Assembly (NCBI RefSeq): GCF_900105675.1
Contig: NZ_LT629786.1
Coordinates: forward strand, 806,001-870,000
Direction: 5' to 3'
Origin: Pseudomonas synxantha
GTDB taxonomy: Bacteria > Pseudomonadota > Gammaproteobacteria > Pseudomonadales > Pseudomonadaceae
DNA length: 64,000 nt
Shown here: piece by piece, positions 1 through 64,000 of the stretch
How positions within the stretch are numbered: position 1 is the first letter of the stretch
How the letters are laid out: each line of letters opens with the position of its first letter
Program-made: the position numbers and the translations under genes
The notes under the pieces: generated by a model
What the model was told of the DNA's origin: nothing
What the model saw: the letters and a program-made list of their open reading frames with translations, nothing else
Databases searched by the model: none

Positions 1-546
1 GTCTGTGGTTTCCAAGTGGTATTTATCGGTGTGCATTTGCCGGCGTACCTGGTTGACCAGCACCTGCCGGCCACGGTGGGCACCACGGTGCTGGCCTTGA
101 TCGGCCTGTTCAACGTGTTCGGCACTTACACGGCCGGGTGGCTGGGCGGGCGCATGTCCAAGCCGCGCTTGCTCACCGGACTGTACCTGTTGCGGGCCGT
201 GGTGATCGTATTGTTCCTGTGGGCGCCGGTCACCGAAGCCACTGCGTATCTGTTTGGCATGGCGATGGGGTTCCTGTGGTTGTCCACCGTCCCCCTGACC
301 AACGGCACCGTCGCGACCTTGTTTGGTGTACGCAACCTCTCAATGCTCGGTGGGATCGTGTTCCTGTTCCACCAACTCGGCTCATTCCTCGGTGGTTGGC
401 TGGGCGGGGTGGTCTATGATCGTACCGGAAGCTACGATTTGATCTGGCAGGTGGCGATTCTGCTCAGCCTGCTCGCTGCGGCCCTGAACTGGCCGGTGCG
501 TGAGCGACCGGTGGCGCGTGTGCAGGCGCAGATGGAGGCGGCATGA
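1..546 (+). CDS. MFS transporter, C-terminal part (5' end outside window)
   Basis: The frame is open from base 1, so the N-terminal half lies outside the window. The visible 181 residues form about six hydrophobic segments, matching the second half of a 12-helix major facilitator protein. A conserved stretch, GGWLGGVVYDRTGSYDLIW (about residues 127-145), is typical of the helix 10-11 loop in the monocarboxylate/oxalate-formate-like MFS group. It should be an inner-membrane secondary transporter; the substrate cannot be read from this part. Its stop overlaps the start of the next small gene (ATGA), so the two are probably translationally coupled. Confidence 0.85.
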   Translation, partial: VCGFQVVFIGVHLPAYLVDQHLPATVGTTVLALIGLFNVFGTYTAGWLGGRMSKPRLLTGLYLLRAVVIVLFLWAPVTEATAYLFGMAMGFLWLSTVPLTNGTVATLFGVRNLSMLGGIVFLFHQLGSFLGGWLGGVVYDRTGSYDLIWQVAILLSLLAAALNWPVRERPVARVQAQMEAA

Positions 547-662
547 GGGTAGCGGTGCGCTTGATGGTGATGGCGGCAGGGTTGCTCCTGTTGCTACTGG
601 CCTGGTGGGGCTGGCAGCAAGGCGGCCTGGCGTTGATGCAACTGGGCATGGCGATCTGTTAA
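543..662 (+). CDS. Small single-span membrane protein, coupled to the MFS gene
   Basis: A 39-residue ORF starts at an ATG inside the stop of the MFS gene (ATGA overlap) and ends at TAA 660-662. It has a basic N-terminus (MRVAVR), then one hydrophobic segment of about 20 residues rich in Leu and Trp (LLLLLLAWWGW), then a short tail ending in Cys. That is the layout of a small inner-membrane protein. I do not recognise a named family. The overlap and the clean membrane-like composition support a real gene, perhaps an accessory subunit of the transporter; that role is inference. Confidence 0.5.
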   Translation: MRVAVRLMVMAAGLLLLLLAWWGWQQGGLALMQLGMAIC

Positions 663-696
663 CTTCAATGCCTGAACTGACTCAAGGAATGTCGAC

Positions 697-1245
697 ATGC
701 TGATGCGCTGGCTCGCTGTACCCGTCCTCATGGCTGTTGGCAGCTTGGCCATGGCTGCCGACTGCCCGCCGCTCTTGGAGGGCCAACTGCCCAAGCTGCG
801 GGCCAAGGAGTCCATTGACCTGTGCCAGCGCTTTGCCGGCAAGCCCCTCGTTATCGTAAATACGGCGAGTTTTTGCGGGTTCGCACCGCAATTCAAAGGC
901 CTTGAAGCGTTATACCAGCGCTACAAGGACCAAGGTCTGGAAGTGATTGGCGTGCCGTCCGATGACTTCAAGCAGGAAGCCAAGACCGGGGAGGAGACTG
1001 CCAAGGTCTGCTACGTGAACTACGGCGTGACCTTCACCATGACCGAGCCGCAGAAAGTCAGGGGGCCGGATGCAGTGCACCTGTTCAAGCTGCTGGCGCA
1101 GCAGAGCAGTGCGCCGAAGTGGAATTTCTATAAATACGTGGTGGATCGCCAGGGCAAGGTGATTGCCAACTTTTCCAGTGTGACCAAGCCGGACAGCCCG
1201 GACCTGATCAAGGCGGTGGAAGAGGCATTGGCGTCCAAACCCTGA
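697..1245 (+). CDS. Exported glutathione-peroxidase-like thiol peroxidase
   Basis: The 182-residue product has a signal peptide (about residues 1-20, ending AMA) and then a thioredoxin-fold glutathione peroxidase domain, so it should act in the periplasm. The peroxidatic cysteine lies in [11 protein letters not shown] (C60), matching the family motif around its Cys/Sec. The tryptophan motif is also present (KWNFYKY, W near 149). The second family motif, normally PCNQF and containing the catalytic Gln and often the resolving Cys, reads PSDDF here, so both residues are missing. It may use another reductant or have weak peroxidase activity. AAGGA precedes the ATG. It converges on the FadL-like gene across a shared terminator. 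Confidence 0.8.
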
Positions 1246-1258
1246 ACCGCGACCAATG

Positions 1259-1297
1259 AAAAGCCCCGCCTCCTGTGCAGGAGAGCGGGGCTTTTTT
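1259..1297. terminator. Bidirectional rho-independent terminator
   Basis: AAAAGCCCCGC and GCGGGGCTTTTTT form a strong GC stem, with an inner CTCCT/AGGAG pairing and T runs on both strands. It lies between the convergent glutathione-peroxidase-like and FadL-like genes and can end transcription from both sides. Confidence 0.9.
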
Positions 1298-1310
1298 ATA
1301 CCGCCGAGAA

Positions 1311-2591
1311 TCAGAAGCGGTAGGTCATGCCCAGGCCGAAACCGTTGGCACTGTTTTCATACTTGGCGTTGTAGCTGGCCAATGCGTTGGAACGCGAAAC
1401 CTTGACGTCTTCTTCCTTCAGGTAGGAGTAGGCCAGGTCGACGGTCATGTTCGGCATGACCTCGTAGCCCAGGCCCAGGCTGAAGATCGTACGGTCGCCG
1501 GTCGGGATACGTGGCGAACGATCCGTATTGTTGGTCGGCGATTGGTCGAAGGTCAGGCCGGTACGCAGCACCACTTGTTTGGTGAGCTGGTACGACGTAC
1601 CCACGGCATAAGCCCAGGTATCGTGCCAGTTCTGGTCTTCCTTGATGGTGCCGACCAGGGTAGGGGCGAGTATGCCGCCGGAAGCACCGCCGACGACCCC
1701 CTCGTTCTTGACGGTGATGTCTTTCAAGCGGCTCCAGCGTGTCCAGGTTGCACCCGCATAGAGTTTCCAGGCGTCGGTCAGGTCTTGAGTGACCGACAGG
1801 TCGTAGGACTCAGGCGTATCGATCTTCAGCGAGGCATCGTAGCGGTTGCTGCGCAGGGCGCCAGCGGTCGCAGCCGGGCCACTGACTTCGGTGTGGCCGT
1901 CCAGCTTGTAGCTGACCTTGGAGTGATAGGTCAGGCCGACGCGGGTGGTATCAGTGGCTTGTACCAGCACGCCGATATTGAAGCCCAACGCTGTGTCGTC
2001 GCCCTTGATCTTGATGTTGGTGTCTGGCGCACGAGCGTTCAGCGTCAGGTCCGATTCCAGGGTGCCGGCGATGCGGTTGATGGTCGGGCCAAAACCGACG
2101 GAAACGCGGTCGTTGAAGGCGTAGCTGACCGTCGGCTGGAAGGTGATGACTTTTACTTCGCTTTTGCTGCCAAAGCCGCGGCCTTGGAAACCGCTTTCGT
2201 AATCAGTCACCAACCCGAACGGTGCATAGACGCCGAAACCGACGGACCATTGATCATTGAGTTTATTGGTGTAGAAACCGAAAGGGACGGCTGTGAAAGG
2301 CACCATGTCGCCTTTGTTGCTGCCGCGGGAGCGGCCGCTGACGTCGCTGATATCAGTGGAGGCATCAATGGCTGCAACACCGCCGGTGATCTGTTGACCT
2401 TCCAGGCGTGCCATACCGGCAGGGTTACCGAACACAGTGCTTGCATCATCGGCAGAGGACGAGCGACCTGCGAAACCGGTACCCATCCCGCTGACGCTCT
2501 GTTCGTTCAGGGCAAAGCCGCTGGCGAACAGTTGGGAGGATGCCATGGCAACGGCGAGGCTAAGTGTGGTCTTGAGCATTACTTTTTTCAT
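1311..2591 (-). CDS. OmpP1/FadL/TodX family outer-membrane transport protein
   Basis: The 426-residue protein has a signal peptide (cleaved near LFAS-GFAL, about residue 24) and the N-terminal FadL hallmark: SGFALNEQSVSGMGTGFAG followed by the NPAGMARL (NPA) motif near residue 57. The rest alternates like a beta-barrel and ends in the C-terminal aromatic MTYRF. FadL proteins take up long-chain fatty acids or other hydrophobic compounds across the outer membrane by lateral diffusion; the natural ligand here is not evident. GGAG lies upstream of the ATG. It is transcribed alone and ends at the terminator shared with the peroxidase-like gene. Confidence 0.9.
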   Translation of the reverse strand: MKKVMLKTTLSLAVAMASSQLFASGFALNEQSVSGMGTGFAGRSSSADDASTVFGNPAGMARLEGQQITGGVAAIDASTDISDVSGRSRGSNKGDMVPFTAVPFGFYTNKLNDQWSVGFGVYAPFGLVTDYESGFQGRGFGSKSEVKVITFQPTVSYAFNDRVSVGFGPTINRIAGTLESDLTLNARAPDTNIKIKGDDTALGFNIGVLVQATDTTRVGLTYHSKVSYKLDGHTEVSGPAATAGALRSNRYDASLKIDTPESYDLSVTQDLTDAWKLYAGATWTRWSRLKDITVKNEGVVGGASGGILAPTLVGTIKEDQNWHDTWAYAVGTSYQLTKQVVLRTGLTFDQSPTNNTDRSPRIPTGDRTIFSLGLGYEVMPNMTVDLAYSYLKEEDVKVSRSNALASYNAKYENSANGFGLGMTYRF

Positions 2592-2737
2592 TATTAGAAC
2601 TCCGTGGTGATCACCGCTGCGGAAAGTATCAATAAATTTCGCATCGCGCTATAGGCTGTAATGCGGGAGATAGAGCGGTTTTGTAGGACAATCCGACCAG
2701 AATTCAGGGTTTTTGGCGAATCTTGCATTTTGCCCGG

Positions 2738-3220
2738 TCAGCACGCCACCTGTTTTATGGGGCAGGCGCAGGTTTGCCACGCTTGAGTGAAATCCCGCAG
2801 TCGACCTTGCGGATGAAAAATTTCTTTCCAGATACGCGCCATGGCCAGCACATCGCCGGGCGCAGGCAGGGTGTAGCGACGCTGTTCCACCAACAGCCAA
2901 GCGATGGCCGTGGCGTAGCGCAGATTTACCGTCAGTTCCAACTGAGGTGCACTGAGGAAGGCATGTTGGCTGGCTAGTCCGCGTACCAGGCTCGCCCGCT
3001 CGGGGTCCAGTGCAAGATAATCATCCCAGAGGGCGCGGTGGCGCGGTTCGGTGATGCTGTAGAGGCCATGGCCGCGTCGATCATGCAAGGCCGAGCCCAG
3101 TTCCGATTGACTGGCAGCAATGCCCAGTAGCAGGGATTCGGCTGCAGGGTCATGGCGGCCGAGGTACATCAACGTCGGCCTGATCACATAACGACACAAT
3201 TCGCTGGCGGCAATACCCAT
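2738..3220 (-). CDS. Conserved protein resembling phage-type lysozyme-like fold
   Basis: This 160-residue protein has no signal peptide. The segment ESLLLGIAASQSELGSALH (about residues 28-46), followed by GHGLYSITEPRHRALWDDYL, resembles small phage and bacterial proteins in which a Glu follows a helix of the form LLGxAxxES. That arrangement recalls lysozyme or lytic transglycosylase folds; I infer it from pattern memory, not an alignment. The C-terminus has several Cys (CACPIKQVAC). No operon partner is visible: the FadL-like gene lies about 150 bp downstream on the same strand. Function unknown; a cell-wall hydrolase-like or domesticated phage protein is possible. Confidence 0.6.
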   Translation of the reverse strand: MGIAASELCRYVIRPTLMYLGRHDPAAESLLLGIAASQSELGSALHDRRGHGLYSITEPRHRALWDDYLALDPERASLVRGLASQHAFLSAPQLELTVNLRYATAIAWLLVEQRRYTLPAPGDVLAMARIWKEIFHPQGRLRDFTQAWQTCACPIKQVAC

Positions 3221-3445
3221 ACAAGCCTCAGTCCAATAAAAGGGTGGACGAGCCTGAGAAGGGAGGGCTTGGCAGCGGTGAATCGGATCTCAGGCCCGTC
3301 GCAAGCGGATCATGCCGCTCGAGTTGAAGTGTAGTGTCATATTCATGATGTAAAAGACTGTTTTTAAAACATCTTCTTCATTTAGTTATAAGGTTTATAT
3401 CTGTTCGGACTTAATACGAAGGCTGCCAAGTCGAATTTCGGGCAA

Positions 3446-3479
3446 TAAAAAACCCTGTGTTTCAAACAGGGTTTTTTGT
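3446..3479 (-). terminator. Rho-independent terminator after the 74-residue gene
   Basis: An AAAAAACCCTGT / ACAGGGTTTTTT stem with a short loop and A/T flanks lies just past the stop of the - strand gene at 3500. It is symmetric and could work on both strands. Confidence 0.85.
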
Positions 3480-3499
3480 GTTTCAGCGACTCGGGTCGA

Positions 3500-3724
3500 T
3501 CAGGCAGTCAGTGCCTGACGGGTACGCTCGATCACGGCCTGCAGCGGTTCTGCGCTGGAGTATTGATCGGGGTACAGGCGTTCGCTGTGACGTGCGATGC
3601 CGTGCTCGTTGACCAGGGTGAAGCTGAAGCAGCCTTTGCGAGCGGCCATGATCAGGCAGTTCATTGGGGCAAAAGCGTTAGTGAGGGTGCGAATGGCATC
3701 CTGAGTGTGGATTTGAGCGTTCAT
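3500..3724 (-). CDS. Small conserved hypothetical protein (74 aa)
   Basis: The product starts MNAQIHTQDAIRTLTNAF and has a compact alpha/beta composition with two Cys, no signal peptide and no membrane segment. The sequence CSFTLVNEHGIARHSERLYP-like middle (about residues 32-52) reads like a beta hairpin. I recognise no named domain. It is bracketed by its own terminator and an A/T-rich upstream region, so it is probably a single-gene unit. Real coding is supported by codon use and the correctly placed terminator. Function unknown. Confidence 0.65.
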   Translation of the reverse strand: MNAQIHTQDAIRTLTNAFAPMNCLIMAARKGCFSFTLVNEHGIARHSERLYPDQYSSAEPLQAVIERTRQALTA

Positions 3725-3842
3725 ATTATTGGTGTTCCTACAAATGACACGGATAAGAACCGTGCAACGTTAAAACGTTCCAGTAACGCTGATCACCATT
3801 GATCGAGCGAAGAACCTGACTGGAACAAAGCAGCCAGTTTGA

Positions 3843-4088
3843 AGCGCTGATAAATTAGGCGCGCTTGGGCTGGCAGGTAGGTACTTAGGAGGGCAGGCAA
3901 CACAACAGGGGCAAAGGTTCTGGGCCCAGGGTGAAGATCCTGATCAATTTGCAGGTTGGTTCGGTCAGAGTATTGAGACTTCGCGACACCCTTTGCTTGT
4001 TCAAAGGCTGTGTCGTCGCAAGGAATACCTGGAAACCATCGAGGTGGTCGATCCCGTGTTTTGCAAGGGACTGGTCGACCAGAATTGA
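3843..4088 (+). pseudogene. Decayed gene end, + strand (about 80 codons)
   Basis: Frame 3 is open from just after a stop at 3840 to TGA 4086-4088 and reads like genuine protein, for example FWAQGEDPDQFAGWFGQSIE followed by YLETIEVVDPVFCKGLVDQN. It has no ATG or GTG start and no ribosome site, and the upstream reading is closed by the stop at 3840. This looks like the C-terminal remnant of a truncated or frameshifted gene. I cannot name the parent family. It faces a second remnant on the other strand. Confidence 0.45.
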
Positions 4089-4165
4089 CTTTCAGCTTGG
4101 TACTAACGCCGCGGATAGTAACGGGTTGAACCAGGGAAGGCAAGCGCGTCAGCAAAAAACTTCAA

Positions 4166-4324
4166 TCAGCCGCCAAGCAGCCAGCGATAGATCAATACCG
4201 TCGCCGATGCGGCGAGGGCGCAACCGAGTCCATAGGCGGCGAGGGTCAAGCGCAAGGATCGGCCAGCCTCGAACACCTGAGGCAGTGTGGCGAGCCGCAA
4301 GAGATTTGAAAAGTCCTGGTTGCG
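4166..4324 (-). pseudogene. Decayed gene end, - strand, with membrane segment
   Basis: Reading the - strand from an in-frame stop at 4325-4327 to TGA at 4166-4168 gives about 52 codons ending in a membrane-like helix (LRLTLAAYGLGCALAASATV, then LIYRWLLGG). There is no start codon or ribosome site, so it seems to be the C-terminal remnant of a lost membrane protein. The 3' end converges on the + strand remnant that stops at 4088, as if two neighbouring genes each lost their 5' parts. Confidence 0.4.
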
Positions 4325-4581
4325 TCACGCCAGTAACATGTTTAAGGCGTGTTGAATCAAAAAATGCCGACGATATAACCAGCAAGCAGCTACTTGTGCA
4401 CATGGGTTGCCGGATGTGTAACCCTGCTGTCACTTGCCCGGAAACGCGCCCATTTGCCTGCATTCAAAATTTAAGTCAATGAAAAATCTCGCTTTTTTTT
4501 ATTGGTGAAAAAATCGTCAGTTTGACTGCGGCCCCCATTCCGTGGGCCTTTGCGCCCGTTCAAGGGGGGTTGTCCACTGAG

Positions 4582-4604
4582 TTATCCACAGCTTCTGTGG
4601 ATTG
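4582..4604. promoter_or_regulatory. DnaA-box-like inverted repeat
   Basis: ATCCACAG-ctt-CTGTGGAT is a perfect 8-bp inverted repeat. The left arm extends to TTATCCACA, a consensus DnaA box, and the right arm (read in reverse) to CAATCCACA. It lies about 105 bp upstream of the Sel1-like gene. It may be a DnaA-responsive operator or simply a stem-loop; no A/T unwinding element or replication gene lies beside it, so an origin is unlikely. Confidence 0.4.
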
Positions 4605-4708
4605 TCCCGAGCGCTTGCTCTAGAACGGGCGTGCCGGGTTTTTTCAGCTTTACCTGTACGAAAAAAAGAGTAGAGTGGCGCGCCTTCCGTTCTGTCCCAC
4701 AGTGCTTT

Positions 4709-5032
4709 ATGAAGTTTCGCTCAGTATCACCTTCTGTTACCGACACTCCTCAAACTGTTACCGCTCCCAAGCGTTTCTCCTTGAAGGTCGCTTTGTGGCT
4801 GCTCGATAGCCCTCGCCTGGGGCAAAGTACCAACATCAAACACTTCGCTGGACGCTTGCTCAAACAGCCCGCCCGGGAAGGGGTAGTGGCCGCGCAGAGC
4901 CGGCTGGGCCAACTGATGTGTCGGGAATGCGGGAACGCCCGCGACCGCCGTATAGGCTACGACCTGCTGCGCTCGGCCGCCCGCGCCGGCGACCGGCGCG
5001 CCCAGCGCGAACTGGGGCAGGTCGAAGACTGA
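4709..5032 (+). CDS. Small Sel1-like repeat protein
   Basis: The 107-residue protein starts at ATG 4709; a longer open frame upstream lacks coding character. The C-terminal part (QSRLGQLMCRECGNARDRRI, then GYDLLRSAARAGDRRAQREL) has the spacing of Sel1/TPR-like helical hairpins: small-A/G-x-x-x-L-G, then a YxLLxxAAxxGDxxAQ helix. Sel1 repeats mediate protein contacts. The N-terminal 45 residues are basic and Ser/Thr-rich. Unusually for a Sel1 unit it has two cysteines (CREC). No signal peptide is evident. It lies 46 bp ahead of rmuC on the same strand, so they may be co-transcribed. Partner unknown. Confidence 0.65.
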   Translation: MKFRSVSPSVTDTPQTVTAPKRFSLKVALWLLDSPRLGQSTNIKHFAGRLLKQPAREGVVAAQSRLGQLMCRECGNARDRRIGYDLLRSAARAGDRRAQRELGQVED

Positions 5033-5078
5033 GCTGTCCTCCAGCCCTGCGCTTGGTTACCCTTGTTTTTTTTCGGTG

Positions 5079-6572
5079 ATGGCAGAAATGGCTATGGTTG
5101 TTGACTGGACCAGTATCGCCTTGGGACTTGTTGGCGCAGCAGTACCTTTGTTGGCGCTGTGCTGGCAACTCCAGCGACGTCTGAGCGCACGGGCCACCGG
5201 CTGGGAACTGCTGGAAGAGCGCCTGGCGACCGCGCAACTGGCCCAGGAGGGGCTCGCTGCCCAGTTGGACGCCAGTCGCGATGAGATCAGTGACCTGAGC
5301 CATGCCAATGCCGCCAAGCAGGCCGACCTGGCTGCCTTGCGCCGCGAAGTCGAGCTGTTGCAGATCGACCGTGATAACGCCCGCGATGCCGCCCACGCCT
5401 GGAACCTCGACCGCAGTGCCAAGGAAACCGAGCTGCGGCGTCTCGACGCGCTAGCCGCGGCCCTGAGCGCGGAACTGCGCGAGCAACAAGACAGCCATCA
5501 ACAACGCCTCACTGACCTGCAAGGCTCACGGGATGAGCTGCGTGCGCAGTTCGCCGAGCTGGCCGGCAAAATCTTCGATGAGCGTGAGCAGCGCTTTGCC
5601 GAAACCAGCCAGGAACGCCTGGGCCAACTGCTCGATCCGCTCAAGGAGCGCATCCAGTCGTTCGAGAAGCGAGTCGAAGAAAGCTACCAGAACGAAGCCC
5701 GCGAGCGTTTTTCCCTGGCCAAGGAGCTGGAGCGCTTGCAGCAACTGAACTTGCGCCTGTCGGATGAAGCCACCAACCTGACCCGGGCCCTCAAGGGCCA
5801 GAAAACCCAGGGCAACTGGGGTGAGCTGATCCTTGAGCGGGTGCTGGAGCACGCGGGCCTGGAGAAAGGCCGTGAATACCAGACCCAGGTCAGCCTCAAA
5901 GGCCCGGATGGCGAGCGTTTCCAGCCGGACGTACTGATCATGTTGCCGGGCGACAAGCAGGTGGTGGTCGACTCCAAGGTCAGCTTGACCGCCTATCAAC
6001 AATACGTCGCGGCGGATGACGATGTAATCGGCCAGGCGGCCTTGAAGCAACATGTACTGTCCCTGCGCAATCACGTCAAAGGTTTGGCCGGCAAGGATTA
6101 CAAGCGCCTCGAAGGTTTGCACAGCCTGGACTTTGTCCTGCTGTTCGTGCCGATCGAAGCGGCTTTTTCCGCGGCATTGCAGGCCGAGCCCAACCTGTTC
6201 CAGGAGGCCTTTGACCGCCATATCGTGATTGTCAGCCCGACCACCTTGCTCGCCACCCTGCGGGTGATCGACAGCCTGTGGAAACAGGAGCGCCAGAGCC
6301 AGAATGCCCGTGAAATTGCCGAGCGTGCCGGGTGGCTGTACGACAAGTTCGTGCTGTTTATCCAGGATCTGGACGAGGTGGGCAATCGGTTGCAACAGTT
6401 GGACAAGGCTTACAGCGCGGCGCGAAACAAACTGACAGATGGACGCGGGAATCTGGTCAGTCGTACCGAGCAACTAAGGCTGCTCGGTGCCCGTGCCAGT
6501 AAGAGCCTGCCGGCGGATCTGCTGGAACGGGCGATGACAGATTCGGATGGCGTAGCGCATCTCCCCGAATAA
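5079..6572 (+). CDS. rmuC: DNA recombination protein RmuC
   Basis: The product of about 497 residues has an N-terminal membrane helix (about residues 10-28), a long coiled coil rich in Ala, Glu, Arg and Leu to about residue 200, and then the RmuC core. The core includes GNWGELILERVLEHAGLEKG and a PD-(D/E)xK nuclease-like stretch, FQPDVLIMLPGDKQVVVDSK. RmuC limits recombination at inverted repeats and is thought to be a nuclease. Several starts are possible: GTG 5076 and ATG 5079, 5088 or 5094. I chose the first ATG. The upstream Sel1-like gene may be co-transcribed. REP sequences begin 13 bp after the stop. Confidence 0.9.
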   Translation: MAEMAMVVDWTSIALGLVGAAVPLLALCWQLQRRLSARATGWELLEERLATAQLAQEGLAAQLDASRDEISDLSHANAAKQADLAALRREVELLQIDRDNARDAAHAWNLDRSAKETELRRLDALAAALSAELREQQDSHQQRLTDLQGSRDELRAQFAELAGKIFDEREQRFAETSQERLGQLLDPLKERIQSFEKRVEESYQNEARERFSLAKELERLQQLNLRLSDEATNLTRALKGQKTQGNWGELILERVLEHAGLEKGREYQTQVSLKGPDGERFQPDVLIMLPGDKQVVVDSKVSLTAYQQYVAADDDVIGQAALKQHVLSLRNHVKGLAGKDYKRLEGLHSLDFVLLFVPIEAAFSAALQAEPNLFQEAFDRHIVIVSPTTLLATLRVIDSLWKQERQSQNAREIAERAGWLYDKFVLFIQDLDEVGNRLQQLDKAYSAARNKLTDGRGNLVSRTEQLRLLGARASKSLPADLLERAMTDSDGVAHLPE

Positions 6573-6584
6573 ACACAGGGCCAA

Positions 6585-6660
6585 ATGTGGGAGGGGGCAA
6601 GCCCCCGATAGCAGAGTATCAGTCACCCAATGTGTTGGCTGATACACCGCTATCGGGGCA
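6585..6660. repeat. REPIN missing its outer right end
   Basis: The left REP arm (ATGTGGGAGGGGGCAAGCCC...GATAGC) pairs with GATACACCGCTATCGGGGCA on the right, but the expected AGCCCCCTCCCACATT end is absent and unrelated sequence follows. It is a decayed copy of the REPIN family repeated across this window. Confidence 0.8.
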
Positions 6661-6754
6661 TGGGTATCTACACAACTTTGGTACGCCGCTGCTCCTCTGC
6701 AAGGGAGCTTGCTGCCTGGCAACTTATAGCTATCTAACTGATGCACCGCGATCC

Positions 6755-7184
6755 AAATGTGGGAGGGGGCTTGCCCCCGATGGCGGCCTGACAGCCGACC
6801 AGAATGTTGGATCAGACCGAGTACATATCCATTGCTGCGGTAACGACCACTATTGGTTCCGCTTTTACAGCGGGTCACTTTTGAAAAGCGCAAAAGTAAC
6901 CCAAACGCTCTTGCCCCACCACTCGGCACCTCGCCCAGGCTCGGTGTGCCCGTAATCCGCCATGGATTTGGGGGCCGCCGCCACGCGCCCTCCCTGGCGC
7001 GGGGCGGCTAAACCGGCATCCCTGCCGGTTTACCCCCCAAATCCCTGTCGAATTCCGGCCAGCGTGGTTTAACGGGGCGCCTAAGATCAAGAGCGGCTCG
7101 CTGCGCATCGTGGTTACCGGCGGTCGCTACATCAAAGATGTGTTGATACCCATGGCTATCGGGGGCAAGCCCCCTCCCACATTT
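6755..7184. repeat. REPIN split by a ~300-bp longer repeat
   Basis: A REP left arm (AAATGTGGGAGGGGGCTTGC, 6755-6774) and a REP right arm (GATACCCATGGCTATCGGGG through CCCTCCCACATT, about 7146-7183) normally sit about 95 bp apart but are here about 400 bp apart. The intervening segment starts near GCTGCGGTAACGACCAC (6834) and ends near GTGGTTACCGGCGGTCGC (7110-7127), which are imperfect inverted repeats of each other. It also contains GGTTCCGCTTTTACAGCGGG. This resembles the long intergenic repeats described in P. fluorescens genomes. Confidence 0.6.
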
Positions 7185-7202
7185 TGACCGAGTACAAGCC
7201 AT

Positions 7203-10200
7203 TTACAGAGGCAGATGCCTACTCAACAGAGCCCGCAACGCCGCCGGCTTCACCGGCTTGGCCAGGTAATCCAACCCCGCACCATGCACCTCGGCGACCA
7301 TCTCCGGGCGCCCGTCGGCGCTGATCACCACACCGGGAATCGGCTCGGCCAATTGCGCCCGTAGCCAGCCCATCAGCTCGGTGCCGGTTTCGCCATGGTC
7401 CAGGTGGTAATCCACCAGTGCCAGTTGCGGGCGCATGCCGTCGGCCAGCAGTGCCGCACATTGGGCCTGATTGGCTGCGGTCCAGACTTCGCAGCCCCAG
7501 CGCGTGAGCAGGCTGCGCATGCCGATCAGGATACTCTCCTCGTTATCCACACACAGCACCCGGGCGCCGCTCAAAGGCAGCCCGTTTTCCGCCGGCGCCT
7601 TGGGTTGCGGGCTGGCCTGGTTGCGCGCCAGCGGCACGCACACGCTGAAGACGCTGCCTTTGCCTGGCCAGGAGCGCACGCTCAGGCGGTGGCCCAGCAC
7701 GCGGCACAAGCCGTCGGCAATCGCCAGGCCCAGGCCAAGGCCCTTTTCGGCGCGGGTCTGGTGGCTGTCCAGGCGCTTGAACTCTTCAAAGATCACCTTT
7801 TGTTTATCCAACGGAATACCCGGGCCGCGATCCCAGACTTCCAGGCACAGTTCGCCTTGGCGTCGACGTACGCCAAGTAACACTGGGCCGTCGGCATAAC
7901 GGAAGGCATTGGTCAGGAAGTTCTGCAGGATCCGCCGTAGCAACTTGATGTCGCTGTCTACCCGCAAGCGACTGCCGCGCCAACGGAAGCGCAAGCCTTG
8001 CTCATGGGCCAGCGCCTTGAACTCAGCGCCCAGGGTGTCGAACAGCTCATTGAGTACAAAGGGCTGGCGTTGTGGATTGATCTTGCCGTTTTCCAGGCGG
8101 GAGATATCCAACAGGTCGCTGATCAGGTCTTCGGCCGAGCGCAACGAGCTGTCCAGGTGCTGCACCAGCTGCCGTGCCTCGCTGGACAGGCCGTCGTGCT
8201 GATGGGAGAGGGCGGCGGAGAACAGCCGTGCGGCGTTCAGCGGTTGCATCAGATCGTGGCTCACCGCCGCCAGGAATCGCGTCTTCGATTGGCTGGCGGA
8301 CTCGGCCACGCCCTTGGCGTCGGTGAGGGCCACGTTGAGCTGCGACAGTTCATGGGTGCGTTCGGTGACCCGCTGCTCCAGGCCCTCGTTGGCCTCGGTC
8401 AGCGCTTGTTCGGCTTCGCGAAACGCGGTGATGTCGGTGAAACTCATGACAAAGCCGCCGCCGGGCATCGGGTTGCCGATCAGCTCGATTACCCGACCAT
8501 TGGGAAACAGGCGCTCGGATGTGTGCGCACGGCCCTGGCGCATCCAATGCAGGCGGCGCGCCACGTGCACCTCTGCCTCGCCAGGCCCGCACAAGCCGCG
8601 CTCGGCGTTGTAGCGAATAATGTCGGCAATCGGCCGGCCGACGCTGATCAGGCCGTCCGGGTAGTTGAACAGCTCCAGGTAGCGCCGGTTCCAGGCCACC
8701 AGTTTGAGGGACTGGTCCACCACGCTGATGCCCTGGGTGATGTTCTCGATGGCGCCTTGCAGCAGGGCACGGTTGAACTGCAGCACCTCGGAGGCCTCGT
8801 CGGCGATTCGTACGACGTCCTCCAGCTGCATTTCCCGCCCTTCAATCGCCGCTTTCACCACGGCTCGCGTCGAAGAGGCACCCAGTACACCCGCCAGCAA
8901 GCGTTCGGTGTGGGCAATCCAATCGTTATCGGCATTCTGGTTGGGGTTGAAGCCTTTGCCCTGGCGATAGGCAAAGCGAATAAAGCTCTGCTGGGCACGT
9001 TCTTCGCCGACAAAGCGTGCCGCCAGGCTGAGCAGGTCGCTGATCTGCACCGACAACATGGACCGGGCATTGGCGCGCTGGCTGATTTCCTGGCCGATAA
9101 AACGCCCGGCCTGCCAGTGCTCGGACACCCGTGTGCGTGACAGCATTGACACCCACACGAACAAGGTGAAGTTACCCGCCAGGGAAAATACGGTGCCTAA
9201 GGTCAGCGATGTCACCGACAGCCCGAACGGGTGGGAATGCATCCAGGTCAGGCCGGGGAAAAGGCTGAGCGACCAACCCAGGCTTTTCGCGGTAACTGGC
9301 AGGACCAAGGTGTAGAACCACAGGAATGTACCCACGGCCAAGCCGGCAAAGACGCCCCGGCGGTTGGCCTGCTTCCAGTAGAGTGCGCCGAGCATTGCCG
9401 GGGCCAGTTGGGTCACGGCGGCAAAGGCGATCTGGCCGATGGTAGCCAGGCTGGCGGTAGAACCCAGCAGGCGGTAGCTCACATACGCCAGCAACAGGAT
9501 AATCACAATGCTCACCCGGCGTACCGAGAGCATCCAGTGGCGGAATACTTCAAATGGCCGCTCGGCGCTGGAGCGCCGTAACAGCCAGGGCAGCAGCATG
9601 TCGTTGGAAACCATGGTCGACAAGGCGATGCTGGCCACGATCACCATGCCGGTGGCGGCCGAGGCACCGCCAATGAACGCCAGCACAGCGAGAGCTGGAT
9701 GGGCCTGGGCCATTGGCAGGCTGATCACATAGGAGTCTGGCAGCACCGAGCCAGGCAGCAGCATCTTGCCACCGAGGGCGATAGGCACCACGAACAGTGC
9801 AGCCAGGATCAAGTAGGCCGGGAACACCCATTTGGCCAGGCGCAGATCCTGGGGGTCGATGTTTTCAACCACGGTCACATGGAATTGCCGTGGCAGACAG
9901 ATAATCGCCATCATGGCGACGCCGGTCTGTACCACCATAGAGGGCCAATTGATGGTCTCTTTCCAGTATTCCTCCAGGCGTGGCGCGAGCATCGCCTGGC
10001 TGAACAGGTCGCCGAAACCGTCGTACAAGCCGTAGGTGACAAACGCACCGACGGCAAGAAAAGCAAACAGCTTGACCAGGGACTCAAACGCAATCGCCAG
10101 CACCATGCCGCGATGGTGTTCGGTGGCGTCGAGGTTGCGCGTACCAAACACAATGGTAAACAGCGCCAACACCAGGGACACGATCAAAGCCGTGTCCTGG

Positions 10201-10673
10201 GCCCGGGTGCCGGTGGTGTCGGGGCCGGCGCCGATCAATAGGTTCACCCCGAGTACGATGCCTTTGAGTTGCAACGCGATATAGGGCAGCACGCCGACCA
10301 GGCAGATCAACGCCACCACCACCGCCAGGGACTGGGATTTGCCGTAGCGGGCGGCGATAAAGTCGGCAATCGAGGTGATGTTTTCCTGCTTGCTGATCAG
10401 GATCATCTTCTGCAGCACCCAGGGTGCCAACACCAGCAGCAGCACCGGTCCCAGATAGATCGGTAAAAATGCCCACAACTGTTCGGCGGCCTGGCCTACA
10501 GCGCCAAAGAAAGTCCAGCTGGTGCAGTACACGGCCAGCGACAAACTGTAGACCCACGCACGCACACGCGGTGGCAGCGGCGCATGGCGGCGGTCACCGT
10601 AAAAGGCAATGGCAAACATAATGGCCATATAGGCCAGGGCAACGGCGGCAATCAGCCCGCTGGACAGCGTCAT
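7203..10673 (-). CDS. Transporter-linked hybrid histidine kinase, CrbS/MxtR type
   Basis: The 1156-residue inner-membrane protein starts with a sodium/solute symporter (SLC5-like) module of about 12-13 helices (residues 1-500), then a linker, a PAS domain (about 640-750) and a coiled coil. The kinase core has phosphoacceptor H806 in VSHDLMQPL, an N-box LQNFLTNAFRYA and G-boxes. A C-terminal receiver carries D1088 in LVDYHLDHG. This matches MxtR/CrbS, which with regulator ErdR/CrbR controls acetate use in pseudomonads; I rely on architecture and length. The ATG at 10673 has GGAG seven bases upstream and is preferred to one five codons earlier. The cognate regulator is not nearby. Confidence 0.85.
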   Translation of the reverse strand: MTLSSGLIAAVALAYMAIMFAIAFYGDRRHAPLPPRVRAWVYSLSLAVYCTSWTFFGAVGQAAEQLWAFLPIYLGPVLLLVLAPWVLQKMILISKQENITSIADFIAARYGKSQSLAVVVALICLVGVLPYIALQLKGIVLGVNLLIGAGPDTTGTRAQDTALIVSLVLALFTIVFGTRNLDATEHHRGMVLAIAFESLVKLFAFLAVGAFVTYGLYDGFGDLFSQAMLAPRLEEYWKETINWPSMVVQTGVAMMAIICLPRQFHVTVVENIDPQDLRLAKWVFPAYLILAALFVVPIALGGKMLLPGSVLPDSYVISLPMAQAHPALAVLAFIGGASAATGMVIVASIALSTMVSNDMLLPWLLRRSSAERPFEVFRHWMLSVRRVSIVIILLLAYVSYRLLGSTASLATIGQIAFAAVTQLAPAMLGALYWKQANRRGVFAGLAVGTFLWFYTLVLPVTAKSLGWSLSLFPGLTWMHSHPFGLSVTSLTLGTVFSLAGNFTLFVWVSMLSRTRVSEHWQAGRFIGQEISQRANARSMLSVQISDLLSLAARFVGEERAQQSFIRFAYRQGKGFNPNQNADNDWIAHTERLLAGVLGASSTRAVVKAAIEGREMQLEDVVRIADEASEVLQFNRALLQGAIENITQGISVVDQSLKLVAWNRRYLELFNYPDGLISVGRPIADIIRYNAERGLCGPGEAEVHVARRLHWMRQGRAHTSERLFPNGRVIELIGNPMPGGGFVMSFTDITAFREAEQALTEANEGLEQRVTERTHELSQLNVALTDAKGVAESASQSKTRFLAAVSHDLMQPLNAARLFSAALSHQHDGLSSEARQLVQHLDSSLRSAEDLISDLLDISRLENGKINPQRQPFVLNELFDTLGAEFKALAHEQGLRFRWRGSRLRVDSDIKLLRRILQNFLTNAFRYADGPVLLGVRRRQGELCLEVWDRGPGIPLDKQKVIFEEFKRLDSHQTRAEKGLGLGLAIADGLCRVLGHRLSVRSWPGKGSVFSVCVPLARNQASPQPKAPAENGLPLSGARVLCVDNEESILIGMRSLLTRWGCEVWTAANQAQCAALLADGMRPQLALVDYHLDHGETGTELMGWLRAQLAEPIPGVVISADGRPEMVAEVHGAGLDYLAKPVKPAALRALLSRHLPL

Positions 10674-10790
10674 GGTAACTCCGAGCATAAGAACACCCAG
10701 GCACTCCAGGCCCGGTTGGACAGTCTCGCATGATGCCTGGGGTTAGTCAGTGTCGACCAAGGTCGTGTGGGATCTAATGTCGCAGGTGCG

Positions 10791-11174
10791 TCAGCGCGGT
10801 GGCAGGGTTTTCTGGCGCAGGATGTAGATCGTCACCAGTACCGCACTGGTCAGCATGAAACCGCGTGCCCAGGGCAGGGGTACCAGGTAGCAGGAGATCG
10901 CGATGCTCAACCACATCAAGCCGATGGCGTAGGCCTTGCCTTTGAGCGGGATGCCATTGCCGTCCAGGTAGTCACGGATCCAGGGGCCCAGGCGCGGGTG
11001 CTCCACCAGCCAGCGGTAGAAACGCGGGGAGCTTCGAGCGAAGCAGGCGGCGGCGAGCAGGAGGAAGGGCGTGGTCGGCAACACCGGTAGGAAAATGCCT
11101 ATCACTCCCAGCGCTACGCTGAGCCAGCCAATGGCCAGCAGCGTATAGCGCAGGAGCAGCGAGCGGTTGCCCAT
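10791..11174 (-). CDS. DUF454 (YbaN-like) inner-membrane protein
   Basis: The product of about 127 residues has an N-terminal helix LAIGWLSVALGVIGIFLPVL followed by PTTPFLLLAAACFARSSPRF, the hallmark of the DUF454/YbaN family, then HPRLGPWIRDYLDGNGIP and two more membrane helices. It should be a small inner-membrane protein with three helices; its biochemical role is unknown across the family. A start five codons earlier is possible. The stop of the next upstream gene on this strand (UPF0149) is about 20 bp away, so the two are likely one transcript. Confidence 0.85.
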   Translation of the reverse strand: MGNRSLLLRYTLLAIGWLSVALGVIGIFLPVLPTTPFLLLAAACFARSSPRFYRWLVEHPRLGPWIRDYLDGNGIPLKGKAYAIGLMWLSIAISCYLVPLPWARGFMLTSAVLVTIYILRQKTLPPR

Positions 11175-11194
11175 GGGTGCCACGGGCAAGCGAC

Positions 11195-11782
11195 TCAGTG
11201 GTGACGTGGCTTGAGGATCGCCGGTTTTTCGTCAGGCGCGTTGCACAGCAGGTACAGCGCGGTGAGGGCTTCCGGGATCTGTACGATCATGTCGTCCATC
11301 AGGTTGGCGTCGGCGGCGATGTCGGCGAACTCCGGCTGGTCGTCGAACAGGCCGGAACCGACCATGATCGGCAGCAGCATTTCGCTGACTTCTTCCTCGG
11401 CGGTTTCGAACCAGGCGGCTTCGCGCAGGAACACGCCTTCCATGAAACCGATGCACCAGCCGCGCAGGTCGGAGTCGTCCGGCTCTTCACCCAGGTCCAG
11501 GTCGCATGGCAGCTCGAATTCCTCATCGGAGGCCAGCTGGCGGCCGATGTGGGCCTTGAGGGCCAGCAGGGTCGCTTCGATTTCTTCGCGCTGGGCGGCG
11601 TCGGCGTAGTGAGGCTCTTCGGCGAACAAGGCGTCGATCCACTCACGGTCCGGCACGACGTCAGAAGAGATCGACAGGGCGGTCAGGTAGCCGTGGGCGG
11701 CCACGTAGTCCAGCGCCTCGTCATGCAGCTCATCGGCGTCGAGGAAGGCTTGCAGGCGGGTTAGTTGCTCAGCGAAGGACAT
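11195..11782 (-). CDS. UPF0149 (YecA/YgfB) family protein
   Basis: The 195-residue acidic cytosolic protein begins MSFAEQLTRLQAFLDADELH. It shows the UPF0149 pattern: DYVAAHGYLTALSI near residue 28 and RGWCIGFMEGVFLREAAWF near 105, ending DEKPAILKPRHH. Family members are all-helical; some carry a C-terminal SEC-C zinc motif, which this one lacks. In P. aeruginosa a YgfB protein affects ampDh3 and beta-lactam response, but orthology here is not shown. The start at 11782 is preferred because the upstream extension lacks coding character. Confidence 0.85.
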   Translation of the reverse strand: MSFAEQLTRLQAFLDADELHDEALDYVAAHGYLTALSISSDVVPDREWIDALFAEEPHYADAAQREEIEATLLALKAHIGRQLASDEEFELPCDLDLGEEPDDSDLRGWCIGFMEGVFLREAAWFETAEEEVSEMLLPIMVGSGLFDDQPEFADIAADANLMDDMIVQIPEALTALYLLCNAPDEKPAILKPRHH

Positions 11783-12057
11783 TGAAGGGCTACCTTGGGA
11801 ATAAACGATGCTGAATTCTAGGCTTTCTTGAGCGCCCAGGCCAGCCGCACCGCACATTTGCCCGGTTTTAGCGTGGGCGTCTATTCGTCAGGCGCGCCCT
11901 TTGGCGGATGATGCTCGGGTATACTGCCGCGTTTTGTGATGCCCCTGCAGGCCCAGCGCCAATCCGGGAAAACTTCGCTTACGGATTATTTACCGTGGCA
12001 GCGCATTTTTTCGGCCAGCCTGTACAGAGGGATTTCGGCACCATTTTGGAGTTTTAC

Positions 12058-14187
12058 ATGCTCGAGCAGGCTCAACGCGTCCTCAAGGACATCTTCGGCT
12101 ACGACAGTTTTCGTGGCCGCCAGGGTGCGATCATTGAGCGCGTGGCCAATGGCGGCGATGCCCTGGTGCTGATGCCTACCGGTGGCGGCAAATCCTTGTG
12201 CTTCCAGGTGCCGGCACTGTTGCGCAATGGCCTGGCCGTGGTGGTATCACCGTTGATTGCGTTGATGGACGATCAGGTCGCCACCCTTGAAGAGCTTGGT
12301 GTCGCCGCTGCGTCTTTGAACTCCACCCTCAGCGCCGAACAGCAGCGCGACCTGGCCGCCCGCATCAAGCGTGGCGAGGTGAAGATGTTGTACCTGGCAC
12401 CCGAGCGCCTGGTGCAGCCGCGCATGCTGTCCTTCCTGCAGAGCCTGGACATTGCCCTGTTCGCGATTGACGAAGCCCACTGTGTATCGCAATGGGGGCA
12501 CGATTTCCGCCGCGAATACCTGCAGCTTGGCCAGCTGGCGGAACTGTTCCCCGACGTGCCGCGCATCGCCCTGACCGCCACCGCCGACAAACGTACCCGC
12601 GAAGAGATCGTCGAGCGCCTGCATCTGCAGAACGCCGAGCGTTTCCTGTCGAGCTTTGACCGGCCCAATATTTTCTACCGCATCGTACCCAAGGAGCAGC
12701 CGCGCAAACAGTTGCTGGCGTTCCTGTCCGAGCGGCGCAGCGATGCGGGTATTGTCTATTGCCTGTCGCGCAAGAAGGTCGACGAAGTCGCCGCGTTCCT
12801 TTGCGAACAGGGCTATCCGGCGTTGCCTTACCACGCCGGCCTGCCGAACGATCTGCGTGCCTATCACCAGAAGCGCTTCCTCAACGAGGAAGGCTTGATC
12901 ATGGTGGCGACCATCGCCTTCGGCATGGGTATCGACAAATCCAACGTGCGTTTCGTCGCGCACATGGACCTGCCCAAGTCCCTGGAGGCCTATTACCAGG
13001 AAACCGGGCGCGCCGGCCGTGATGGCCTGCCGGCAGATGCCTGGATGGTGTACGGCCTGCAAGACGTGGTGATGCTCAAGCAGATGCTGCAGAACTCAGA
13101 AGGCGACGAACGTCATAAGCGCCTGGAGCAGCACAAGCTCGATGCCATGTTGTCGTTGTGTGAAGAGACCCGCTGCCGGCGCCAGACGCTGCTGGCCTAT
13201 TTCGACGAAGACATGCCGCAGCCCTGCGGCCACTGTGATAACTGCATCGACGGTGTGCAGACCTGGGACGCCACCGAGCCGGCGCGCCAGGCGTTGTCGA
13301 CGATCTACCGCACCGGCCAGCGCTATGGCGTGGGGCACCTGGTGGATGTGTTGCTGGGCAAGGACAACGAAAAAATCCGCAGCTTCGGCCACGAGAAACT
13401 CTCGGTCTACGGTGTCGGCAAGGCCCGCGCCGAAGGCGAGTGGCGCTCGCTGTTCCGGCAGATGGTTGCCCGTGGCCTGGTCGACATCGATATCGAGGGC
13501 TACGGCGGGCTGCGGCTGAATGACAGTTGCCGGCCGTTGCTCAAGGGGGAAGTGAGCCTGGAGCTGCGCCGTGACCTCAAGCCCCAGACCACTGCCAAGA
13601 GCAGCAGCACCAGCCAGGCCAGCCAGCTTGTACGGGGCGAGGAGCGCGAACAGTGGGAAGCCCTGCGCACCTTGCGGCGCAAACTGGCACAGGAACACAG
13701 CGTGCCGCCCTACGTTATCTTCCCCGACTCTACCTTGCTGGAAATGCTTCGCGAACAACCCACCACCATGGCCGAAATGGCCCGGGTCAGCGGTGTGGGT
13801 GCGCGCAAGCTGGAGCGTTACGGCCAGGCGTTCCTCGAAGTGCTCGGTGGCCAGGCCGAAGCACCGAAGGAAGTGGCCGATATTCGCCACGAACTGATCA
13901 GCCTGGCCCGCGCCGGAATGACCCCGATCCAGATCGCCGGTCAGCTGCAATGCTCGGAAAAAAATGTATATACCTTGCTCGCCGAAGCCATCGGCAAGCA
14001 GCAATTGTCGTTGGAGCAGGCCCTTGATTTGCCTGAGGATTTGCTCGGTGAAATCCAGGATGCATTCCTCGACGGAGAAGGCGAATTGCCACCTGTCGTG
14101 GAGATCGCTCCATTGTTCACTGGGCGTGTTCCTGAGGGAGTTTTGTACTGCGTACGCGCTGCTTTGCAGTCGGAATTCGAAATTTAG
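12058..14187 (+). CDS. recQ: ATP-dependent DNA helicase RecQ
   Basis: The 709-residue protein has all RecQ parts: Walker [13 protein letters not shown] (about residues 37-48), a DEAH box within [16 protein letters not shown], helicase motif [12 protein letters not shown], the four-cysteine zinc site (CEETRCRR ... CGHCDNC, about 366-400), a winged helix, and an HRDC domain near 525-600. A C-terminal extension of about 100 residues contains a helix-turn-helix-like stretch ([20 protein letters not shown]). RecQ unwinds DNA 3'-5' in recombination and fork repair. The ATG at 12058 has GGAG about nine bases upstream; the 50-codon longer frame is unlikely. Confidence 0.96.
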
Positions 14188-14256
14188 TGTGCCAATTACG
14201 ACAATGTAACGAATCAGTACATACGGGGCCTTGCCTACTGACATGGCTCATGCTTA

Positions 14257-14274
14257 GCTGACTAATAATTAGCC
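14257..14274. promoter_or_regulatory. Possible MarR-type operator upstream of the MarR gene
   Basis: GCTGACTAATAATTAGC is an A/T-rich imperfect inverted repeat (GCTnA...TTAGC) about 35-50 bp upstream of the MarR start. Position and symmetry fit an autoregulatory site; this is inference. Confidence 0.35.
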
Positions 14275-14308
14275 ACACTTTATTTTCAGTCTTAAACATG
14301 AGTTTTTT

Positions 14309-14743
14309 ATGCCGTTAACCGATCAACACCGTTTTGGCATGCAGTTGGCGCAAATGTCCCGAGGTTGGCGCGCCGAGCTGGACCGCCGCCTGGCGGGGCT
14401 GGGCTTGTCCCAGGCGCGATGGCTGGTGCTGTTGCATTTAGCCCGTTTTGCACAAGCCCCTACCCAGCGTGAATTGGCACAAAGTGTCGGCGTGGAAGGG
14501 CCGACCCTTGCGCGTCTGCTCGACAGCCTGGAAGGTCAGGGCCTGGTGCAACGCCAGGCCGTGGTGGAAGACCGCCGCGCCAAACGCATCCTGCTGTGTG
14601 ATACCGCTCAACCGCTGATCGACCAGATCGAGACCATTGCCACGGCGTTGCGTCATGAATTGTTCGTAGGGGTGAATGAAGAGGATTTGCGCGTGTGCAT
14701 GCGTGTGCATGAGCACATCCTGGCGAACCTGGAAAAGTCCTGA
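14309..14743 (+). CDS. MarR family transcriptional regulator
   Basis: This is a 144-residue winged helix-turn-helix protein. The recognition region is PTQRELAQSVGVEGPTLARL (about residues 51-70), followed by the wing with VVEDRRAKRILL, where the DRR signature of MarR proteins is present. The two terminal helices form the dimer interface. The N-terminus (FGMQLAQMSRGWRAELDRRL) resembles SlyA/MarR-type pseudomonad regulators. The ligand and target genes are not evident; no transport or efflux gene is adjacent on this strand. A REPIN follows the stop by about 20 bp. Confidence 0.9.
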   Translation: MPLTDQHRFGMQLAQMSRGWRAELDRRLAGLGLSQARWLVLLHLARFAQAPTQRELAQSVGVEGPTLARLLDSLEGQGLVQRQAVVEDRRAKRILLCDTAQPLIDQIETIATALRHELFVGVNEEDLRVCMRVHEHILANLEKS

Positions 14744-14765
14744 TCGCCCATTCACTGGGGATCAA

Positions 14766-14858
14766 AATGTGGGAGGGGGCTTGCTCCCGATTGCGGTGGG
14801 CCAGCTACAGAATTGTTGACTGATACCCCGCCATCGGGAGCAAGCCCCCTCCCACATT
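14766..14858. repeat. REPIN (REP doublet), CTCCCGA subtype
   Basis: Inverted REP arms AATGTGGGAGGGGGCTTGCT and the reverse-complementary AGCAAGCCCCCTCCCACATT flank a spacer of about 50 bp. Both arms carry the same CTCCCGA/TCGGGAG variant. It lies between the convergent marR and patatin genes. Confidence 0.92.
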
Positions 14859-14872
14859 AGTTCGGTGCTGTG

Positions 14873-17068
14873 TCAGAAGGTCTGGCCGAGGTTCAGGTAC
14901 ACCGCCTTCTGGTTATCATCATTGAACCCATAGCTGAAATTCAGCGGCCCCAGAGGCGTATCAAACCCGAGGAAGATACTCGCGGCGTTGATATAGCCGC
15001 TATCGAATTCATTATCGTTGTTCCACGCCCGGCCCCGTTCCAGTGAGGCGCCCAGGTACAACGGGAAGTCCAGCGGCAGGTACGAACGCGGGGTCAGTCG
15101 GCGGAAGTACACCGCGCGCATCAGGCTGACGTTCTGCCCCGAGATCGCATCCTGGCGAAAGCCCGACAGTTGCCGCGCTCCGCCCAGCTGGAAGCTGGAA
15201 ATCACCACATCCGAATCATCCAGGGTGCGCCCGTAACGACCGCCCAGTATCAATGTGTCCGGGCCATAGCTCATGGCCTTGTCCAGCTTGAACTCCCATT
15301 GGCGGTAACGCTGGTCCGAGCCCAGTCCCGGTTCGAATTCACGATAGGCCAGGCCGATGTCCTCGCCGCTATGGGGGAAGTACACGTTGTCAAAGGAGTC
15401 GAATGAATATTTAAGTTCATAGAAGCCTTCGCTGAAGCTCACGCTCGGCAGGTCGCGGTCGCCAATACGTACGTCGGCCTTGCCCCAGGCTTCTCCAACG
15501 CCGAAGCGGATCTCGCCGCTGTTGCCGATCTGCCGGCCCACGTTCAAGCCGAAACCGTAGCGTTCCAGGCGATATTCGGAAATGGGGTCGTTGTCCAGGA
15601 CCAGTTCCACGTTCTGCGCCTCGGCTCTGATATACGGCGCGACAAAGTAACGTGAGCCGGTGTCCATCGGCTGGTAGAACTCGCTGTACAGCTCTTGCCG
15701 ATCACCGATCTGCACCCGCGTCAGCCATTCGGCGCCGAGGCGGTTGATACCGTTGACGCGATAGCTGGCGCCGAGATTGAAGGCGCTGTCGCCGCGCATA
15801 TCATCCGACAGGTTCAAGCCCAGGCGCAGGTAATCGGTGCCGCTGCGTTTGCCGCGCGCGCTGATCACCAGGGTATTGTCCTGACCTGTTTTCACCACGC
15901 GGTATTGCACCTGCTCGAAGTAATCCAGGCCGTACAAGGTGCCCATGTCCGATTGCAGGCGGCCCAGGTTCAGTGGCTCGCCCAGCCCCTGGCGGATGTA
16001 GTAGCGGATGACGTCGTCACTGACTTTGGAGTCGTTTTCCACCTGTATCGCGGTGATCACCGGGGTGCGCTCGCCCGGCGTGCGAGCAGCCACCAGCTCA
16101 GGGTCGATGGGCTCGGCGGGGCGCAGGTGCGCCAGGCGTACATCAAGGGCGCGGGTGGCGCGGTAGCCGGCGTCGATCATGTCCTTGGCGCGGCCGAAAT
16201 CCGTCACGCCAAAGGCGGCCAGGGGCGGCTGGATCAGCACATCCTTGGGGTTCAGGGCCTTGAGTTGTTCTTCGGAGTTGCGCCGGGTCATCAAGGTGAT
16301 GGACTGGTTGAGCACGTCCACCACGGTCGCCAGTTGCTTGCGCGAGCGCAGCGGGGTGCCGATATCGACCACGATGGCGATGTCGACGCCCATCTCCCGC
16401 GCCACATCCAACGGAATATTGTCGGTCATGCCGCCGTCCACCAGCAGGCGCCCGTCGAGCTCCACCGGGGCGAACACCGCAGGGATCGACATGCTGGCGC
16501 GTATCACCTGGGGCAGGTGGCCCTTGCTGAACACGACTTTTTCGCCGGTGGTGATGTCGGTGGCCACGGCGCGGAACGGGATCGGCAGCTTGTCGAAGTT
16601 ACGGGTGTTGCTGCTATGGGCAAACATGCTTTCCAGCAGCAGTGCCAGGTTCTGACCCTGGATCACGCCCAGCGGCAGGCCGAGGCTGCCGTCGTCGCGG
16701 AAACTGAGTTTCTGCTTGACCAGGAAATCCCGGTCGTCCTGTTTGCGTCGAAACGGTACGTCTTCCCGCGGTGGGGCGTCTGACAGGGCCTGCTGCCAGT
16801 CGATACCCAGCGCGAGCTTCTCCAGTTCATCGATCTTGTAGCCCGACGCGTACAGCCCACCAATCACCGCGCCCATGCTGGTGCCGGCAATTGCGTCGAT
16901 ATGGATCCCCTGTTCCTCGAGGGCCTTGAGCACGCCGATATGCGCCAGGCCGCGGGCGGCACCGCCGGACAGCACCAGGCCGATTTTGGGGCGTGATGTT
17001 TCCAAGGCGTCGGCAAGCAGGGGGACAAGGCACAGGAACAGGCAGGACAACAGGCGGCGCATCATCAA
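14873..17068 (-). CDS. plpD: PlpD-like patatin phospholipase with own outer-membrane barrel (type Vd)
   Basis: The 731-residue protein has a signal peptide (cleaved near ADA-LE, about residue 21). A patatin domain follows, with glycine loop LSGGAARGLAHIG, nucleophile S64 in GTSMG, and D211 in VDGGMTDN completing the Ser-Asp dyad. After it come a POTRA-like segment (about 330-400) and a 16-strand BamA/TamA-type barrel ending in LNLGQTF. In P. aeruginosa PlpD the barrel lets the lipase cross the outer membrane. The start could be either of the next two Met codons. It is a monocistronic - strand gene facing marR across a REPIN. Confidence 0.93.
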   Translation of the reverse strand: MMMRRLLSCLFLCLVPLLADALETSRPKIGLVLSGGAARGLAHIGVLKALEEQGIHIDAIAGTSMGAVIGGLYASGYKIDELEKLALGIDWQQALSDAPPREDVPFRRKQDDRDFLVKQKLSFRDDGSLGLPLGVIQGQNLALLLESMFAHSSNTRNFDKLPIPFRAVATDITTGEKVVFSKGHLPQVIRASMSIPAVFAPVELDGRLLVDGGMTDNIPLDVAREMGVDIAIVVDIGTPLRSRKQLATVVDVLNQSITLMTRRNSEEQLKALNPKDVLIQPPLAAFGVTDFGRAKDMIDAGYRATRALDVRLAHLRPAEPIDPELVAARTPGERTPVITAIQVENDSKVSDDVIRYYIRQGLGEPLNLGRLQSDMGTLYGLDYFEQVQYRVVKTGQDNTLVISARGKRSGTDYLRLGLNLSDDMRGDSAFNLGASYRVNGINRLGAEWLTRVQIGDRQELYSEFYQPMDTGSRYFVAPYIRAEAQNVELVLDNDPISEYRLERYGFGLNVGRQIGNSGEIRFGVGEAWGKADVRIGDRDLPSVSFSEGFYELKYSFDSFDNVYFPHSGEDIGLAYREFEPGLGSDQRYRQWEFKLDKAMSYGPDTLILGGRYGRTLDDSDVVISSFQLGGARQLSGFRQDAISGQNVSLMRAVYFRRLTPRSYLPLDFPLYLGASLERGRAWNNDNEFDSGYINAASIFLGFDTPLGPLNFSYGFNDDNQKAVYLNLGQTF

Positions 17069-17146
17069 TCTCGAGGCTGGGCGATAAAGGCCGCTATTAT
17101 AGCCACCCGATTCGCCGGGCCCGTCATGTCAGGAGCCGCTTAAATT

Positions 17147-17434
17147 ATGTCTGCAAGCAAACCCGAGATCGTTATCACTTATTGCACCCAGTGCCAGTGG
17201 CTGTTGCGCGCTGCCTGGCTGGCCCAGGAGCTGCTCAGTACATTTGCCGATGACCTGGGGCGCGTAGCGTTGGAACCGGCCACCGGCGGCACCTTTCGCA
17301 TCACCTGTGATGGGGTGCAGATTTGGGAACGCAAGGCCGACGGCGGCTTTCCCGAAGCCAAGGTGCTTAAACAGCGGGTGCGCGATCAGATCGACCCGCA
17401 GCGCGACCTGGGCCATAACGATCGTACTCAATGA
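17147..17434 (+). CDS. SelT/SelW/SelH (Rdx-type) selenoprotein-W-like protein
   Basis: The 95-residue protein has the thioredoxin-like CxxC motif right after the first strand (YCTQCQW, C13 and C16). In mammalian SelW the second position is Sec; here it is Cys. The later GGTFRITCDGVQIWERKADG and FPEAKVLKQRVRDQI match the family core. A small cytosolic redox role is likely, but the partner is unknown. AGGAG precedes the ATG. It is divergent from plpD and ends at a strong hairpin shared with the next - strand gene. Confidence 0.88.
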   Translation: MSASKPEIVITYCTQCQWLLRAAWLAQELLSTFADDLGRVALEPATGGTFRITCDGVQIWERKADGGFPEAKVLKQRVRDQIDPQRDLGHNDRTQ

Positions 17435-17435
17435 A

Positions 17436-17462
17436 GGTCACCGCCACAGAGGGGCGGTGACC
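17436..17462. terminator. Hairpin between convergent genes
   Basis: GGTCACCGCC-7 nt-GGCGGTGACC is a perfect 10-bp stem lying in the 34 bp between two convergent stops. The T run is weak on both sides, so it may need Rho or act mainly as an RNA-stabilising 3' hairpin. Confidence 0.65.
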
Positions 17463-17468
17463 CTATCG

Positions 17469-17750
17469 CTATTTGGCGGCAAGCTTTTGCTTGATAAAAC
17501 CAACCACCCACGTCAACACCAAGCCACCGACGCCACCGCCGACAATATTGCTGCCGACCGCAGCCACATCCAGCGCTTCGCCATGGGTGGTGCCTGTGAG
17601 TGCAGCGACAATCTGGCCCAACACCAGGCCGCCGACCCCGCCGAGAAAGGTATTGAGCCCTGTCCCCAGGCTCTGCCTGGTCATGCCGGCGATGTTGCCG
17701 CCGACGGCACCGCTGATGATCTGGACCAGCAAGCTGATGAGCATTTCCAT
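17469..17750 (-). CDS. Small glycine-rich membrane protein (93 aa)
   Basis: The product starts MEMLISLLVQIISGAVGGNI and has three hydrophobic segments separated by Gly-rich turns (GGVGGLVLGQIVAALTG, GGGVGGLVLTWVVGF), ending in a basic tail, KQKLAAK. That is the pattern of small GlsB-like or holin-like membrane proteins, but I do not assign a family. AGGAG lies seven bases upstream of this ATG, which decides the start over the longer frame. Function unknown. Confidence 0.75.
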   Translation of the reverse strand: MEMLISLLVQIISGAVGGNIAGMTRQSLGTGLNTFLGGVGGLVLGQIVAALTGTTHGEALDVAAVGSNIVGGGVGGLVLTWVVGFIKQKLAAK

Positions 17751-17880
17751 AATGAAGCTCCTGCATCGCATTGAGGGATGACCACTCGCTTGCAGCAACT
17801 TCAGAAAACACCATGGCTGTCGTCGAGGAGTCTTTATCCGTTGAACGACTACAGACTGTTGCGGACGCTTGAAGTATAGA

Positions 17881-18765
17881 TCAGGCCGTTGCCGTCGGCT
17901 GTTTAGCCTGGCTGGCGCTGCCCATCAGGCCGGAAAGCACGATGGCGACGATGATCAAGGCGCCGCCCAGCAGCATGCGCAAGGTCGGCGTTTCGGCGAA
18001 CAGCAGCCAGGCCACGGTGATGCCGTAGACAGGCTCCATGGCAAACACCACCGAGGCGGTGCGCGCCTTGATCACCGCGAGGCTGGCGACAAACAGGCTA
18101 TGGGCAAGGCCAGTACAAAACACGCCCAGCAGCCCGATCCACAGCCAGTCAATGGCGCGCACGTCCGCCAGCCCCGGGGCGGCCACCGGCAGCAGACAGG
18201 CTGCGACCACGACGTTCTGGCACAGCGCTGCCTGTACCGCAGGAATGCGTCCGGAACTGGCGCGATTGTTCAACGACAACAAGGAGAACAACAACCCCGA
18301 GGCGATCCCCCACAGCAACCCGCCCGTGGCCTCGCTGGCAAGGTTGAAATCCGGGGTGACCAGCACCAGGCCAACGGTGACCAGGGTCACCAGCAGCACT
18401 TCATTGGCACGAATGCGCTCGCGGAAGATCAACCCTTCAAGGATCACGGTAAAGGCCGGGAAGGCCGTGAATCCCAGGGTCGCCACGGCTACACCGGCGA
18501 CTTTGACGGCAATGAAGAACGTCACCCAATGGGCAGCCAGCAGCACACCGCTGACCAGCAAGCGGCGCCAGTCGCGCATCTCCAGTTTCTTCCAGGGCGC
18601 GTTGCTGGCAAAGCGGGCAAACACCGCCAGGGCAAGCACGGCAAACGCGGCACGCCCAAATACGATGATGGCAGGGGACGCCGCTGCCAGCTTGCCGAAT
18701 ACGCCAGTGAGGCCAAACATCAGTGCGCCGATATGCAGGGCGCCAAGTGCTGAGCGGGGAGTCAT
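17881..18765 (-). CDS. EamA/DMT family exporter
   Basis: The 294-residue integral membrane protein has ten predicted helices in two EamA repeats: one starts near residue 8 (HIGALMFGLTGVFGKLAAAS), the second near 150 (LLWGIASGLLFSLLSL). The conserved EP motif appears in VFAMEPVYGITVAWLLFAE. This family exports amino acids, purines or other metabolites; the substrate is not predictable here. The AraC-type gene lies about 100 bp upstream on the same strand, so it may regulate this exporter or share its transcript. Confidence 0.9.
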   Translation of the reverse strand: MTPRSALGALHIGALMFGLTGVFGKLAAASPAIIVFGRAAFAVLALAVFARFASNAPWKKLEMRDWRRLLVSGVLLAAHWVTFFIAVKVAGVAVATLGFTAFPAFTVILEGLIFRERIRANEVLLVTLVTVGLVLVTPDFNLASEATGGLLWGIASGLLFSLLSLNNRASSGRIPAVQAALCQNVVVAACLLPVAAPGLADVRAIDWLWIGLLGVFCTGLAHSLFVASLAVIKARTASVVFAMEPVYGITVAWLLFAETPTLRMLLGGALIIVAIVLSGLMGSASQAKQPTATA

Positions 18766-18863
18766 TGCGATCCTTGAACCAACGGGGAAACAGCCTCGCA
18801 GTCTAGAGGGTTGGTTCGCGGGCGTCTGTCGCCGGCCTCGCGTTTTTTAGCGTGGGACTCTCG

Positions 18864-19673
18864 TCAGTCGCCCCGGCGCAGGGCGCTAGGGGAGGCGCCA
18901 AACTCGCGAAGCATGGCTGCACTGAATGCGCTTTGCGAGGCATAGCCAACGCGCTCGGCAATCTCACCAATGGCCACCGGTGTGCTGCGCAAAAGCTCCA
19001 GGGCCATATGCAGGCGACGACTGCGTAGATAATCCATCGGTGTTTGCCCGCGTTCGGCCATGAAGCGTGCATGCAGGCGCGCCACGGAGAGCCCGGCGAT
19101 ACGCGCAAGGTCAGCCACCTGCAATGGGTGCGCAGCGTGGCGCTGGATATGGGCATTGAACGCCGCATAAGGCAAGCGTCGACCTGGCAGCGCTTGGGCC
19201 TGGGGATGATTGAGAGTGGCCAGTAACAGCACCGCACCTTGCTGGACGATCAGCGGGTCGTGCACCGGGCCGTGCGCCAGCCACTGCACCAGTTGGCTTT
19301 GCCGCGGATTCAGCGTCAGTCGCGACGGTTGCCCCAGCAAGCGACGACTGGCATCGGCATGCTCACCCAAAGATTGCACCACCCAATGCTCGTTTGGCAC
19401 ATCCAGCACCAGGCAGCGACTACCGTCGCGGCTGCCACAGGCGTGGTGGGTGGAGAAGGGCAGCACCATCACACTGCTTTCGCGTACCTGGCTGCCACGG
19501 CCATCGACTTCCAGGTCCAGGTGCCCGGACAGACCGAACACCAACTGCGCATGATCATGGCTGTGTGCGATGGGCGCTTCGAGGTAATGGCGTAGCGTGA
19601 GGCTCGGACTCATCGCGGTCTCCAGGGCGGCAAGGCGCCAGTCTACAACGCTTGGGGGCATGAGCGCTGTCAT
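18864..19673 (-). CDS. AraC family transcriptional regulator
   Basis: The 269-residue protein has an N-terminal cupin-like sensor with HSHDHAQLVFGLSG and a C-terminal AraC DNA-binding domain with two helix-turn-helix motifs (LQVADLARIAGLSVARLHAR and AIGEIAERVGYASQSAFSAA). The signature ends FGASPSALRRGD. It sits just upstream of the EamA exporter on the same strand and probably controls that gene in response to a small ligand; that link is inference. Alternative starts exist at codons 5 and 21. Confidence 0.9.
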   Translation of the reverse strand: MTALMPPSVVDWRLAALETAMSPSLTLRHYLEAPIAHSHDHAQLVFGLSGHLDLEVDGRGSQVRESSVMVLPFSTHHACGSRDGSRCLVLDVPNEHWVVQSLGEHADASRRLLGQPSRLTLNPRQSQLVQWLAHGPVHDPLIVQQGAVLLLATLNHPQAQALPGRRLPYAAFNAHIQRHAAHPLQVADLARIAGLSVARLHARFMAERGQTPMDYLRSRRLHMALELLRSTPVAIGEIAERVGYASQSAFSAAMLREFGASPSALRRGD

Positions 19674-19748
19674 CAGACTGACGCGTAGCTGTCATGGGCT
19701 ATTAATCGCCAAGGCGCAAGCTCGCGAAAACAGCGTCGAGGGATGCCC

Positions 19749-20558
19749 ATGAGCCATGCCGAGTTCACCAAGCCCAGCCGCAAGCAACGGGTGCGAACCC
19801 TGTGGATTTCCGACGTGCATCTGGGCACCCGGGATTGCCAGGCCGAACATCTGTCACAGTTTCTCAAGGGCTACCACGCCGACAAGGTCTACCTGGTGGG
19901 CGACATTATCGACGGTTGGAAAATGCGCGGCGGCATGTATTGGCCCCAGGCGCACACCAACGTGATCCGCCGCCTGCTGACCATGGCCAAGCGCGGCACC
20001 GAGGTAATCTACGTCACCGGCAATCATGATGAGTTTTTAAGGCGCTATTCCAAGCTGATCCTCGGCAATATCCAACTGGTGGACGAAGCGGTGCATGTGA
20101 CCGCTGATGGCCGGCATCTGTTGGTAATCCATGGCGACCAGTTCGATGTGATCACCCGTTATCACCGTTGGCTGGCGTTCCTCGGTGACTCGGCCTACGA
20201 ATTGACCCTCACCCTCAACCGCTGGCTCAATCATTGGCGTGCACGCTATGGCTACGGCTACTGGTCACTGTCGGCGTACCTGAAGCACAAGGTGAAAACC
20301 GCGGTGAGCTTTATCAGCGATTTCGAAGAAGCGATTGCCCACGAAGTCACCAAGCGCGAGCTGCATGGCGTTGTGTGCGGGCATATCCACCATGCCGAGA
20401 TTCGCAAGGTGGGAGAGGTGGATTACCTCAATTGCGGAGATTGGGTGGAGTCATGCACGGCGTTGATCGAGCACTGGGATGGGCATATCGAGTTGTATCG
20501 GTTGGCGGATGCCCAGGCCAGGGAGGCGCAGCTCAAGGCTGAAATGGTCACGGGCTAA
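19749..20558 (+). CDS. LpxH-like UDP-2,3-diacylglucosamine diphosphatase family phosphoesterase
   Basis: The product of about 269 residues has the full calcineurin-like metal-site set in order: DVHLG (about residue 20), GDIIDGWK, GNHDEFLRR, VIHGDQFD, and GHIHHAE near 210. The RR after GNHDEF and the overall length match the LpxH-like group that removes UMP from UDP-diacylglucosamine in lipid A synthesis. Pseudomonads usually carry a second, more canonical LpxH elsewhere, so this may be a paralogue with another substrate. GAGG sits seven bases before ATG 19749, which is preferred to ATG 19743. A REPIN follows. Confidence 0.88.
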   Translation: MSHAEFTKPSRKQRVRTLWISDVHLGTRDCQAEHLSQFLKGYHADKVYLVGDIIDGWKMRGGMYWPQAHTNVIRRLLTMAKRGTEVIYVTGNHDEFLRRYSKLILGNIQLVDEAVHVTADGRHLLVIHGDQFDVITRYHRWLAFLGDSAYELTLTLNRWLNHWRARYGYGYWSLSAYLKHKVKTAVSFISDFEEAIAHEVTKRELHGVVCGHIHHAEIRKVGEVDYLNCGDWVESCTALIEHWDGHIELYRLADAQAREAQLKAEMVTG

Positions 20559-20574
20559 AAACCAACTCGGTTAA

Positions 20575-20668
20575 AAATGTGGGAGGGGGCTTGCCCCGAT
20601 AGCAGTGGATCAGCCAGCAAATATTCAGCTGACACACCGCAATCGGGGGCAAGCCCCCTCCCACATTT
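20575..20668. repeat. REPIN (REP doublet), CCCCGA subtype
   Basis: REP arms AAATGTGGGAGGGGGCTTGC and GCAAGCCCCCTCCCACATTT flank a spacer of about 50 bp. The left arm has lost one C (CTTGCCCCGA against TCGGGGGCAAG on the right). It lies between the convergent phosphatase-like and aminotransferase genes. Confidence 0.92.
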
Positions 20669-20681
20669 AGTCCCAGTGTCT

Positions 20682-21875
20682 TCAGTTGGAAACGTCGGCG
20701 ATGGCTTGGGCCAGCAGTGTCAAACGTGTCGCATCCACCCCGGCCACGTTGGCCCGGCCTGAACTGACCATATACACACTGTGCTTCTCGCGCAGTTGCT
20801 TGACCTGATCGGCACTCAAACCGGTATAGGAAAACATTCCGCGCTGTGCGCCGATATGGGCAAACTTCTCGGCCAAGCCATGGGGCGCCAAGGCTTCCAC
20901 CAACCCGGAACGCAAGTGCGCGATCCGCGAACGCATGGCCTCGACTTCCTCGCTCCAGAGTTTTTTCAGCTCGGCATCACCAAGAATGGTCGCTACCACG
21001 GCAGCGCCGTGATCCGGCGGTGTCGACCACAGGTTGCGGGCGATATTCGCCAGTTGGCTGCGCACATCGGTGAGTTTTTCCGCATCCGCTGCACATACGA
21101 TCAGCGCGCCCACACGATCGCGATACAAACCAAAATTCTTCGAGCAGGAACTGGTGACCAGCACTTCCGGCAGTTCAGCTGCGAACAATCGCACCGCCCA
21201 AGCGTCCTGCTCCAGGCCATCGCCAAAGCCCTGGTAGGCAAAGTCGATCAGCGGCAGCAAATGGCGTTCACGCACAATCTGCAACACCTGGCGCCAGTCA
21301 TCCTGGGACAGGTCGAAGCCGGTCGGGTTGTGGCAGCAGGCGTGCAATAGCACCACATCGCCCTCGGGCACCGTCGCCAGGGTTGCCAGCATCGCCGCCA
21401 CATCCAGGCGGTTATCACTGCCCACGTAAGGGTAATGACTGACCTTGAGGCCAGCCTTGGCGAAGATGGTTTCGTGGATCGGCCAGGTCGGGTTGCTCAG
21501 CCACACGCCACGGCCAGGCAGGCTCTGGGCGATAAAATCGGCGCTCAAGCGCAGGGCACCGGTGCCGCCCGGGGTTTGGGTGGCGCCGGCACGGCGCTCA
21601 CGAAGCAAGGCCGAATCGGCACCGAGCACCAGCTCGCTGATCAGGGTGCCAAAAGCTGCGTCGCCATGGCCGCCGATGTAGGTCTTGGTCACCTGGGTAT
21701 CGACCAGGCGCTGCTCCGCAAGCTTCACCGAGTGGGGAATCGGCGTCAGGCCCTGGTCGTCCTTATAGACGCCCACGCCCAGGTCGAATTTGTTCGGGTT
21801 GGCGTCCTGGGCATACAGGTCCATCAGCCCGAGGATCGGGTCGCCGGGCACGCGGCCAATGGCGTCGAAGTGCAT
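20682..21875 (-). CDS. phhC: Aromatic amino acid aminotransferase (PhhC type)
   Basis: The 397-residue fold-type I PLP enzyme starts [20 protein letters not shown]. The internal aldimine lysine lies in TSSCSKNFGLYRDRVGA, and the family motifs ACCHNPTGFDLSQ and the C-terminal MVSSGRANVAG with its substrate Arg are present. It should transaminate tyrosine or phenylalanine to the keto acid in catabolism. Its ATG overlaps the phhB stop (TAATG), giving translational coupling, and the order phhA-phhB-phhC matches the known Pseudomonas operon. The longer upstream frame only shadows phhB. Confidence 0.93.
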   Translation of the reverse strand: MHFDAIGRVPGDPILGLMDLYAQDANPNKFDLGVGVYKDDQGLTPIPHSVKLAEQRLVDTQVTKTYIGGHGDAAFGTLISELVLGADSALLRERRAGATQTPGGTGALRLSADFIAQSLPGRGVWLSNPTWPIHETIFAKAGLKVSHYPYVGSDNRLDVAAMLATLATVPEGDVVLLHACCHNPTGFDLSQDDWRQVLQIVRERHLLPLIDFAYQGFGDGLEQDAWAVRLFAAELPEVLVTSSCSKNFGLYRDRVGALIVCAADAEKLTDVRSQLANIARNLWSTPPDHGAAVVATILGDAELKKLWSEEVEAMRSRIAHLRSGLVEALAPHGLAEKFAHIGAQRGMFSYTGLSADQVKQLREKHSVYMVSSGRANVAGVDATRLTLLAQAIADVSN

Positions 21876-22231
21876 TACTTGCGGCCCTCGGCAGTCTTGG
21901 CCACTTCGTCGGTGCGTGCGGCCATGATGAAGTCGTTGCGGTGCAGGCCCTTGATGGAGTGGCTCCACCAGGTCACGGTGACTTTGCCCCATTCAGTGAG
22001 CAGGCCAGGGTGATGGCCTTCGGCTTCGGAGATTTCACCCATGGCGTTGGTGAAGGCCAGGGCGAACTTGAAGTTCTTGAACAGGAAAACCTTTTCCAAC
22101 TGCATGACGCCGTCGCGCACTTCGATGTTCCAGTCGGGGATCTGCTTGAGCAGCACTGGCAGTTCTTCATCGCTGACTTGCGGGGCATCGGCGCGGCAGG
22201 CTTCGCAGTGGGCTTGGTTCAAGGTGGTCAT
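21875..22231 (-). CDS. phhB: Pterin-4a-carbinolamine dehydratase PhhB
   Basis: This 118-residue protein starts [20 protein letters not shown] and has the dehydratase signature [20 protein letters not shown], in which the His-His and nearby Trp/His residues bind the pterin. It regenerates the tetrahydrobiopterin cofactor used by PhhA and prevents a non-productive 7-pterin from forming. It lies between phhA (99 bp upstream) and the aminotransferase gene, whose start overlaps its stop. Confidence 0.95.
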
Positions 22232-22329
22232 GGGAGGTGTCCTGAATTCGAATGTTTGAAGGTCAGTGGCGTTACCCTAAAGCAACGCGGGGCCAGGGAA
22301 CAGACTCACCTGGCCTGAAAAGGCACAGC

Positions 22330-23121
22330 TCAAGCCGCTTTGGGCTTGGGAGGGAACTTCGGTGCGTGCAGCCCCAATTCCATACCGCGCTCGACCATGC
22401 CCATGATGTCTTCCTGCGCCACGTCGAACAGGCGCTTGAGTTCGGGCAATACGAAGTACAGCGGTTGCAGGATGTCGATGCGATATGGGGTGCGCATCGC
22501 TTCCAGCGGGTCGAAGGCTTGGTGCTCGGGCTCGTCCGACAGGCAATACACGCTTTCTTTAGGCGACGACAGAATGCCGCCACCGTAGATGCGCCGCCCT
22601 TGGGGCGTGTCCACCAGGCCAAACTCGATGGTCATCCAGTACAGGCGCGCCAGGTACACCCTTTGCTCCTTGGTCGCCGCCAGGCCGAGCTTGCCGTAGG
22701 TGTGGGTGAATTCGGCGAACCAGGGGTTGGTCAGCAAAGGGCAGTGGCCAAAGATCTCGTGGAAAATATCCGGCTCTTGCAGGTAGTCCAATTCTTCGCG
22801 GGTGCGAATGAACGTCGCCACCGGAAACTGCTTGCTGGCGAGGAGTTCGAAGAAGGTCTGGAAGGGAATCAGCGCCGGCACGCGGGCCACTTGCCAGCCG
22901 GTAGTTTCGGCCAGCACCTTGTTGATTTCGCCCAACTGGGGGATACGATCCAGGGGCAGGTCGAGCTTGTCGATGCCGTCCAGGTATTCCTGGCAGGCGC
23001 GACCCTCGATCACCTTGAGTTGACGAGTGATCAGGGTATTCCACACCGCGTGTTCTTCCGGCGGGTAGTGGATAAAACCTTGCGCATCGGGCTCGCGGGC
23101 CACGTAGTGCGTCTGCTTCAT
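22330..23121 (-). CDS. phhA: Phenylalanine 4-monooxygenase PhhA
   Basis: This 263-residue catalytic-domain-only phenylalanine hydroxylase converts phenylalanine to tyrosine with O2 and a reduced pterin. The iron ligands are present: H121 and H126 in FHEIFGHCP, and E166 in YWMTIEFGL. It lacks the N-terminal ACT regulatory domain of animal enzymes, as is usual in bacteria. It is the first gene of the phhA-phhB-phhC operon and is divergent from phhR, with a TyrR-like box between them. GGAG precedes its ATG. Confidence 0.97.
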   Translation of the reverse strand: MKQTHYVAREPDAQGFIHYPPEEHAVWNTLITRQLKVIEGRACQEYLDGIDKLDLPLDRIPQLGEINKVLAETTGWQVARVPALIPFQTFFELLASKQFPVATFIRTREELDYLQEPDIFHEIFGHCPLLTNPWFAEFTHTYGKLGLAATKEQRVYLARLYWMTIEFGLVDTPQGRRIYGGGILSSPKESVYCLSDEPEHQAFDPLEAMRTPYRIDILQPLYFVLPELKRLFDVAQEDIMGMVERGMELGLHAPKFPPKPKAA

Positions 23122-23239
23122 ACGGCTCTCCTGCTAGGCATTCGTTCTTGTTATGTCCTGCGATGCACTATTGATAACCCGGCGGGCGCAGGATTCCATC
23201 TACGTTGCCCCTGGGTATGTAGGAAAAATTACCGTTTTT

Positions 23240-23257
23240 CGTAAAGTATTCGTTACG
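23240..23257. promoter_or_regulatory. PhhR/TyrR-type operator between phhA and phhR
   Basis: CGTAAA-GTATTC-GTTACG matches the TyrR/PhhR box TGTAAA-N6-TTTACA in spacing and in nine of twelve arm bases. It lies about 119 bp upstream of phhA and 121 bp upstream of phhR. A weaker related sequence (ATGTAGGAAAAATTACCG) lies just to its left at about 23216-23233. Activation of phhA by phenylalanine or tyrosine through this box is the expected mechanism. Confidence 0.7.
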
Positions 23258-23377
23258 GATGGATGACTTATCCGGGCTATGGGCTGGGAAACGCCTACGC
23301 TCTGTCACATAATCTTGACGACTATCTGCGCTCGGCGACAAAAAGACGCGGCGCCTACCTACTTTTCGAGCCTTTTC

Positions 23378-24940
23378 ATGCGTATCAAAGTGCATTGCCA
23401 GAACCGCATCGGCATCCTGCGGGACATCCTCAACCTGCTGGTGGAGTACGGCGTCAACGTCGCCAAGGGCGAGGTCGGCGGCGAGCATGGCAATGCCATC
23501 TACCTGTTCTGTCCGAACCTGGTGAATATGCAGTTCCAGGCGCTACGCCCGCAGTTCGAAGCGATTGGCGGCGTGTTCGGCGTCAAGCGAGTGGGGCTGA
23601 TGCCCAGCGAGCGGCGGCATATGGAACTCAATGCGCTGCTCGGCGCCCTGGAGTTTCCAGTGCTGTCCATCGATATGGGTGGCTCCATCGTGGCCGCCAA
23701 CCGTGCGGCGGCGCAGTTGCTCGGCGTGCGTGTGGACGAAGTGCCGGGCATTCCGTTGTCGCGCTACGCTGAGGATTTTGACTTGCCGGAGTTGGTACGC
23801 GCCAGCAAATCGCGCATCAATGGGCTGCGGGTCAAGGTCAAGGGGGACGTGTTCCTGGCGGATATCGCGCCGCTGCAATCCTCCGAACACGATGACAGCG
23901 AAGCCATGGCCGGCGCGGTGCTCACCCTGCATCGCGCAGACCGCGTCGGTGAGCGTATCTATAACGTGCGCAAGCAGGAGCTGCGCGGGTTCGACAGCAT
24001 TTTCCAAAGCTCCAAGGTCATGGCCGCGGTGGTCCGCGAAGCGCGGCGCATGGCGCCACTGGATGCGCCTCTATTAATAGAAGGTGAAACCGGCACCGGT
24101 AAAGAGTTGCTGGCCCGTGCCTGCCACTTGGCCAGCCCCCGTGGGCAATCACCGCTGATGGCGCTCAACTGCGCAGGGTTGCCCGAGTCGATGGCCGAGA
24201 CCGAACTGTTCGGCTACGGCCCCGGCGCTTTTGAAGGCGCGCGGGCGGAAGGCAAGCTCGGGCTGCTGGAATTGACGGCGGGCGGCACCTTGTTTCTCGA
24301 TGGGGTGGGGGAAATGAGTGCGCGTCTGCAGGTGAAGTTGTTGCGCTTCCTGCAGGACGGCTGCTTTCGCCGGGTCGGCAGTGACGAAGAGGTGTACCTG
24401 GATGTGCGCGTGATCTGCTCCACTCAGGTGGACTTGTCGGAACTCTGCGTCCGAGGTGAGTTTCGCCAGGATCTTTATCACCGGCTCAATGTGCTGTCAT
24501 TGCATATCCCGCCGTTGCGCGAATGCCTTGACGGCCTGGTGCCACTGGTTGAGCACTTCCTCGACCAGGCCAGCCGACAGATTGGCTGCCCTTTACCCAA
24601 GCTTGCGCCCGCGGCGATGGATCGCTTGAGTCACTACCACTGGCCAGGCAACGTAAGACAGCTGGAAAACGTGCTGTTCCAGGCCGTGTCGCTGTGCGAC
24701 GGTGGGGTGGTCAAGGCCGAGCATATCCGCTTGCCGGACTACGGGGTGCGCCAGCCTCTTGGCGACTTTTCCCTGGAGGGCGGGTTAGAGGAGATTGTTG
24801 GACGGTTCGAGAAGGCCGTGCTGGAAAGCCTTTATGCCGAGTATTCCAGCAGCCGGCAGCTTGGCAAACGCTTGGGCGTGTCGCACACCACCATCGCCAA
24901 TAAGCTGCGCGACTACGAAATCCTCAAGGCCGATAAATAA
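23378..24940 (+). CDS. phhR: PhhR, TyrR-type regulator of aromatic amino acid catabolism
   Basis: The 520-residue protein has an N-terminal ACT domain (MRIKVHCQNRIGILRDILNL), a PAS domain (about 85-195), an AAA+ domain with Walker A GETGTGKE near 236-243, and a TyrR-type C-terminal helix-turn-helix (SSRQLGKRLGVSHTTIANKL). The GAFTGA loop reads GAFEGA (283-288), and Walker B reads LFLDGVGEM with Gly in place of the catalytic Glu. It is therefore unlikely to remodel sigma-54 holoenzyme by ATP hydrolysis; P. putida PhhR works with sigma-70. It is divergent from phhA. The start at 23378 opens directly with the ACT domain. Confidence 0.95.
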   Translation: MRIKVHCQNRIGILRDILNLLVEYGVNVAKGEVGGEHGNAIYLFCPNLVNMQFQALRPQFEAIGGVFGVKRVGLMPSERRHMELNALLGALEFPVLSIDMGGSIVAANRAAAQLLGVRVDEVPGIPLSRYAEDFDLPELVRASKSRINGLRVKVKGDVFLADIAPLQSSEHDDSEAMAGAVLTLHRADRVGERIYNVRKQELRGFDSIFQSSKVMAAVVREARRMAPLDAPLLIEGETGTGKELLARACHLASPRGQSPLMALNCAGLPESMAETELFGYGPGAFEGARAEGKLGLLELTAGGTLFLDGVGEMSARLQVKLLRFLQDGCFRRVGSDEEVYLDVRVICSTQVDLSELCVRGEFRQDLYHRLNVLSLHIPPLRECLDGLVPLVEHFLDQASRQIGCPLPKLAPAAMDRLSHYHWPGNVRQLENVLFQAVSLCDGGVVKAEHIRLPDYGVRQPLGDFSLEGGLEEIVGRFEKAVLESLYAEYSSSRQLGKRLGVSHTTIANKLRDYEILKADK

Positions 24941-24962
24941 TTCGCTGACACTAAGCGGTCAA

Positions 24963-25057
24963 AAATGTGGGAGGGGGCTTGCTCCCGATGGCGGTGTGTC
25001 AGCTACAGGTGAGCTGGCTGACACACCGCCATCGGGAGCAAGCCCCCTCCCACATTT
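24963..25057. repeat. REPIN (REP doublet), CTCCCGA subtype
   Basis: AAATGTGGGAGGGGGCTTGC and GCAAGCCCCCTCCCACATTT arms flank the spacer GATGGCGGTGTGTCAGCTAC...CCGCCATC. It lies just after phhR and separates the phh locus from the flagellar cluster. Confidence 0.92.
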
Positions 25058-25195
25058 GATCTTCGTCGTTTTCCAGGCCGGTGATTGCCGCAGGCGGCAG
25101 TAGTCCGCCGTTTTTTCGACTCGCTCTCAAGCCTCAAATCATCCTGCTTCGCCGCAACCCCCCGCCGCGCCTGGACTTTAGCCTCTTTTTAAAAG

Positions 25196-25213
25196 TTGGT
25201 TCGCAAATTGCTT
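25196..25213 (+). promoter_or_regulatory. Sigma-54 (RpoN) promoter for the flgF operon
   Basis: TTGGTTCGCAAATTGCTT has the -24 GG and -12 GC separated by ten bases and a perfect TTGC. The -24 element differs from TGGCACG only in CA to TT. It lies 55 bp upstream of flgF. FleQ or FleR with RpoN is the expected regulator. Confidence 0.72.
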
Positions 25214-25268
25214 AAGCCTCATTAGTACAGCGGTGGACGGCAAGCGTCCGTCAGAAAGAGGATAGAGC

Positions 25269-26009
25269 GTGGACAAATACCTTTATGTGGCAATGACCGG
25301 CGCCAGTCAGAACGCACTGGCGCAGAAGGCCCATGCCAACAATCTGGCGAACATTTCCACCAACGGCTTCCAGCGTGACCTGGAGCAGGCGCGTTCGATG
25401 CCGGTGTTCGGTGACAGCTTTCCGGCGCGGGCGTTTGCCATGACCGAGCGGCCGGCCACTGATTTCTCTCCGGGGGCGATGATCGAAACCGGTCGTGACC
25501 TGGATGTAGCCGTCAGCGGCGACGGCTGGATGGCCGTGCAAACCCCGGATGGCGGCGAAGCCTACGTGCGCAGCGCCAGCATGAATGTGGATGCCCTGGG
25601 CGTGCTGCGTGCCGGCAACGGTATGCCGATCATGGGCAACGGCGGCCCGATTGCCGTGCCACCCCAGCAGAAAATCGAAGTGGGTGCAGACGGCACCATC
25701 AGCATCCGTGCCATGGGCGAAGGCCCACGGGTGATGGCGGAAGTGGACCGCATCAAGTTGGTCCAGCCCGACCTTAAGAACATGACCAAGGGCCTGGACG
25801 GCACCATCCACACCAGGGATGGCCAGCCGGCCCAGGCCGACGCCAACGTCACCCTGACCTCGGGCTTCCTGCAGGCGAGCAACGTCAACGCGGTAGAGGA
25901 AATGACCGCAGTGCTGGCGCTTTCCAAGCAGTTCGAGCTGCACATCAAAATGATGAACAGCGCTAAAGAAGACGACCAGGCCATGACTCGCGTCATGCAG
26001 ATGAGCTAA
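25269..26009 (+). CDS. flgF: Flagellar proximal rod protein FlgF
   Basis: The 246-residue rod protein has the N-terminal rod/hook helix containing AHANNLANISTNGFQRDLEQ and the C-terminal SNVNAVEEMTAVLALSKQFE motif that packs against it. It builds the periplasmic proximal rod with FlgB and FlgC. GTG start with GAGGA upstream. It is first in flgFGHIJKL; flgBCDE, which often precede it, are absent here and the phh locus lies directly upstream. Confidence 0.96.
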   Translation: MDKYLYVAMTGASQNALAQKAHANNLANISTNGFQRDLEQARSMPVFGDSFPARAFAMTERPATDFSPGAMIETGRDLDVAVSGDGWMAVQTPDGGEAYVRSASMNVDALGVLRAGNGMPIMGNGGPIAVPPQQKIEVGADGTISIRAMGEGPRVMAEVDRIKLVQPDLKNMTKGLDGTIHTRDGQPAQADANVTLTSGFLQASNVNAVEEMTAVLALSKQFELHIKMMNSAKEDDQAMTRVMQMS

Positions 26010-26066
26010 GCCCCTAATTTATTTCGTCGCACGGCGCCAACAAACAGGCGCACGAAGGAGAACAGC

Positions 26067-26852
26067 ATGCTTCCGGCTCTATGGGTTGCCAAGACAGGCC
26101 TGTCCGCCCAGGACACCAACCTGACCACCATTTCCAACAACCTGGCGAACGTCTCGACCACGGGTTTCAAACGTGATCGCGCCGAGTTCCAGGACCTGCT
26201 CTATCAGATCAAGAAGCAGCCAGGTGCCCAGTCGACTCAGGACAGCGAATTGCCGTCGGGCCTGCAACTGGGTACTGGTGTGCAGATCGTCGGCACCCAG
26301 AAAAACTTCAGCGCCGGTAACCTGCAGCAAACCGGACAACCGCTGGACATGGCCATCAACGGCCGTGGCTTCTTCCAGGTGCTGCAACCGGATGGCACCA
26401 CCTCCTATACCCGTGACGGTACTTTCCACCTGGACTCCAATGGCCAGATCGTCACCGCCAACGGTTTCGCCTTGGAACCTGCCGTGGTGGTACCGCCGGA
26501 TGCCAAGACCTTTACCGTGGGCAACGACGGCACCGTGTCGATCACCGTGGCCGGCAACCCGGCGTCGCAAGTGATCGGCAACCTGCAAACCGCTGACTTC
26601 ATCAACCCGGCCGGCTTGCAGGCGATGGGCAACAACCTGTTCCTGGAAACCGCCTCCAGCGGCGCGCCGCAAATCGGCACCCCTGGCCTGAACGGTTTCG
26701 GCACCACCCTGCAAAGCACCCTGGAAACCTCCAACGTCAGCACCGTTGAGGAGATGGTCAACATGATCACCACCCAGCGCGCCTACGAGATGAACTCCAA
26801 GGTGATTTCCACCGCCGACCAGATGCTTTCGTTCGTTACGCAGAATCTGTAA
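26067..26852 (+). CDS. flgG: Flagellar distal rod protein FlgG
   Basis: This 261-residue protein starts MLPALWVAKTGLSAQDTNLT and has the SNNLANVSTTGFKRDRAEFQ rod motif and the C-terminal STVEEMVNMITTQRAYEMNS signature. It forms the distal rod that passes through the LP ring. It lies 57 bp after flgF, with AAGGAG upstream, in the same operon. Confidence 0.97.
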   Translation: MLPALWVAKTGLSAQDTNLTTISNNLANVSTTGFKRDRAEFQDLLYQIKKQPGAQSTQDSELPSGLQLGTGVQIVGTQKNFSAGNLQQTGQPLDMAINGRGFFQVLQPDGTTSYTRDGTFHLDSNGQIVTANGFALEPAVVVPPDAKTFTVGNDGTVSITVAGNPASQVIGNLQTADFINPAGLQAMGNNLFLETASSGAPQIGTPGLNGFGTTLQSTLETSNVSTVEEMVNMITTQRAYEMNSKVISTADQMLSFVTQNL

Positions 26853-26903
26853 TCCAGTCTGGGGCGCCCTTGAAGGCGCCTGCAACACCATGAGGTAAGG
26901 GTC

Positions 26904-27599
26904 ATGAATCGCTATGTTTCCGTTTTGGCATTGAGTGGGATCGCCGTGCTCGCGGGGTGTGTTGCCCCGACGCCAAAGCCCAATGACCCGTACTACGCGC
27001 CGGTGTTGCCGCGCACGCCATTGCCGGCGGCAGCCAACAATGGCTCGATCTACCAGGCCGGTTTCGAACAGAACCTGTACAGCGACCGCAAGGCGTTTCG
27101 GGTTGGTGACATCATCACCATCACCCTCAACGAGAAGACCCAGGCCAGCAAGAACGCCAACTCGCAGATCGGCAAGAACAGCAAGGCGAGCATCGGCCTG
27201 ACCTCGTTGTTCGGGGGTGGCCTCAGCACCAACAACCCCCTGGGCGGCGGTGACCTGAGCCTGGATGCCGGCTACAGCGGCGACCGCTCCACCAACGGCA
27301 AGAGTGCGGCAGGCCAGGGCAACAGCCTGACCGGTTCGATCACCGTGACCGTGGCCGATGTATTGCCCAACGGCATCATTGCCATACGCGGTGAGAAGTG
27401 GATGACCCTTAACACCGGCGATGAGCTGGTGCGCATTGCCGGGATGGTCCGCGCCGATGACATTTCCACCGACAACACGGTGCCTTCGACACGCATTGCC
27501 GATGCACGCATCACCTACTCGGGTACGGGTTCGTTTGCTGATGCCAGTCAGCCGGGCTGGTTCGACCGGTTCTTCCTTAGCCCGCTGTTCCCTTTCTAG
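26904..27599 (+). CDS. flgH: Flagellar L-ring lipoprotein FlgH
   Basis: The 231-residue lipoprotein has a type II signal with lipobox LAGC (Cys at residue 19). The family core follows: [20 protein letters not shown], a [14 protein letters not shown] stretch and [18 protein letters not shown]. It forms the outer-membrane L ring around the rod. It lies 51 bp after flgG, and flgI begins at its stop. Confidence 0.97.
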
Positions 27600-27608
27600 G
27601 TGGCCACT

Positions 27609-28715
27609 TTGAACTTCAAACAGCTGATGGCGACGGCACTCTTGCTGGCCTTAAGCGCTGTGGCCCAGGCCGAACGCCTGAAGGACATCGCCAGTATTTC
27701 CGGCGTGCGTTCCAACCAGTTGATCGGCTATGGCCTGGTGGTGGGGCTCAACGGCACGGGTGACCAGACCACCCAGACGCCGTTCACCCTGCAGACCTTC
27801 AACAACATGCTCTCGCAGTTCGGCATCAAGGTGCCGCCAGGCTCGGGCAACGTCCAGTTGAAGAACGTTGCCGCCGTGTCGATCAGTGCCGATCTGCCAG
27901 CGTTCGCCAAGCCGGGCCAGGTGGTGGATATCACGGTTTCGTCCATGGGTAACTCGAAAAGCCTGCGCGGCGGCACCCTGCTGATGACTCCGCTTAAAGG
28001 TATCGACGGCAACGTCTACGCCATCGCCCAGGGCAACCTGGTGGTGGGCGGGTTTGACGCTGAAGGCCGCGACGGCTCGAAGATCACCGTCAACGTGCCG
28101 TCGGCCGGTCGCATTCCCGGTGGCGCCACGGTTGAACGCACCGTGCCGAGCGGTTTCAACCAGGGCAACAGCCTGACCCTGAACCTCAACCGTTCCGACT
28201 TCACTACCGCCAAGCGCGTGGTCGACAAGATCAACGACATGCTCGGCCCGGGCGTGGCCCAGGCCATCGACGGCGGCTCGATCCGCGTCACCGCGCCGCT
28301 GGACCCAAGCCAGCGCGTGGACTACCTGTCGATCCTGGAAAACCTTGAGGTCGACCCTGGCCAGGCCGTGGCAAAAGTCATTATCAACTCGCGTACAGGT
28401 ACTATCGTGATCGGCCAGAACGTCAAGGTTTCGCCGGCAGCGGTGACCCACGGCAGCCTGACGGTGACCATCACCGAAGACCCGATTGTCAGCCAGCCGG
28501 GGCCGCTGTCCAACGGCCAGACCGCCGTGGTCCCGCGCTCGCGGGTCAATGCCCAGCAAGAAGCCAAGCCGATGTTCAAGTTCGGCCCCGGCACCACCCT
28601 GGACGAGATTGTCCGCGCGGTGAACCAGGTGGGCGCAGCGCCCGGCGACTTGATGGCGATCCTTGAAGCTTTGAAACAGGCCGGCGCCTTGCAAGCCGAC
28701 CTCATTGTGATCTGA
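27609..28715 (+). CDS. flgI: Flagellar P-ring protein FlgI
   Basis: The periplasmic P-ring protein of about 368 residues has a signal peptide ending AQA before [20 protein letters not shown], the family's conserved start, and ends [10 protein letters not shown]. Two starts are possible: GTG 27600 directly after the flgH stop, without a ribosome site, or TTG 27609 with AGGTGG five bases upstream. I prefer the TTG; the mature protein is the same. It assembles the P ring with FlgA as chaperone; flgA is not in the window. Confidence 0.95.
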
Positions 28716-28725
28716 GGCCATGGCC

Positions 28726-29985
28726 ATGGATATGCGCAAAAGCGGCATCAGCAGCACGGCGGACTCGGGGTCTTACTCCGACTTGAACCGACTTAACCAG
28801 CTCAAGGTCGGCGCCGACAAGAACAGCGACGGCAATATGCGCAAGGTGGCGCAGGAGTTCGAGTCGCTGTTCCTCAACGAGATGCTCAAGTCCATGCGCT
28901 CGGCCACCGACGCCCTGGGCAAGGACAACCCGCTGAACACCCCGGCGGCCAAGCAGTATCAGGAAATGTACGACCAGCAGTTGGCGGTCTCGATGTCCCG
29001 CGAGGGCGGCGGTATCGGCCTGGCCGACGTGCTGATGCGCCAGATGCAGAAGAACAAGCCGGTGCAGGCCCAGGCCGCCACCTTGCAAGGTCCGGCCGCA
29101 GATGTGCCGGTGAAGAAAGTCGATGTGCCGACCGAGATTGGCGCCGGTACCCAGGCCGACGGGCCGCTGGGCCGCTCCAATGGCCAGCGGCCTTTGTGGG
29201 CGTATCGCGTGGCGGTTCCTGAGGGCACCAGTGCGCACACCAACGACATGGAGCTGATGAACCAGCGCCGTATCGCCTTGCCAAGCAAACTGGCCGACCG
29301 TCTGCTGGCTGGCATCGTGCCGAGTGCCCCGGTCGCCGCCGAAGCCAAAAGCGCGCCCCTGCGCAACAGCGCCGCCGATGACAATGTAGTCAGCAGCGCC
29401 GCCCGCAGCTTTGCCGTGCCAAGCGGAAAGATGCAGGTCTATGGCCGCGCCATTGCCCAGCCACCGCTGGCACCGGCGAAAAAAGCCTTCAGCTCCCAGG
29501 ATGAATTCGTCGCCACCATGTTGCCGATGGCCAAGGCGGCCGCCGCGCGTATCGGTATCGACCCCAAGTACCTGGTGGCCCAGGCCGCGCTGGAAACCGG
29601 CTGGGGCAAATCGGTGATGCGCGCCGAGGACGGCAGCAGCAGCCACAACCTGTTCGGCATCAAGGCCGGCCAGAGTTGGCAGGGCGGCCAGGCCCGGGCG
29701 ATCACCAGCGAGTTCCGCGATGGCGCGATGGTCAAGGAAACGGCGCAGTTCCGTTCCTATAGCTCCTACCAGGACAGCTTCCACGACCTTGTGACTCTGC
29801 TGCAAAGCCATGATCGCTATAAAGAAGTTGTGAAATCAGCCGATAACCCGGAACAGTTTGTACGCGAGTTGCAAAAAGCCGGTTATGCAACCGACCCGGC
29901 TTACGCCAGCAAGATTTCGCAGATCGCAAAAAATATGAACAGTTACCAGAACTACGCTGCCGCTGGCGCAACCACACATTTATAA
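28726..29985 (+). CDS. flgJ: Flagellar rod cap and peptidoglycan hydrolase FlgJ
   Basis: The 419-residue two-domain protein has an N-terminal rod-binding domain (NMRKVAQEFESLFLNEMLKS, about residues 34-110), a variable linker rich in Ala and Pro, and a C-terminal glucosaminidase domain (about 250-400). The latter contains AQAALETGWGKSVMR with the catalytic Glu and SSHNLFGIKAGQSW. It cuts peptidoglycan so that the rod can pass. ATG 28726 has TGAGG eight bases upstream and is preferred to ATG 28720. Confidence 0.96.
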   Translation: MDMRKSGISSTADSGSYSDLNRLNQLKVGADKNSDGNMRKVAQEFESLFLNEMLKSMRSATDALGKDNPLNTPAAKQYQEMYDQQLAVSMSREGGGIGLADVLMRQMQKNKPVQAQAATLQGPAADVPVKKVDVPTEIGAGTQADGPLGRSNGQRPLWAYRVAVPEGTSAHTNDMELMNQRRIALPSKLADRLLAGIVPSAPVAAEAKSAPLRNSAADDNVVSSAARSFAVPSGKMQVYGRAIAQPPLAPAKKAFSSQDEFVATMLPMAKAAAARIGIDPKYLVAQAALETGWGKSVMRAEDGSSSHNLFGIKAGQSWQGGQARAITSEFRDGAMVKETAQFRSYSSYQDSFHDLVTLLQSHDRYKEVVKSADNPEQFVRELQKAGYATDPAYASKISQIAKNMNSYQNYAAAGATTHL

Positions 29986-29995
29986 GGTCTGAACC

Positions 29996-32041
29996 ATGAG
30001 TTTGCTCAGTATCGGGATGTCAGGGCTCAACGCCGCTCAAGGATCGCTGTCGGTCTTGAGTAATAACATCGCCAACGTTAATACCCCAGGGTACTCGCGG
30101 CAGCAGACCACGCAGAATACCAACGCGTCGAACCCGTTCGGCGGTGTGTTCATCGGCACCGGTACCACCCTGGCTGACGTGCGCCGGGTGTACAACGAAT
30201 ACCTCGACACCGCCTACCAGAACAGCACGGCCCTGAACAACGATGCCAAGGCGTATCTGGATCAGGTCGGTGCCGTCGACAAAGTGTTGTCGGACAAGAC
30301 CACCGGTTTGTCCTCGGTGCTCAGTTCGTTCTTCGCCACCCTGCAGACCGCGGCGTCCAACCCCAATGATCTGTCTGCGCGGCAGCTGCTGGTGACCAAC
30401 GCTCAGACCCTGAGCAGTCGTTTCAACTCGATTTCGACGCAGTTGACCCAGCAGAAAGAGACCATCAACAACCAACTGAGCAGCATGAGTGAGCAGGTCA
30501 ATCAATTGACCGCCTCGATTGCCTCGCTCAACAAGCAGATCACCCAGGTGCAAGGCGCGTCGGGCAATGCGCCGGCCAACCTGCTGGACTCGCGTAACGA
30601 GGCGGTACGCTCGCTCAATGAATTGATCGGCGTAACGGCCACCGAGAAGAACGGCCAGTTCAGCGTGACCACCGGCACCGGCCAGTCCCTGGTAGAAGGC
30701 GGGATCTCCAATACGATTTCCGCAGTGCCGAGCAAAACCGATAACAGCCAGTACACCATTCAGTTGGACAACAACGGCACCCCCATGGACCTGGGTGGCG
30801 TGATCAGTGGCGGCAGCATCGGCGGCCTGTTGCGTTATCGCAGTGATGCCTTGATGCCGGCTATCAACGACCTGGGCCGTATCGCCATAGCGACCGCAGA
30901 CACCATCAACAACCAACTCGGCCAAGGCCTGGACCTCAATGGTGACTTCGGCGTTTCGTTGTTCAAAGACATCAACAGCGCCGTCGCCATTGCGTCGCGC
31001 AGCCAGGGGGCAGCGGGCAACAGTGCCGGGGCAAGCAACCTGAATGTAACGATCAAGGACAGCAGCAAGTTGTCCGCGTTTGACTACACCGTGAGCTTCA
31101 ACGACAAGACCGACCCCAACAAGGTCACGGTACTGCGCTCGGACGGCAAGGCCATGGGCACCTTTGATATGTCCGCCACGCCGCCGCCGACCATGGATGG
31201 CTTTACCCTGGCGCTGGATGGCAAGGGCACGATGGCCTATGGCGACAGCTTCAAGGTCAGCCCGACTGCCACCGGGGCCAGCAGTATTGGCGTGGCGCTC
31301 ACCGATGCGAACAAGCTGGCGTTTGCCGGCCCGTTGGCGGGTACCAGCAGCAACACCAACAGTGGCACGGGCACGTTCACCCAGCCGTCCCTGACAGTAC
31401 CGCTGGATATTAATGGCGGCGCCGACACCGCGCAGTTGCGCGCCGGTATTGAAAACTCGATGCCGGTGAAAATGGTCTTTGCCAAACCGGCCGCCGATGG
31501 CACGCAGTCCTACACGATCAGCGATTCCAAGGGCAACCCGATCAGCACCGGCTCGATTATTCCGGGGCAGGGCAACAAGATCACCGTGGACGTGCCGATG
31601 CGCGACGCCAGCGGTGCAGCGATCCCTGGCAAGAGCTTCAAGTTCGACACCACCGTCAACGGCTCACCGGCACAAGGCGACAGCACCACCTTCGCCTTCA
31701 ACAGTGGCGGTAAGTCCGACGGCCGCAACGCCCAGGAACTGCTGAACCTGCAAACCAAGGCCACTGTCGGCATGGGCGATGGCAACGGCGGCACCAGCCT
31801 GGTGGGAGCCAACAGCAAACTGGTTTCGCAAGTGGGGGCCAAGGCCAGCCAGGCCGGGGTCGACACCGCCGCCACCGGCGCCTTGCTGAGCGCCAACAAG
31901 GAAGCGCGCAACTCGGTATCCGGGGTCAACCTGGATGATGAAGCGGGTGACATGATCAAGTTCCAGCAGTACTACACCGCGTCGTCGCAGATCATCAAGG
32001 CTGCGCAGGAAACCTTCACCACACTGATGAATGCTCTTTAA
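29996..32041 (+). CDS. flgK: Hook-filament junction protein FlgK (HAP1)
   Basis: This 681-residue protein starts MSLLSIGMSGLNAAQGSLSV and has the SNNIANVNTPGYSRQQ motif. A coiled coil (about residues 140-190) follows, then a long variable central domain, and the conserved end MIKFQQYYTASSQIIKAAQE. At 681 residues it is longer than the enteric protein (about 550), with the extra length in the surface-exposed middle. It joins hook and filament. It is followed closely by flgL. Confidence 0.97.
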   Translation: MSLLSIGMSGLNAAQGSLSVLSNNIANVNTPGYSRQQTTQNTNASNPFGGVFIGTGTTLADVRRVYNEYLDTAYQNSTALNNDAKAYLDQVGAVDKVLSDKTTGLSSVLSSFFATLQTAASNPNDLSARQLLVTNAQTLSSRFNSISTQLTQQKETINNQLSSMSEQVNQLTASIASLNKQITQVQGASGNAPANLLDSRNEAVRSLNELIGVTATEKNGQFSVTTGTGQSLVEGGISNTISAVPSKTDNSQYTIQLDNNGTPMDLGGVISGGSIGGLLRYRSDALMPAINDLGRIAIATADTINNQLGQGLDLNGDFGVSLFKDINSAVAIASRSQGAAGNSAGASNLNVTIKDSSKLSAFDYTVSFNDKTDPNKVTVLRSDGKAMGTFDMSATPPPTMDGFTLALDGKGTMAYGDSFKVSPTATGASSIGVALTDANKLAFAGPLAGTSSNTNSGTGTFTQPSLTVPLDINGGADTAQLRAGIENSMPVKMVFAKPAADGTQSYTISDSKGNPISTGSIIPGQGNKITVDVPMRDASGAAIPGKSFKFDTTVNGSPAQGDSTTFAFNSGGKSDGRNAQELLNLQTKATVGMGDGNGGTSLVGANSKLVSQVGAKASQAGVDTAATGALLSANKEARNSVSGVNLDDEAGDMIKFQQYYTASSQIIKAAQETFTTLMNAL

Positions 32042-32055
32042 GGGAGGCTGGGACG

Positions 32056-33666
32056 ATGCGTATTTCTACACAGCAGTATTTCGAGACCAGTTCCGCCAAG
32101 TACCAGAGCAACTATTCCAGTGTGGTCAAGGCCCAGGACCAGGCCACCACCGGTATACGCGTGCAAACCGCCGCGGATGATCCGGTGGCGGCGGCGCGCT
32201 TGCTGATGCTGCAACAGCAGAAAGACATGCTGGGGCAGTTCAATGGCAACATCGACACCCTGAAAAACTCGCTGACCACCCAGGACAGCGTGCTGGAAAA
32301 TATCAATATCGCGATTCAGAGGGCCAGTGAGTTGGCGCTCAAAGCGGGCAACGTCGGCATCAGTGACGCTGACCGCAAATCGACCGCCGCGGAGATCGGC
32401 GCCATTGAAGACCAGGTCCTGGGCTTGCTCAATACCAAGGACTCCAGTGGTAATTACATGTTCTCCGGGAGCAAGACCGACACGCCTCCTTACTCGCGTA
32501 ACAATGACGGCACCTACAGCTACCAGGGCGATGACACGCCGTTGAGCTTGAAGGTTGCGGAAAATCTGTCGGTAGCCATGGGCAATACCGCCAAAAGCAT
32601 GCTGGAAAGCTCGGCGAACACTGGCCGTACGCAAACAGCACCTATCCTCGTGCCGCCAGCGGTCGACGATGGAAAGGTCACGGTGTCGGCCGGCCTGATT
32701 GCGGCTAACTCCAACTACAACAGCAGCTTTTCGGATGGCCAGCCGTATAAGCTGACGTTCACCAGCAGCACCCAATATGTAGTAACCGACAATGCTGGCA
32801 AGGACATTACCTCGGAGATTCCGGGCAATGGCACCTTCGATGCCACCAAGGAAGGCGGATCGAGTATCAAGCTGCGTGGGGTCAAGTTCGACATTGGCTT
32901 GAATCTGGGCAAGGACGCGCTGGGCAAGGACATACTGCCCGGCGCGCCAGCGGACGCCATTGTCAAGGATCGGGAGTTCAGCCTCTCGGTCAAGCCGGAC
33001 ACCTTCAGCGTATCGCGCACCCCGAGCAATCCGTCCACGGCACAACTGAGTGGCAGCACGGTGAGCGATCCGGCGGCTTACGCCAGCACCTTTCCCAACT
33101 CCGGTGTCATCGTCAAGTTCGGTGCGGCCGGCGCCTATGACCTGTACGCGCAGCCTTATACGGCAGACAGCCAGTCCATCGCCAGCGGTACCCTGGCGGC
33201 CGGTGCAACCTCGATCACGGCGGCAGGGGTGACCTTCGATGTCACCACCGCACCGGCTCCAGCCGCCGGCGACCAATTTTCGATCGGCGCCACCAGCAAC
33301 AAGAACGAAAACGTCCTCGACACCCTGAGCCATTTACGCAAAATCCTGGAAACGCCGTCAGACGGCAATCCGGCGGCGCAGAAGGAGCTCAAGGACGTGG
33401 TGGCCAAGTCCATCGGCAATCTGACCAATGCCTACGGTCAGATCGACCAGGCGCGTGGCTCCCTGGGCGCGCGCCTCAATGGCCTGGACATTCAGTCCAA
33501 GGAAAACGTCAGCCTGGACCTGGCCAATAGCACCACCATGAGCGCCTTGGGCAACGTCGACTTCGCCGAAGCCGCCATCAACCTGAGCTTGCAGCAGACC
33601 ATGCTGCAGGCCTCGCAGCTGGCCTTTGTGAAAATCTCGCAGTTGAGCCTGTTCAACAAGATGTAA
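32056..33666 (+). CDS. flgL: Hook-filament junction protein FlgL (HAP3)
   Basis: The 536-residue protein has a flagellin-like N-terminus (STQQYFETSSAKYQSNYSSV, QTAADDPVAAARLLML) and C-terminus (LQQTMLQASQLAFVKISQLS), which form the D0/D1 helices. Enteric FlgL is about 317 residues; the extra 200 lie in the middle (about 170-420) and form an enlarged surface domain. It is the last flg gene; the KAS III-like gene follows after 276 bp. Confidence 0.95.
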   Translation: MRISTQQYFETSSAKYQSNYSSVVKAQDQATTGIRVQTAADDPVAAARLLMLQQQKDMLGQFNGNIDTLKNSLTTQDSVLENINIAIQRASELALKAGNVGISDADRKSTAAEIGAIEDQVLGLLNTKDSSGNYMFSGSKTDTPPYSRNNDGTYSYQGDDTPLSLKVAENLSVAMGNTAKSMLESSANTGRTQTAPILVPPAVDDGKVTVSAGLIAANSNYNSSFSDGQPYKLTFTSSTQYVVTDNAGKDITSEIPGNGTFDATKEGGSSIKLRGVKFDIGLNLGKDALGKDILPGAPADAIVKDREFSLSVKPDTFSVSRTPSNPSTAQLSGSTVSDPAAYASTFPNSGVIVKFGAAGAYDLYAQPYTADSQSIASGTLAAGATSITAAGVTFDVTTAPAPAAGDQFSIGATSNKNENVLDTLSHLRKILETPSDGNPAAQKELKDVVAKSIGNLTNAYGQIDQARGSLGARLNGLDIQSKENVSLDLANSTTMSALGNVDFAEAAINLSLQQTMLQASQLAFVKISQLSLFNKM

Positions 33667-33942
33667 ATGGCGTTTCGTCAAGCGGCCCACTCTGGCAACA
33701 GGGCGGGCCGTTGTCGTTTATGGGGTTTAATTGTTGAAAGGTTTTGCACAAAGCACACAAAATTGAGTGACCTGTGAGTCATAAAGCGCATCTTCACTGT
33801 ATCGTGTGAAAAGGATAAGTCGTCGCAGGGTCCTTGCGCGGTGGCTTTCAGCGAGATTTTCATGGGGTTATCCCCTTTATTGTCAGCACTCCCGGCGTAG
33901 CCCGAGGGGTGTTCTCCAGCTATTTAGTATTGGGAAGCCATA

Positions 33943-34872
33943 ATGATTGGCATAAAAAGCATCGCCAGTTACGTGCCGGCAGACGGGATCGATAACTACG
34001 CCCAGGGTGCCAAATTCGCCAAGGATGAAGAGTTCATCATCGGCAAGATCGGTTCGGCGTTCCTGCCGCGCAAGGAAGCGGCACAGGAGACGTCCGACCT
34101 GTGTGTCGAAGCGGTCAACGCTTTATTTGCCAACAACCCGGCGTTGAAGCGCGAGTCTATCGACGCGCTGATCGTCGTCACCCAGAACGGCGATGAAGAG
34201 GGCTTGCCTCACACCGCAGCCATCGTCCAGGACAAACTGGGTCTGCCTACCCACGTGGCAGCCTTCGATATCTCCCTGGGCTGTTCCGGCTACGTCTATG
34301 GCATTTATGCGATGAAGGGCTTCATGGAAGCCGCCGGCCTGAAAAACGGCCTGCTGATCACCGCCGACCCCTATTCGAAGATCGTCGACCCCGAAGACCG
34401 CAACACCACCATGCTGTTCGGCGATGCCGCCACCGCCACCTGGATGGGCGAAGATGCACCCTGGTTGCTGGGCAAATCCAAGTTCGGCACCGACGGCTCC
34501 GGCGCGCCGCACCTGAAGGTCAGCGACGGCGTGTTCTTTATGAATGGCCGCCAGGTGTTCAACTTCGCCTTGCTCAAGGTGCCGGCGCACTTGCACGAGT
34601 TGCTCGCCGAGTCGGACCTCAAGGCCGATGACATCGACGCCTTTTGCATTCACCAGGGCAGTGCGGCCATCGTCGATGCCGTGGCACGCCGCTTTGAAGA
34701 AGCGCCGGTGGACAAATTCATCAAGGACATGGTCGAGACCGGTAACACCGTGTCGTCGAGCATTCCGCTGCTGCTGGAAAAGCACGTGATGGACGCCACC
34801 TGGAAGCGTGTGGCGATCAGTGGTTTTGGTGTGGGCCTGTCGTGGGGCTCGGCGATTCTCTATCGCCCATAA
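33943..34872 (+). CDS. Beta-ketoacyl-ACP synthase III (FabH)-like protein in the flagellin region
   Basis: The 309-residue thiolase-fold enzyme has the KAS III triad: C114 in ISLGCSGYVYG, H237 in CIHQGS and N268 in GNTVSSS. It should condense an acyl thioester with malonyl-ACP or transfer an acyl group. In P. syringae a KAS III gene (orf3) lies in the flagellin glycosylation island with fgt1 and fgt2 at this same place. The glycosyltransferases are absent here. It may make an acyl group for a modified sugar on flagellin; that role is inference. A strong terminator isolates it from fliC. Confidence 0.88.
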   Translation: MIGIKSIASYVPADGIDNYAQGAKFAKDEEFIIGKIGSAFLPRKEAAQETSDLCVEAVNALFANNPALKRESIDALIVVTQNGDEEGLPHTAAIVQDKLGLPTHVAAFDISLGCSGYVYGIYAMKGFMEAAGLKNGLLITADPYSKIVDPEDRNTTMLFGDAATATWMGEDAPWLLGKSKFGTDGSGAPHLKVSDGVFFMNGRQVFNFALLKVPAHLHELLAESDLKADDIDAFCIHQGSAAIVDAVARRFEEAPVDKFIKDMVETGNTVSSSIPLLLEKHVMDATWKRVAISGFGVGLSWGSAILYRP

Positions 34873-34889
34873 TGTTTTAGCGGCTGTAC

Positions 34890-34930
34890 AAAAAAACGCC
34901 GATGATCCTTCGATCATCGGCGTTTTTTTA
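34890..34930 (+). terminator. Rho-independent terminator after the KAS III-like gene
   Basis: CGCCGATGATC-cttc-GATCATCGGCG forms an 11-bp stem with an A run before it and seven T after it. It stops transcription ahead of the fliC promoter. Confidence 0.93.
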
Positions 34931-34975
34931 TTGGCGCCAGAAAAGCCAATGAAACCGGGGTTTTGTGCCGGTCTA

Positions 34976-34996
34976 AGCCCTTGAAATACAAGGGCT
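34976..34996. promoter_or_regulatory. Palindrome upstream of the fliC promoter
   Basis: AGCCCTTG-aaata-CAAGGGCT is a perfect 8-bp inverted repeat with a 5-base spacer, and outer GTGCC (34965-34969) and GGCAC (34997-35001) extend the symmetry. It lies 35 bp upstream of the FliA -35 element and 140 bp before fliC. It could be a regulator site or an RNA element; no binding protein is assigned. Confidence 0.45.
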
Positions 34997-35030
34997 GGCA
35001 CAGGGCTACTAAAAAAAATCAAAAAAATCC

Positions 35031-35057
35031 TCAAGCAACCGGCTACCACGACGATAA
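35031..35057 (+). promoter_or_regulatory. FliA (sigma-28) promoter of fliC
   Basis: TCAAG (35031-35035) and GACGATAA (35050-35057) are separated by 14 bases. The latter differs by one base from the FliA -10 GCCGATAA. It lies about 80 bp upstream of fliC, as expected for the late flagellin gene. Confidence 0.75.
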
Positions 35058-35137
35058 CTATTACGTAGGTTCTCTAGGCCACACCCGGCGGTCGCCAGGG
35101 CCGGAAGCCGCAGTATCCAACCAACGAGGATTTCGTC

Positions 35138-36856
35138 ATGGCAATGTCCGTAAACACCAACATCACCTCCCTGGGCGTCCAGAAGAACCTGAACAAAGCG
35201 TCCGATGCTTTGAGCCAGTCGATGAACCGCCTGTCGTCCGGCCTGAAAATCAACAGCGCCAAAGACGACGCTGCCGGCATGCAGATCGCCAACCGTCTGA
35301 ACAACCAGGTCAAAGGCCTGAACGTTGCCATCGCCAACGCCAACAACGGCGTTTCGATTGCCCAGACCGCTGAAGGCGCGATGCAAGAATCCACCAACAC
35401 CCTGCAGCGTCTGCGTGAACTCGCCCTGCAAGCGGCCAACGGTGATAAAAGCGACGCTGACCGTGTTTCCCTGCAGCAGGAATTCACCGCTAAAGTGGGC
35501 GAGCTGAACCGTATCGCCAGCACCACCACCTTCGGTGGTCGTAACCTGCTGGACGGCTCGTTCAGCAACGTAGCCTTCCAGATCGGTGCCAACGCTAACG
35601 AGACTATCTCGTTCGGCATGACTGATATCAGCTCGACTGCGCTGAAGGGTAACTACAAAGAAGCTGCAGTAGATGGCGCAGCGATGACAGGTTTGGCTGC
35701 TACTGCTACTGGTACCAACATCGGCGGTACGAAAGCTACCGTAACCGGTACGCCTACGGCGGCGGGTACTGCAAACACCGATAAGATCAGCATTAACGGT
35801 GTAGTAATTTCGCTGACTGCTACGGCTGCCACGGCTTTAGCCGCGGGTACAGCTGCTGCAACAGAGATCAACAAGCAAACTGCTCTCACAGGCGTTACAG
35901 CTAAGGCTGATGCGACTAGTGGTGAATTGACCCTTACTTCGAAGTCCGCCATCACCGTTGAGGATGCGGTCGCGGGCAGCGCCGCTAAGCTTGGTTTGAC
36001 CAGTTCCGCAACGCCTGTTGCAGCAGTAGCGATTACCGGCTCCACTGTACTGGGCTCCGCCGGCGCTATTACCGTCAATGGTAATGCTGTGGCTTGGACT
36101 GATGCGAATACAATTGACGAAGTTCTGAACTTGGTTAAAGCAGAGGCTGGCGCTGGTGCCAAAGCAGAATTCAAGGAAGGCCGTGTAATTTTGACCTCCG
36201 GTGAAGGTAAGGACATCAAACTTGCGAACACCAATAGCGGTTCGCTGTCGCAACTTGGTCTCTCTGCGGGTACCTCCCAAGCTAAGCTGACCGCTGACAC
36301 CTCCATCGATGTGAACGGCGTTGAAGTCAAGTTCAAGAAGGGTGACACCGCTGACGCGATCGTTTCTTCGATCAACAGCGCCAGCACTGGTGTTCAAGCC
36401 AGCAAAAACGCTGACGGCACCCTGAACCTGTTCGCTGACAAAGACATCACCATCAAAGACGGCAGCGCCGGTACCGGCCTGGCTGCACTGGGTCTGACTA
36501 CCGTTGCTGGCGCCGGTACTAAAGCCGCCGTTACCATGGAAACCAGCGTTTCCGACCTGAGCATCCTGACTGCCGCTTCTTCGCAGCAGGCCATCCAGGC
36601 CCTGGACGACGCCATGCAGCAGATCGACAGCCAGCGTTCGCAGCTGGGTGCCGTACAAAACCGCTTCGCCAGCACCGTGGCCAACCTGCAGAGCATTTCG
36701 CAGAACTCCTCCGCTGCCAAAGGCCGCGTAGAAGACGCTGACTTCGCTTCTGAAGCCGCTGAACTGACCAAGCAACAAACCCTGCAACAGGCTTCCACTG
36801 CGATCCTGTCCCAGGCCAACCAACTGCCATCCGCTGTACTGAAGCTGCTTCAGTAA
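35138..36856 (+). CDS. fliC: Flagellin FliC
   Basis: The 572-residue filament protein starts [20 protein letters not shown]. Its conserved D0/D1 N-terminus ([20 protein letters not shown]) and C-terminus ([20 protein letters not shown]) flank a variable centre. The centre (about 180-460) holds three flagellin_IN-type units beginning near [22 protein letters not shown] and [11 protein letters not shown]. The DNA of the centre (about 35680-36300) uses more A/T-ending codons than the neighbouring genes, suggesting exchange of the surface domain. GAGG lies upstream of the ATG. A FliA promoter drives it and a terminator follows. Confidence 0.98.
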
Positions 36857-36875
36857 TAGCGCTAGCGGTTAAATA

Positions 36876-36914
36876 ACGGGAGGGTGCGTTTAACGACGTG
36901 CCCTTCCGTTTTTT
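36876..36914 (+). terminator. Terminator between fliC and flaG
   Basis: ACGGGAGGGTGCG and CGTGCCCTTCCGTTTTTT pair imperfectly and end in six T. It probably lowers flaG expression relative to fliC by partial termination. Confidence 0.8.
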
Positions 36915-36932
36915 CAGTTTGGAGGTGGTGAC

Positions 36933-37280
36933 ATGGACATGAGCATCAAGCTGAACCCGTCTTACCCCGCAAGCACGGCACAGGCCAGTCTTGGCGCAGT
37001 AATGACCCAGGTAAAGCCTGCGGCCAGCAGTGAGCCGGCCAAGGTCGAAGAGCCGCAGCGCGTGGCGCTGGAAAAGGCCGTTACTGATATACGTGAGTTT
37101 GTGCAGGCTTCCCAGCGCAACCTGGATTTTTCCATCGATGACTCCACCGGCAGAGTGGTGGTCAAGGTGATCGCCACCGACAGTGGTGAAGTGATTCGAC
37201 AGATTCCATCGGAGACCGCGCTGAAATTGGCGCAGAACCTGAGCGATGCCGGCAGCCTGCTGTTTGATAGCAAGGCTTGA
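36933..37280 (+). CDS. flaG: FlaG family protein
   Basis: The 115-residue FlaG family protein has a disordered N-terminus rich in Ala, Ser and Pro. The conserved core follows (RNLDFSIDDSTGRVVVKVIA then SGEVIRQIPSETALKLAQNL). FlaG affects filament length in several polar flagellates. It lies after fliC and just before fliD, as in other pseudomonads. Transcription probably comes from partial read-through of the fliC terminator; no separate promoter was found. Confidence 0.92.
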   Translation: MDMSIKLNPSYPASTAQASLGAVMTQVKPAASSEPAKVEEPQRVALEKAVTDIREFVQASQRNLDFSIDDSTGRVVVKVIATDSGEVIRQIPSETALKLAQNLSDAGSLLFDSKA

Positions 37281-37281
37281 G

Positions 37282-37298
37282 TTGGCACGAAACATGTT
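37282..37298 (+). promoter_or_regulatory. Possible sigma-54 promoter for fliD
   Basis: TTGGCACGAAACATGTT has a perfect -24 element (TTGGCACG), but the -12 element reads ATGT instead of TTGC, so it is a weak match. Its position 65-80 bp before fliD fits the known RpoN control of fliD in Pseudomonas. Confidence 0.4.
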
Positions 37299-37362
37299 TC
37301 TGATTGCGGTCTAAGCGTTTAAGCGCCAAAAAACGGCCGCCCCAGGACAAGGAGAATGACAA

Positions 37363-38730
37363 ATGGCTAGTTCAACGATTTCCGGCCCTGGTTCGGGCTA
37401 CGACACCCAGGCTATCGTCAAGGCGTTGGTCGGTGCCGAGCAGGCACCCAAGCAGGCTCAGATCACCAACGAGCAGAAAAAAGCCACCGTGCAGTTGTCG
37501 GCTGTCGGTTCGGTCAAGACGGCGTTGGAAGCCTACCAGGCGGCGATCACCAAGTTGAACAATGCCTCGGCTTTCAATGGGCTGGCAGCGACTTCTTCGG
37601 AAGAAAAAAACGCCAAGGTTACCCTCGGTGACGGCGCATCCAGCGGCAAGTACGTGTTGAAAGTCACTAATCTGGCGACCGCCTCGAAAGTCACCACTGC
37701 GGTGAATGTTGACGGCGCAACCGGCAAGGCTAACAGCACGGACGAAGACCAGACGCTGACCATCAATCAGTCGGGCAAAAGCTACGACGTGGTGATCCCC
37801 GGCGGCGCGACCCTGCAGCAGGTGCGCGAATCGATCAATACCCAGCTCTCGTCCCAAGGCATCAGCGCCAACGTGCTGAGCGACTCCAATGGCGCGCGGT
37901 TGGTATTGACGTCGACTAATATGGGCGAAGGTACCGACATCACCCTCAGCGGCGACTCGCAGCTGGCCACCGGGTATGACAAGGGCAAGGCGCCGACCAA
38001 CGCCAAGTACTCCATTGATGACATTGAAATGTCATCCAGCAGCAACAAGATCACCTCGGCAATCAGCGGCGTGACCCTCGACCTGTTGGACACGGTTGAT
38101 ACCACCAAGCCGACCACCATTACCGTGGCCAGCAACACGGACACCCTGAAAACCTCGGTGCAGTCCTTCGTCAGCGCCTACAACACGCTGATGACGGCGA
38201 TCAACACCCAGACCAAAGTCACCGCCACCGGTGATGCCTCTACCACCACGGCGGGTGCGTTGACTGGCGATGCTTCGATGCGTCAACTGGTCAACAGCCT
38301 GCGCTCCGAGTTGGTCAATGGCTCCGGCGCGGGCACCATGACCAGCCTGGCACAGATGGGCATCACCACTGACCAGAAAACCGGTCTGTTGAGCCTGGAT
38401 GACAAGACGTGGGACAAGGCTGTGGTCAAGGGCGCCGGTGATATCGCCAAGCTGTTCACCGGCGACACGGGTTTGATCACCCGCATGAACAAGGCGACCA
38501 GCAGCTACGTCGGCACCACTGGCACCCTGGCCACCCGTGCCACCGATCTCAATAACAAGTTGACTGACTTGAACAAGGAGACGGACGACCTGACGCGGCG
38601 CATGGATGCCTTGCAGAAGTCCCTGAGCGCCAAATACACCGCCATGGACACCATGATCGCGCAGATCAACGCCAGCAGCTCCAGCATCATGACCACCCTC
38701 AACTCGCTGAACAATCCGAAGTCGAATTGA
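37363..38730 (+). CDS. fliD: Filament cap protein FliD (HAP2)
   Basis: The 455-residue cap protein starts MASSTISGPGSGYDTQAIVK and has the FliD_N domain (to about residue 110), a central flagellin_IN-like unit and the FliD_C domain ending in a coiled coil (TDLNKETDDLTRRMDALQKS). It sits at the filament tip and guides flagellin assembly; in P. aeruginosa it is also a mucin adhesin. It is followed by its chaperone genes fliS and fliT-like. Confidence 0.96.
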   Translation: MASSTISGPGSGYDTQAIVKALVGAEQAPKQAQITNEQKKATVQLSAVGSVKTALEAYQAAITKLNNASAFNGLAATSSEEKNAKVTLGDGASSGKYVLKVTNLATASKVTTAVNVDGATGKANSTDEDQTLTINQSGKSYDVVIPGGATLQQVRESINTQLSSQGISANVLSDSNGARLVLTSTNMGEGTDITLSGDSQLATGYDKGKAPTNAKYSIDDIEMSSSSNKITSAISGVTLDLLDTVDTTKPTTITVASNTDTLKTSVQSFVSAYNTLMTAINTQTKVTATGDASTTTAGALTGDASMRQLVNSLRSELVNGSGAGTMTSLAQMGITTDQKTGLLSLDDKTWDKAVVKGAGDIAKLFTGDTGLITRMNKATSSYVGTTGTLATRATDLNNKLTDLNKETDDLTRRMDALQKSLSAKYTAMDTMIAQINASSSSIMTTLNSLNNPKSN

Positions 38731-38858
38731 TGGACGGCGCGCCTGCAAGCCCTGTTTGAGGGCCCTGGCGCAGGGTTCTGGATTAAAGTTTTCGTCGCCA
38801 CGGTCGAAAAACTGGTTAAGCAAACCGATTCGATTGTCGCCAGTTACGAGGTAGCAAC

Positions 38859-39248
38859 ATGAACCCAATGAGAGCCCTTCGTCAGTACCAGAAGGTCAAC
38901 GCCCATGCGCAGGTCTCCGAAGCCAGCCCGCACCGCCTGGTGCAGATGTTGATGGAGGGCGGCCTTGATCGCATGGCGCAGGCCAAGGGTGCGTTGAGTC
39001 GCGGGGATATCGCGCAAAAAGGCCTGATGCTGGGCAAGGCGATCGAAATCATCTCAGGCCTGCGCGATGGCCTGGAGCCGGAGAAGGCCGAAGACCCGGC
39101 AGCGATCCAGCGTCTGGATGCCTTGTACAACTACATGGGCAACCGCTTGGTCGAGGCCAACCAAGTCAATGATGTCGAGATGATCGACGAAGTCGCCCGC
39201 CTGCTGATCACCGTCAAGACCGGCTGGGATGCCATCGCTCCACAATAA
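38859..39248 (+). CDS. fliS: Flagellin export chaperone FliS
   Basis: The 129-residue all-helical chaperone has the family hallmark SPHRLVQMLMEGGLDRMAQA and later DALYNYMGNRLVEANQVNDV. It binds the C-terminal helix of flagellin to prevent premature assembly. It lies 128 bp after fliD and 25 bp before the FliT-like gene. Confidence 0.95.
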   Translation: MNPMRALRQYQKVNAHAQVSEASPHRLVQMLMEGGLDRMAQAKGALSRGDIAQKGLMLGKAIEIISGLRDGLEPEKAEDPAAIQRLDALYNYMGNRLVEANQVNDVEMIDEVARLLITVKTGWDAIAPQ

Positions 39249-39273
39249 GGCCGATCGCCTTGAGGTACACATC

Positions 39274-39570
39274 ATGAGCCATGCACTGCAACGCATCGAC
39301 GAAACCCGCGAAGCCCTTCTCGGCGCGCTGGCTGAGCGTAATTGGGAAGCTGTCGGCGAGTTGGACCTGGGTTGCCGTGCGGTGATTGATGAGGTGCTCA
39401 GCGAAGTGCCGGTGGACGAGGGCGCATTGCGCGAAAAATTGGAGAGCCTGCTGGTGGTGTATCAGCAGTTGCTGGAAGTCACGACCGGCGAGCGCCAGGC
39501 GATTTTCGAAGAGATGTCGCAGATCAACCAAGCTAAAAATGCGTCAAAGGTTTACCATCTGTTCGGATGA
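39274..39570 (+). CDS. fliT: FliT/FleP-like flagellar export chaperone
   Basis: The 98-residue helical protein starts MSHALQRIDETREALLGALA. Its length, charge and position directly after fliS match FliT-type chaperones, which bind FliD. The corresponding gene in P. aeruginosa is often named fleP. Similarity to enteric FliT is weak, so the name rests mainly on context. The ATG at 39274 is preferred to a longer frame that overlaps fliS. Confidence 0.75.
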   Translation: MSHALQRIDETREALLGALAERNWEAVGELDLGCRAVIDEVLSEVPVDEGALREKLESLLVVYQQLLEVTTGERQAIFEEMSQINQAKNASKVYHLFG

Positions 39571-39739
39571 ATGGGCTCAGTTGGTCCGAACGGTGCGTCA
39601 TATATTTGACTGTGCCAGCATTTTTGACTTAACTAGTGCTGTTTTCAGATTTCAGACGTCTAGTAAGTAAGAAATCTTACAAGCGTCTTGATTGCCCTCA
39701 TTCCGGGGCAGGAAGTTTTACTAGGGAAGTTGCTATTGC

Positions 39740-41212
<1,473 letters not shown>

Positions 41213-41240
41213 CGCCTGTTTTTCAACACATTGATTTAGG

Positions 41241-41399
41241 GTGCCCGACCTCACCAATACTGTTCAGTTTATGACGGTGCCTGTTGCCGTCATACTGCGT
41301 TGCCGCTCCTCCCCATAGCGAGCTATGAGTCGTCGCGGCGCCTTGTCTGACAGCAACAGTCACTCGTCAAAACGGAACTGTATTGGCGAGGTCGGACAC
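41241..41399. repeat. 159-bp near-palindromic element with inverted ends (MITE-like)
   Basis: The left end GTGCCCGACCTCACCAATAC (41241-41260) and right end GTATTGGCGAGGTCGGACAC (41380-41399) are inverted repeats matching at 18 of 20 bases. The symmetry continues imperfectly inward (CTGTTGCCGTCA against TGACAGCAACAG) to a perfect centre, CATAGC-GA-GCTATG (41314-41327). The whole element could fold into one long hairpin. It fills most of the fleQ-fleS gap, contains no gene, and has no obvious target duplication. This is the form of a miniature inverted-repeat transposable element; it may also weaken read-through into fleS. Confidence 0.7.
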
Positions 41400-41411
41400 C
41401 GGCGATTTTTC

Positions 41412-41428
41412 CGGCACGGGTATTGCTA
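41412..41428 (+). promoter_or_regulatory. Sigma-54 promoter of fleSR
   Basis: CGGCACGGGTATTGCTA has GG and GC separated by ten bases, with GGCACG and TTGC nearly consensus. It lies 55-70 bp upstream of fleS and just right of the palindromic element. FleQ activation of fleSR through RpoN is established in P. aeruginosa. Confidence 0.8.
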
Positions 41429-41480
41429 CAACCCTCGCAACGTTCCGTTTAACTGACGGTCAGCCAAGCGAGAGAGCATC

Positions 41481-42692
41481 ATGCCCCACGCCGCACAACT
41501 AGCTACGGCCCCTGCCATCCAGGGGCTGGTTTCGCCTGTAGAACCGCCGACCCGCCAGGGCCTGGAGCAAGCGTTCTCACAGTTCAGCCAGATGTCGAGC
41601 CAACTGACCGACTCCTACAGTCTGCTGGAAGCCCGGGTGTCCGAGCTTAAAGGCGAACTGGCGGTGGTCAGCGCCCAGCGCATGCAAGAGCTGGCCGAGA
41701 AAGAGCGCCTGGCCAACCGTCTGCAAAACCTGCTGGACCTGCTGCCCGGTGGCGTGATCGTCATTGACGACCAGGGCCGCGTGCGCGAAGCCAACCCGGC
41801 CGCCTGCGACCTGCTCGGCCTGCCGCTTGAAGGCGAGCTGTGGCGTGAAGTCATCACCCGCTGCTTTGCGCCGCGTGAAGACGACGGCCATGAAGTCTCC
41901 CTCAAGGACGGGCGTCGCCTCTCTATCGCGACCCGCTCCTTGGACGCCGAGCCGGGCCAATTGGTGCTGCTCAACGACCTGACAGAAACCCGTCACCTGC
42001 AAGACCAGTTGGCCCGCCACGAACGCTTGTCGTCGCTGGGGCGAATGGTCGCGTCCTTGGCCCATCAGATCCGCACGCCGTTGTCGGCGGCGTTGATCTA
42101 CGCCAGTCATTTGACTGATGAGCAATTGCCGGCCGCCACCCACCAACGCTTTGCCGGGCGCCTCAAGGAGCGCCTGCATGAATTGGAGCATCAGGTGCGC
42201 GACATGCTGGTGTTTGCCCGCGGCGAATTGCCGCTGACCGACCGCGTCACGCCTGCCGGCCTGATGCAGTCGCTGCAAGCGGCGGCGGCCACCCACGTCC
42301 AGGACGCCAACCTGCGTTGGCAGTGTGACAGCCACCAGGGCGAGTTGCTGTGCAACCGCGACACCCTGGTCGGCGCGCTGCTCAACCTGATCGAAAATGC
42401 CACCCAGGCCAGCGGCCCGGGCGCACGCCTGAAAGTGCACCTCTATACCCGTGAACAAACCCTGCGCCTGTGTATCAGTGACAGCGGCAGCGGCATCGAG
42501 CCGCAGGTGTTGCAACGCCTGGGCGAACCGTTTTTTACCACCAAGACCAACGGTACTGGCCTGGGCCTGACCGTGGTCAAGGCGGTGGCCCGGGCCCATC
42601 AGGGACAATTGCAGCTGCGTTCCCGCCTGGGGCGTGGCACCTGTGCATTGATGACCTTGCCGCTGTTTTCCAGTGCGGCAAGCGCGGAGTAA
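41481..42692 (+). CDS. fleS: Flagellar sensor kinase FleS
   Basis: The 403-residue cytosolic kinase has an N-terminal coiled coil, a PAS domain (about 85-170), phosphoacceptor H195 in SLAHQIRTPL, and an ATPase domain with LNLIENATQAS and the G-boxes DSGSGIEP and TGLGLTVVKA. It has no membrane helices. With FleR it controls the class III flagellar genes (fliE to flgK). It is followed by fleR seven bases downstream. Confidence 0.96.
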   Translation: MPHAAQLATAPAIQGLVSPVEPPTRQGLEQAFSQFSQMSSQLTDSYSLLEARVSELKGELAVVSAQRMQELAEKERLANRLQNLLDLLPGGVIVIDDQGRVREANPAACDLLGLPLEGELWREVITRCFAPREDDGHEVSLKDGRRLSIATRSLDAEPGQLVLLNDLTETRHLQDQLARHERLSSLGRMVASLAHQIRTPLSAALIYASHLTDEQLPAATHQRFAGRLKERLHELEHQVRDMLVFARGELPLTDRVTPAGLMQSLQAAAATHVQDANLRWQCDSHQGELLCNRDTLVGALLNLIENATQASGPGARLKVHLYTREQTLRLCISDSGSGIEPQVLQRLGEPFFTTKTNGTGLGLTVVKAVARAHQGQLQLRSRLGRGTCALMTLPLFSSAASAE

Positions 42693-42699
42693 AAGGATT

Positions 42700-44070
42700 A
42701 TGGCTATCAAGGTTTTATTGGTGGAAGACGATCGCGCCCTGCGTGAAGCATTGGCTGACACGCTGCTGTTGGCGGGCCATGACTACCGTGCGGTCGGCTC
42801 TGCCGAGGAAGCCTTGGAGGCGGTCGAGCAGGAAGCCTTCAGCCTGGTGGTCAGCGACGTCAACATGCCCGGCATGGACGGTCACCAGTTGCTCGGCCTG
42901 CTGCGCGCACGCCAGCCGCAGCTGCCGGTGCTGCTGATGACCGCCCACGGTGCCGTCGAGCGGGCGGTGGACGCCATGCGCCAGGGCGCGGCGGATTACC
43001 TGGTCAAGCCGTTCGAACCCAAGGCATTGATCGAGCTTGTGGCCCGACACGCCCTGGGTGTGATTTCAGCGGGTGAGGGCGATGGGCCGATTGCCTTTGA
43101 ACCGGCCAGCGCGCAATTGCTGGAATTGGCGGCGCGGGTCGCGCGCAGTGATTCCACCGTGCTGATTTCCGGCGAGTCCGGCACCGGTAAAGAAGTGCTG
43201 GCGCGTTACATTCACCAGCAATCCAGCCGTGCCAAGCAACCCTTCATTGCGATCAACTGCGCGGCGATCCCTGACAACATGCTTGAGGCCACCTTGTTCG
43301 GCCATGAAAAGGGCTCGTTCACCGGCGCCATCGCGGCCCAGGCCGGCAAGTTCGAACAGGCCGACGGTGGCACCATCCTGCTCGACGAGATCTCGGAAAT
43401 GCCCCTGGGCCTGCAAGCCAAGTTGCTGCGCGTGTTGCAGGAGCGCGAAGTGGAGCGCGTGGGCGCACGCAAGCCGATTCAGCTGGATATCCGCGTGGTC
43501 GCCACCACTAACCGCGACCTGGCTGGCGAGGTAGCGGCGGGGCGCTTCCGTGAAGACCTGTTTTACCGGCTATCGGTGTTTCCGCTGGCCTGGCGCCCGT
43601 TGCGCGAACGCCCGGCGGATATCCTCCCGCTGGCCGAGCGCCTGCTGAACAACCACGTCAAAAAAATGAAGCACGCCCAGGCGCGGCTGTCGGCCGAGGC
43701 CCAGGCCTGCCTGGTCAGCTACCCATGGCCGGGTAACGTGCGCGAGCTGGACAACGCAATCCAGCGTGCGTTGATTTTGCAACAGGGCGGCCTGATCCAG
43801 CCCCAGGACTTCTGCCTGGCCATGGGCAATGGCGCGGCGCCGTTGCCGAGCCTGGCGCCGGTGGTTGCCGAGGCGGAATCGGCCGGTGCCCTGGGCGATG
43901 ACCTGCGTCGTCGCGAATTCCAGATGATCATCGACACCCTGCGCGCCGAACGCGGCCGCCGCAAAGAAGCGGCCGAGCGCCTGGGCATCAGCCCGCGCAC
44001 CTTGCGCTACAAGCTGGCGCAGATGCGCGACGCCGGAATGGACGTGGAAGCCTACCTTTTCGCCACCTGA
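42700..44070 (+). CDS. fleR: Flagellar sigma-54 response regulator FleR
   Basis: The 456-residue regulator has a canonical receiver with phosphoacceptor D53 (VVSDVNMPGMD). The AAA+ domain has Walker A GESGTGKE and loop GSFTGA (205-210), an accepted variant of GAFTGA, and a Fis-type helix-turn-helix follows (RRKEAAERLGISPRTLRYKL). When phosphorylated by FleS it drives RpoN promoters of the basal body and hook genes. AAGGAT precedes ATG 42700; the longer upstream frame overlaps fleS. Confidence 0.97.
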   Translation: MAIKVLLVEDDRALREALADTLLLAGHDYRAVGSAEEALEAVEQEAFSLVVSDVNMPGMDGHQLLGLLRARQPQLPVLLMTAHGAVERAVDAMRQGAADYLVKPFEPKALIELVARHALGVISAGEGDGPIAFEPASAQLLELAARVARSDSTVLISGESGTGKEVLARYIHQQSSRAKQPFIAINCAAIPDNMLEATLFGHEKGSFTGAIAAQAGKFEQADGGTILLDEISEMPLGLQAKLLRVLQEREVERVGARKPIQLDIRVVATTNRDLAGEVAAGRFREDLFYRLSVFPLAWRPLRERPADILPLAERLLNNHVKKMKHAQARLSAEAQACLVSYPWPGNVRELDNAIQRALILQQGGLIQPQDFCLAMGNGAAPLPSLAPVVAEAESAGALGDDLRRREFQMIIDTLRAERGRRKEAAERLGISPRTLRYKLAQMRDAGMDVEAYLFAT

Positions 44071-44124
44071 AAAATGCTTCGGCTGACATGGTTTGTCGCC
44101 TTTTCTTACGAGTCGCCACGGACC

Positions 44125-44140
44125 TGGCACCCTTGTTGCT
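44125..44140 (+). promoter_or_regulatory. Sigma-54 promoter of the fliE operon
   Basis: TGGCACCCTTGTTGCT is a near-consensus RpoN site: GG and GC are ten bases apart and both TGGCAC and TTGCT are perfect. It lies about 60 bp upstream of fliE. Confidence 0.9.
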
Positions 44141-44200
44141 ACCTCCCCTGTAAGAGCGGCGTAGCGTCAAAAAAATGCGGGTTGTCGGAGAGAGAAGTTC

Positions 44201-44530
44201 ATGAGCCAGGGTATTGAGTTCAATCGGTTGATGTTGGATATGCGCGCCATGCAAATGGACGCCATGGCTCAGCCGAAATCCGTCGTGCCAGCACCGGAAT
44301 TGGGCCAAAGCAGTTTTGCCGACATGCTCGGCCAGGCAATCAATAAAGTCAGTGATACCCAGCAGGCGTCCAGCCAGCTGGCCACTGCGTTCGAGATCGG
44401 TAAAAGCGGCGTGGACCTCACCGATGTGATGGTCGCCTCGCAGAAGGCCAGTGTGTCTTTCCAGGCCCTGACTCAAGTGCGTAACAAGCTGGTTCAGGCT
44501 TACCAAGACATCATGCAGATGCCGGTTTAA
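44201..44530 (+). CDS. fliE: Flagellar MS-ring/rod adaptor FliE
   Basis: The 109-residue protein has the FliE core [20 protein letters not shown] and [20 protein letters not shown], ending [13 protein letters not shown]. It joins the MS ring to the rod and is one of the first substrates exported. It is the first gene of fliEFGHIJ under its own RpoN promoter. Confidence 0.96.
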
Positions 44531-44546
44531 GGACGAGATTTAAGTC

Positions 44547-46325
44547 ATGGCAGAAGCACTCTCCGACAACCTCCCCGCCAAGACAGACGGCAAACCGCCG
44601 CTGTTTGGCCTGTCGTTCCTGGAAAACCTCTCGGAAATGACCATGCTGCGTCAGGTAGGCCTGATGGTCGGCCTGGCGGCCAGCGTGGCGATCGGTTTTG
44701 CCGTGGTGTTGTGGTCGCAACAACCTGATTACCGCCCGCTGTACGGCAGCCTGGCGGGCATGGATTCCAAGCAGATCATGGAAACCCTCGCCGCCGCCGA
44801 CATCGCCTACACCGTGGAGCCCAACTCCGGGGCGCTGCTGGTCAAGGCCGATGATGTGGCCCGTGCGCGGATGAAATTGGCTGCCGCTGGGGTGACACCG
44901 TCCGACAGCAATATCGGTTTTGAAATCCTCGACAAGGACCAGGGCCTGGGTACCAGCCAGTTCATGGAAGCCACCCGCTACCGTCGTGGCCTGGAAGGCG
45001 AACTGGCGCGCACCATCTCCAGCCTGAATAACGTCAAGGGTGCCCGTGTGCATCTGGCGATTCCGAAAAGCTCGGTGTTCGTGCGTGACGAACGCAAGCC
45101 CAGCGCCTCGGTACTGGTCGAACTGTTCTCCGGCCGCTCCCTGGAGCCTGGCCAGGTGCTGGCGATCGTCAACCTGGTGGCCACCAGCGTGCCCGAATTG
45201 AGCAAGTCGCAAATTACCGTGGTCGACCAGAAGGGCAACCTGCTCTCCGACATGGCGGAAAACTCGGCGCTGACCCAGGCCGGCAAGCAATTCGATTACA
45301 GCCGCCGCATGGAAAGCATGCTCACCCAGCGCGTGCACAACATCCTGCAACCGGTGCTGGGCAACGACCGCTACAAGGCGGAAGTGTCTGCCGACGTGGA
45401 CTTCAGCGCCGTTGAGTCCACCTCCGAGCAGTTCAACCCTGACCAGCCGGCGCTGCGCAGCGAGCAGTCCACCAGCGAGCAGCGCACCGCCGCCAATGGC
45501 CCGCAAGGTGTGCCTGGGGCCTTGAGCAACCAGCCACCGTCGGCCGCCTCGGCACCGCAGACTACCGGTGGCGCCGCTGCCACTGCTGGCGCGATCCAGC
45601 CCGGCCAGCCGCTGCTGGATGCCAACGGCCAGCAGATCATGGACCCGGCCACCGGCCAGCCGATGCTTGCGCCATACCCGGCGGACAAGCGTAACCAGTC
45701 CACCAAGAACTTCGAACTCGACCGTTCCATCAGCCACACCAAGCAGCAGCAGGGCAAGATCAATCGCCTGTCGGTGTCGGTGGTGGTCGATGACCAGGTC
45801 AAGGTCAACGCCGCTGACGGTGCCGTCACCCGTGCACCCTGGACCGCCGACGAATTGGCGCGCTTCACGCGCCTGGTGCAGGACGCCGTCGGTTTCGACG
45901 CCAGCCGTGGTGACAGCGTCAGCGTGATCAACATGCCGTTCTCCGCCGAACGCAGTGAAGTGATCGCCGACCCTGCGTTCTACACCCAGCCGTGGTTCTG
46001 GGACATCGTCAAGCAAGTGCTGGGGGTGTTGTTCATCCTGGTGCTGGTGTTCGGCGTGCTGCGCCCGGTGCTCAACAACATCACCGGTGGGGGCAAGAAA
46101 CAACTGGCGCCTTTTGCTGGAGGTGATGTCGAGTTGGGTGGCATGGGCGGCCTGGACGGCGAACTGGGCAACGACCGGGTCAGCCTCGGCGGCCCGCAAA
46201 GCATCCTGTTGCCAAGCCCGAGCGAAGGCTATGACGCTCAGTTGAACGCAATCAAGAGTCTGGTAGCAGAAGCCCCGGGCCGTGTGGCTCAGGTCGTGAA
46301 AGAGTGGATTAACGCAGATGAATGA
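44547..46325 (+). CDS. fliF: Flagellar MS-ring protein FliF
   Basis: The 592-residue inner-membrane protein has a transmembrane helix near residue 50 (GLAASVAIGFAVVLW) and YscJ-type ring-building motifs such as LARTISSLNNVKGARVHLAI. A long linker rich in Pro, Ala and Gln (about 310-380) follows, then a second helix near 490 (VLGVLFILVLVFGVL). Its C-terminal tail binds FliG. Its stop overlaps fliG by eight bases. Confidence 0.97.
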   Translation: MAEALSDNLPAKTDGKPPLFGLSFLENLSEMTMLRQVGLMVGLAASVAIGFAVVLWSQQPDYRPLYGSLAGMDSKQIMETLAAADIAYTVEPNSGALLVKADDVARARMKLAAAGVTPSDSNIGFEILDKDQGLGTSQFMEATRYRRGLEGELARTISSLNNVKGARVHLAIPKSSVFVRDERKPSASVLVELFSGRSLEPGQVLAIVNLVATSVPELSKSQITVVDQKGNLLSDMAENSALTQAGKQFDYSRRMESMLTQRVHNILQPVLGNDRYKAEVSADVDFSAVESTSEQFNPDQPALRSEQSTSEQRTAANGPQGVPGALSNQPPSAASAPQTTGGAAATAGAIQPGQPLLDANGQQIMDPATGQPMLAPYPADKRNQSTKNFELDRSISHTKQQQGKINRLSVSVVVDDQVKVNAADGAVTRAPWTADELARFTRLVQDAVGFDASRGDSVSVINMPFSAERSEVIADPAFYTQPWFWDIVKQVLGVLFILVLVFGVLRPVLNNITGGGKKQLAPFAGGDVELGGMGGLDGELGNDRVSLGGPQSILLPSPSEGYDAQLNAIKSLVAEAPGRVAQVVKEWINADE

Positions 46326-47334
46326 TCGAGCCGCTGTGGCCAAGCTCTCCCGGGTCGACAAAGCCGCAGTCCTGCTGCTGTCCCTGGGTGAAACCGACGC
46401 CGCCCAAGTGCTGCGCCACATGGGCCCTAAAGAGGTCCAGCGTGTAGGCGTGGCCATGGCGCAGATGCGCAATGTGCACCGCGAGCAAGTCGAGCAGGTG
46501 ATGAGTGAGTTCGTCGAGATCGTCGGCGACCAGACCAGCCTGGGCGTCGGCTCCGACAGCTACATCCGCAAGATGCTCACCTCGGCCCTGGGCGAAGACA
46601 AGGCCAACGGCCTGATCGACCGCATCCTGCTGGGTGGCAACACCAGTGGCCTGGACAGCCTCAAATGGATGGAGCCGCGTGCGGTGGCTGACGTGATCCG
46701 CTACGAGCACCCGCAGATCCAGGCGATTGTGGTGGCTTACCTGGACCCGGACCAGGCCGGTGAAGTGCTCGGCCACTTCGACCATAAAGTGCGCCTGGAC
46801 ATCATTCTGCGCGTGTCGTCGCTGAACACCGTGCAGCCGGCGGCGCTGAAAGAACTCAATACGATTCTCGAGAAGCAATTCTCGGGTAACTCGAATGCCT
46901 CGCGCACCACCCTGGGTGGCATCAAGCGCGCGGCCGACATCATGAACTTCCTCGACAGCTCGGTCGAAGGCCAGTTGATGGACTCGATCCGCGAGATCGA
47001 CGACACCCTGTCCGGCCAGATCGAAGACCTGATGTTCGTGTTCAACAACCTTGCCGATGTCGACGACCGTGGCATCCAGGCGTTGCTGCGCGAAGTGTCA
47101 TCCGACGTGCTGGTGCTGGCCCTCAAGGGTTCGGACGAAAACGTCAAGGAGAAGATCTTCAAGAACATGTCCAAGCGGGCCTCGGAACTGTTGCGCGACG
47201 ACCTGGAAGCCAAAGGCCCGGTGCGCGTCAGCGACGTGGAAACCGCCCAGAAGGAAATCCTCACCATTGCCCGCCGTATGGCCGAAGCCGGAGAAATCGT
47301 TCTCGGCGGGAAGGGCGGCGAAGAAATGATCTAA
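46318..47334 (+). CDS. fliG: Flagellar motor switch protein FliG
   Basis: This 338-residue protein has the N-terminal FliF-binding region (KAAVLLLSLGETDAAQVLRH), the EHPQ motif (YEHPQIQAIVVAYL, about residue 127) and a C-terminal torque domain with charged helix residues (DVDDRGIQALLREV, KRASELLRDDLEAKGPVRVS). It transmits stator torque to the C ring. It is coupled to fliF by an eight-base overlap, and fliH follows 10 bp later. Confidence 0.97.
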   Translation: MNDRAAVAKLSRVDKAAVLLLSLGETDAAQVLRHMGPKEVQRVGVAMAQMRNVHREQVEQVMSEFVEIVGDQTSLGVGSDSYIRKMLTSALGEDKANGLIDRILLGGNTSGLDSLKWMEPRAVADVIRYEHPQIQAIVVAYLDPDQAGEVLGHFDHKVRLDIILRVSSLNTVQPAALKELNTILEKQFSGNSNASRTTLGGIKRAADIMNFLDSSVEGQLMDSIREIDDTLSGQIEDLMFVFNNLADVDDRGIQALLREVSSDVLVLALKGSDENVKEKIFKNMSKRASELLRDDLEAKGPVRVSDVETAQKEILTIARRMAEAGEIVLGGKGGEEMI

Positions 47335-47344
47335 GGCGCCTCCC

Positions 47345-48109
47345 ATGTCGAACAAAGATGAGACGCCCAGCGATCTGATTCGCGCGCGGGATGTCGGTGG
47401 GTTCGACATCTGGTCGCTGCCCAGCTTCGATCCCCATGTGCCGCAGCCTGAGCCTGAACCGGTCGTAGAAACGCCGGTGGAGATGGAAGAGGTGCCGCTG
47501 GATGAAGTCCAGCCACTGACCCTGGACGAGTTGGAGGCCATCCGCCAGGAGGCCTACAACGAAGGCTTTGCCGCGGGCGAAAAAGACGGTTTTCGTAGCA
47601 CCACTCTCAAGGTCCGCCAGGAAGCCGAGGCGGCGCTGGCCACCCAAGTGGCCAGCCTGGAACGCCTGATGGCCAACCTGTTCGACCCCATTGCCGAACA
47701 GGACACGCAGCTGGAAAAGTCCATGGTCGGCCTGGTGCAGCACATCACCCGCCAGGTGATCCAGCGCGAGTTGGTGCTGGATTCCAGCCAGATCGAAAGC
47801 GTGATGCGCGAAGCCCTCAAGCTGCTGCCCCTGGGTGTCGGCAATGTGCGGTTGTACATCAACCCGCAGGATTTCGAGCAGGTCAAAGCCCTGCGCGAGC
47901 GCCATGAAGAAACCTGGCGCATCGTCGAGGATGCCGCGTTGTTGCCCGGTGGTTGCCGCGTCGAGACCGAACACAGCCGCATCGATGCCACGGTGGAAAC
48001 CCGCATCAGCCAGATCATGGCCAAATTATTGGACCAACTGCATGAGCAAGCCCTGCACCCGGCAGAGCCAGACTTGAGCGTTGACCTGGATGCCTCCGAT
48101 GCGCCTTGA
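47345..48109 (+). CDS. fliH: Flagellar export ATPase regulator FliH
   Basis: The 254-residue protein has an acidic, Pro-rich N-terminus with [10 protein letters not shown], then a helical segment ([15 protein letters not shown]) with the GxxxG spacing seen in FliH, and a C-terminal FliH/HrpE/YscL domain. It forms a dimer that docks FliI to FliN. Its last 11 bases overlap the start of fliI. Confidence 0.93.
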
Positions 48110-49457
48110 TCGCACCAGTTTCGCCAAGCGCCTGGGCAGCTACGCCGAGGCGACCGAGTTGCCCGGCCAGCCGATCCTCGAAGGGCGCCTGTTGCGCATG
48201 GTCGGCCTGACCCTCGAAGCCGAGGGGTTGCGCGCCGCCATGGGCAGTCGCTGCATGGTGATCAACGACGACAGTTACCACCCGGTGCAGGTCGAAGCTG
48301 AAGTAATGGGCTTTTCCGGCAGCAAGATTTTCCTCATGCCGGTGGGCAGCCTCGCCGGCATCGCCCCCGGCGCCCGCGTGGTGCCCCTGGCCGATACCGG
48401 CCGCCTGCCCATGGGCATGGGCATGCTCGGCCGCGTACTTGACGGTGCCGGGCGCGCGCTGGATGGCAAGGGCGGCATGAAAGCCGAAGACTGGGTGCCC
48501 ATGGACGGCCCCACCATCAACCCGCTCAAGCGCAACCCCATCAGCGTGCCGCTCGACGTGGGCATTCGCAGCATCAACGGTTTATTGACGGTCGGTCGCG
48601 GCCAGCGCCTGGGCCTGTTCGCCGGTACCGGCGTGGGTAAGTCGGTGTTGCTGGGCATGATGACGCGCTTTACCGAGGCCGACATCATTGTGGTGGGCTT
48701 GATCGGTGAGCGGGGGCGTGAGGTCAAGGAGTTCATCGAGCACAGTCTCGGTGAGGAAGGACTCAAGCGTTCGGTGGTAGTGGCCTCGCCTGCGGATGAT
48801 GCGCCGCTGATGCGCCTGCGCGCCGCGATGTACTGCACCCGCATCGCTGAATATTTTCGCGACAAGGGCAAGAATGTCCTGTTGCTGATGGACTCGCTGA
48901 CGCGTTTCGCCCAGGCCCAGCGGGAAATCGCCCTGGCCATCGGTGAACCGCCCGCTACCAAGGGCTACCCGCCGTCGGTATTCGCCAAGTTGCCCAAACT
49001 GGTGGAACGCGCTGGTAATGCCGAGGCCGGCGGTGGCTCGATCACGGCGTTCTATACGGTATTGTCTGAAGGCGACGACCAGCAGGACCCAATTGCTGAC
49101 TCGGCGCGGGGCGTGCTCGACGGGCATATCGTGCTGTCGCGGCGGTTGGCGGAAGAAGGGCACTACCCGGCCATCGACATCGAAGCGTCCATCAGCCGGG
49201 TCATGCCGTCGGTGGTCACGCCCGAGCATATGGCCCGTGCCCAGCAATTCAAGCAGCTGTGGTCGCGCTACCAGCAGAGCCGCGACCTGATCAGCGTCGG
49301 TGCCTATGTGGCCGGTGGCGACCGCGACACCGACCTGGCCATCGCCTTGCAGCCGCAACTGGTGACCTACCTGCGCCAGGGCCTTAACGACAAGATCAGC
49401 ATGGCCGAAAGCCAGGCGCATCTGCAGTCCATCTTCGCCCCCGCGCCGGGCGGCTAA
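48099..49457 (+). CDS. fliI: Flagellum-specific export ATPase FliI
   Basis: The 452-residue F1-like ATPase has Walker [14 protein letters not shown] (about 174-186), Walker [21 protein letters not shown], and the type III ATPase signature [16 protein letters not shown]. It powers type III flagellar export with FliH and FliJ. ATG 48099 lies inside the end of fliH; ATG 48090 is an alternative start. Confidence 0.97.
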
Positions 49458-49460
49458 GCC

Positions 49461-49910
49461 ATGGCCAACAGCCGCGCCGCACGCCTGGCCCCAGTGGTGG
49501 ACATGGCCGAAAAGGCTGAGAAAGCCGCTGTGCAGCGCCTGGGTTATTTCCAGGGCCAGGTGCGCCTGGCGGAGAGCAAGCTGGGCGACCTGGAGCGCTT
49601 TCGCGTCGAATACCAGCAGCAATGGATCGATCGCGGCAGCAAAGGCGTGTCGGGCCAGTGGCTGATGGGTTACCAGGGCTTTCTCAACCAGCTTGAGACG
49701 GCTGTCGGCCAACAGCGCCAGAGCCTGGCCTGGCACCAGAACAACCTCGACAAGGCCCGCGAGGCCTGGCAAGCGGCGTTCGCCCGTGTGGAAGGGTTGC
49801 GCAAGCTGGTGCAGCGTTATATCGACGAAGCGCGGGCGATTGAAGACAAACGCGAGCAAAAGCTGCTCGATGAACTGTCCCAGCGCCTGCCCCGCCACGA
49901 ACAGTTCTAG
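49461..49910 (+). CDS. fliJ: Flagellar export stalk protein FliJ
   Basis: The 149-residue protein is almost wholly helical, with a long antiparallel coiled coil rich in Gln, Glu, Arg and Leu (KLGDLERFRVEYQQQWIDRG, KLVQRYIDEARAIEDKREQK). It forms the central stalk of the FliI ring. It starts one codon after the fliI stop and ends the fliE-J group. A REPIN follows 15 bp later. Confidence 0.93.
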   Translation: MANSRAARLAPVVDMAEKAEKAAVQRLGYFQGQVRLAESKLGDLERFRVEYQQQWIDRGSKGVSGQWLMGYQGFLNQLETAVGQQRQSLAWHQNNLDKAREAWQAAFARVEGLRKLVQRYIDEARAIEDKREQKLLDELSQRLPRHEQF

Positions 49911-49925
49911 CTAACGACGCAGGGT

Positions 49926-50020
49926 AAATGTGGGAGGGGGCTTGCTCCCGATAGCGGTGTGTCAGCCAGCAAATCCATTGCTGACACATCGCTATCGGGA
50001 GCAAGCCCCCTCCCACATTT
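49926..50020. repeat. REPIN between fliJ and the STAS gene
   Basis: AAATGTGGGAGGGGGCTTGC and GCAAGCCCCCTCCCACATTT arms carry the CTCCCGA/TCGGGAG variant in both halves around a spacer of about 50 bp. It may form a hairpin at the end of the fliE-J transcript. Confidence 0.92.
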
Positions 50021-50095
50021 GATTCGATGTGTTGCTTGGATCCGGTTCGCCTGCTACACCTTGTTGCACAGTGCCCACGACAAGGAAGCAGTCAC

Positions 50096-50401
50096 ATGTC
50101 AATCGAGTCAGAAGTATCCCTGGATGGGAAGAAGTTGACGATCGCAATCAAGGGCCGGTTCGATTTCGGCAGCCATCAGGCGTTTCGGGAGGCCTACGAG
50201 CGGTTCTACAAGGTGCCCGAGACCTATATTGTCGATCTCAAGGAGACCACCTATATGGACAGTTCTGCCTTGGGCATGCTCCTGCTGCTACGTGATCATG
50301 CGGGCGGAGATGACGCCGAGGTTCGTGTGCTCAACAGCAACTCCGACGTGCGCAAGATCCTCGCCATCTCCAACTTCGACAAGTTGTTCGACATCAGTTG
50401 A
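50096..50401 (+). CDS. STAS-domain anti-sigma-factor antagonist, HsbA-like
   Basis: The 101-residue single-domain STAS protein starts MSIESEVSLDGKKLTIAIKG. The phosphorylatable serine motif is YMDSSALGMLLLLRDHAGG (S56/S57). It resembles HsbA, which in P. aeruginosa binds FlgM or HsbD depending on phosphorylation. It is the first gene of a three-gene cassette, and its stop overlaps the start of the PP2C-type regulator. Its likely role is a switch on FlgM/FliA or another regulator; that is inference from the family. Confidence 0.85.
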   Translation: MSIESEVSLDGKKLTIAIKGRFDFGSHQAFREAYERFYKVPETYIVDLKETTYMDSSALGMLLLLRDHAGGDDAEVRVLNSNSDVRKILAISNFDKLFDIS

Positions 50402-52116
50402 GCGCCCTGGCCCCGGTCCTTGAGGCGCTGACCATCCTGATCGCCGAAGACAGCGCCGCCGACCGTCTGTTGCTGTCGACCATCATTCGTCGTCAGGGCC
50501 ACCAGGTGTTGACTGCCAGTAATGGTGTCGAGGCGGTCGAGATCTTTGCCCTCGAGCGCCCGCAGCTGGTGTTGATGGACGCGCTGATGCCGGTGATGGA
50601 TGGCTTCGAAGCCGCCCGGCAGATTAAGCAACTGGCGGGGGAGGCGCTGGTGCCGATCATCTTCCTTACCTCATTGCGTGAAAGCGAAGCCCTGGCCCAG
50701 TGCCTGGATGCCGGTGGCGACGACTTCCTGCCCAAACCCTACAACCCACTGATCCTGGCGGCGAAGATCAACGCCATGGACCGCCTGCGGCGCCTGCAGG
50801 CCATGGTCCTGCAACAGCGTGACCTGATCGCCAGGCACCACGAACACCTGCTGCATGAGCAGCGGGCGGCCAAGGCGGTGTTCGACAAGGTTGCCCATTC
50901 CGGTTGTATCAACGCCGCACCGAATATCCGCTACCTGCAATCGCCCTATGCGCTGTTCAACGGTGACTTGCTGCTGGCGGCCTACACACCGTCCGGTGAC
51001 ATGCATGTGTTGCTCGGCGACTTCACCGGCCATGGGCTGCCTGCTGCCATCGGCGCCATGCCCCTGGCCGAGGTGTTCTATGGCATGACCGCCAAGGGTT
51101 ATGGCTTGACCCAGACGTTGCGAGAGATGAACGCCAAGCTCAAGCGTATCCTGCCGGTGGACATGTTCTGCTGCGCCACCTTGCTGTGCCTGAGCGCCCA
51201 GCGGCGGGCGGTGGAGGTGTGGAACGGCGGCATGCCCGAAGGCTATGTGCATGAAGTCGCCACCGGCCGGCGCACGCCGTTGATATCGCGACATCTGCCC
51301 TTGGGTGTGTTGTCGGCGGAGGCGTTCGATGACAGCACTGAGGTCTGGCCCATGGCCTTGGGCGACCGGGTGTTCCTGCTCTCCGATGGCGTGCTGGATA
51401 CCGCTGACGCCAACGACCAGTTGTTCGGTGCCGCCCGCTTGCAACAGGTGTTCGCCGCCAACCGCGAGCCCGACCGCCTGTTCGAGGATATCGAACAGGC
51501 CCTGGCAGCATTTCGCGGCCAGACGCGGGACGATGTGAGCATGGTCGAGATCACTTTGCTGTCTGCTCCGCCGCTGCGTATGGCTGAGCCAATGTATGCC
51601 GACAGCGGCCAGTCGAGCCCGCTGGACTGGTCGGTGAGTTTCGAGTTTCGCGCCCAGACTCTCAAAAACTACAACCCGCTGCCGTACTTGCTGCAACTGC
51701 TGCTGGAGGTCCACGGCCTGCGCGAGCAGAGCGGGGCGCTCTACAGCGTGATGGCCGAGTTGTATTCCAATGCCCTGGAGCATGGCGTGCTGGGCCTGGA
51801 TTCAGCGCTCAAGCGCGATGCGCAGGGTTTTGCGCAGTATTATCGCCAGCGCAATGAGCGGCTGGCGCAATTGAATAGTGGCTATGTGCGCGTGCATGTA
51901 CAGGTGGCGCCGACCGACCAGGGTGGCACTATGACCTTGCGGGTTGAAGACAGCGGGTCGGGTTTTGACGTAGACAGGGAATTGGCGCGGCCGGTGGACG
52001 TCGACCGTCTGTCTGGCCGGGGCTTGAGTCTGGTGCGTCAATTGAGCAGCGCCGTACGCTGGTCCGATGGCGGGCGCAGCGTCTGCGTGGAATTTTGTTG
52101 GGAGGCTCTGGCATAA
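50398..52116 (+). CDS. Response regulator with PP2C phosphatase and anti-sigma kinase-like domain, HsbR-like
   Basis: This 572-residue protein has three parts. The receiver has D61 in LVLMDALMPVMDG. A SpoIIE/PP2C phosphatase (about 190-385) has metal-binding acidic motifs (MHVLLGDFTGHGLPAAIG, FLLSDGVLDTADA). The C-terminal HATPase domain (about 430-570) has MAELYSNALEHGVLG and LRVEDSGSGFDVD, like RsbW-type kinases. It could both phosphorylate and dephosphorylate the adjacent STAS protein, as HsbR does. The start is TTG overlapping the upstream stop (TTGA), which implies coupled translation. Confidence 0.88.
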   Translation: MSALAPVLEALTILIAEDSAADRLLLSTIIRRQGHQVLTASNGVEAVEIFALERPQLVLMDALMPVMDGFEAARQIKQLAGEALVPIIFLTSLRESEALAQCLDAGGDDFLPKPYNPLILAAKINAMDRLRRLQAMVLQQRDLIARHHEHLLHEQRAAKAVFDKVAHSGCINAAPNIRYLQSPYALFNGDLLLAAYTPSGDMHVLLGDFTGHGLPAAIGAMPLAEVFYGMTAKGYGLTQTLREMNAKLKRILPVDMFCCATLLCLSAQRRAVEVWNGGMPEGYVHEVATGRRTPLISRHLPLGVLSAEAFDDSTEVWPMALGDRVFLLSDGVLDTADANDQLFGAARLQQVFAANREPDRLFEDIEQALAAFRGQTRDDVSMVEITLLSAPPLRMAEPMYADSGQSSPLDWSVSFEFRAQTLKNYNPLPYLLQLLLEVHGLREQSGALYSVMAELYSNALEHGVLGLDSALKRDAQGFAQYYRQRNERLAQLNSGYVRVHVQVAPTDQGGTMTLRVEDSGSGFDVDRELARPVDVDRLSGRGLSLVRQLSSAVRWSDGGRSVCVEFCWEALA

Positions 52117-52146
52117 TCCGCCGATTCTTGATCAAGGAGCGAGCAA

Positions 52147-52491
52147 GTGGCTGAGATTCATTTGGATCCCGACGTGTTGTCGGGTTTGCAGGACGTCATG
52201 GAGGGGGAGTATCCCAAACTGCTCGACACCTTCCTCGATGACTCGCAAAAGCGCATCGAAGCGCTGCGCAACGCGCGCGACGATGCCAAGGCGTTGGGAC
52301 GGATTGCGCACAGTTTCAAAGGCAGCAGTGGCAACCTCGGGGCGGTGCGGCTGGCGCAGTTGTGTCAGCGGCTGGAGACGGAGTCCGTCAAGCCATCATC
52401 GGATCTGGGCGAATTGGTTGACCAGATCGATCATGAGTTCGCGTTGGTCCGGCCGCTGTATGAATCGGAGCGCCAACGCTTCAGTTTCTGA
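52147..52491 (+). CDS. Histidine phosphotransfer (Hpt) protein
   Basis: The 114-residue four-helix Hpt protein has its phosphoacceptor in IAHSFKGSSGNLGA (H55). It starts at GTG 52147 with GGAG upstream. It should pass phosphoryl groups between a hybrid kinase and a response regulator, most simply the adjacent PP2C regulator; no donor kinase is encoded in this cassette. It lies 30 bp after that regulator and 83 bp before fliK. Confidence 0.88.
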   Translation: MAEIHLDPDVLSGLQDVMEGEYPKLLDTFLDDSQKRIEALRNARDDAKALGRIAHSFKGSSGNLGAVRLAQLCQRLETESVKPSSDLGELVDQIDHEFALVRPLYESERQRFSF

Positions 52492-52574
52492 ATCATCGCG
52501 CCAAACCTGGCCCGACTCTTGCTCTATCTCCAAGAACTGCATCCCCGACCTTCATGCAGTGGAGACCCTTACTT

Positions 52575-53876
52575 ATGCCAGTCGCTCCCAATTCGCTTCT
52601 ACAGGCTGCCCCCGCGGCCAAGCCTCAAGCGCCTGTCGCCACCCCGGCGGTAGCGGTTGCGGCCCCGCGTGACAAGGGTGCTGGCTTTGCTCAAGTGTTT
52701 GCCAACCAAGGTCCCAAGCCGGCGCCGAAGGCCGGCGACAGCCCAGGCAAAGTCACACGTGACAAGCCTGCTGATACCAACGCCAAACCGGCTGCCGATA
52801 GCGATGCCCCTGCCGCCAGCAAACCAGCGGTTGCCGATAGCGGCAATTCCTTGCCTGCCAAGCCGCCGGCCAAGGCCGACGACGGCGCTGGCAGCGACGG
52901 CGACAAAGCCACCGACCCGTCCCAGGCGCAACAGCCCCCGGTTGACCCGGTGGTCGATCCAGCGGTGATCGCTGCAATGACGCCGGTGCCTGTGCCCGTG
53001 CAAGCCTCGGCTCCCGCCGTGGCTGCCGAGGACGCGGCCCTGCCCGTCGCCGTGACCGATGAAGCCAAGCCGACGGCCTTCGACCCGGAGGCTGACCCCC
53101 TGGATGCGATGCCAGCTGTGCGTCTGGCGATGGAGCAGGGCGGCCACGTGTCGGCCAGCAGCCAGGCGGCGCAGAAAACTGCGATCCAGGACCAACCGAC
53201 CGCCGCGCAGAGCTTTGCCGCCGGCCTGGCCACTATGGTCGACCAGCAAGCCACCAAGGACAGCACCGACCAGGGTGGCGACAATGCTTTCAGCGGGCTG
53301 ATTGATGACGGCCTCAAGGACCTCAAGAACGCCAACAGCGACACCCGCGTGGATGATTTCGCCAACCGCCTGGCTGCGCTGACCCAGGCCGCCACGCCGA
53401 AAACCGCGAATGCCTTGCCGCCGGTCAACAATGCGCCACTGGCCATGCACCAGAGCGGCTGGACCGAAGAAGTGGTCAACCGCGTGATGTACCTCTCCAG
53501 CGCCAACCTCAAGTCGGCGGAGATCCAGTTGCAGCCGGCCGAGCTGGGGCGCCTGGATATCAAGGTCAACATGACCGCAGACCAGCAGGCCCAGGTCAGC
53601 TTCATGAGCGGCCATGCGGTGGTGCGTGAAGCCCTGGAAAGCCAGTCCGGACGCTTGCGCGAAATGTTCGCCCAGCAGGGTATGGGGCAGGTGGATGTGA
53701 ATGTGTCTGACCAGTCCCGTGGACAGGAGCAGCAGCAACAGCAGGCCCAAACCCGTGGTGTGAGCGCTGGCGGCGGGCGCGGTGGCGACAGCGGCGGCCA
53801 GGTGGAGGTAGCTGAAGCCGTGGCGCCGGTGACCCAGACTGTCATCGGCTCCAGCGCCGTCGACTACTACGCCTGA
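52575..53876 (+). CDS. fliK: Hook-length control protein FliK
   Basis: The 433-residue protein has a long low-complexity N-terminal part rich in Ala, Pro, Lys and Asp, and a C-terminal Flg_hook domain. The latter includes SAEIQLQPAELGRLDIKVNM and AVVREALESQSGRLREMFAQ. A Gln-rich tail (GQEQQQQQAQ) follows. It acts as a molecular ruler and switches export specificity through FlhB. ATG 52575 is preferred to an ATG seven codons earlier because of GGAG placement. A REPIN follows. Confidence 0.92.
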   Translation: MPVAPNSLLQAAPAAKPQAPVATPAVAVAAPRDKGAGFAQVFANQGPKPAPKAGDSPGKVTRDKPADTNAKPAADSDAPAASKPAVADSGNSLPAKPPAKADDGAGSDGDKATDPSQAQQPPVDPVVDPAVIAAMTPVPVPVQASAPAVAAEDAALPVAVTDEAKPTAFDPEADPLDAMPAVRLAMEQGGHVSASSQAAQKTAIQDQPTAAQSFAAGLATMVDQQATKDSTDQGGDNAFSGLIDDGLKDLKNANSDTRVDDFANRLAALTQAATPKTANALPPVNNAPLAMHQSGWTEEVVNRVMYLSSANLKSAEIQLQPAELGRLDIKVNMTADQQAQVSFMSGHAVVREALESQSGRLREMFAQQGMGQVDVNVSDQSRGQEQQQQQAQTRGVSAGGGRGGDSGGQVEVAEAVAPVTQTVIGSSAVDYYA

Positions 53877-53896
53877 TTCAAGCCCTGTGAAGGTCA

Positions 53897-53991
53897 AAAT
53901 GTGGGAGGGGGCTTGCCCCCGATAGCGGTGTGTCAGCAATGGATTTGTTGACTGACACACTGCTATCGGGGGCAAGCCCCCTCCCACATTT
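53897..53991. repeat. REPIN between fliK and fliL
   Basis: Arms AAATGTGGGAGGGGGCTTGC and GCAAGCCCCCTCCCACATTT carry the CCCCCGA/TCGGGGG variant in both halves. The spacer contains GTGTGTCAGC and GACTGACACAC, themselves nearly inverted. Confidence 0.92.
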
Positions 53992-54021
53992 GATTTGGGT
54001 TGCCTTCGCGCTAGACAACTC

Positions 54022-54037
54022 TGGCATAACACTTGCT
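54022..54037 (+). promoter_or_regulatory. Sigma-54 promoter of the fliL operon
   Basis: TGGCATAACACTTGCT has GG and GC ten bases apart with a perfect TTGC. It lies about 50-65 bp upstream of fliL and starts the long fliLMNOPQR-flhB run. Confidence 0.8.
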
Positions 54038-54087
54038 CTTGTCTTCCCGTAGATCTATGAATCCCCGAATAGTGACGGATTATTGGC

Positions 54088-54591
54088 ATGGCGAAGAGCG
54101 ACGACGCAGCAACTCCCCCCGCAGCAGGCAAAGGCAAGCTCAAGCTGATCCTGTTGATTGTGCTGGGCCTGCTCCTGGCCATCGGTGCCTCGATTGGCGG
54201 CACCTGGTACATCATGCACAGCAGTGCAAGCAAGCCGGTGCCCGCCGCTGAAACCGCCACTAACGTCAAGCAACCGGCAATCTTCGAACAGATGCTTCCG
54301 GCGTTTGTTGCCAATTACAACGTCAACGGTCGTCAGCGCTACCTGCAGGTGAGCATTACCTTGCTGGCGCGCAACCAGGCGGACCTGGACGCCCTCAAGG
54401 TGCATATGCCGGTGATCCGTAACAATCTGGTGATGCTGTTCTCCGGGCAGGCCTTCGACAGCCTCGCCACCCCGGTCGGCCAGGAAATGCTGCGTCAGAA
54501 GGTCACTGCCAGCGTGCAGGAAGTGGCCCAGAAAGAACTCGGCAAAGTCGTGGTCGAGCAGGCGCTCTTCACTAACTTCGTATTGCAGTAG
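54088..54591 (+). CDS. fliL: Flagellar basal-body-associated protein FliL
   Basis: The 167-residue protein has one membrane helix near residues 17-37 (LKLILLIVLGLLLAIGASIG) and a periplasmic FliL domain with RYLQVSITLLARNQADLDAL and VIRNNLVMLFSGQ. FliL associates with stators and supports torque. It is the first gene of fliLMNOPQR-flhB under its own RpoN site. Confidence 0.95.
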   Translation: MAKSDDAATPPAAGKGKLKLILLIVLGLLLAIGASIGGTWYIMHSSASKPVPAAETATNVKQPAIFEQMLPAFVANYNVNGRQRYLQVSITLLARNQADLDALKVHMPVIRNNLVMLFSGQAFDSLATPVGQEMLRQKVTASVQEVAQKELGKVVVEQALFTNFVLQ

Positions 54592-54600
54592 GATCACGAC

Positions 54601-55569
54601 ATGGCCGTGCAGGACCTGCTGTCCCAGGATGAAATCGACGCGCTGTTGCACGGCGTGGACGATGGTCTGGTACAGACCGAAATGTCTGCCGAACCCGGCA
54701 GCGTCAAAAGCTACGACCTGACCAGCCAGGATCGCATCGTCCGTGGACGCATGCCGACCCTGGAAATGATCAACGAACGCTTTGCCCGCTATACCCGCAT
54801 CAGCATGTTCAACATGTTGCGCCGCTCGGCGGACGTGGCGGTGGGCGGCGTGCAGGTGATGAAGTTCGGTGAATACGTGCACTCGCTGTACGTGCCCACC
54901 AGCCTCAACCTGGTCAAGATCAAGCCGTTGCGCGGCACCGCGCTGTTCATCCTCGACGCCAAGCTGGTGTTCAAGCTGGTGGACAACTTCTTCGGTGGCG
55001 ACGGCCGCCACGCCAAGATCGAAGGGCGTGAGTTCACCCCCACCGAACTGCGTGTAGTGCGCATGGTGCTGGAACAGGCCTTCATCGACTTGAAGGAAGC
55101 CTGGCAGGCGATCATGGAAGTCAATTTCGAGTACATCAACTCGGAAGTGAACCCGGCCATGGCTAACATCGTCGGCCCCAGCGAGGCGATTGTAGTGTCG
55201 ACCTTCCACATCGAGCTCGATGGCGGTGGCGGTGACCTGCACGTGACCATGCCGTACTCGATGATCGAACCGGTGCGCGAGATGCTCGACGCCGGCTTCC
55301 AGTCCGACCTCGACGACCAGGACGAGCGCTGGGTCAAGGCCCTGCGCGAAGACCTGCTGGACGTCGACGTGCCCCTGAGCGCCACCGTGGCTCGTCGCCA
55401 GTTGCGCCTGCGGGATATTTTGCACATGCAACCGGGGGACATCATCCCCGTCGAACTGCCGGAAGAACTGATCATGCGCGCCAACGGCGTGCCGTCGTTC
55501 AAGGTCAAGCTCGGTTCCCACAAGGGAAACCTGGCGCTGCAGGTGGTCGAGCCGATCACCCGCCGCTGA
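54601..55569 (+). CDS. fliM: Flagellar motor switch protein FliM
   Basis: The 322-residue switch protein starts MAVQDLLSQDEIDALLHGVD, where LSQDEIDALL is the CheY-P binding peptide. The middle domain has the GGxG switch region (VDNFFGGDGRHAKIEGREFT) and the C-terminal SpoA domain binds FliN. It relays chemotaxis signals to rotation direction. Confidence 0.97.
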   Translation: MAVQDLLSQDEIDALLHGVDDGLVQTEMSAEPGSVKSYDLTSQDRIVRGRMPTLEMINERFARYTRISMFNMLRRSADVAVGGVQVMKFGEYVHSLYVPTSLNLVKIKPLRGTALFILDAKLVFKLVDNFFGGDGRHAKIEGREFTPTELRVVRMVLEQAFIDLKEAWQAIMEVNFEYINSEVNPAMANIVGPSEAIVVSTFHIELDGGGGDLHVTMPYSMIEPVREMLDAGFQSDLDDQDERWVKALREDLLDVDVPLSATVARRQLRLRDILHMQPGDIIPVELPEELIMRANGVPSFKVKLGSHKGNLALQVVEPITRR

Positions 55570-55611
55570 TGCACCCCTATTTATGAATGTTTGCTTCGCC
55601 GAGGACATGTA

Positions 55612-56079
55612 ATGGCTACCGAACACGAAAACACTTCCGCCGAAGACCAGGCCCTGGCTGACGAGTGGGCTGCGGCCCTGGAAGAAACCGGCGATGTCGG
55701 CCAGGACGACATCGACGCGCTGCTGGCCGCCGACGCCGCCACCGCACCGGCTGGCAATCGCCTGGCGATGGAAGAATTCGGCAGCGTGCCGAAGAACAAC
55801 GAGCCGGTGACCCTCGATGGCCCGAACCTGGATGTGATCCTCGACATCCCGGTATCGATCTCCATGGAAGTGGGCAGCACCGAAATCAACATCCGCAACC
55901 TGCTGCAACTCAACCAGGGCTCGGTGATCGAGCTCGACCGCCTGGCCGGTGAGCCTCTGGACGTGCTGGTCAACGGCACCCTGATCGCCCACGGCGAGGT
56001 GGTGGTGGTCAACGAGAAGTTCGGCATTCGCCTGACGGACGTGATCAGCCCGAGCGAACGCATCAAGAAGTTGCGCTGA
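55612..56079 (+). CDS. fliN: Flagellar motor switch protein FliN
   Basis: The 155-residue protein has an acidic N-terminal extension (ALADEWAAALEETGDVGQDD) and the C-terminal SpoA domain (LDIPVSISMEVGSTEINIRN to GIRLTDVISPSERIKKLR). With FliM it forms the C ring and binds FliH. ATG 55612 has GAGGA upstream and is preferred to a start seven codons earlier. Confidence 0.96.
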   Translation: MATEHENTSAEDQALADEWAAALEETGDVGQDDIDALLAADAATAPAGNRLAMEEFGSVPKNNEPVTLDGPNLDVILDIPVSISMEVGSTEINIRNLLQLNQGSVIELDRLAGEPLDVLVNGTLIAHGEVVVVNEKFGIRLTDVISPSERIKKLR

Positions 56080-56080
56080 G

Positions 56081-56518
56081 ATGAAGTATTCGATGGCGGG
56101 ACTGTTGCTGGCGCTGCCATTGAGCGCCCTGGCGGCGGAGCCGGTTGCCCAGGCGGCTGCGGCGCCGGTGGTCGGCAGTGGTGTCGGCGGGCAATTGACC
56201 CAGCTGGTGCTGGGCCTGTTGCTGGTGGTCGGCTTGATATTCGTGCTGGCCTGGCTGATGCGCCGCGTACAGGGCATCGGCCCGGGCAATGCCCAGGTCA
56301 TCGAGCTGGTTGGCTCGCGCGCTCTCGGCCCACGGGATCGCCTGGTGCTGGTGCAGGTTGGCGAGGAGCAGATCCTGCTCGGTATCACTCCCGGCCGTAT
56401 TACCCCGCTGCATGTACTCAAGACACCGGTGAACGTGGATCAGTCCCAGCCGGCCACGCCAGAATTCGCCCAGCGCCTGATGGAGTTGCTGGGCAAGGAT
56501 CAGAAGGATAAGAAGTAA
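56081..56518 (+). CDS. fliO: Flagellar biosynthesis protein FliO
   Basis: The 145-residue protein has a hydrophobic N-terminus (possible signal or first helix, [11 protein letters not shown]) and one strong membrane helix near residues 40-65 ([20 protein letters not shown]). A cytoplasmic FliO domain follows ([40 protein letters not shown]). It helps FliP assemble. Its stop overlaps the fliP start (TAATG). Confidence 0.95.
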
Positions 56519-57261
56519 TGCGCGTTTTCTTGACGCTCATGCTGTTGCTGGCCGCGCCGATGGCCCTGGGGGCCGACCCGTTGTCGATCCCGGCGATCAC
56601 CCTGGGTACCAGCGCGGCCGGTGCCCAGGAGTATTCGGTCAGCCTGCAGATCCTGCTGATCATGACCGCGCTGAGCTTTATCCCGGCGTTTGTCATGCTG
56701 ATGACCAGCTTCACGCGGATCATCATCGTCTTCTCGATCCTGCGCCAGGCCCTGGGCCTGCAGCAGACGCCGTCGAACCAGATCCTCACCGGTATGGCCT
56801 TGTTCCTGACGCTGTTCATCATGGCGCCGGTGTTCGACAAGGTGAACCAGCAAGCCCTGCAACCTTACCTCGCGGAAAAGCTCAACGCCCAGGACGCCAT
56901 CGACAAGGCCCAGGGCCCGATCAAGGACTTCATGCTGTCGCAAACCCGCTCCAGCGACCTTGAGCTGTTCATGCGCCTGTCCAAGCGCACCGACATCGCC
57001 ACCCCGGACCAGGCGCCGCTGACCATCCTGGTGCCGGCGTTCGTCACGTCTGAATTGAAGACTGCGTTCCAGATAGGTTTCATGATCTTTATCCCGTTCC
57101 TGATCATCGACCTGGTGGTGGCGAGCGTGCTGATGGCCATGGGGATGATGATGCTGTCGCCGTTGATCATCTCGCTGCCGTTCAAGATCATGCTGTTTGT
57201 GCTGGTGGACGGCTGGGCGCTGATTATCGGCACCCTGGCCGGCAGTTTCGGAGGCGTGTGA
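56518..57261 (+). CDS. fliP: Flagellar export gate protein FliP
   Basis: This 247-residue protein has a signal peptide (about residues 1-20) and four membrane helices. Family motifs include [20 protein letters not shown] and [20 protein letters not shown]. Five copies with FliQ and FliR form the core export gate. Its start is coupled to the fliO stop. Confidence 0.97.
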
Positions 57262-57279
57262 TTTGTTAGGTGAAGCAGC

Positions 57280-57549
57280 ATGACCCCAGAAGTCGCCGTC
57301 GACCTGTTCCGTGAAGCGCTATGGCTGACCACCATGATGGTCGCCGTGCTGGTGGTGCCGAGCCTGTTGGTAGGCCTGTTGGTGGCGATGTTCCAGGCAG
57401 CCACCCAGATCAACGAACAGACCCTGAGCTTCCTGCCGCGCCTGCTGGTGATGCTGGTCACCCTGATCGTCGCCGGCCCGTGGCTGGTGCAAACCTTTAT
57501 GGAATACATCCTGCAGCTGTACGGCAGTATTCCGCAGTTGATCGGCTGA
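57280..57549 (+). CDS. fliQ: Flagellar export gate protein FliQ
   Basis: The 89-residue protein has two membrane helices with the family motif VGLLVAMFQAATQINEQTLS and the end LLVMLVTLIVAGPWLVQTFM. It wraps FliP-FliR in the export gate. The 18-bp gap after fliP carries TTAGGTGAAG as a ribosome site. Confidence 0.96.
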   Translation: MTPEVAVDLFREALWLTTMMVAVLVVPSLLVGLLVAMFQAATQINEQTLSFLPRLLVMLVTLIVAGPWLVQTFMEYILQLYGSIPQLIG

Positions 57550-57553
57550 CCTG

Positions 57554-58339
57554 ATGCAGTCGTTGCTGGCCCTCACCGACACCCAGATCAGCACCTGGGT
57601 GGCCTCGTTCATCCTGCCGCTGTTTCGCGTGGCGGCGGTGCTGATGAGCATGCCGGTGTTCGGTACTACCCTGGTGCCGCAGCGTGTGCGGCTGTATTTC
57701 GCCGTGGCGATCACAGTGGTGATCGTTCCTGGCCTGCCGCCGATGCCGCCGGTCAACGCCCTGGACCTCAGTGCCTTGATGCTGATTGCCGAACAGATCC
57801 TGATCGGCGCGCTGCTGGGGTTCTCCCTGCAACTGTTCTTCCAGGCGTTCGTGATCGCCGGGCAGATCATCTCGATCCAGATGGGCATGGGCTTCGCCTC
57901 GATGGTCGACCCCACCAACGGTGTGTCGGTGGCGGTGATCGGGCAATTCCTGACCATGCTGGTGACCTTGCTGTTCCTGGCCATGAACGGCCATCTGGTG
58001 GCATTCGAAGTGCTCACCGAGAGCTTCACCACCTTGCCGGTGGGCTCGGGGCTGGTAGTCAATCATTTCTGGGAGTTGGTGGGACGCCTCAGCTGGGTGC
58101 TGGGCGCCTCGCTGCTGCTGGTGCTGCCGGCGATCACCGCACTGTTGGTGGTCAACATTGCGTTCGGCGTGATGACCCGTGCGGCGCCGCAACTGAACAT
58201 CTTCTCGATCGGTTTCCCCTTGACCCTGGTGTTGGGCATGGGGATTTTCTGGGTCGGCCTGGCTGACATTCTCAATCAGTATCAACCGCTGGCCACCGAC
58301 GCCTTGCAGTTCTTACGTGATCTGGCACGGGCGCGCTGA
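57554..58339 (+). CDS. fliR: Flagellar export gate protein FliR
   Basis: The 261-residue protein has about six membrane helices, with FRVAAVLMSMPVFGTTLVPQ near the N-terminus and IISIQMGMGFASMVDPTNGV in the middle, both FliR signatures. It completes the FliPQR gate and contacts FlhB, encoded four bases downstream. Confidence 0.97.
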   Translation: MQSLLALTDTQISTWVASFILPLFRVAAVLMSMPVFGTTLVPQRVRLYFAVAITVVIVPGLPPMPPVNALDLSALMLIAEQILIGALLGFSLQLFFQAFVIAGQIISIQMGMGFASMVDPTNGVSVAVIGQFLTMLVTLLFLAMNGHLVAFEVLTESFTTLPVGSGLVVNHFWELVGRLSWVLGASLLLVLPAITALLVVNIAFGVMTRAAPQLNIFSIGFPLTLVLGMGIFWVGLADILNQYQPLATDALQFLRDLARAR

Positions 58340-58342
58340 GCC

Positions 58343-59479
58343 ATGGCCGAGAGCGAGAGTGGTCAGGACAAGACAGAAGACCCCACGGAGAAACGTAAAA
58401 AGGACTCCAGGGAAAAGGGCGAGATTGCACGCTCCAAAGAGCTGAATACCTTCGCCACCATGATGGCCGGCGCCGGTGCTTTGCTGATCTACGGCGGTGG
58501 CCTGGCGCTGGACCTGATGGAGCTGATGAAGCACAACTTCAGCCTGCCCCGCGAGGTGCTGCTCAGCCCCGGCGCCATGGGCCAATACCTGCTGCATTCG
58601 GGCCAGATCGCGATCCTGGCGGTGCAACCGATCCTGATCACCCTGTTGCTCGCCGCGCTGATCGGCCCGGTGGCACTCGGCGGCTGGTTGTTCGCCGCTG
58701 GCAGCATGGCGCCCAAATTCAGCCGCATGAACCCCGGCGCCGGGCTCAAGCGCATGTTTTCCGCCAAGGCCCTGGTGGAGCTGCTCAAGGCCCTGGCCAA
58801 GTTCATCCTGATTCTGTTCGTGGCCCTGGCCGTACTGTCGTCCGACATCGATGACTTGCAGCGCATCGCCCATGAGCCGCTCGAATCCGCGATCATCCAT
58901 AGCGTGCAAGTGGTGGGCTGGAGTTCCCTGTGGATGGCCCTGGGGCTGATCCTCATTGCCGCGGTGGATGCGCCGATCCAGCTGTGGGAAAGCCACAAGA
59001 AACTGCTGATGACCAAGCAGGAAGTGCGCGACGAACACAAGGACCAGGAAGGCCGCCCCGAGGTCAAGCAACGCATCCGCCAACTGCAGCGCGAGATGTC
59101 CCAGCGCAAGATGATGGCCTCGGTGCCCGACGCCGACGTGATCATCACCAACCCGACCCACTACGCCGTGGCCCTCAAGTACGACCCCGAGAAGGGTGGT
59201 GCGCCAATGTTGCTGGCCAAGGGCAGCGACTTTACCGCGCTGAAAATCCGCGAAATCGCCGTGGCCAACGACATCCTGCTGCTGGAATCCCCGGCGCTGG
59301 CGCGGTCGATCTTCTACTCCACCGACCTCGACCAGGAAATCCCGGCCGGGTTGTACCTGGCGGTGGCCCAGGTGCTGGCGTACGTCTACCAGATCCGCCA
59401 ATACCGCGCCGGCAAGGGCAAGCGCCCGGACCCGCTCAAAGACCTGCCGATCCCGCCGGATTTACGTCGCGACACTTGA
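58343..59479 (+). CDS. flhB: Flagellar export switch protein FlhB
   Basis: The 378-residue protein has a charged N-terminus (DKTEDPTEKRKKDSREKGEI), four membrane helices, and a cytoplasmic domain with the autocleavage motif NPTH (N270-P271). Cleavage there switches export from rod/hook to filament substrates together with FliK. It is the last gene of the fliL run. In many pseudomonads flhA follows directly; here about 1.7 kb of other sequence lies between. Confidence 0.97.
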   Translation: MAESESGQDKTEDPTEKRKKDSREKGEIARSKELNTFATMMAGAGALLIYGGGLALDLMELMKHNFSLPREVLLSPGAMGQYLLHSGQIAILAVQPILITLLLAALIGPVALGGWLFAAGSMAPKFSRMNPGAGLKRMFSAKALVELLKALAKFILILFVALAVLSSDIDDLQRIAHEPLESAIIHSVQVVGWSSLWMALGLILIAAVDAPIQLWESHKKLLMTKQEVRDEHKDQEGRPEVKQRIRQLQREMSQRKMMASVPDADVIITNPTHYAVALKYDPEKGGAPMLLAKGSDFTALKIREIAVANDILLLESPALARSIFYSTDLDQEIPAGLYLAVAQVLAYVYQIRQYRAGKGKRPDPLKDLPIPPDLRRDT

Positions 59480-59489
59480 TGCCTCTCTG

Positions 59490-59540
59490 ACCTGTCAACT
59501 TTGACAGTAGCCATGACGCCGCCTTCACTGTTTGATACAG
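59490..59540 (+). promoter_or_regulatory. Duplicated promoter block, copy 1 (upstream of truncated cold-shock gene)
   Basis: ACCTGTCAACTTTGACAGTA plus GCCA is followed, 15 bases later, by TGTTTGATACAG. The same order and spacing occur at 59793-59843. CTGTCAA-CT-TTGACAG is a perfect inverted repeat and contains a -35-like TTGACA. The block lies 40 bp before the small cold-shock gene. Confidence 0.65.
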
Positions 59541-59579
59541 CGATGAGGCGCGCAGCCATGCGCGCCTCGGGAGGCGCAG

Positions 59580-59756
59580 ATGGATAAGGGCACGGTCAGG
59601 TGGTTCGACGCGGTCAAGGGCATTGGCTTTATTGCCCGAGACCGTGATGGCAATGAGGTTGCTGTTGAGCCCAAAGGCGCTAAGAACGCTGAAGTTCCGC
59701 CCGCCGCGCCCAAGCGACGAAAACCCCGCAAGCGGAAAAAACCACTGGATACATGA
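59580..59756 (+). CDS. Truncated cold-shock-domain protein with basic tail
   Basis: The 58-residue product starts MDKGTVRWFDAVKGIGFIAR, the first two strands of a cold-shock domain with an RNP1-like KGIGFI (usually KGFGFI). The second half of the domain (RNP2 FVHFS and the last strands) is absent. Instead it ends in a Lys/Arg-rich tail (APKRRKPRKRKKPLDT). It could bind RNA through charge, or be a decayed csp. GGGAGG lies well placed before the ATG, and it has the same promoter block as the next gene, which argues for expression. Confidence 0.6.
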   Translation: MDKGTVRWFDAVKGIGFIARDRDGNEVAVEPKGAKNAEVPPAAPKRRKPRKRKKPLDT

Positions 59757-59792
59757 TTCGACGGTTCTAGCACCCATCGGCTGCTTGCGTCT

Positions 59793-59843
59793 ACCTGTCA
59801 ACTTTGACAGTAGCCAAAGGGCGCGTGCCGTTGTTTAGTACAG
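59793..59843 (+). promoter_or_regulatory. Duplicated promoter block, copy 2 (upstream of tandem cold-shock gene)
   Basis: The same 24 bases as copy 1 (ACCTGTCAACTTTGACAGTA plus GCCA) are followed, again after 15 unmatched bases, by TGTTTAGTACAG. The duplicated order suggests one regulator or promoter type for both cold-shock genes. Confidence 0.65.
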
Positions 59844-59891
59844 ATCAGGCACTTCGCGCATGTAGTAAACCGGATGCAGGGGAGAGCGGTA

Positions 59892-60329
59892 TTGAAGCTG
59901 GCTACAGGTACTGTCAAATCCTATGAGTTGGCCCGGGGAGAGTGGTTGATTGCGTTGGATGATGAGGAAGAATGCGTATTCGTCGATTGGAGCGATTGGC
60001 ATTGGGCTGCGCTATCGATTGGTGAGCAGATAATGTTTCAGATGATCAATAAACCTAAGGGCGTTTATGCGCTTCCTGTCGGCGCAAGCGTGCAGGGCGG
60101 GTCTATAGGTGTAAGGAGAAGGGCAATGGCAACGGGTACTGTGAAGTGGTTTAACGTGGAGAAGGGCTTTGGTTTTATTACCCTGGATGATGGAGGGGCG
60201 GATGTTTTTGCCCATTACTCGGCAATTCAGTCGAATGGATACAAAAGTCTGGAAGAAAACCAAAGAGTTGAGTTTGATATAGCACAAGGACCAAAAGGTC
60301 TGCAGGCCGAGAATATACGGCCTCTTTGA
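59892..60329 (+). CDS. Tandem cold-shock-domain ORF (divergent domain plus canonical domain)
   Basis: One frame without a stop encodes about 145 residues. The first half ([20 protein letters not shown], then [20 protein letters not shown], ending GVYALPV) follows the strand pattern of a cold-shock domain but has lost the aromatic RNP residues. The second half is a canonical CspA-like domain. TTG 59892 has GGAG upstream; ATG 59874 is an alternative. Because the second half also has its own AAGGAG and ATG (60126), two products, or a two-domain protein, are possible. Not a known arrangement to me. Confidence 0.5.
60126..60329 (+). CDS. Cold-shock protein (CspA family)
   Basis: The 67-residue protein starts [20 protein letters not shown] with RNP1 KGFGFI and has an RNP2-like VFAHYS (usually VFVHFS), ending [13 protein letters not shown]. 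This is a full-length CspA fold that binds single-stranded RNA or DNA. AAGGAG lies 6-11 bases before ATG 60126, so it can be made separately although the upstream divergent domain is in the same frame. It is unusual for a csp to lie between flhB and flhA. Confidence 0.75.
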
Positions 60330-60335
60330 AGGCTC

Positions 60336-60368
60336 AAATGTGGGAGGGGGTAAGCCCCCTCCCACATG
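60336..60368. repeat. Compact REP hairpin without spacer
   Basis: AAATGTGGGAGGGGGTAAGC runs directly into CCCCTCCCACATGTG, so both outer REP arms are present but the usual 50-60-bp spacer and inner arms are lost. It forms a tight stem between the csp gene and the convergent DUF6124-like gene and may act as a terminator. Confidence 0.75.
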
Positions 60369-60377
60369 TGGAACGTG

Positions 60378-60632
60378 TTATCCGCTGCTGGCCGCGCTCG
60401 TCAGTGCTGCGCCAGCGTGCACACGATCAGCCAGTAATTGCGCCAGTTCGATCAACTGCGCAACGCCGAGCAACTCCTCTCGTTTAGGGCCTTCCAGGTC
60501 AAATGCCAGGTCGCAGCTCAGGGCATTGGCCGAAGCGAGTGTTTCACTGAGGTTGACCAGCAGGTCTTCGGTGCTGATGCCGTCGGCTACGGTAAACAGC
60601 CGGATGGGGGGATTTGGGGTGGGTTTGATCAT
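60378..60632 (-). CDS. DUF6124 (DUF3077)-like small protein
   Basis: The 84-residue protein starts MIKPTPNPPIRLFTVADGIS and has the family core TEDLLVNLSETLASANALSC, then EGPKREELLGVAQLIELAQL. Pseudomonas genomes carry several short proteins of this type; their function is unknown. This copy is shorter than most, lacking the usual linker between the MIKPTPNPP start and the helical core. It is the only - strand gene inside the flagellar cluster. Confidence 0.75.
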   Translation of the reverse strand: MIKPTPNPPIRLFTVADGISTEDLLVNLSETLASANALSCDLAFDLEGPKREELLGVAQLIELAQLLADRVHAGAALTSAASSG

Positions 60633-60956
60633 TTTGACGTTCCTAGAAAAGTGGAGCCGCCACTGATCGCCGCGACGCGATGGAGGGTGGCAGCTGTACG
60701 CAGGTTCGCGGACCGGTCTAGGAACAACCCGGCATACCCGAAGGTATCCCGCGCACAGCCGCCATAGCGCCGCACAGTAGACGATAAAAAACCGCTTACT
60801 GAAAGGGAGATGGTGCTTTTGTTCCGTAGTAAACCGGGCCGCGACGCCCGACCGCTGCGTTTGCAGCGGTGTACGGAGACTAGAGAGCCGGTTTCCTAGG
60901 GGCAACCCCAAATCCTTGTCAGAAATTTCCTCGGTAGCCCCGGCTGTACACAGATC

Positions 60957-61050
60957 AAATGTGGGAGGGGGCTTGCTCCCGATAGCGGTGAATCAGCCAA
61001 ACATCAGTGCCTGATACACCGCTATCGGGAGCAAGCCCCCTCCCACATTT
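60957..61050. repeat. REPIN upstream of flhA
   Basis: Arms AAATGTGGGAGGGGGCTTGC and GCAAGCCCCCTCCCACATTT, CTCCCGA/TCGGGAG subtype, flank a spacer of about 50 bp. It lies upstream of the flhA promoter. Confidence 0.92.
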
Positions 61051-61112
61051 GGATTGATTTACACCCGGTGGCCCGGGGTGTTTGCGAGGTTCTCCGGGCC
61101 CAAAAGCAAAGT

Positions 61113-61129
61113 TGGAAGGCTTCTTGCAA
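61113..61129 (+). promoter_or_regulatory. Sigma-54 promoter of flhA
   Basis: TGGAAGGCTTCTTGCAA has GG and GC ten bases apart and a perfect TTGCA. The -24 element deviates (GGAAG for GGCAC). It lies about 62 bp upstream of the flhA GTG start. FleQ-dependent control is expected. Confidence 0.65.
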
Positions 61130-61189
61130 TACCGCCTTCAAGTCGCCCTTCAGCGTCAAAACTTTGCTTCAAGGACACGAGGAATACCG

Positions 61190-63322
61190 GTGGTAGATCG
61201 CTCTCAAATGCTCAACACGGCCCGTGGCACCCTGACTGATCTGTCGCGGGGCAATCTGGGTGTGCCGTTGTTGTTGCTGGTAATGCTGGCAATGATGATG
61301 TTGCCGATGCCACCGTTCCTGCTCGACGTGTTCTTCACTTTCAACATTGCCCTGTCTGTCGTGGTCCTGCTGGTCTGCGTGTACGCGCTGCGGCCGCTGG
61401 ATTTCGCGGTATTCCCCACCATCCTGCTGATTGCGACCCTGCTGCGCCTGGCGCTGAACGTGGCGTCGACGCGGGTGGTGATGCTCCACGGCCAGGACGG
61501 CCACGCCGCCGCCGGTAAGGTGATCCAGGCCTTCGGTGAGGTGGTGATCGGCGGTAACTACGTGGTCGGTATCGTGGTGTTCGCAATCCTGATGATCATC
61601 AACTTCGTGGTGGTGACCAAGGGCGCCGGGCGGATTTCCGAGGTAAGCGCGCGCTTTACCCTCGATGCGATGCCCGGCAAGCAGATGGCCATCGACGCCG
61701 ACCTCAATGCCGGCCTGATCGACCAGAACCAGGCCAAGACCCGCCGCCTGGAAGTGGCCCAGGAGGCCGAGTTCTACGGCTCCATGGACGGTGCCAGTAA
61801 GTTCGTGCGCGGTGACGCCATCGCCGGCCTGTTGATTCTGTTTATCAACCTGATCGGCGGCATGGCGGTCGGCATCTTCCAGCACGGCATGACCTTCGGC
61901 GATGCCGGCAAGGTCTACGCCTTGCTGACCATCGGTGACGGTTTAGTGGCGCAATTGCCATCACTGTTGTTATCCACAGCGGCGGCCATCATGGTGACCC
62001 GTGCTTCGGGCTCCGAAGACATGGGCAAGCAGATCAGCCGGCAGATGTTCGCGTCGCCCAAGGCCTTGGCCGTGGCGGCGGGCATCATGGCGATCATGGG
62101 CATCGTGCCGGGCATGCCCCACGTGTCGTTCCTGACCATGGCCGCCTTGGCCGGTGGCGGTGCCTACCTGTTCTGGAAAAAACAGAACCAGGTCAAGGTC
62201 CAGGCCCTGCAGGAGGTTGCACGCCAACAGGAACTGCTGCCATCCCCAGCCCGCGCCCAGGAAACCAAGGAGTTGGGTTGGGACGACGTGACCCCGATCG
62301 ACATGATCGGCCTGGAAGTCGGCTACCGCCTGATCCCGCTGGTGGATCGCAACCAAGGCGGGCAATTGCTGGCGCGGATCAAGGGCGTGCGCAAGAAGCT
62401 GTCCCAGGACCTGGGCTTTTTGATGCCCACCGTGCATATCCGCGACAACCTCGACCTGGCCCCCAGTGCCTACCGCCTGACCCTGATGGGTGTGATCCTC
62501 GCCGAAGCCGAGATCTACCCGGACCGCGAACTGGCGATCAACCCCGGCCAGGTGTTCGGTACCCTCAACGGCATCACCGCCAAAGATCCGGCTTTTGGCC
62601 TGGAAGCGGTGTGGATCGAAGTCAGCCAGCGCAGCCAGGCGCAGTCCCTGGGTTACACCGTGGTCGATGCCAGTACGGTGGTCGCCACCCACCTCAACCA
62701 GATTCTCTACAAACACTCCCACGAGCTGATCGGCCATGAGGAAGTCCAGCAATTGATGGGCCTGCTGGCCAAGTCGTCGCCGAAACTGGCCGAAGAGCTG
62801 GTGCCGGGCGTGCTGACGCTGTCGCAATTGCTCAAGGTGTTGCAGGCGCTGCTGGCCGAACAGGTGCCGGTGCGCGACATTCGCAGCATTGCCGAGGCCA
62901 TCGCCAACAATGCCGCCAAGAGTCAAGATACTGCCGCGCTGGTGGCGGCGGTGCGCGTCGGATTGTCCCGTGCAATCGTGCAAAGCATTGTAGGCATTGA
63001 GTCTGAGCTGCCTGTTATCACCTTGGAGCCAAGGTTGGAACAAATATTGCTCAATAGTATTCAGAAGGCCGGTCAGGGCCAGGAAGAAGGTGTTTTGCTG
63101 GAGCCAAGCATGGCTGAAAAGCTGCAGCGTTCGTTGATCGATGCCGCGCAGCGCCAGGAAATGCAGGGCAACCCGGTCATTCTTTTGGTGGCCGGTCCGG
63201 TTCGGGCGATGTTGTCGCGGTTTGGACGCTTGGCTGTACCGAATTTGCACGTGTTGGCTTACCAGGAAATTCCTGACAATAAGCAAGTGACTATCGTCGC
63301 GACAGTAGGGCCCAATGGCTGA
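61190..63322 (+). CDS. flhA: Flagellar export gate protein FlhA
   Basis: The 710-residue protein has an N-terminal half of about eight membrane helices (GNLGVPLLLLVMLAMMMLPM, PLDFAVFPTILLIATLLRLA) and a conserved cytoplasmic loop (GRISEVSARFTLDAMPGKQM). The C-terminal cytosolic ring domain docks export chaperones. GTG 61190 has GAGGA seven bases upstream and gives MVDRSQMLNTAR, matching the family start; the longer frame is not coding. It is followed by flhF after 11 bp. Confidence 0.97.
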   Translation: MVDRSQMLNTARGTLTDLSRGNLGVPLLLLVMLAMMMLPMPPFLLDVFFTFNIALSVVVLLVCVYALRPLDFAVFPTILLIATLLRLALNVASTRVVMLHGQDGHAAAGKVIQAFGEVVIGGNYVVGIVVFAILMIINFVVVTKGAGRISEVSARFTLDAMPGKQMAIDADLNAGLIDQNQAKTRRLEVAQEAEFYGSMDGASKFVRGDAIAGLLILFINLIGGMAVGIFQHGMTFGDAGKVYALLTIGDGLVAQLPSLLLSTAAAIMVTRASGSEDMGKQISRQMFASPKALAVAAGIMAIMGIVPGMPHVSFLTMAALAGGGAYLFWKKQNQVKVQALQEVARQQELLPSPARAQETKELGWDDVTPIDMIGLEVGYRLIPLVDRNQGGQLLARIKGVRKKLSQDLGFLMPTVHIRDNLDLAPSAYRLTLMGVILAEAEIYPDRELAINPGQVFGTLNGITAKDPAFGLEAVWIEVSQRSQAQSLGYTVVDASTVVATHLNQILYKHSHELIGHEEVQQLMGLLAKSSPKLAEELVPGVLTLSQLLKVLQALLAEQVPVRDIRSIAEAIANNAAKSQDTAALVAAVRVGLSRAIVQSIVGIESELPVITLEPRLEQILLNSIQKAGQGQEEGVLLEPSMAEKLQRSLIDAAQRQEMQGNPVILLVAGPVRAMLSRFGRLAVPNLHVLAYQEIPDNKQVTIVATVGPNG

Positions 63323-63333
63323 GGTAGTGGGTT

Positions 63334-64000
63334 ATGCAAGTTAAGCGTTTTTTCGCCGCCGATATGCGTCAGGCCATGAAACTGGTCCGTGATGAGCTGG
63401 GCGCCGACGCCGCGATTATCGGTAACCGTCGGATTGCCGGCGGTGTCGAGCTGACGGCTGCGCTGGATTACACGCCCCAGGCCCTGGCCCCGCGTGTGCC
63501 GAACATGGAACTCGAAGACGAGTTGCGCAAGACTGCCTCGCGCATTGTGTCGGCCCAGGCTGAACTGAGCATGCGTGGCGACAGCGACGCCAGCACCAAT
63601 CGCCAATTGTTCGCCGGCCTGCCGTTGACGGCTGCCGAGCCGCTGGTAGAACCGACGTTCGTCGAGCCACCGCGTCCAGCTGCGCCAGCCCCGGCCGCCG
63701 CTGTCGACCAACGTGTGTTCGACTCGATGCGCTTTGAACTCAACGGCCTGCGCGAATTGCTCGAAGTGCAGCTGGGCTCGCTGGCCTGGACGCAACTGCA
63801 AGGCAGCAAGCCGCAACAGGCCAACCTCTGGCGTCGCCTGCAACGCATCGGCCTGTCCGGCCCGTTGTCCCGCGATTTGCTGGCCTTGACCGCCGAAGTC
63901 GAAGAACCCCGCCAGGCCTGGCGCATGCTGCTGGCGCACTTGGCACGCATGATCGCTACGCCGGAAATCGAACCTCTGGAAGAGGGCGGTGTGATTGCCA
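63334..64000 (+). CDS. flhF: Flagellar SRP-like GTPase FlhF, N-terminal part (runs off window)
   Basis: The first 222 residues are visible. They start MQVKRFFAADMRQAMKLVRD and then ELGADAAIIGNRRIAGGVEL, the FlhF N-terminal signature, followed by an Ala/Pro-rich linker and the start of the N domain (ELNGLRELLEVQLGSLAWTQ). The GTPase domain lies beyond the window. FlhF sets the polar site and, with FleN, the number of flagella. FleN and FliA would be expected next. Confidence 0.96.
   Translation, partial: MQVKRFFAADMRQAMKLVRDELGADAAIIGNRRIAGGVELTAALDYTPQALAPRVPNMELEDELRKTASRIVSAQAELSMRGDSDASTNRQLFAGLPLTAAEPLVEPTFVEPPRPAAPAPAAAVDQRVFDSMRFELNGLRELLEVQLGSLAWTQLQGSKPQQANLWRRLQRIGLSGPLSRDLLALTAEVEEPRQAWRMLLAHLARMIATPEIEPLEEGGVIA

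Follow-up and report, generated by a model that had tools for sequence, protein, structure and literature searches.

Bacterial MITEs are usually seen as passive leftovers of one insertion sequence (IS), and several described families have a form close to that of the element reported here. RUP of Streptococcus pneumoniae is a MITE of about 100 bp whose ends resemble IS630-Spn1 and which inserts at TA (PMC2229807). The NEMIS or Correia elements of Neisseria are TA-flanked MITEs whose long-hairpin transcripts are cut by RNase III (PMC2229807, PMC10969869), and ERIC (RU-1) of enterobacteria is a TA-flanked hairpin MITE of 127 bp that affects mRNA stability depending on its orientation (PMC2229807). 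In P. fluorescens, which belongs to the same host group as the DNA studied here, R178 and R6 are intergenic repeats with inverted repeats (PMC2718517). MITEPsy1 of P. syringae is a MITE found at CTAG or YTAA and listed as possibly IS5 (PMC3189936), and QMITE1 of Coxiella burnetii is a family of long palindromic MITEs, with small-RNA loci among its members (PMC5896051).

We analyzed a 64,000-nt stretch of the Pseudomonas synxantha genome (the window), which carries a long palindrome between fleQ and fleS. Like RUP, the palindrome appears to be an IS630-type MITE; unlike RUP, which is described from one species and one IS, it holds a core that occurs with several IS ends and in many genera. For NEMIS/Correia no report of a core common to several IS types was found, and ERIC comes from taxa different from those of the core carriers; both families were compared by description. 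R178, with a length of 101 bp and internal 11-bp repeats, might be the same core, again going by its description (PMC2718517). The ends of MITEPsy1 resemble both ends of three core carriers (L320, L328, and L332), unlike the ends of the fleQ-fleS element, and this comparison covers the ends. The likeness to QMITE1 is one of description rather than sequence, and the motifs AAGGCGC and GCAACGC are both absent from the main text on that family (PMC5896051). No title or abstract describing the core was found in the literature searched by sequence motif and by concept.

Very probably, the element is an old, decayed, single-copy MITE of IS630 type with modular ends and a strand-specific core shared across Pseudomonadota. 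If a one-strand core is indeed kept while the transposon ends change, part of a MITE would itself be under selection, and we consider this pattern worth following: a single structured, strand-specific core within MITEs whose transposon ends differ. The 64-nt core would offer a defined target for learning what MITE hairpin RNAs bind and do, and the model built from it (R1) is a handle for elements missed by ordinary end-based sequence searches.

A palindrome between fleQ and fleS

The element lies between fleQ (39740-41212) and fleS (41481-42692). Its symmetry reaches one base beyond 41241-41399 on each side, and the features of the whole palindrome are as follows.

41240..41400, minus strand: whole MITE; the minus strand is the best-folding one and is antisense to fleQ and fleS
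41240..41260, plus strand: left terminal inverted repeat, IS630 type
41380..41400, minus strand: right terminal inverted repeat, IS630 type

The element is 159-161 bp long, and its inverted ends agree at 18 of 20 bases, as the first-pass annotation had proposed. The same annotation had called the element a near-perfect palindrome with a perfect centre at 41314-41327. The palindromic character is far beyond chance, as the plus strand folds at -44.6 kcal/mol as single-stranded DNA (ssDNA; z -8.3) and at -82.3 kcal/mol as RNA (z -9.7), and none of 200 shuffles was as good in either case. "Near-perfect" was nevertheless too strong, since the ungapped self-match covers 94 of 159 positions and pairing needs small gaps and internal loops. 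Likewise, the centre reads CATAGC-GA-GCTATG, so that the CATAGC and GCTATG arms are present but the central GA bases are not self-complementary. No open reading frame of 100 aa or more in the list for the window crosses the palindrome. The RNA of the complementary (minus) strand folds at -102.1 kcal/mol versus -82.3 kcal/mol for the plus strand. This stronger fold and the strand-specific core described below were absent from the first-pass annotation, and the core is the unusual part of the palindrome.

Insertion into a fleQ terminator

Comparison with relatives places the element in the remains of a terminator, marked by the following features.

41225..41239, plus strand: left half of what was the fleQ terminator hairpin, including TA at 41237-41238, from alignment to the L156 empty site
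41406..41410, plus strand: T-tract left from the former terminator
41413..41426, plus strand: sigma-54-like GG-N10-GC element of fleS

The element ends 12 bp before the sigma-54-like element, in agreement with its earlier placement just before the fleS sigma-54 promoter. All 29 fleQ-fleS gaps read in relatives lack the core, which provides the clean empty site that had been suggested as a check. The closest empty gap, in L156, reads AACCGCTGA-TTTA-TCAGCGGTT followed by T8, which is the form of an intrinsic terminator. The element is inserted in the loop of a terminator of this type, with a net gain of 158 bp (268 versus 110), and part of the 3ʹ stem of the terminator is altered or lost in the filled site compared to L156. 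In 22 of the 29 empty gaps a hairpin of -5 kcal/mol or better precedes at least five T, indicating that read-through had already been restricted when the element arrived. The sigma-54-like element has stayed intact, and one fixed pattern for it was matched at 24 of 30 fleQ-fleS loci.

The first-pass annotation had suggested that the hairpin blocks read-through from fleQ or displaces FleQ upstream of fleS. Blocked read-through is a weak reading, given the hairpins before T-tracts in the empty gaps and the intact sigma-54-like element. Displacement of FleQ also appears unlikely from the arrangement of the sequence, because the element sits in the fleQ terminator loop and the sigma-54-like promoter of fleS is intact. 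More generally, the hairpin could be a local regulator of fleQ-fleS, acting as a terminator, insulator, or cruciform. The replaced terminator hairpin and the T-tract after the element would fit such a role, as would one terminator-like match at 41391-41403, where 0.3 were expected in shuffles. With the site empty in all 29 relatives, most of which have their own hairpin before a T-tract, and with the sigma-54-like element untouched, we consider a local role improbable. The sole local effect here would be that the fleQ terminator hairpin was replaced while the fleS promoter stayed intact. At fleQ-fleS the finding is thus ordinary, a relic in a terminator, and no sigma-70-like promoter was found near the element.

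In the fleQ-fleS tree, the three filled species do not form a clade, and the empty L156 nests beside the filled L006; loss, recombination, or repeated insertion is therefore needed to explain the distribution.

Copies and empty sites in other genomes

The element is single copy in its own genome, with one place found by BLAST and one core place when up to three mismatches were allowed. The end pattern occurs there at the element's own two ends and at one further place with three mismatches. Single-copy status, together with conservation at this place in all relatives and no empty site, had been named as the outcome that would speak against a mobile element; the former is true, but the latter is false. 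Related sequences were detected in 143 of 398 same-genus genomes, own included, and the copy numbers from this survey are lower bounds, since at most two candidates per genome were scored in most cases. Among 29 other fetched loci, two (L005 and L006) carry the element at fleQ-fleS, while 27 show neither gene.

With up to two mismatches, the core pattern occurred at 1 to 16 places in 36 of 149 same-genus genomes. REP/REPIN sequences are GTAG/CGTC-tagged palindromes of 20-40 bp linked to RAYT; the copy number here is low, 0-16 per genome in the 149 genomes. A scan of named genomes gave at least 120 stretches; among the 80 matches listed, the carriers were Pseudomonas and Stutzerimonas, plus two Woeseiaceae MAG contigs. 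No whole-element match was found in plasmids or phages at E 1e-5, and no viral contig had the exact core pattern.

When joined flanks were searched against the fetched loci, 19 of 145 queries produced spanning alignments with few gaps. These alignments reveal six further empty places (L015/L035, L018/L052, L051/L066, L091/L122, L095, and L150), a count that leaves out the three fleQ-fleS queries and those matching L140, itself with a rearranged copy. In L140 this copy lies at about 4028-4191, and flank sequence is repeated on the other side of the core.

Most solo end matches in carriers proved to be relics with internal deletions rather than insertion sequences. Short end-to-end relics of about 37-77 bp that lack the core were observed in L190/L219 (genome G135), L200, L209, L210, L018/L204, L229, and L232; these probably either arose from the palindrome by internal deletion or represent forms without a core.

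Ends and the candidate transposase

In the IS630 elements of P. veronii, Cupriavidus, C. callunae, and P. avellanae, both ends lie inside CTAG. The consensus end of copy subfamily A matches the P. veronii IS630 end at 24 of 28 bases, and the Woeseiaceae-type end matches the Corynebacterium end equally well (24 of 28). For subfamily B, the end matches a resident IS630 of genome G060 at 22 of 28 bases, with one IS end located. Short end queries against plasmids gave weak matches (E 0.3-5), repeatedly at IS630-family transposases: these were found in 1 of 7 opened records, in 3 of 11 (two annotated IS630 and one "endonuclease DDE"), and in the one opened record of 19. Since these plasmid matches are weak, the case for IS630 rests on the both-end matches. 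In a Woeseiaceae MAG, an 11-base end has 25 exact copies versus none of the reversed pattern, a count that includes core copies and very short relics. TA adjoins either end in 56 of 105 copies and both ends in 18 of 105, where the crude end finder had failed on 41 of 146; the fleQ-fleS copy retains TA at its left side only.

The dispersed copies, the empty sites, and the IS630 elements with matching ends support the earlier suggestion of a MITE mobilized by a transposase elsewhere, and the IS630-family insertion sequences with such ends were found in other genomes. Judging from these likenesses, the element is very probably a MITE of IS630 type, whose ancestor may have been carried in trans by an IS630 transposase into a TA/CTAG-like site, the loop of the fleQ intrinsic terminator. 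The outer arms would then be terminal repeats belonging to one or another of several IS630 types. The P. synxantha genome has no close IS630 partner: the P. veronii transposase query gave five matches there, the best with E 1.7e-4 at 30% identity.

IS481 targets CTAG and has ends of the form TGT..ACA, and the CTAG at the ends led us to consider an IS481-type transposase as the mobilizer of the family. An IS481 match above the cut-off was found in only one of seven carrier genomes, at a locus without these ends, and the IS630 ends fit; this candidate was rejected as extremely improbable.

Two side observations concern these searches. The P. synxantha genome contains a 380-aa open frame in four copies (contig C1, 74845, 1906751, 2889744, and 6315875), which weakly resembles the P. 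veronii IS630 transposase (30%, E 3.3e-4). In the Woeseiaceae MAG, positions 1501-1764 of L238 hold a 264-bp element with the same ends and a different interior, which contains GGCAAGGC and ACAAGGCGC stretches and reaches just 15.2 bits with the core model.

A strand-specific hairpin core

The central part of the palindrome comprises the following features.

41289..41352, minus strand: conserved hairpin core, 64 nt; model R1 gives 89.9 bits, E 2.1e-25 in the window, a self-match score, since this copy is one of the 41 core rows of R1
41314..41327, either strand: apex hairpin CATAGC-NN-GCTATG, with 11 dinucleotides as NN among 125 copies
41330..41334, minus strand: 5ʹ side of two tandem G.A motifs, GACGA (core columns 19-23), pairing by inspection
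41307..41311, minus strand: 3ʹ side of the two tandem G.A motifs (core columns 42-46), pairing by inspection
41338..41345, minus strand: CAAGGCGC, 5ʹ side of the internal loop that is shared most widely
41295..41303, minus strand: GCAACGCAG, 3ʹ side of the CAAGGCGC internal loop

The core varies less than the arms: among 125 distinct copies, mean column identity was 0.93-0.97 within 20 bases of the apex versus 0.56-0.63 at the outer edges. The subfamilies differ in ends and middle arms, and the core is constant; the middle arms appear to keep pairing with each other despite their differences. When 44 whole subfamily-A copies were aligned, two-sided change was found in 34 of 62 pairs, compared to at most 12 in slid controls and with no such count in 500 shuffles. 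For the 41 diverse cores, 9 of 20 pairs showed two-sided change, a count reached by 6 of 500 shuffles, and the covariation score of 0.351 was reached by none of 500.

In the same 41-core alignment, columns 19-23 (GACGA) and 43-45 (AGG) do not vary, and conservation is 90% or more in columns 42 and 46. We read GACGA and the 3ʹ columns as pairing in two tandem G.A/A.G steps on either side of a C-G pair; on the opposite strand these steps would be C.T mismatches. The conserved mismatches comprise the tandem G.A in the Pseudomonas-type set and the CAAGGCGC/GCAACGC internal loop in the wider set.

To compare the strands, 114 copies were folded (12 of 126, whose ends could not be placed, were left out, and the end finder trimmed many). 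The minus strand, in the orientation of the window, folded better in all 114, by a mean of 16.9 kcal/mol. G.U and A.C cells were counted over pooled pairs from both strands' folds that were at least half Watson-Crick, which avoids bias towards the predicted fold, and 15 copies fitting neither subfamily were left out. There were 196 G.U versus 38 A.C cells in subfamily A (77 copies, with a few B misfiled) and 80 versus 40 in subfamily B (40 copies). Over the pairs common to both folds, the counts were 63 versus 17 in A and 30 versus 20 in B, the latter a small bias. Structure is conserved on one strand in a family that is dispersed and has modular ends. The compensatory changes, the G.U rather than A.C intermediates, and the conserved mismatches argue that the fold itself has been kept, and the tip would be a hairpin core common to Pseudomonadota, kept foldable on one strand.

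Conversion between the two arms of a palindrome could mimic compensatory change, and one may ask whether this is an ordinary IS630 MITE with a functionless core, its pairing kept by template switching or arm conversion and its conservation that of young copies. Although palindromes are prone to such events and internally deleted relics are common, conversion would not prefer G.U over A.C or keep the same core mismatches. The core is, moreover, common to elements with differing ends and middle arms and to many genera, and we regard this alternative as rather unlikely.

One-strand hairpins are also recognized by Y1/HUH-type transposases in the REP/RAYT and IS200/IS605 systems, and both the strand preference and the conserved mismatches fit such recognition. 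It is unlikely, all the same, that the folded strand here is an ssDNA hairpin bound by a transposase of that type or by another DNA protein, as the ends match DDE elements of IS630 type. In the reading we favor, selection acts on RNA, in all likelihood on a long hairpin transcript with a tip that would be recognized or processed, much as RNase III and RNase E effects are reported for NEMIS and ERIC; the core may thereby help its carriers to persist or move.

Among 123 copies with both neighbors, the genes, taken from our own gene caller, formed 49 pairs on the favored strand, 39 on the other strand, 30 divergent pairs, and 5 convergent pairs, which is no strong orientation bias of the adjoining genes. 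As there is neither such a bias nor a sigma-70-like promoter, nothing indicates transcription of the favored strand. Rfam gave no match at E up to 1 in positions 40000-43000 of the window and, in six carrier loci, six matches that were all below the gathering score. The core model had no match at E ≤ 0.01 in fourteen insertion-sequence and relic loci, the best score being 16.4 bits (L223).

Distribution of the core across Pseudomonadota

Model R1 matched 38 of 398 Pseudomonadota genomes, own included, and 28 of 212 genera, often with several copies; the survey used strict filters and 13 candidates per genome, and some matches are near the threshold. A strict core pattern had hit only the P. 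synxantha genome among 369 genomes of the class, which was misleading, because the covariance model later found divergent cores. Twenty-eight loci that are not among the rows of the model (L315-L342) were recovered again at E ≤ 1.9e-6, two of them, L329 and L341, appearing doubtful. In 26 of these 28 phylum loci, as counted from the printed energies, the strand with the core had the more stable fold. The universal part of this wider set is CAAGGCG...CAACG. In an alignment fitted to the model, with 41 distinct cores from across the phylum, 18 of 20 pairs showed two-sided change (slid controls ≤ 11), and the covariation score was 0.617 versus ≤ 0.120.

The core occurs with at least four IS630-type ends. 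Of the 28 phylum loci, five have IS630-type ends on both sides (L315, L316, L318, L319, and L321), three have MITEPsy1-like ends on both sides (L320, L328, and L332), and 12 score above the shuffle level with none of six known ends. Two IS5-like ends, used as queries against plasmids, led to no annotated transposase, and so the IS5-like label rests solely on likeness to the published MITEPsy1 ends. This mixture of ends raises a wider reading, to which we give somewhat less than even weight: the core could be an independent strand-specific hairpin module (apex ATAGC-NN-GCTAT, tandem G.A, and CAAGGCGC/GCAACGC loop) at the tips of MITEs from unrelated DDE families, namely several IS630 groups and an IS5-like group. 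Such a module would spread by end exchange or by entry at palindrome tips, and would act as RNA or ssDNA to favor its carriers.

Further, the core carriers L330 and L335 have outer arms with ATACCAA on both sides, an end type that matches none of the six tried. In L142 (1042/1305) and L315 (1501/1764) the core is matched twice, both times in one orientation and at a spacing of 263 bases. In family f226 (for example, genomes G861, G903, and G1031), small drafts of 1.3-2.1 Mb from outside the class have up to nine core matches each.
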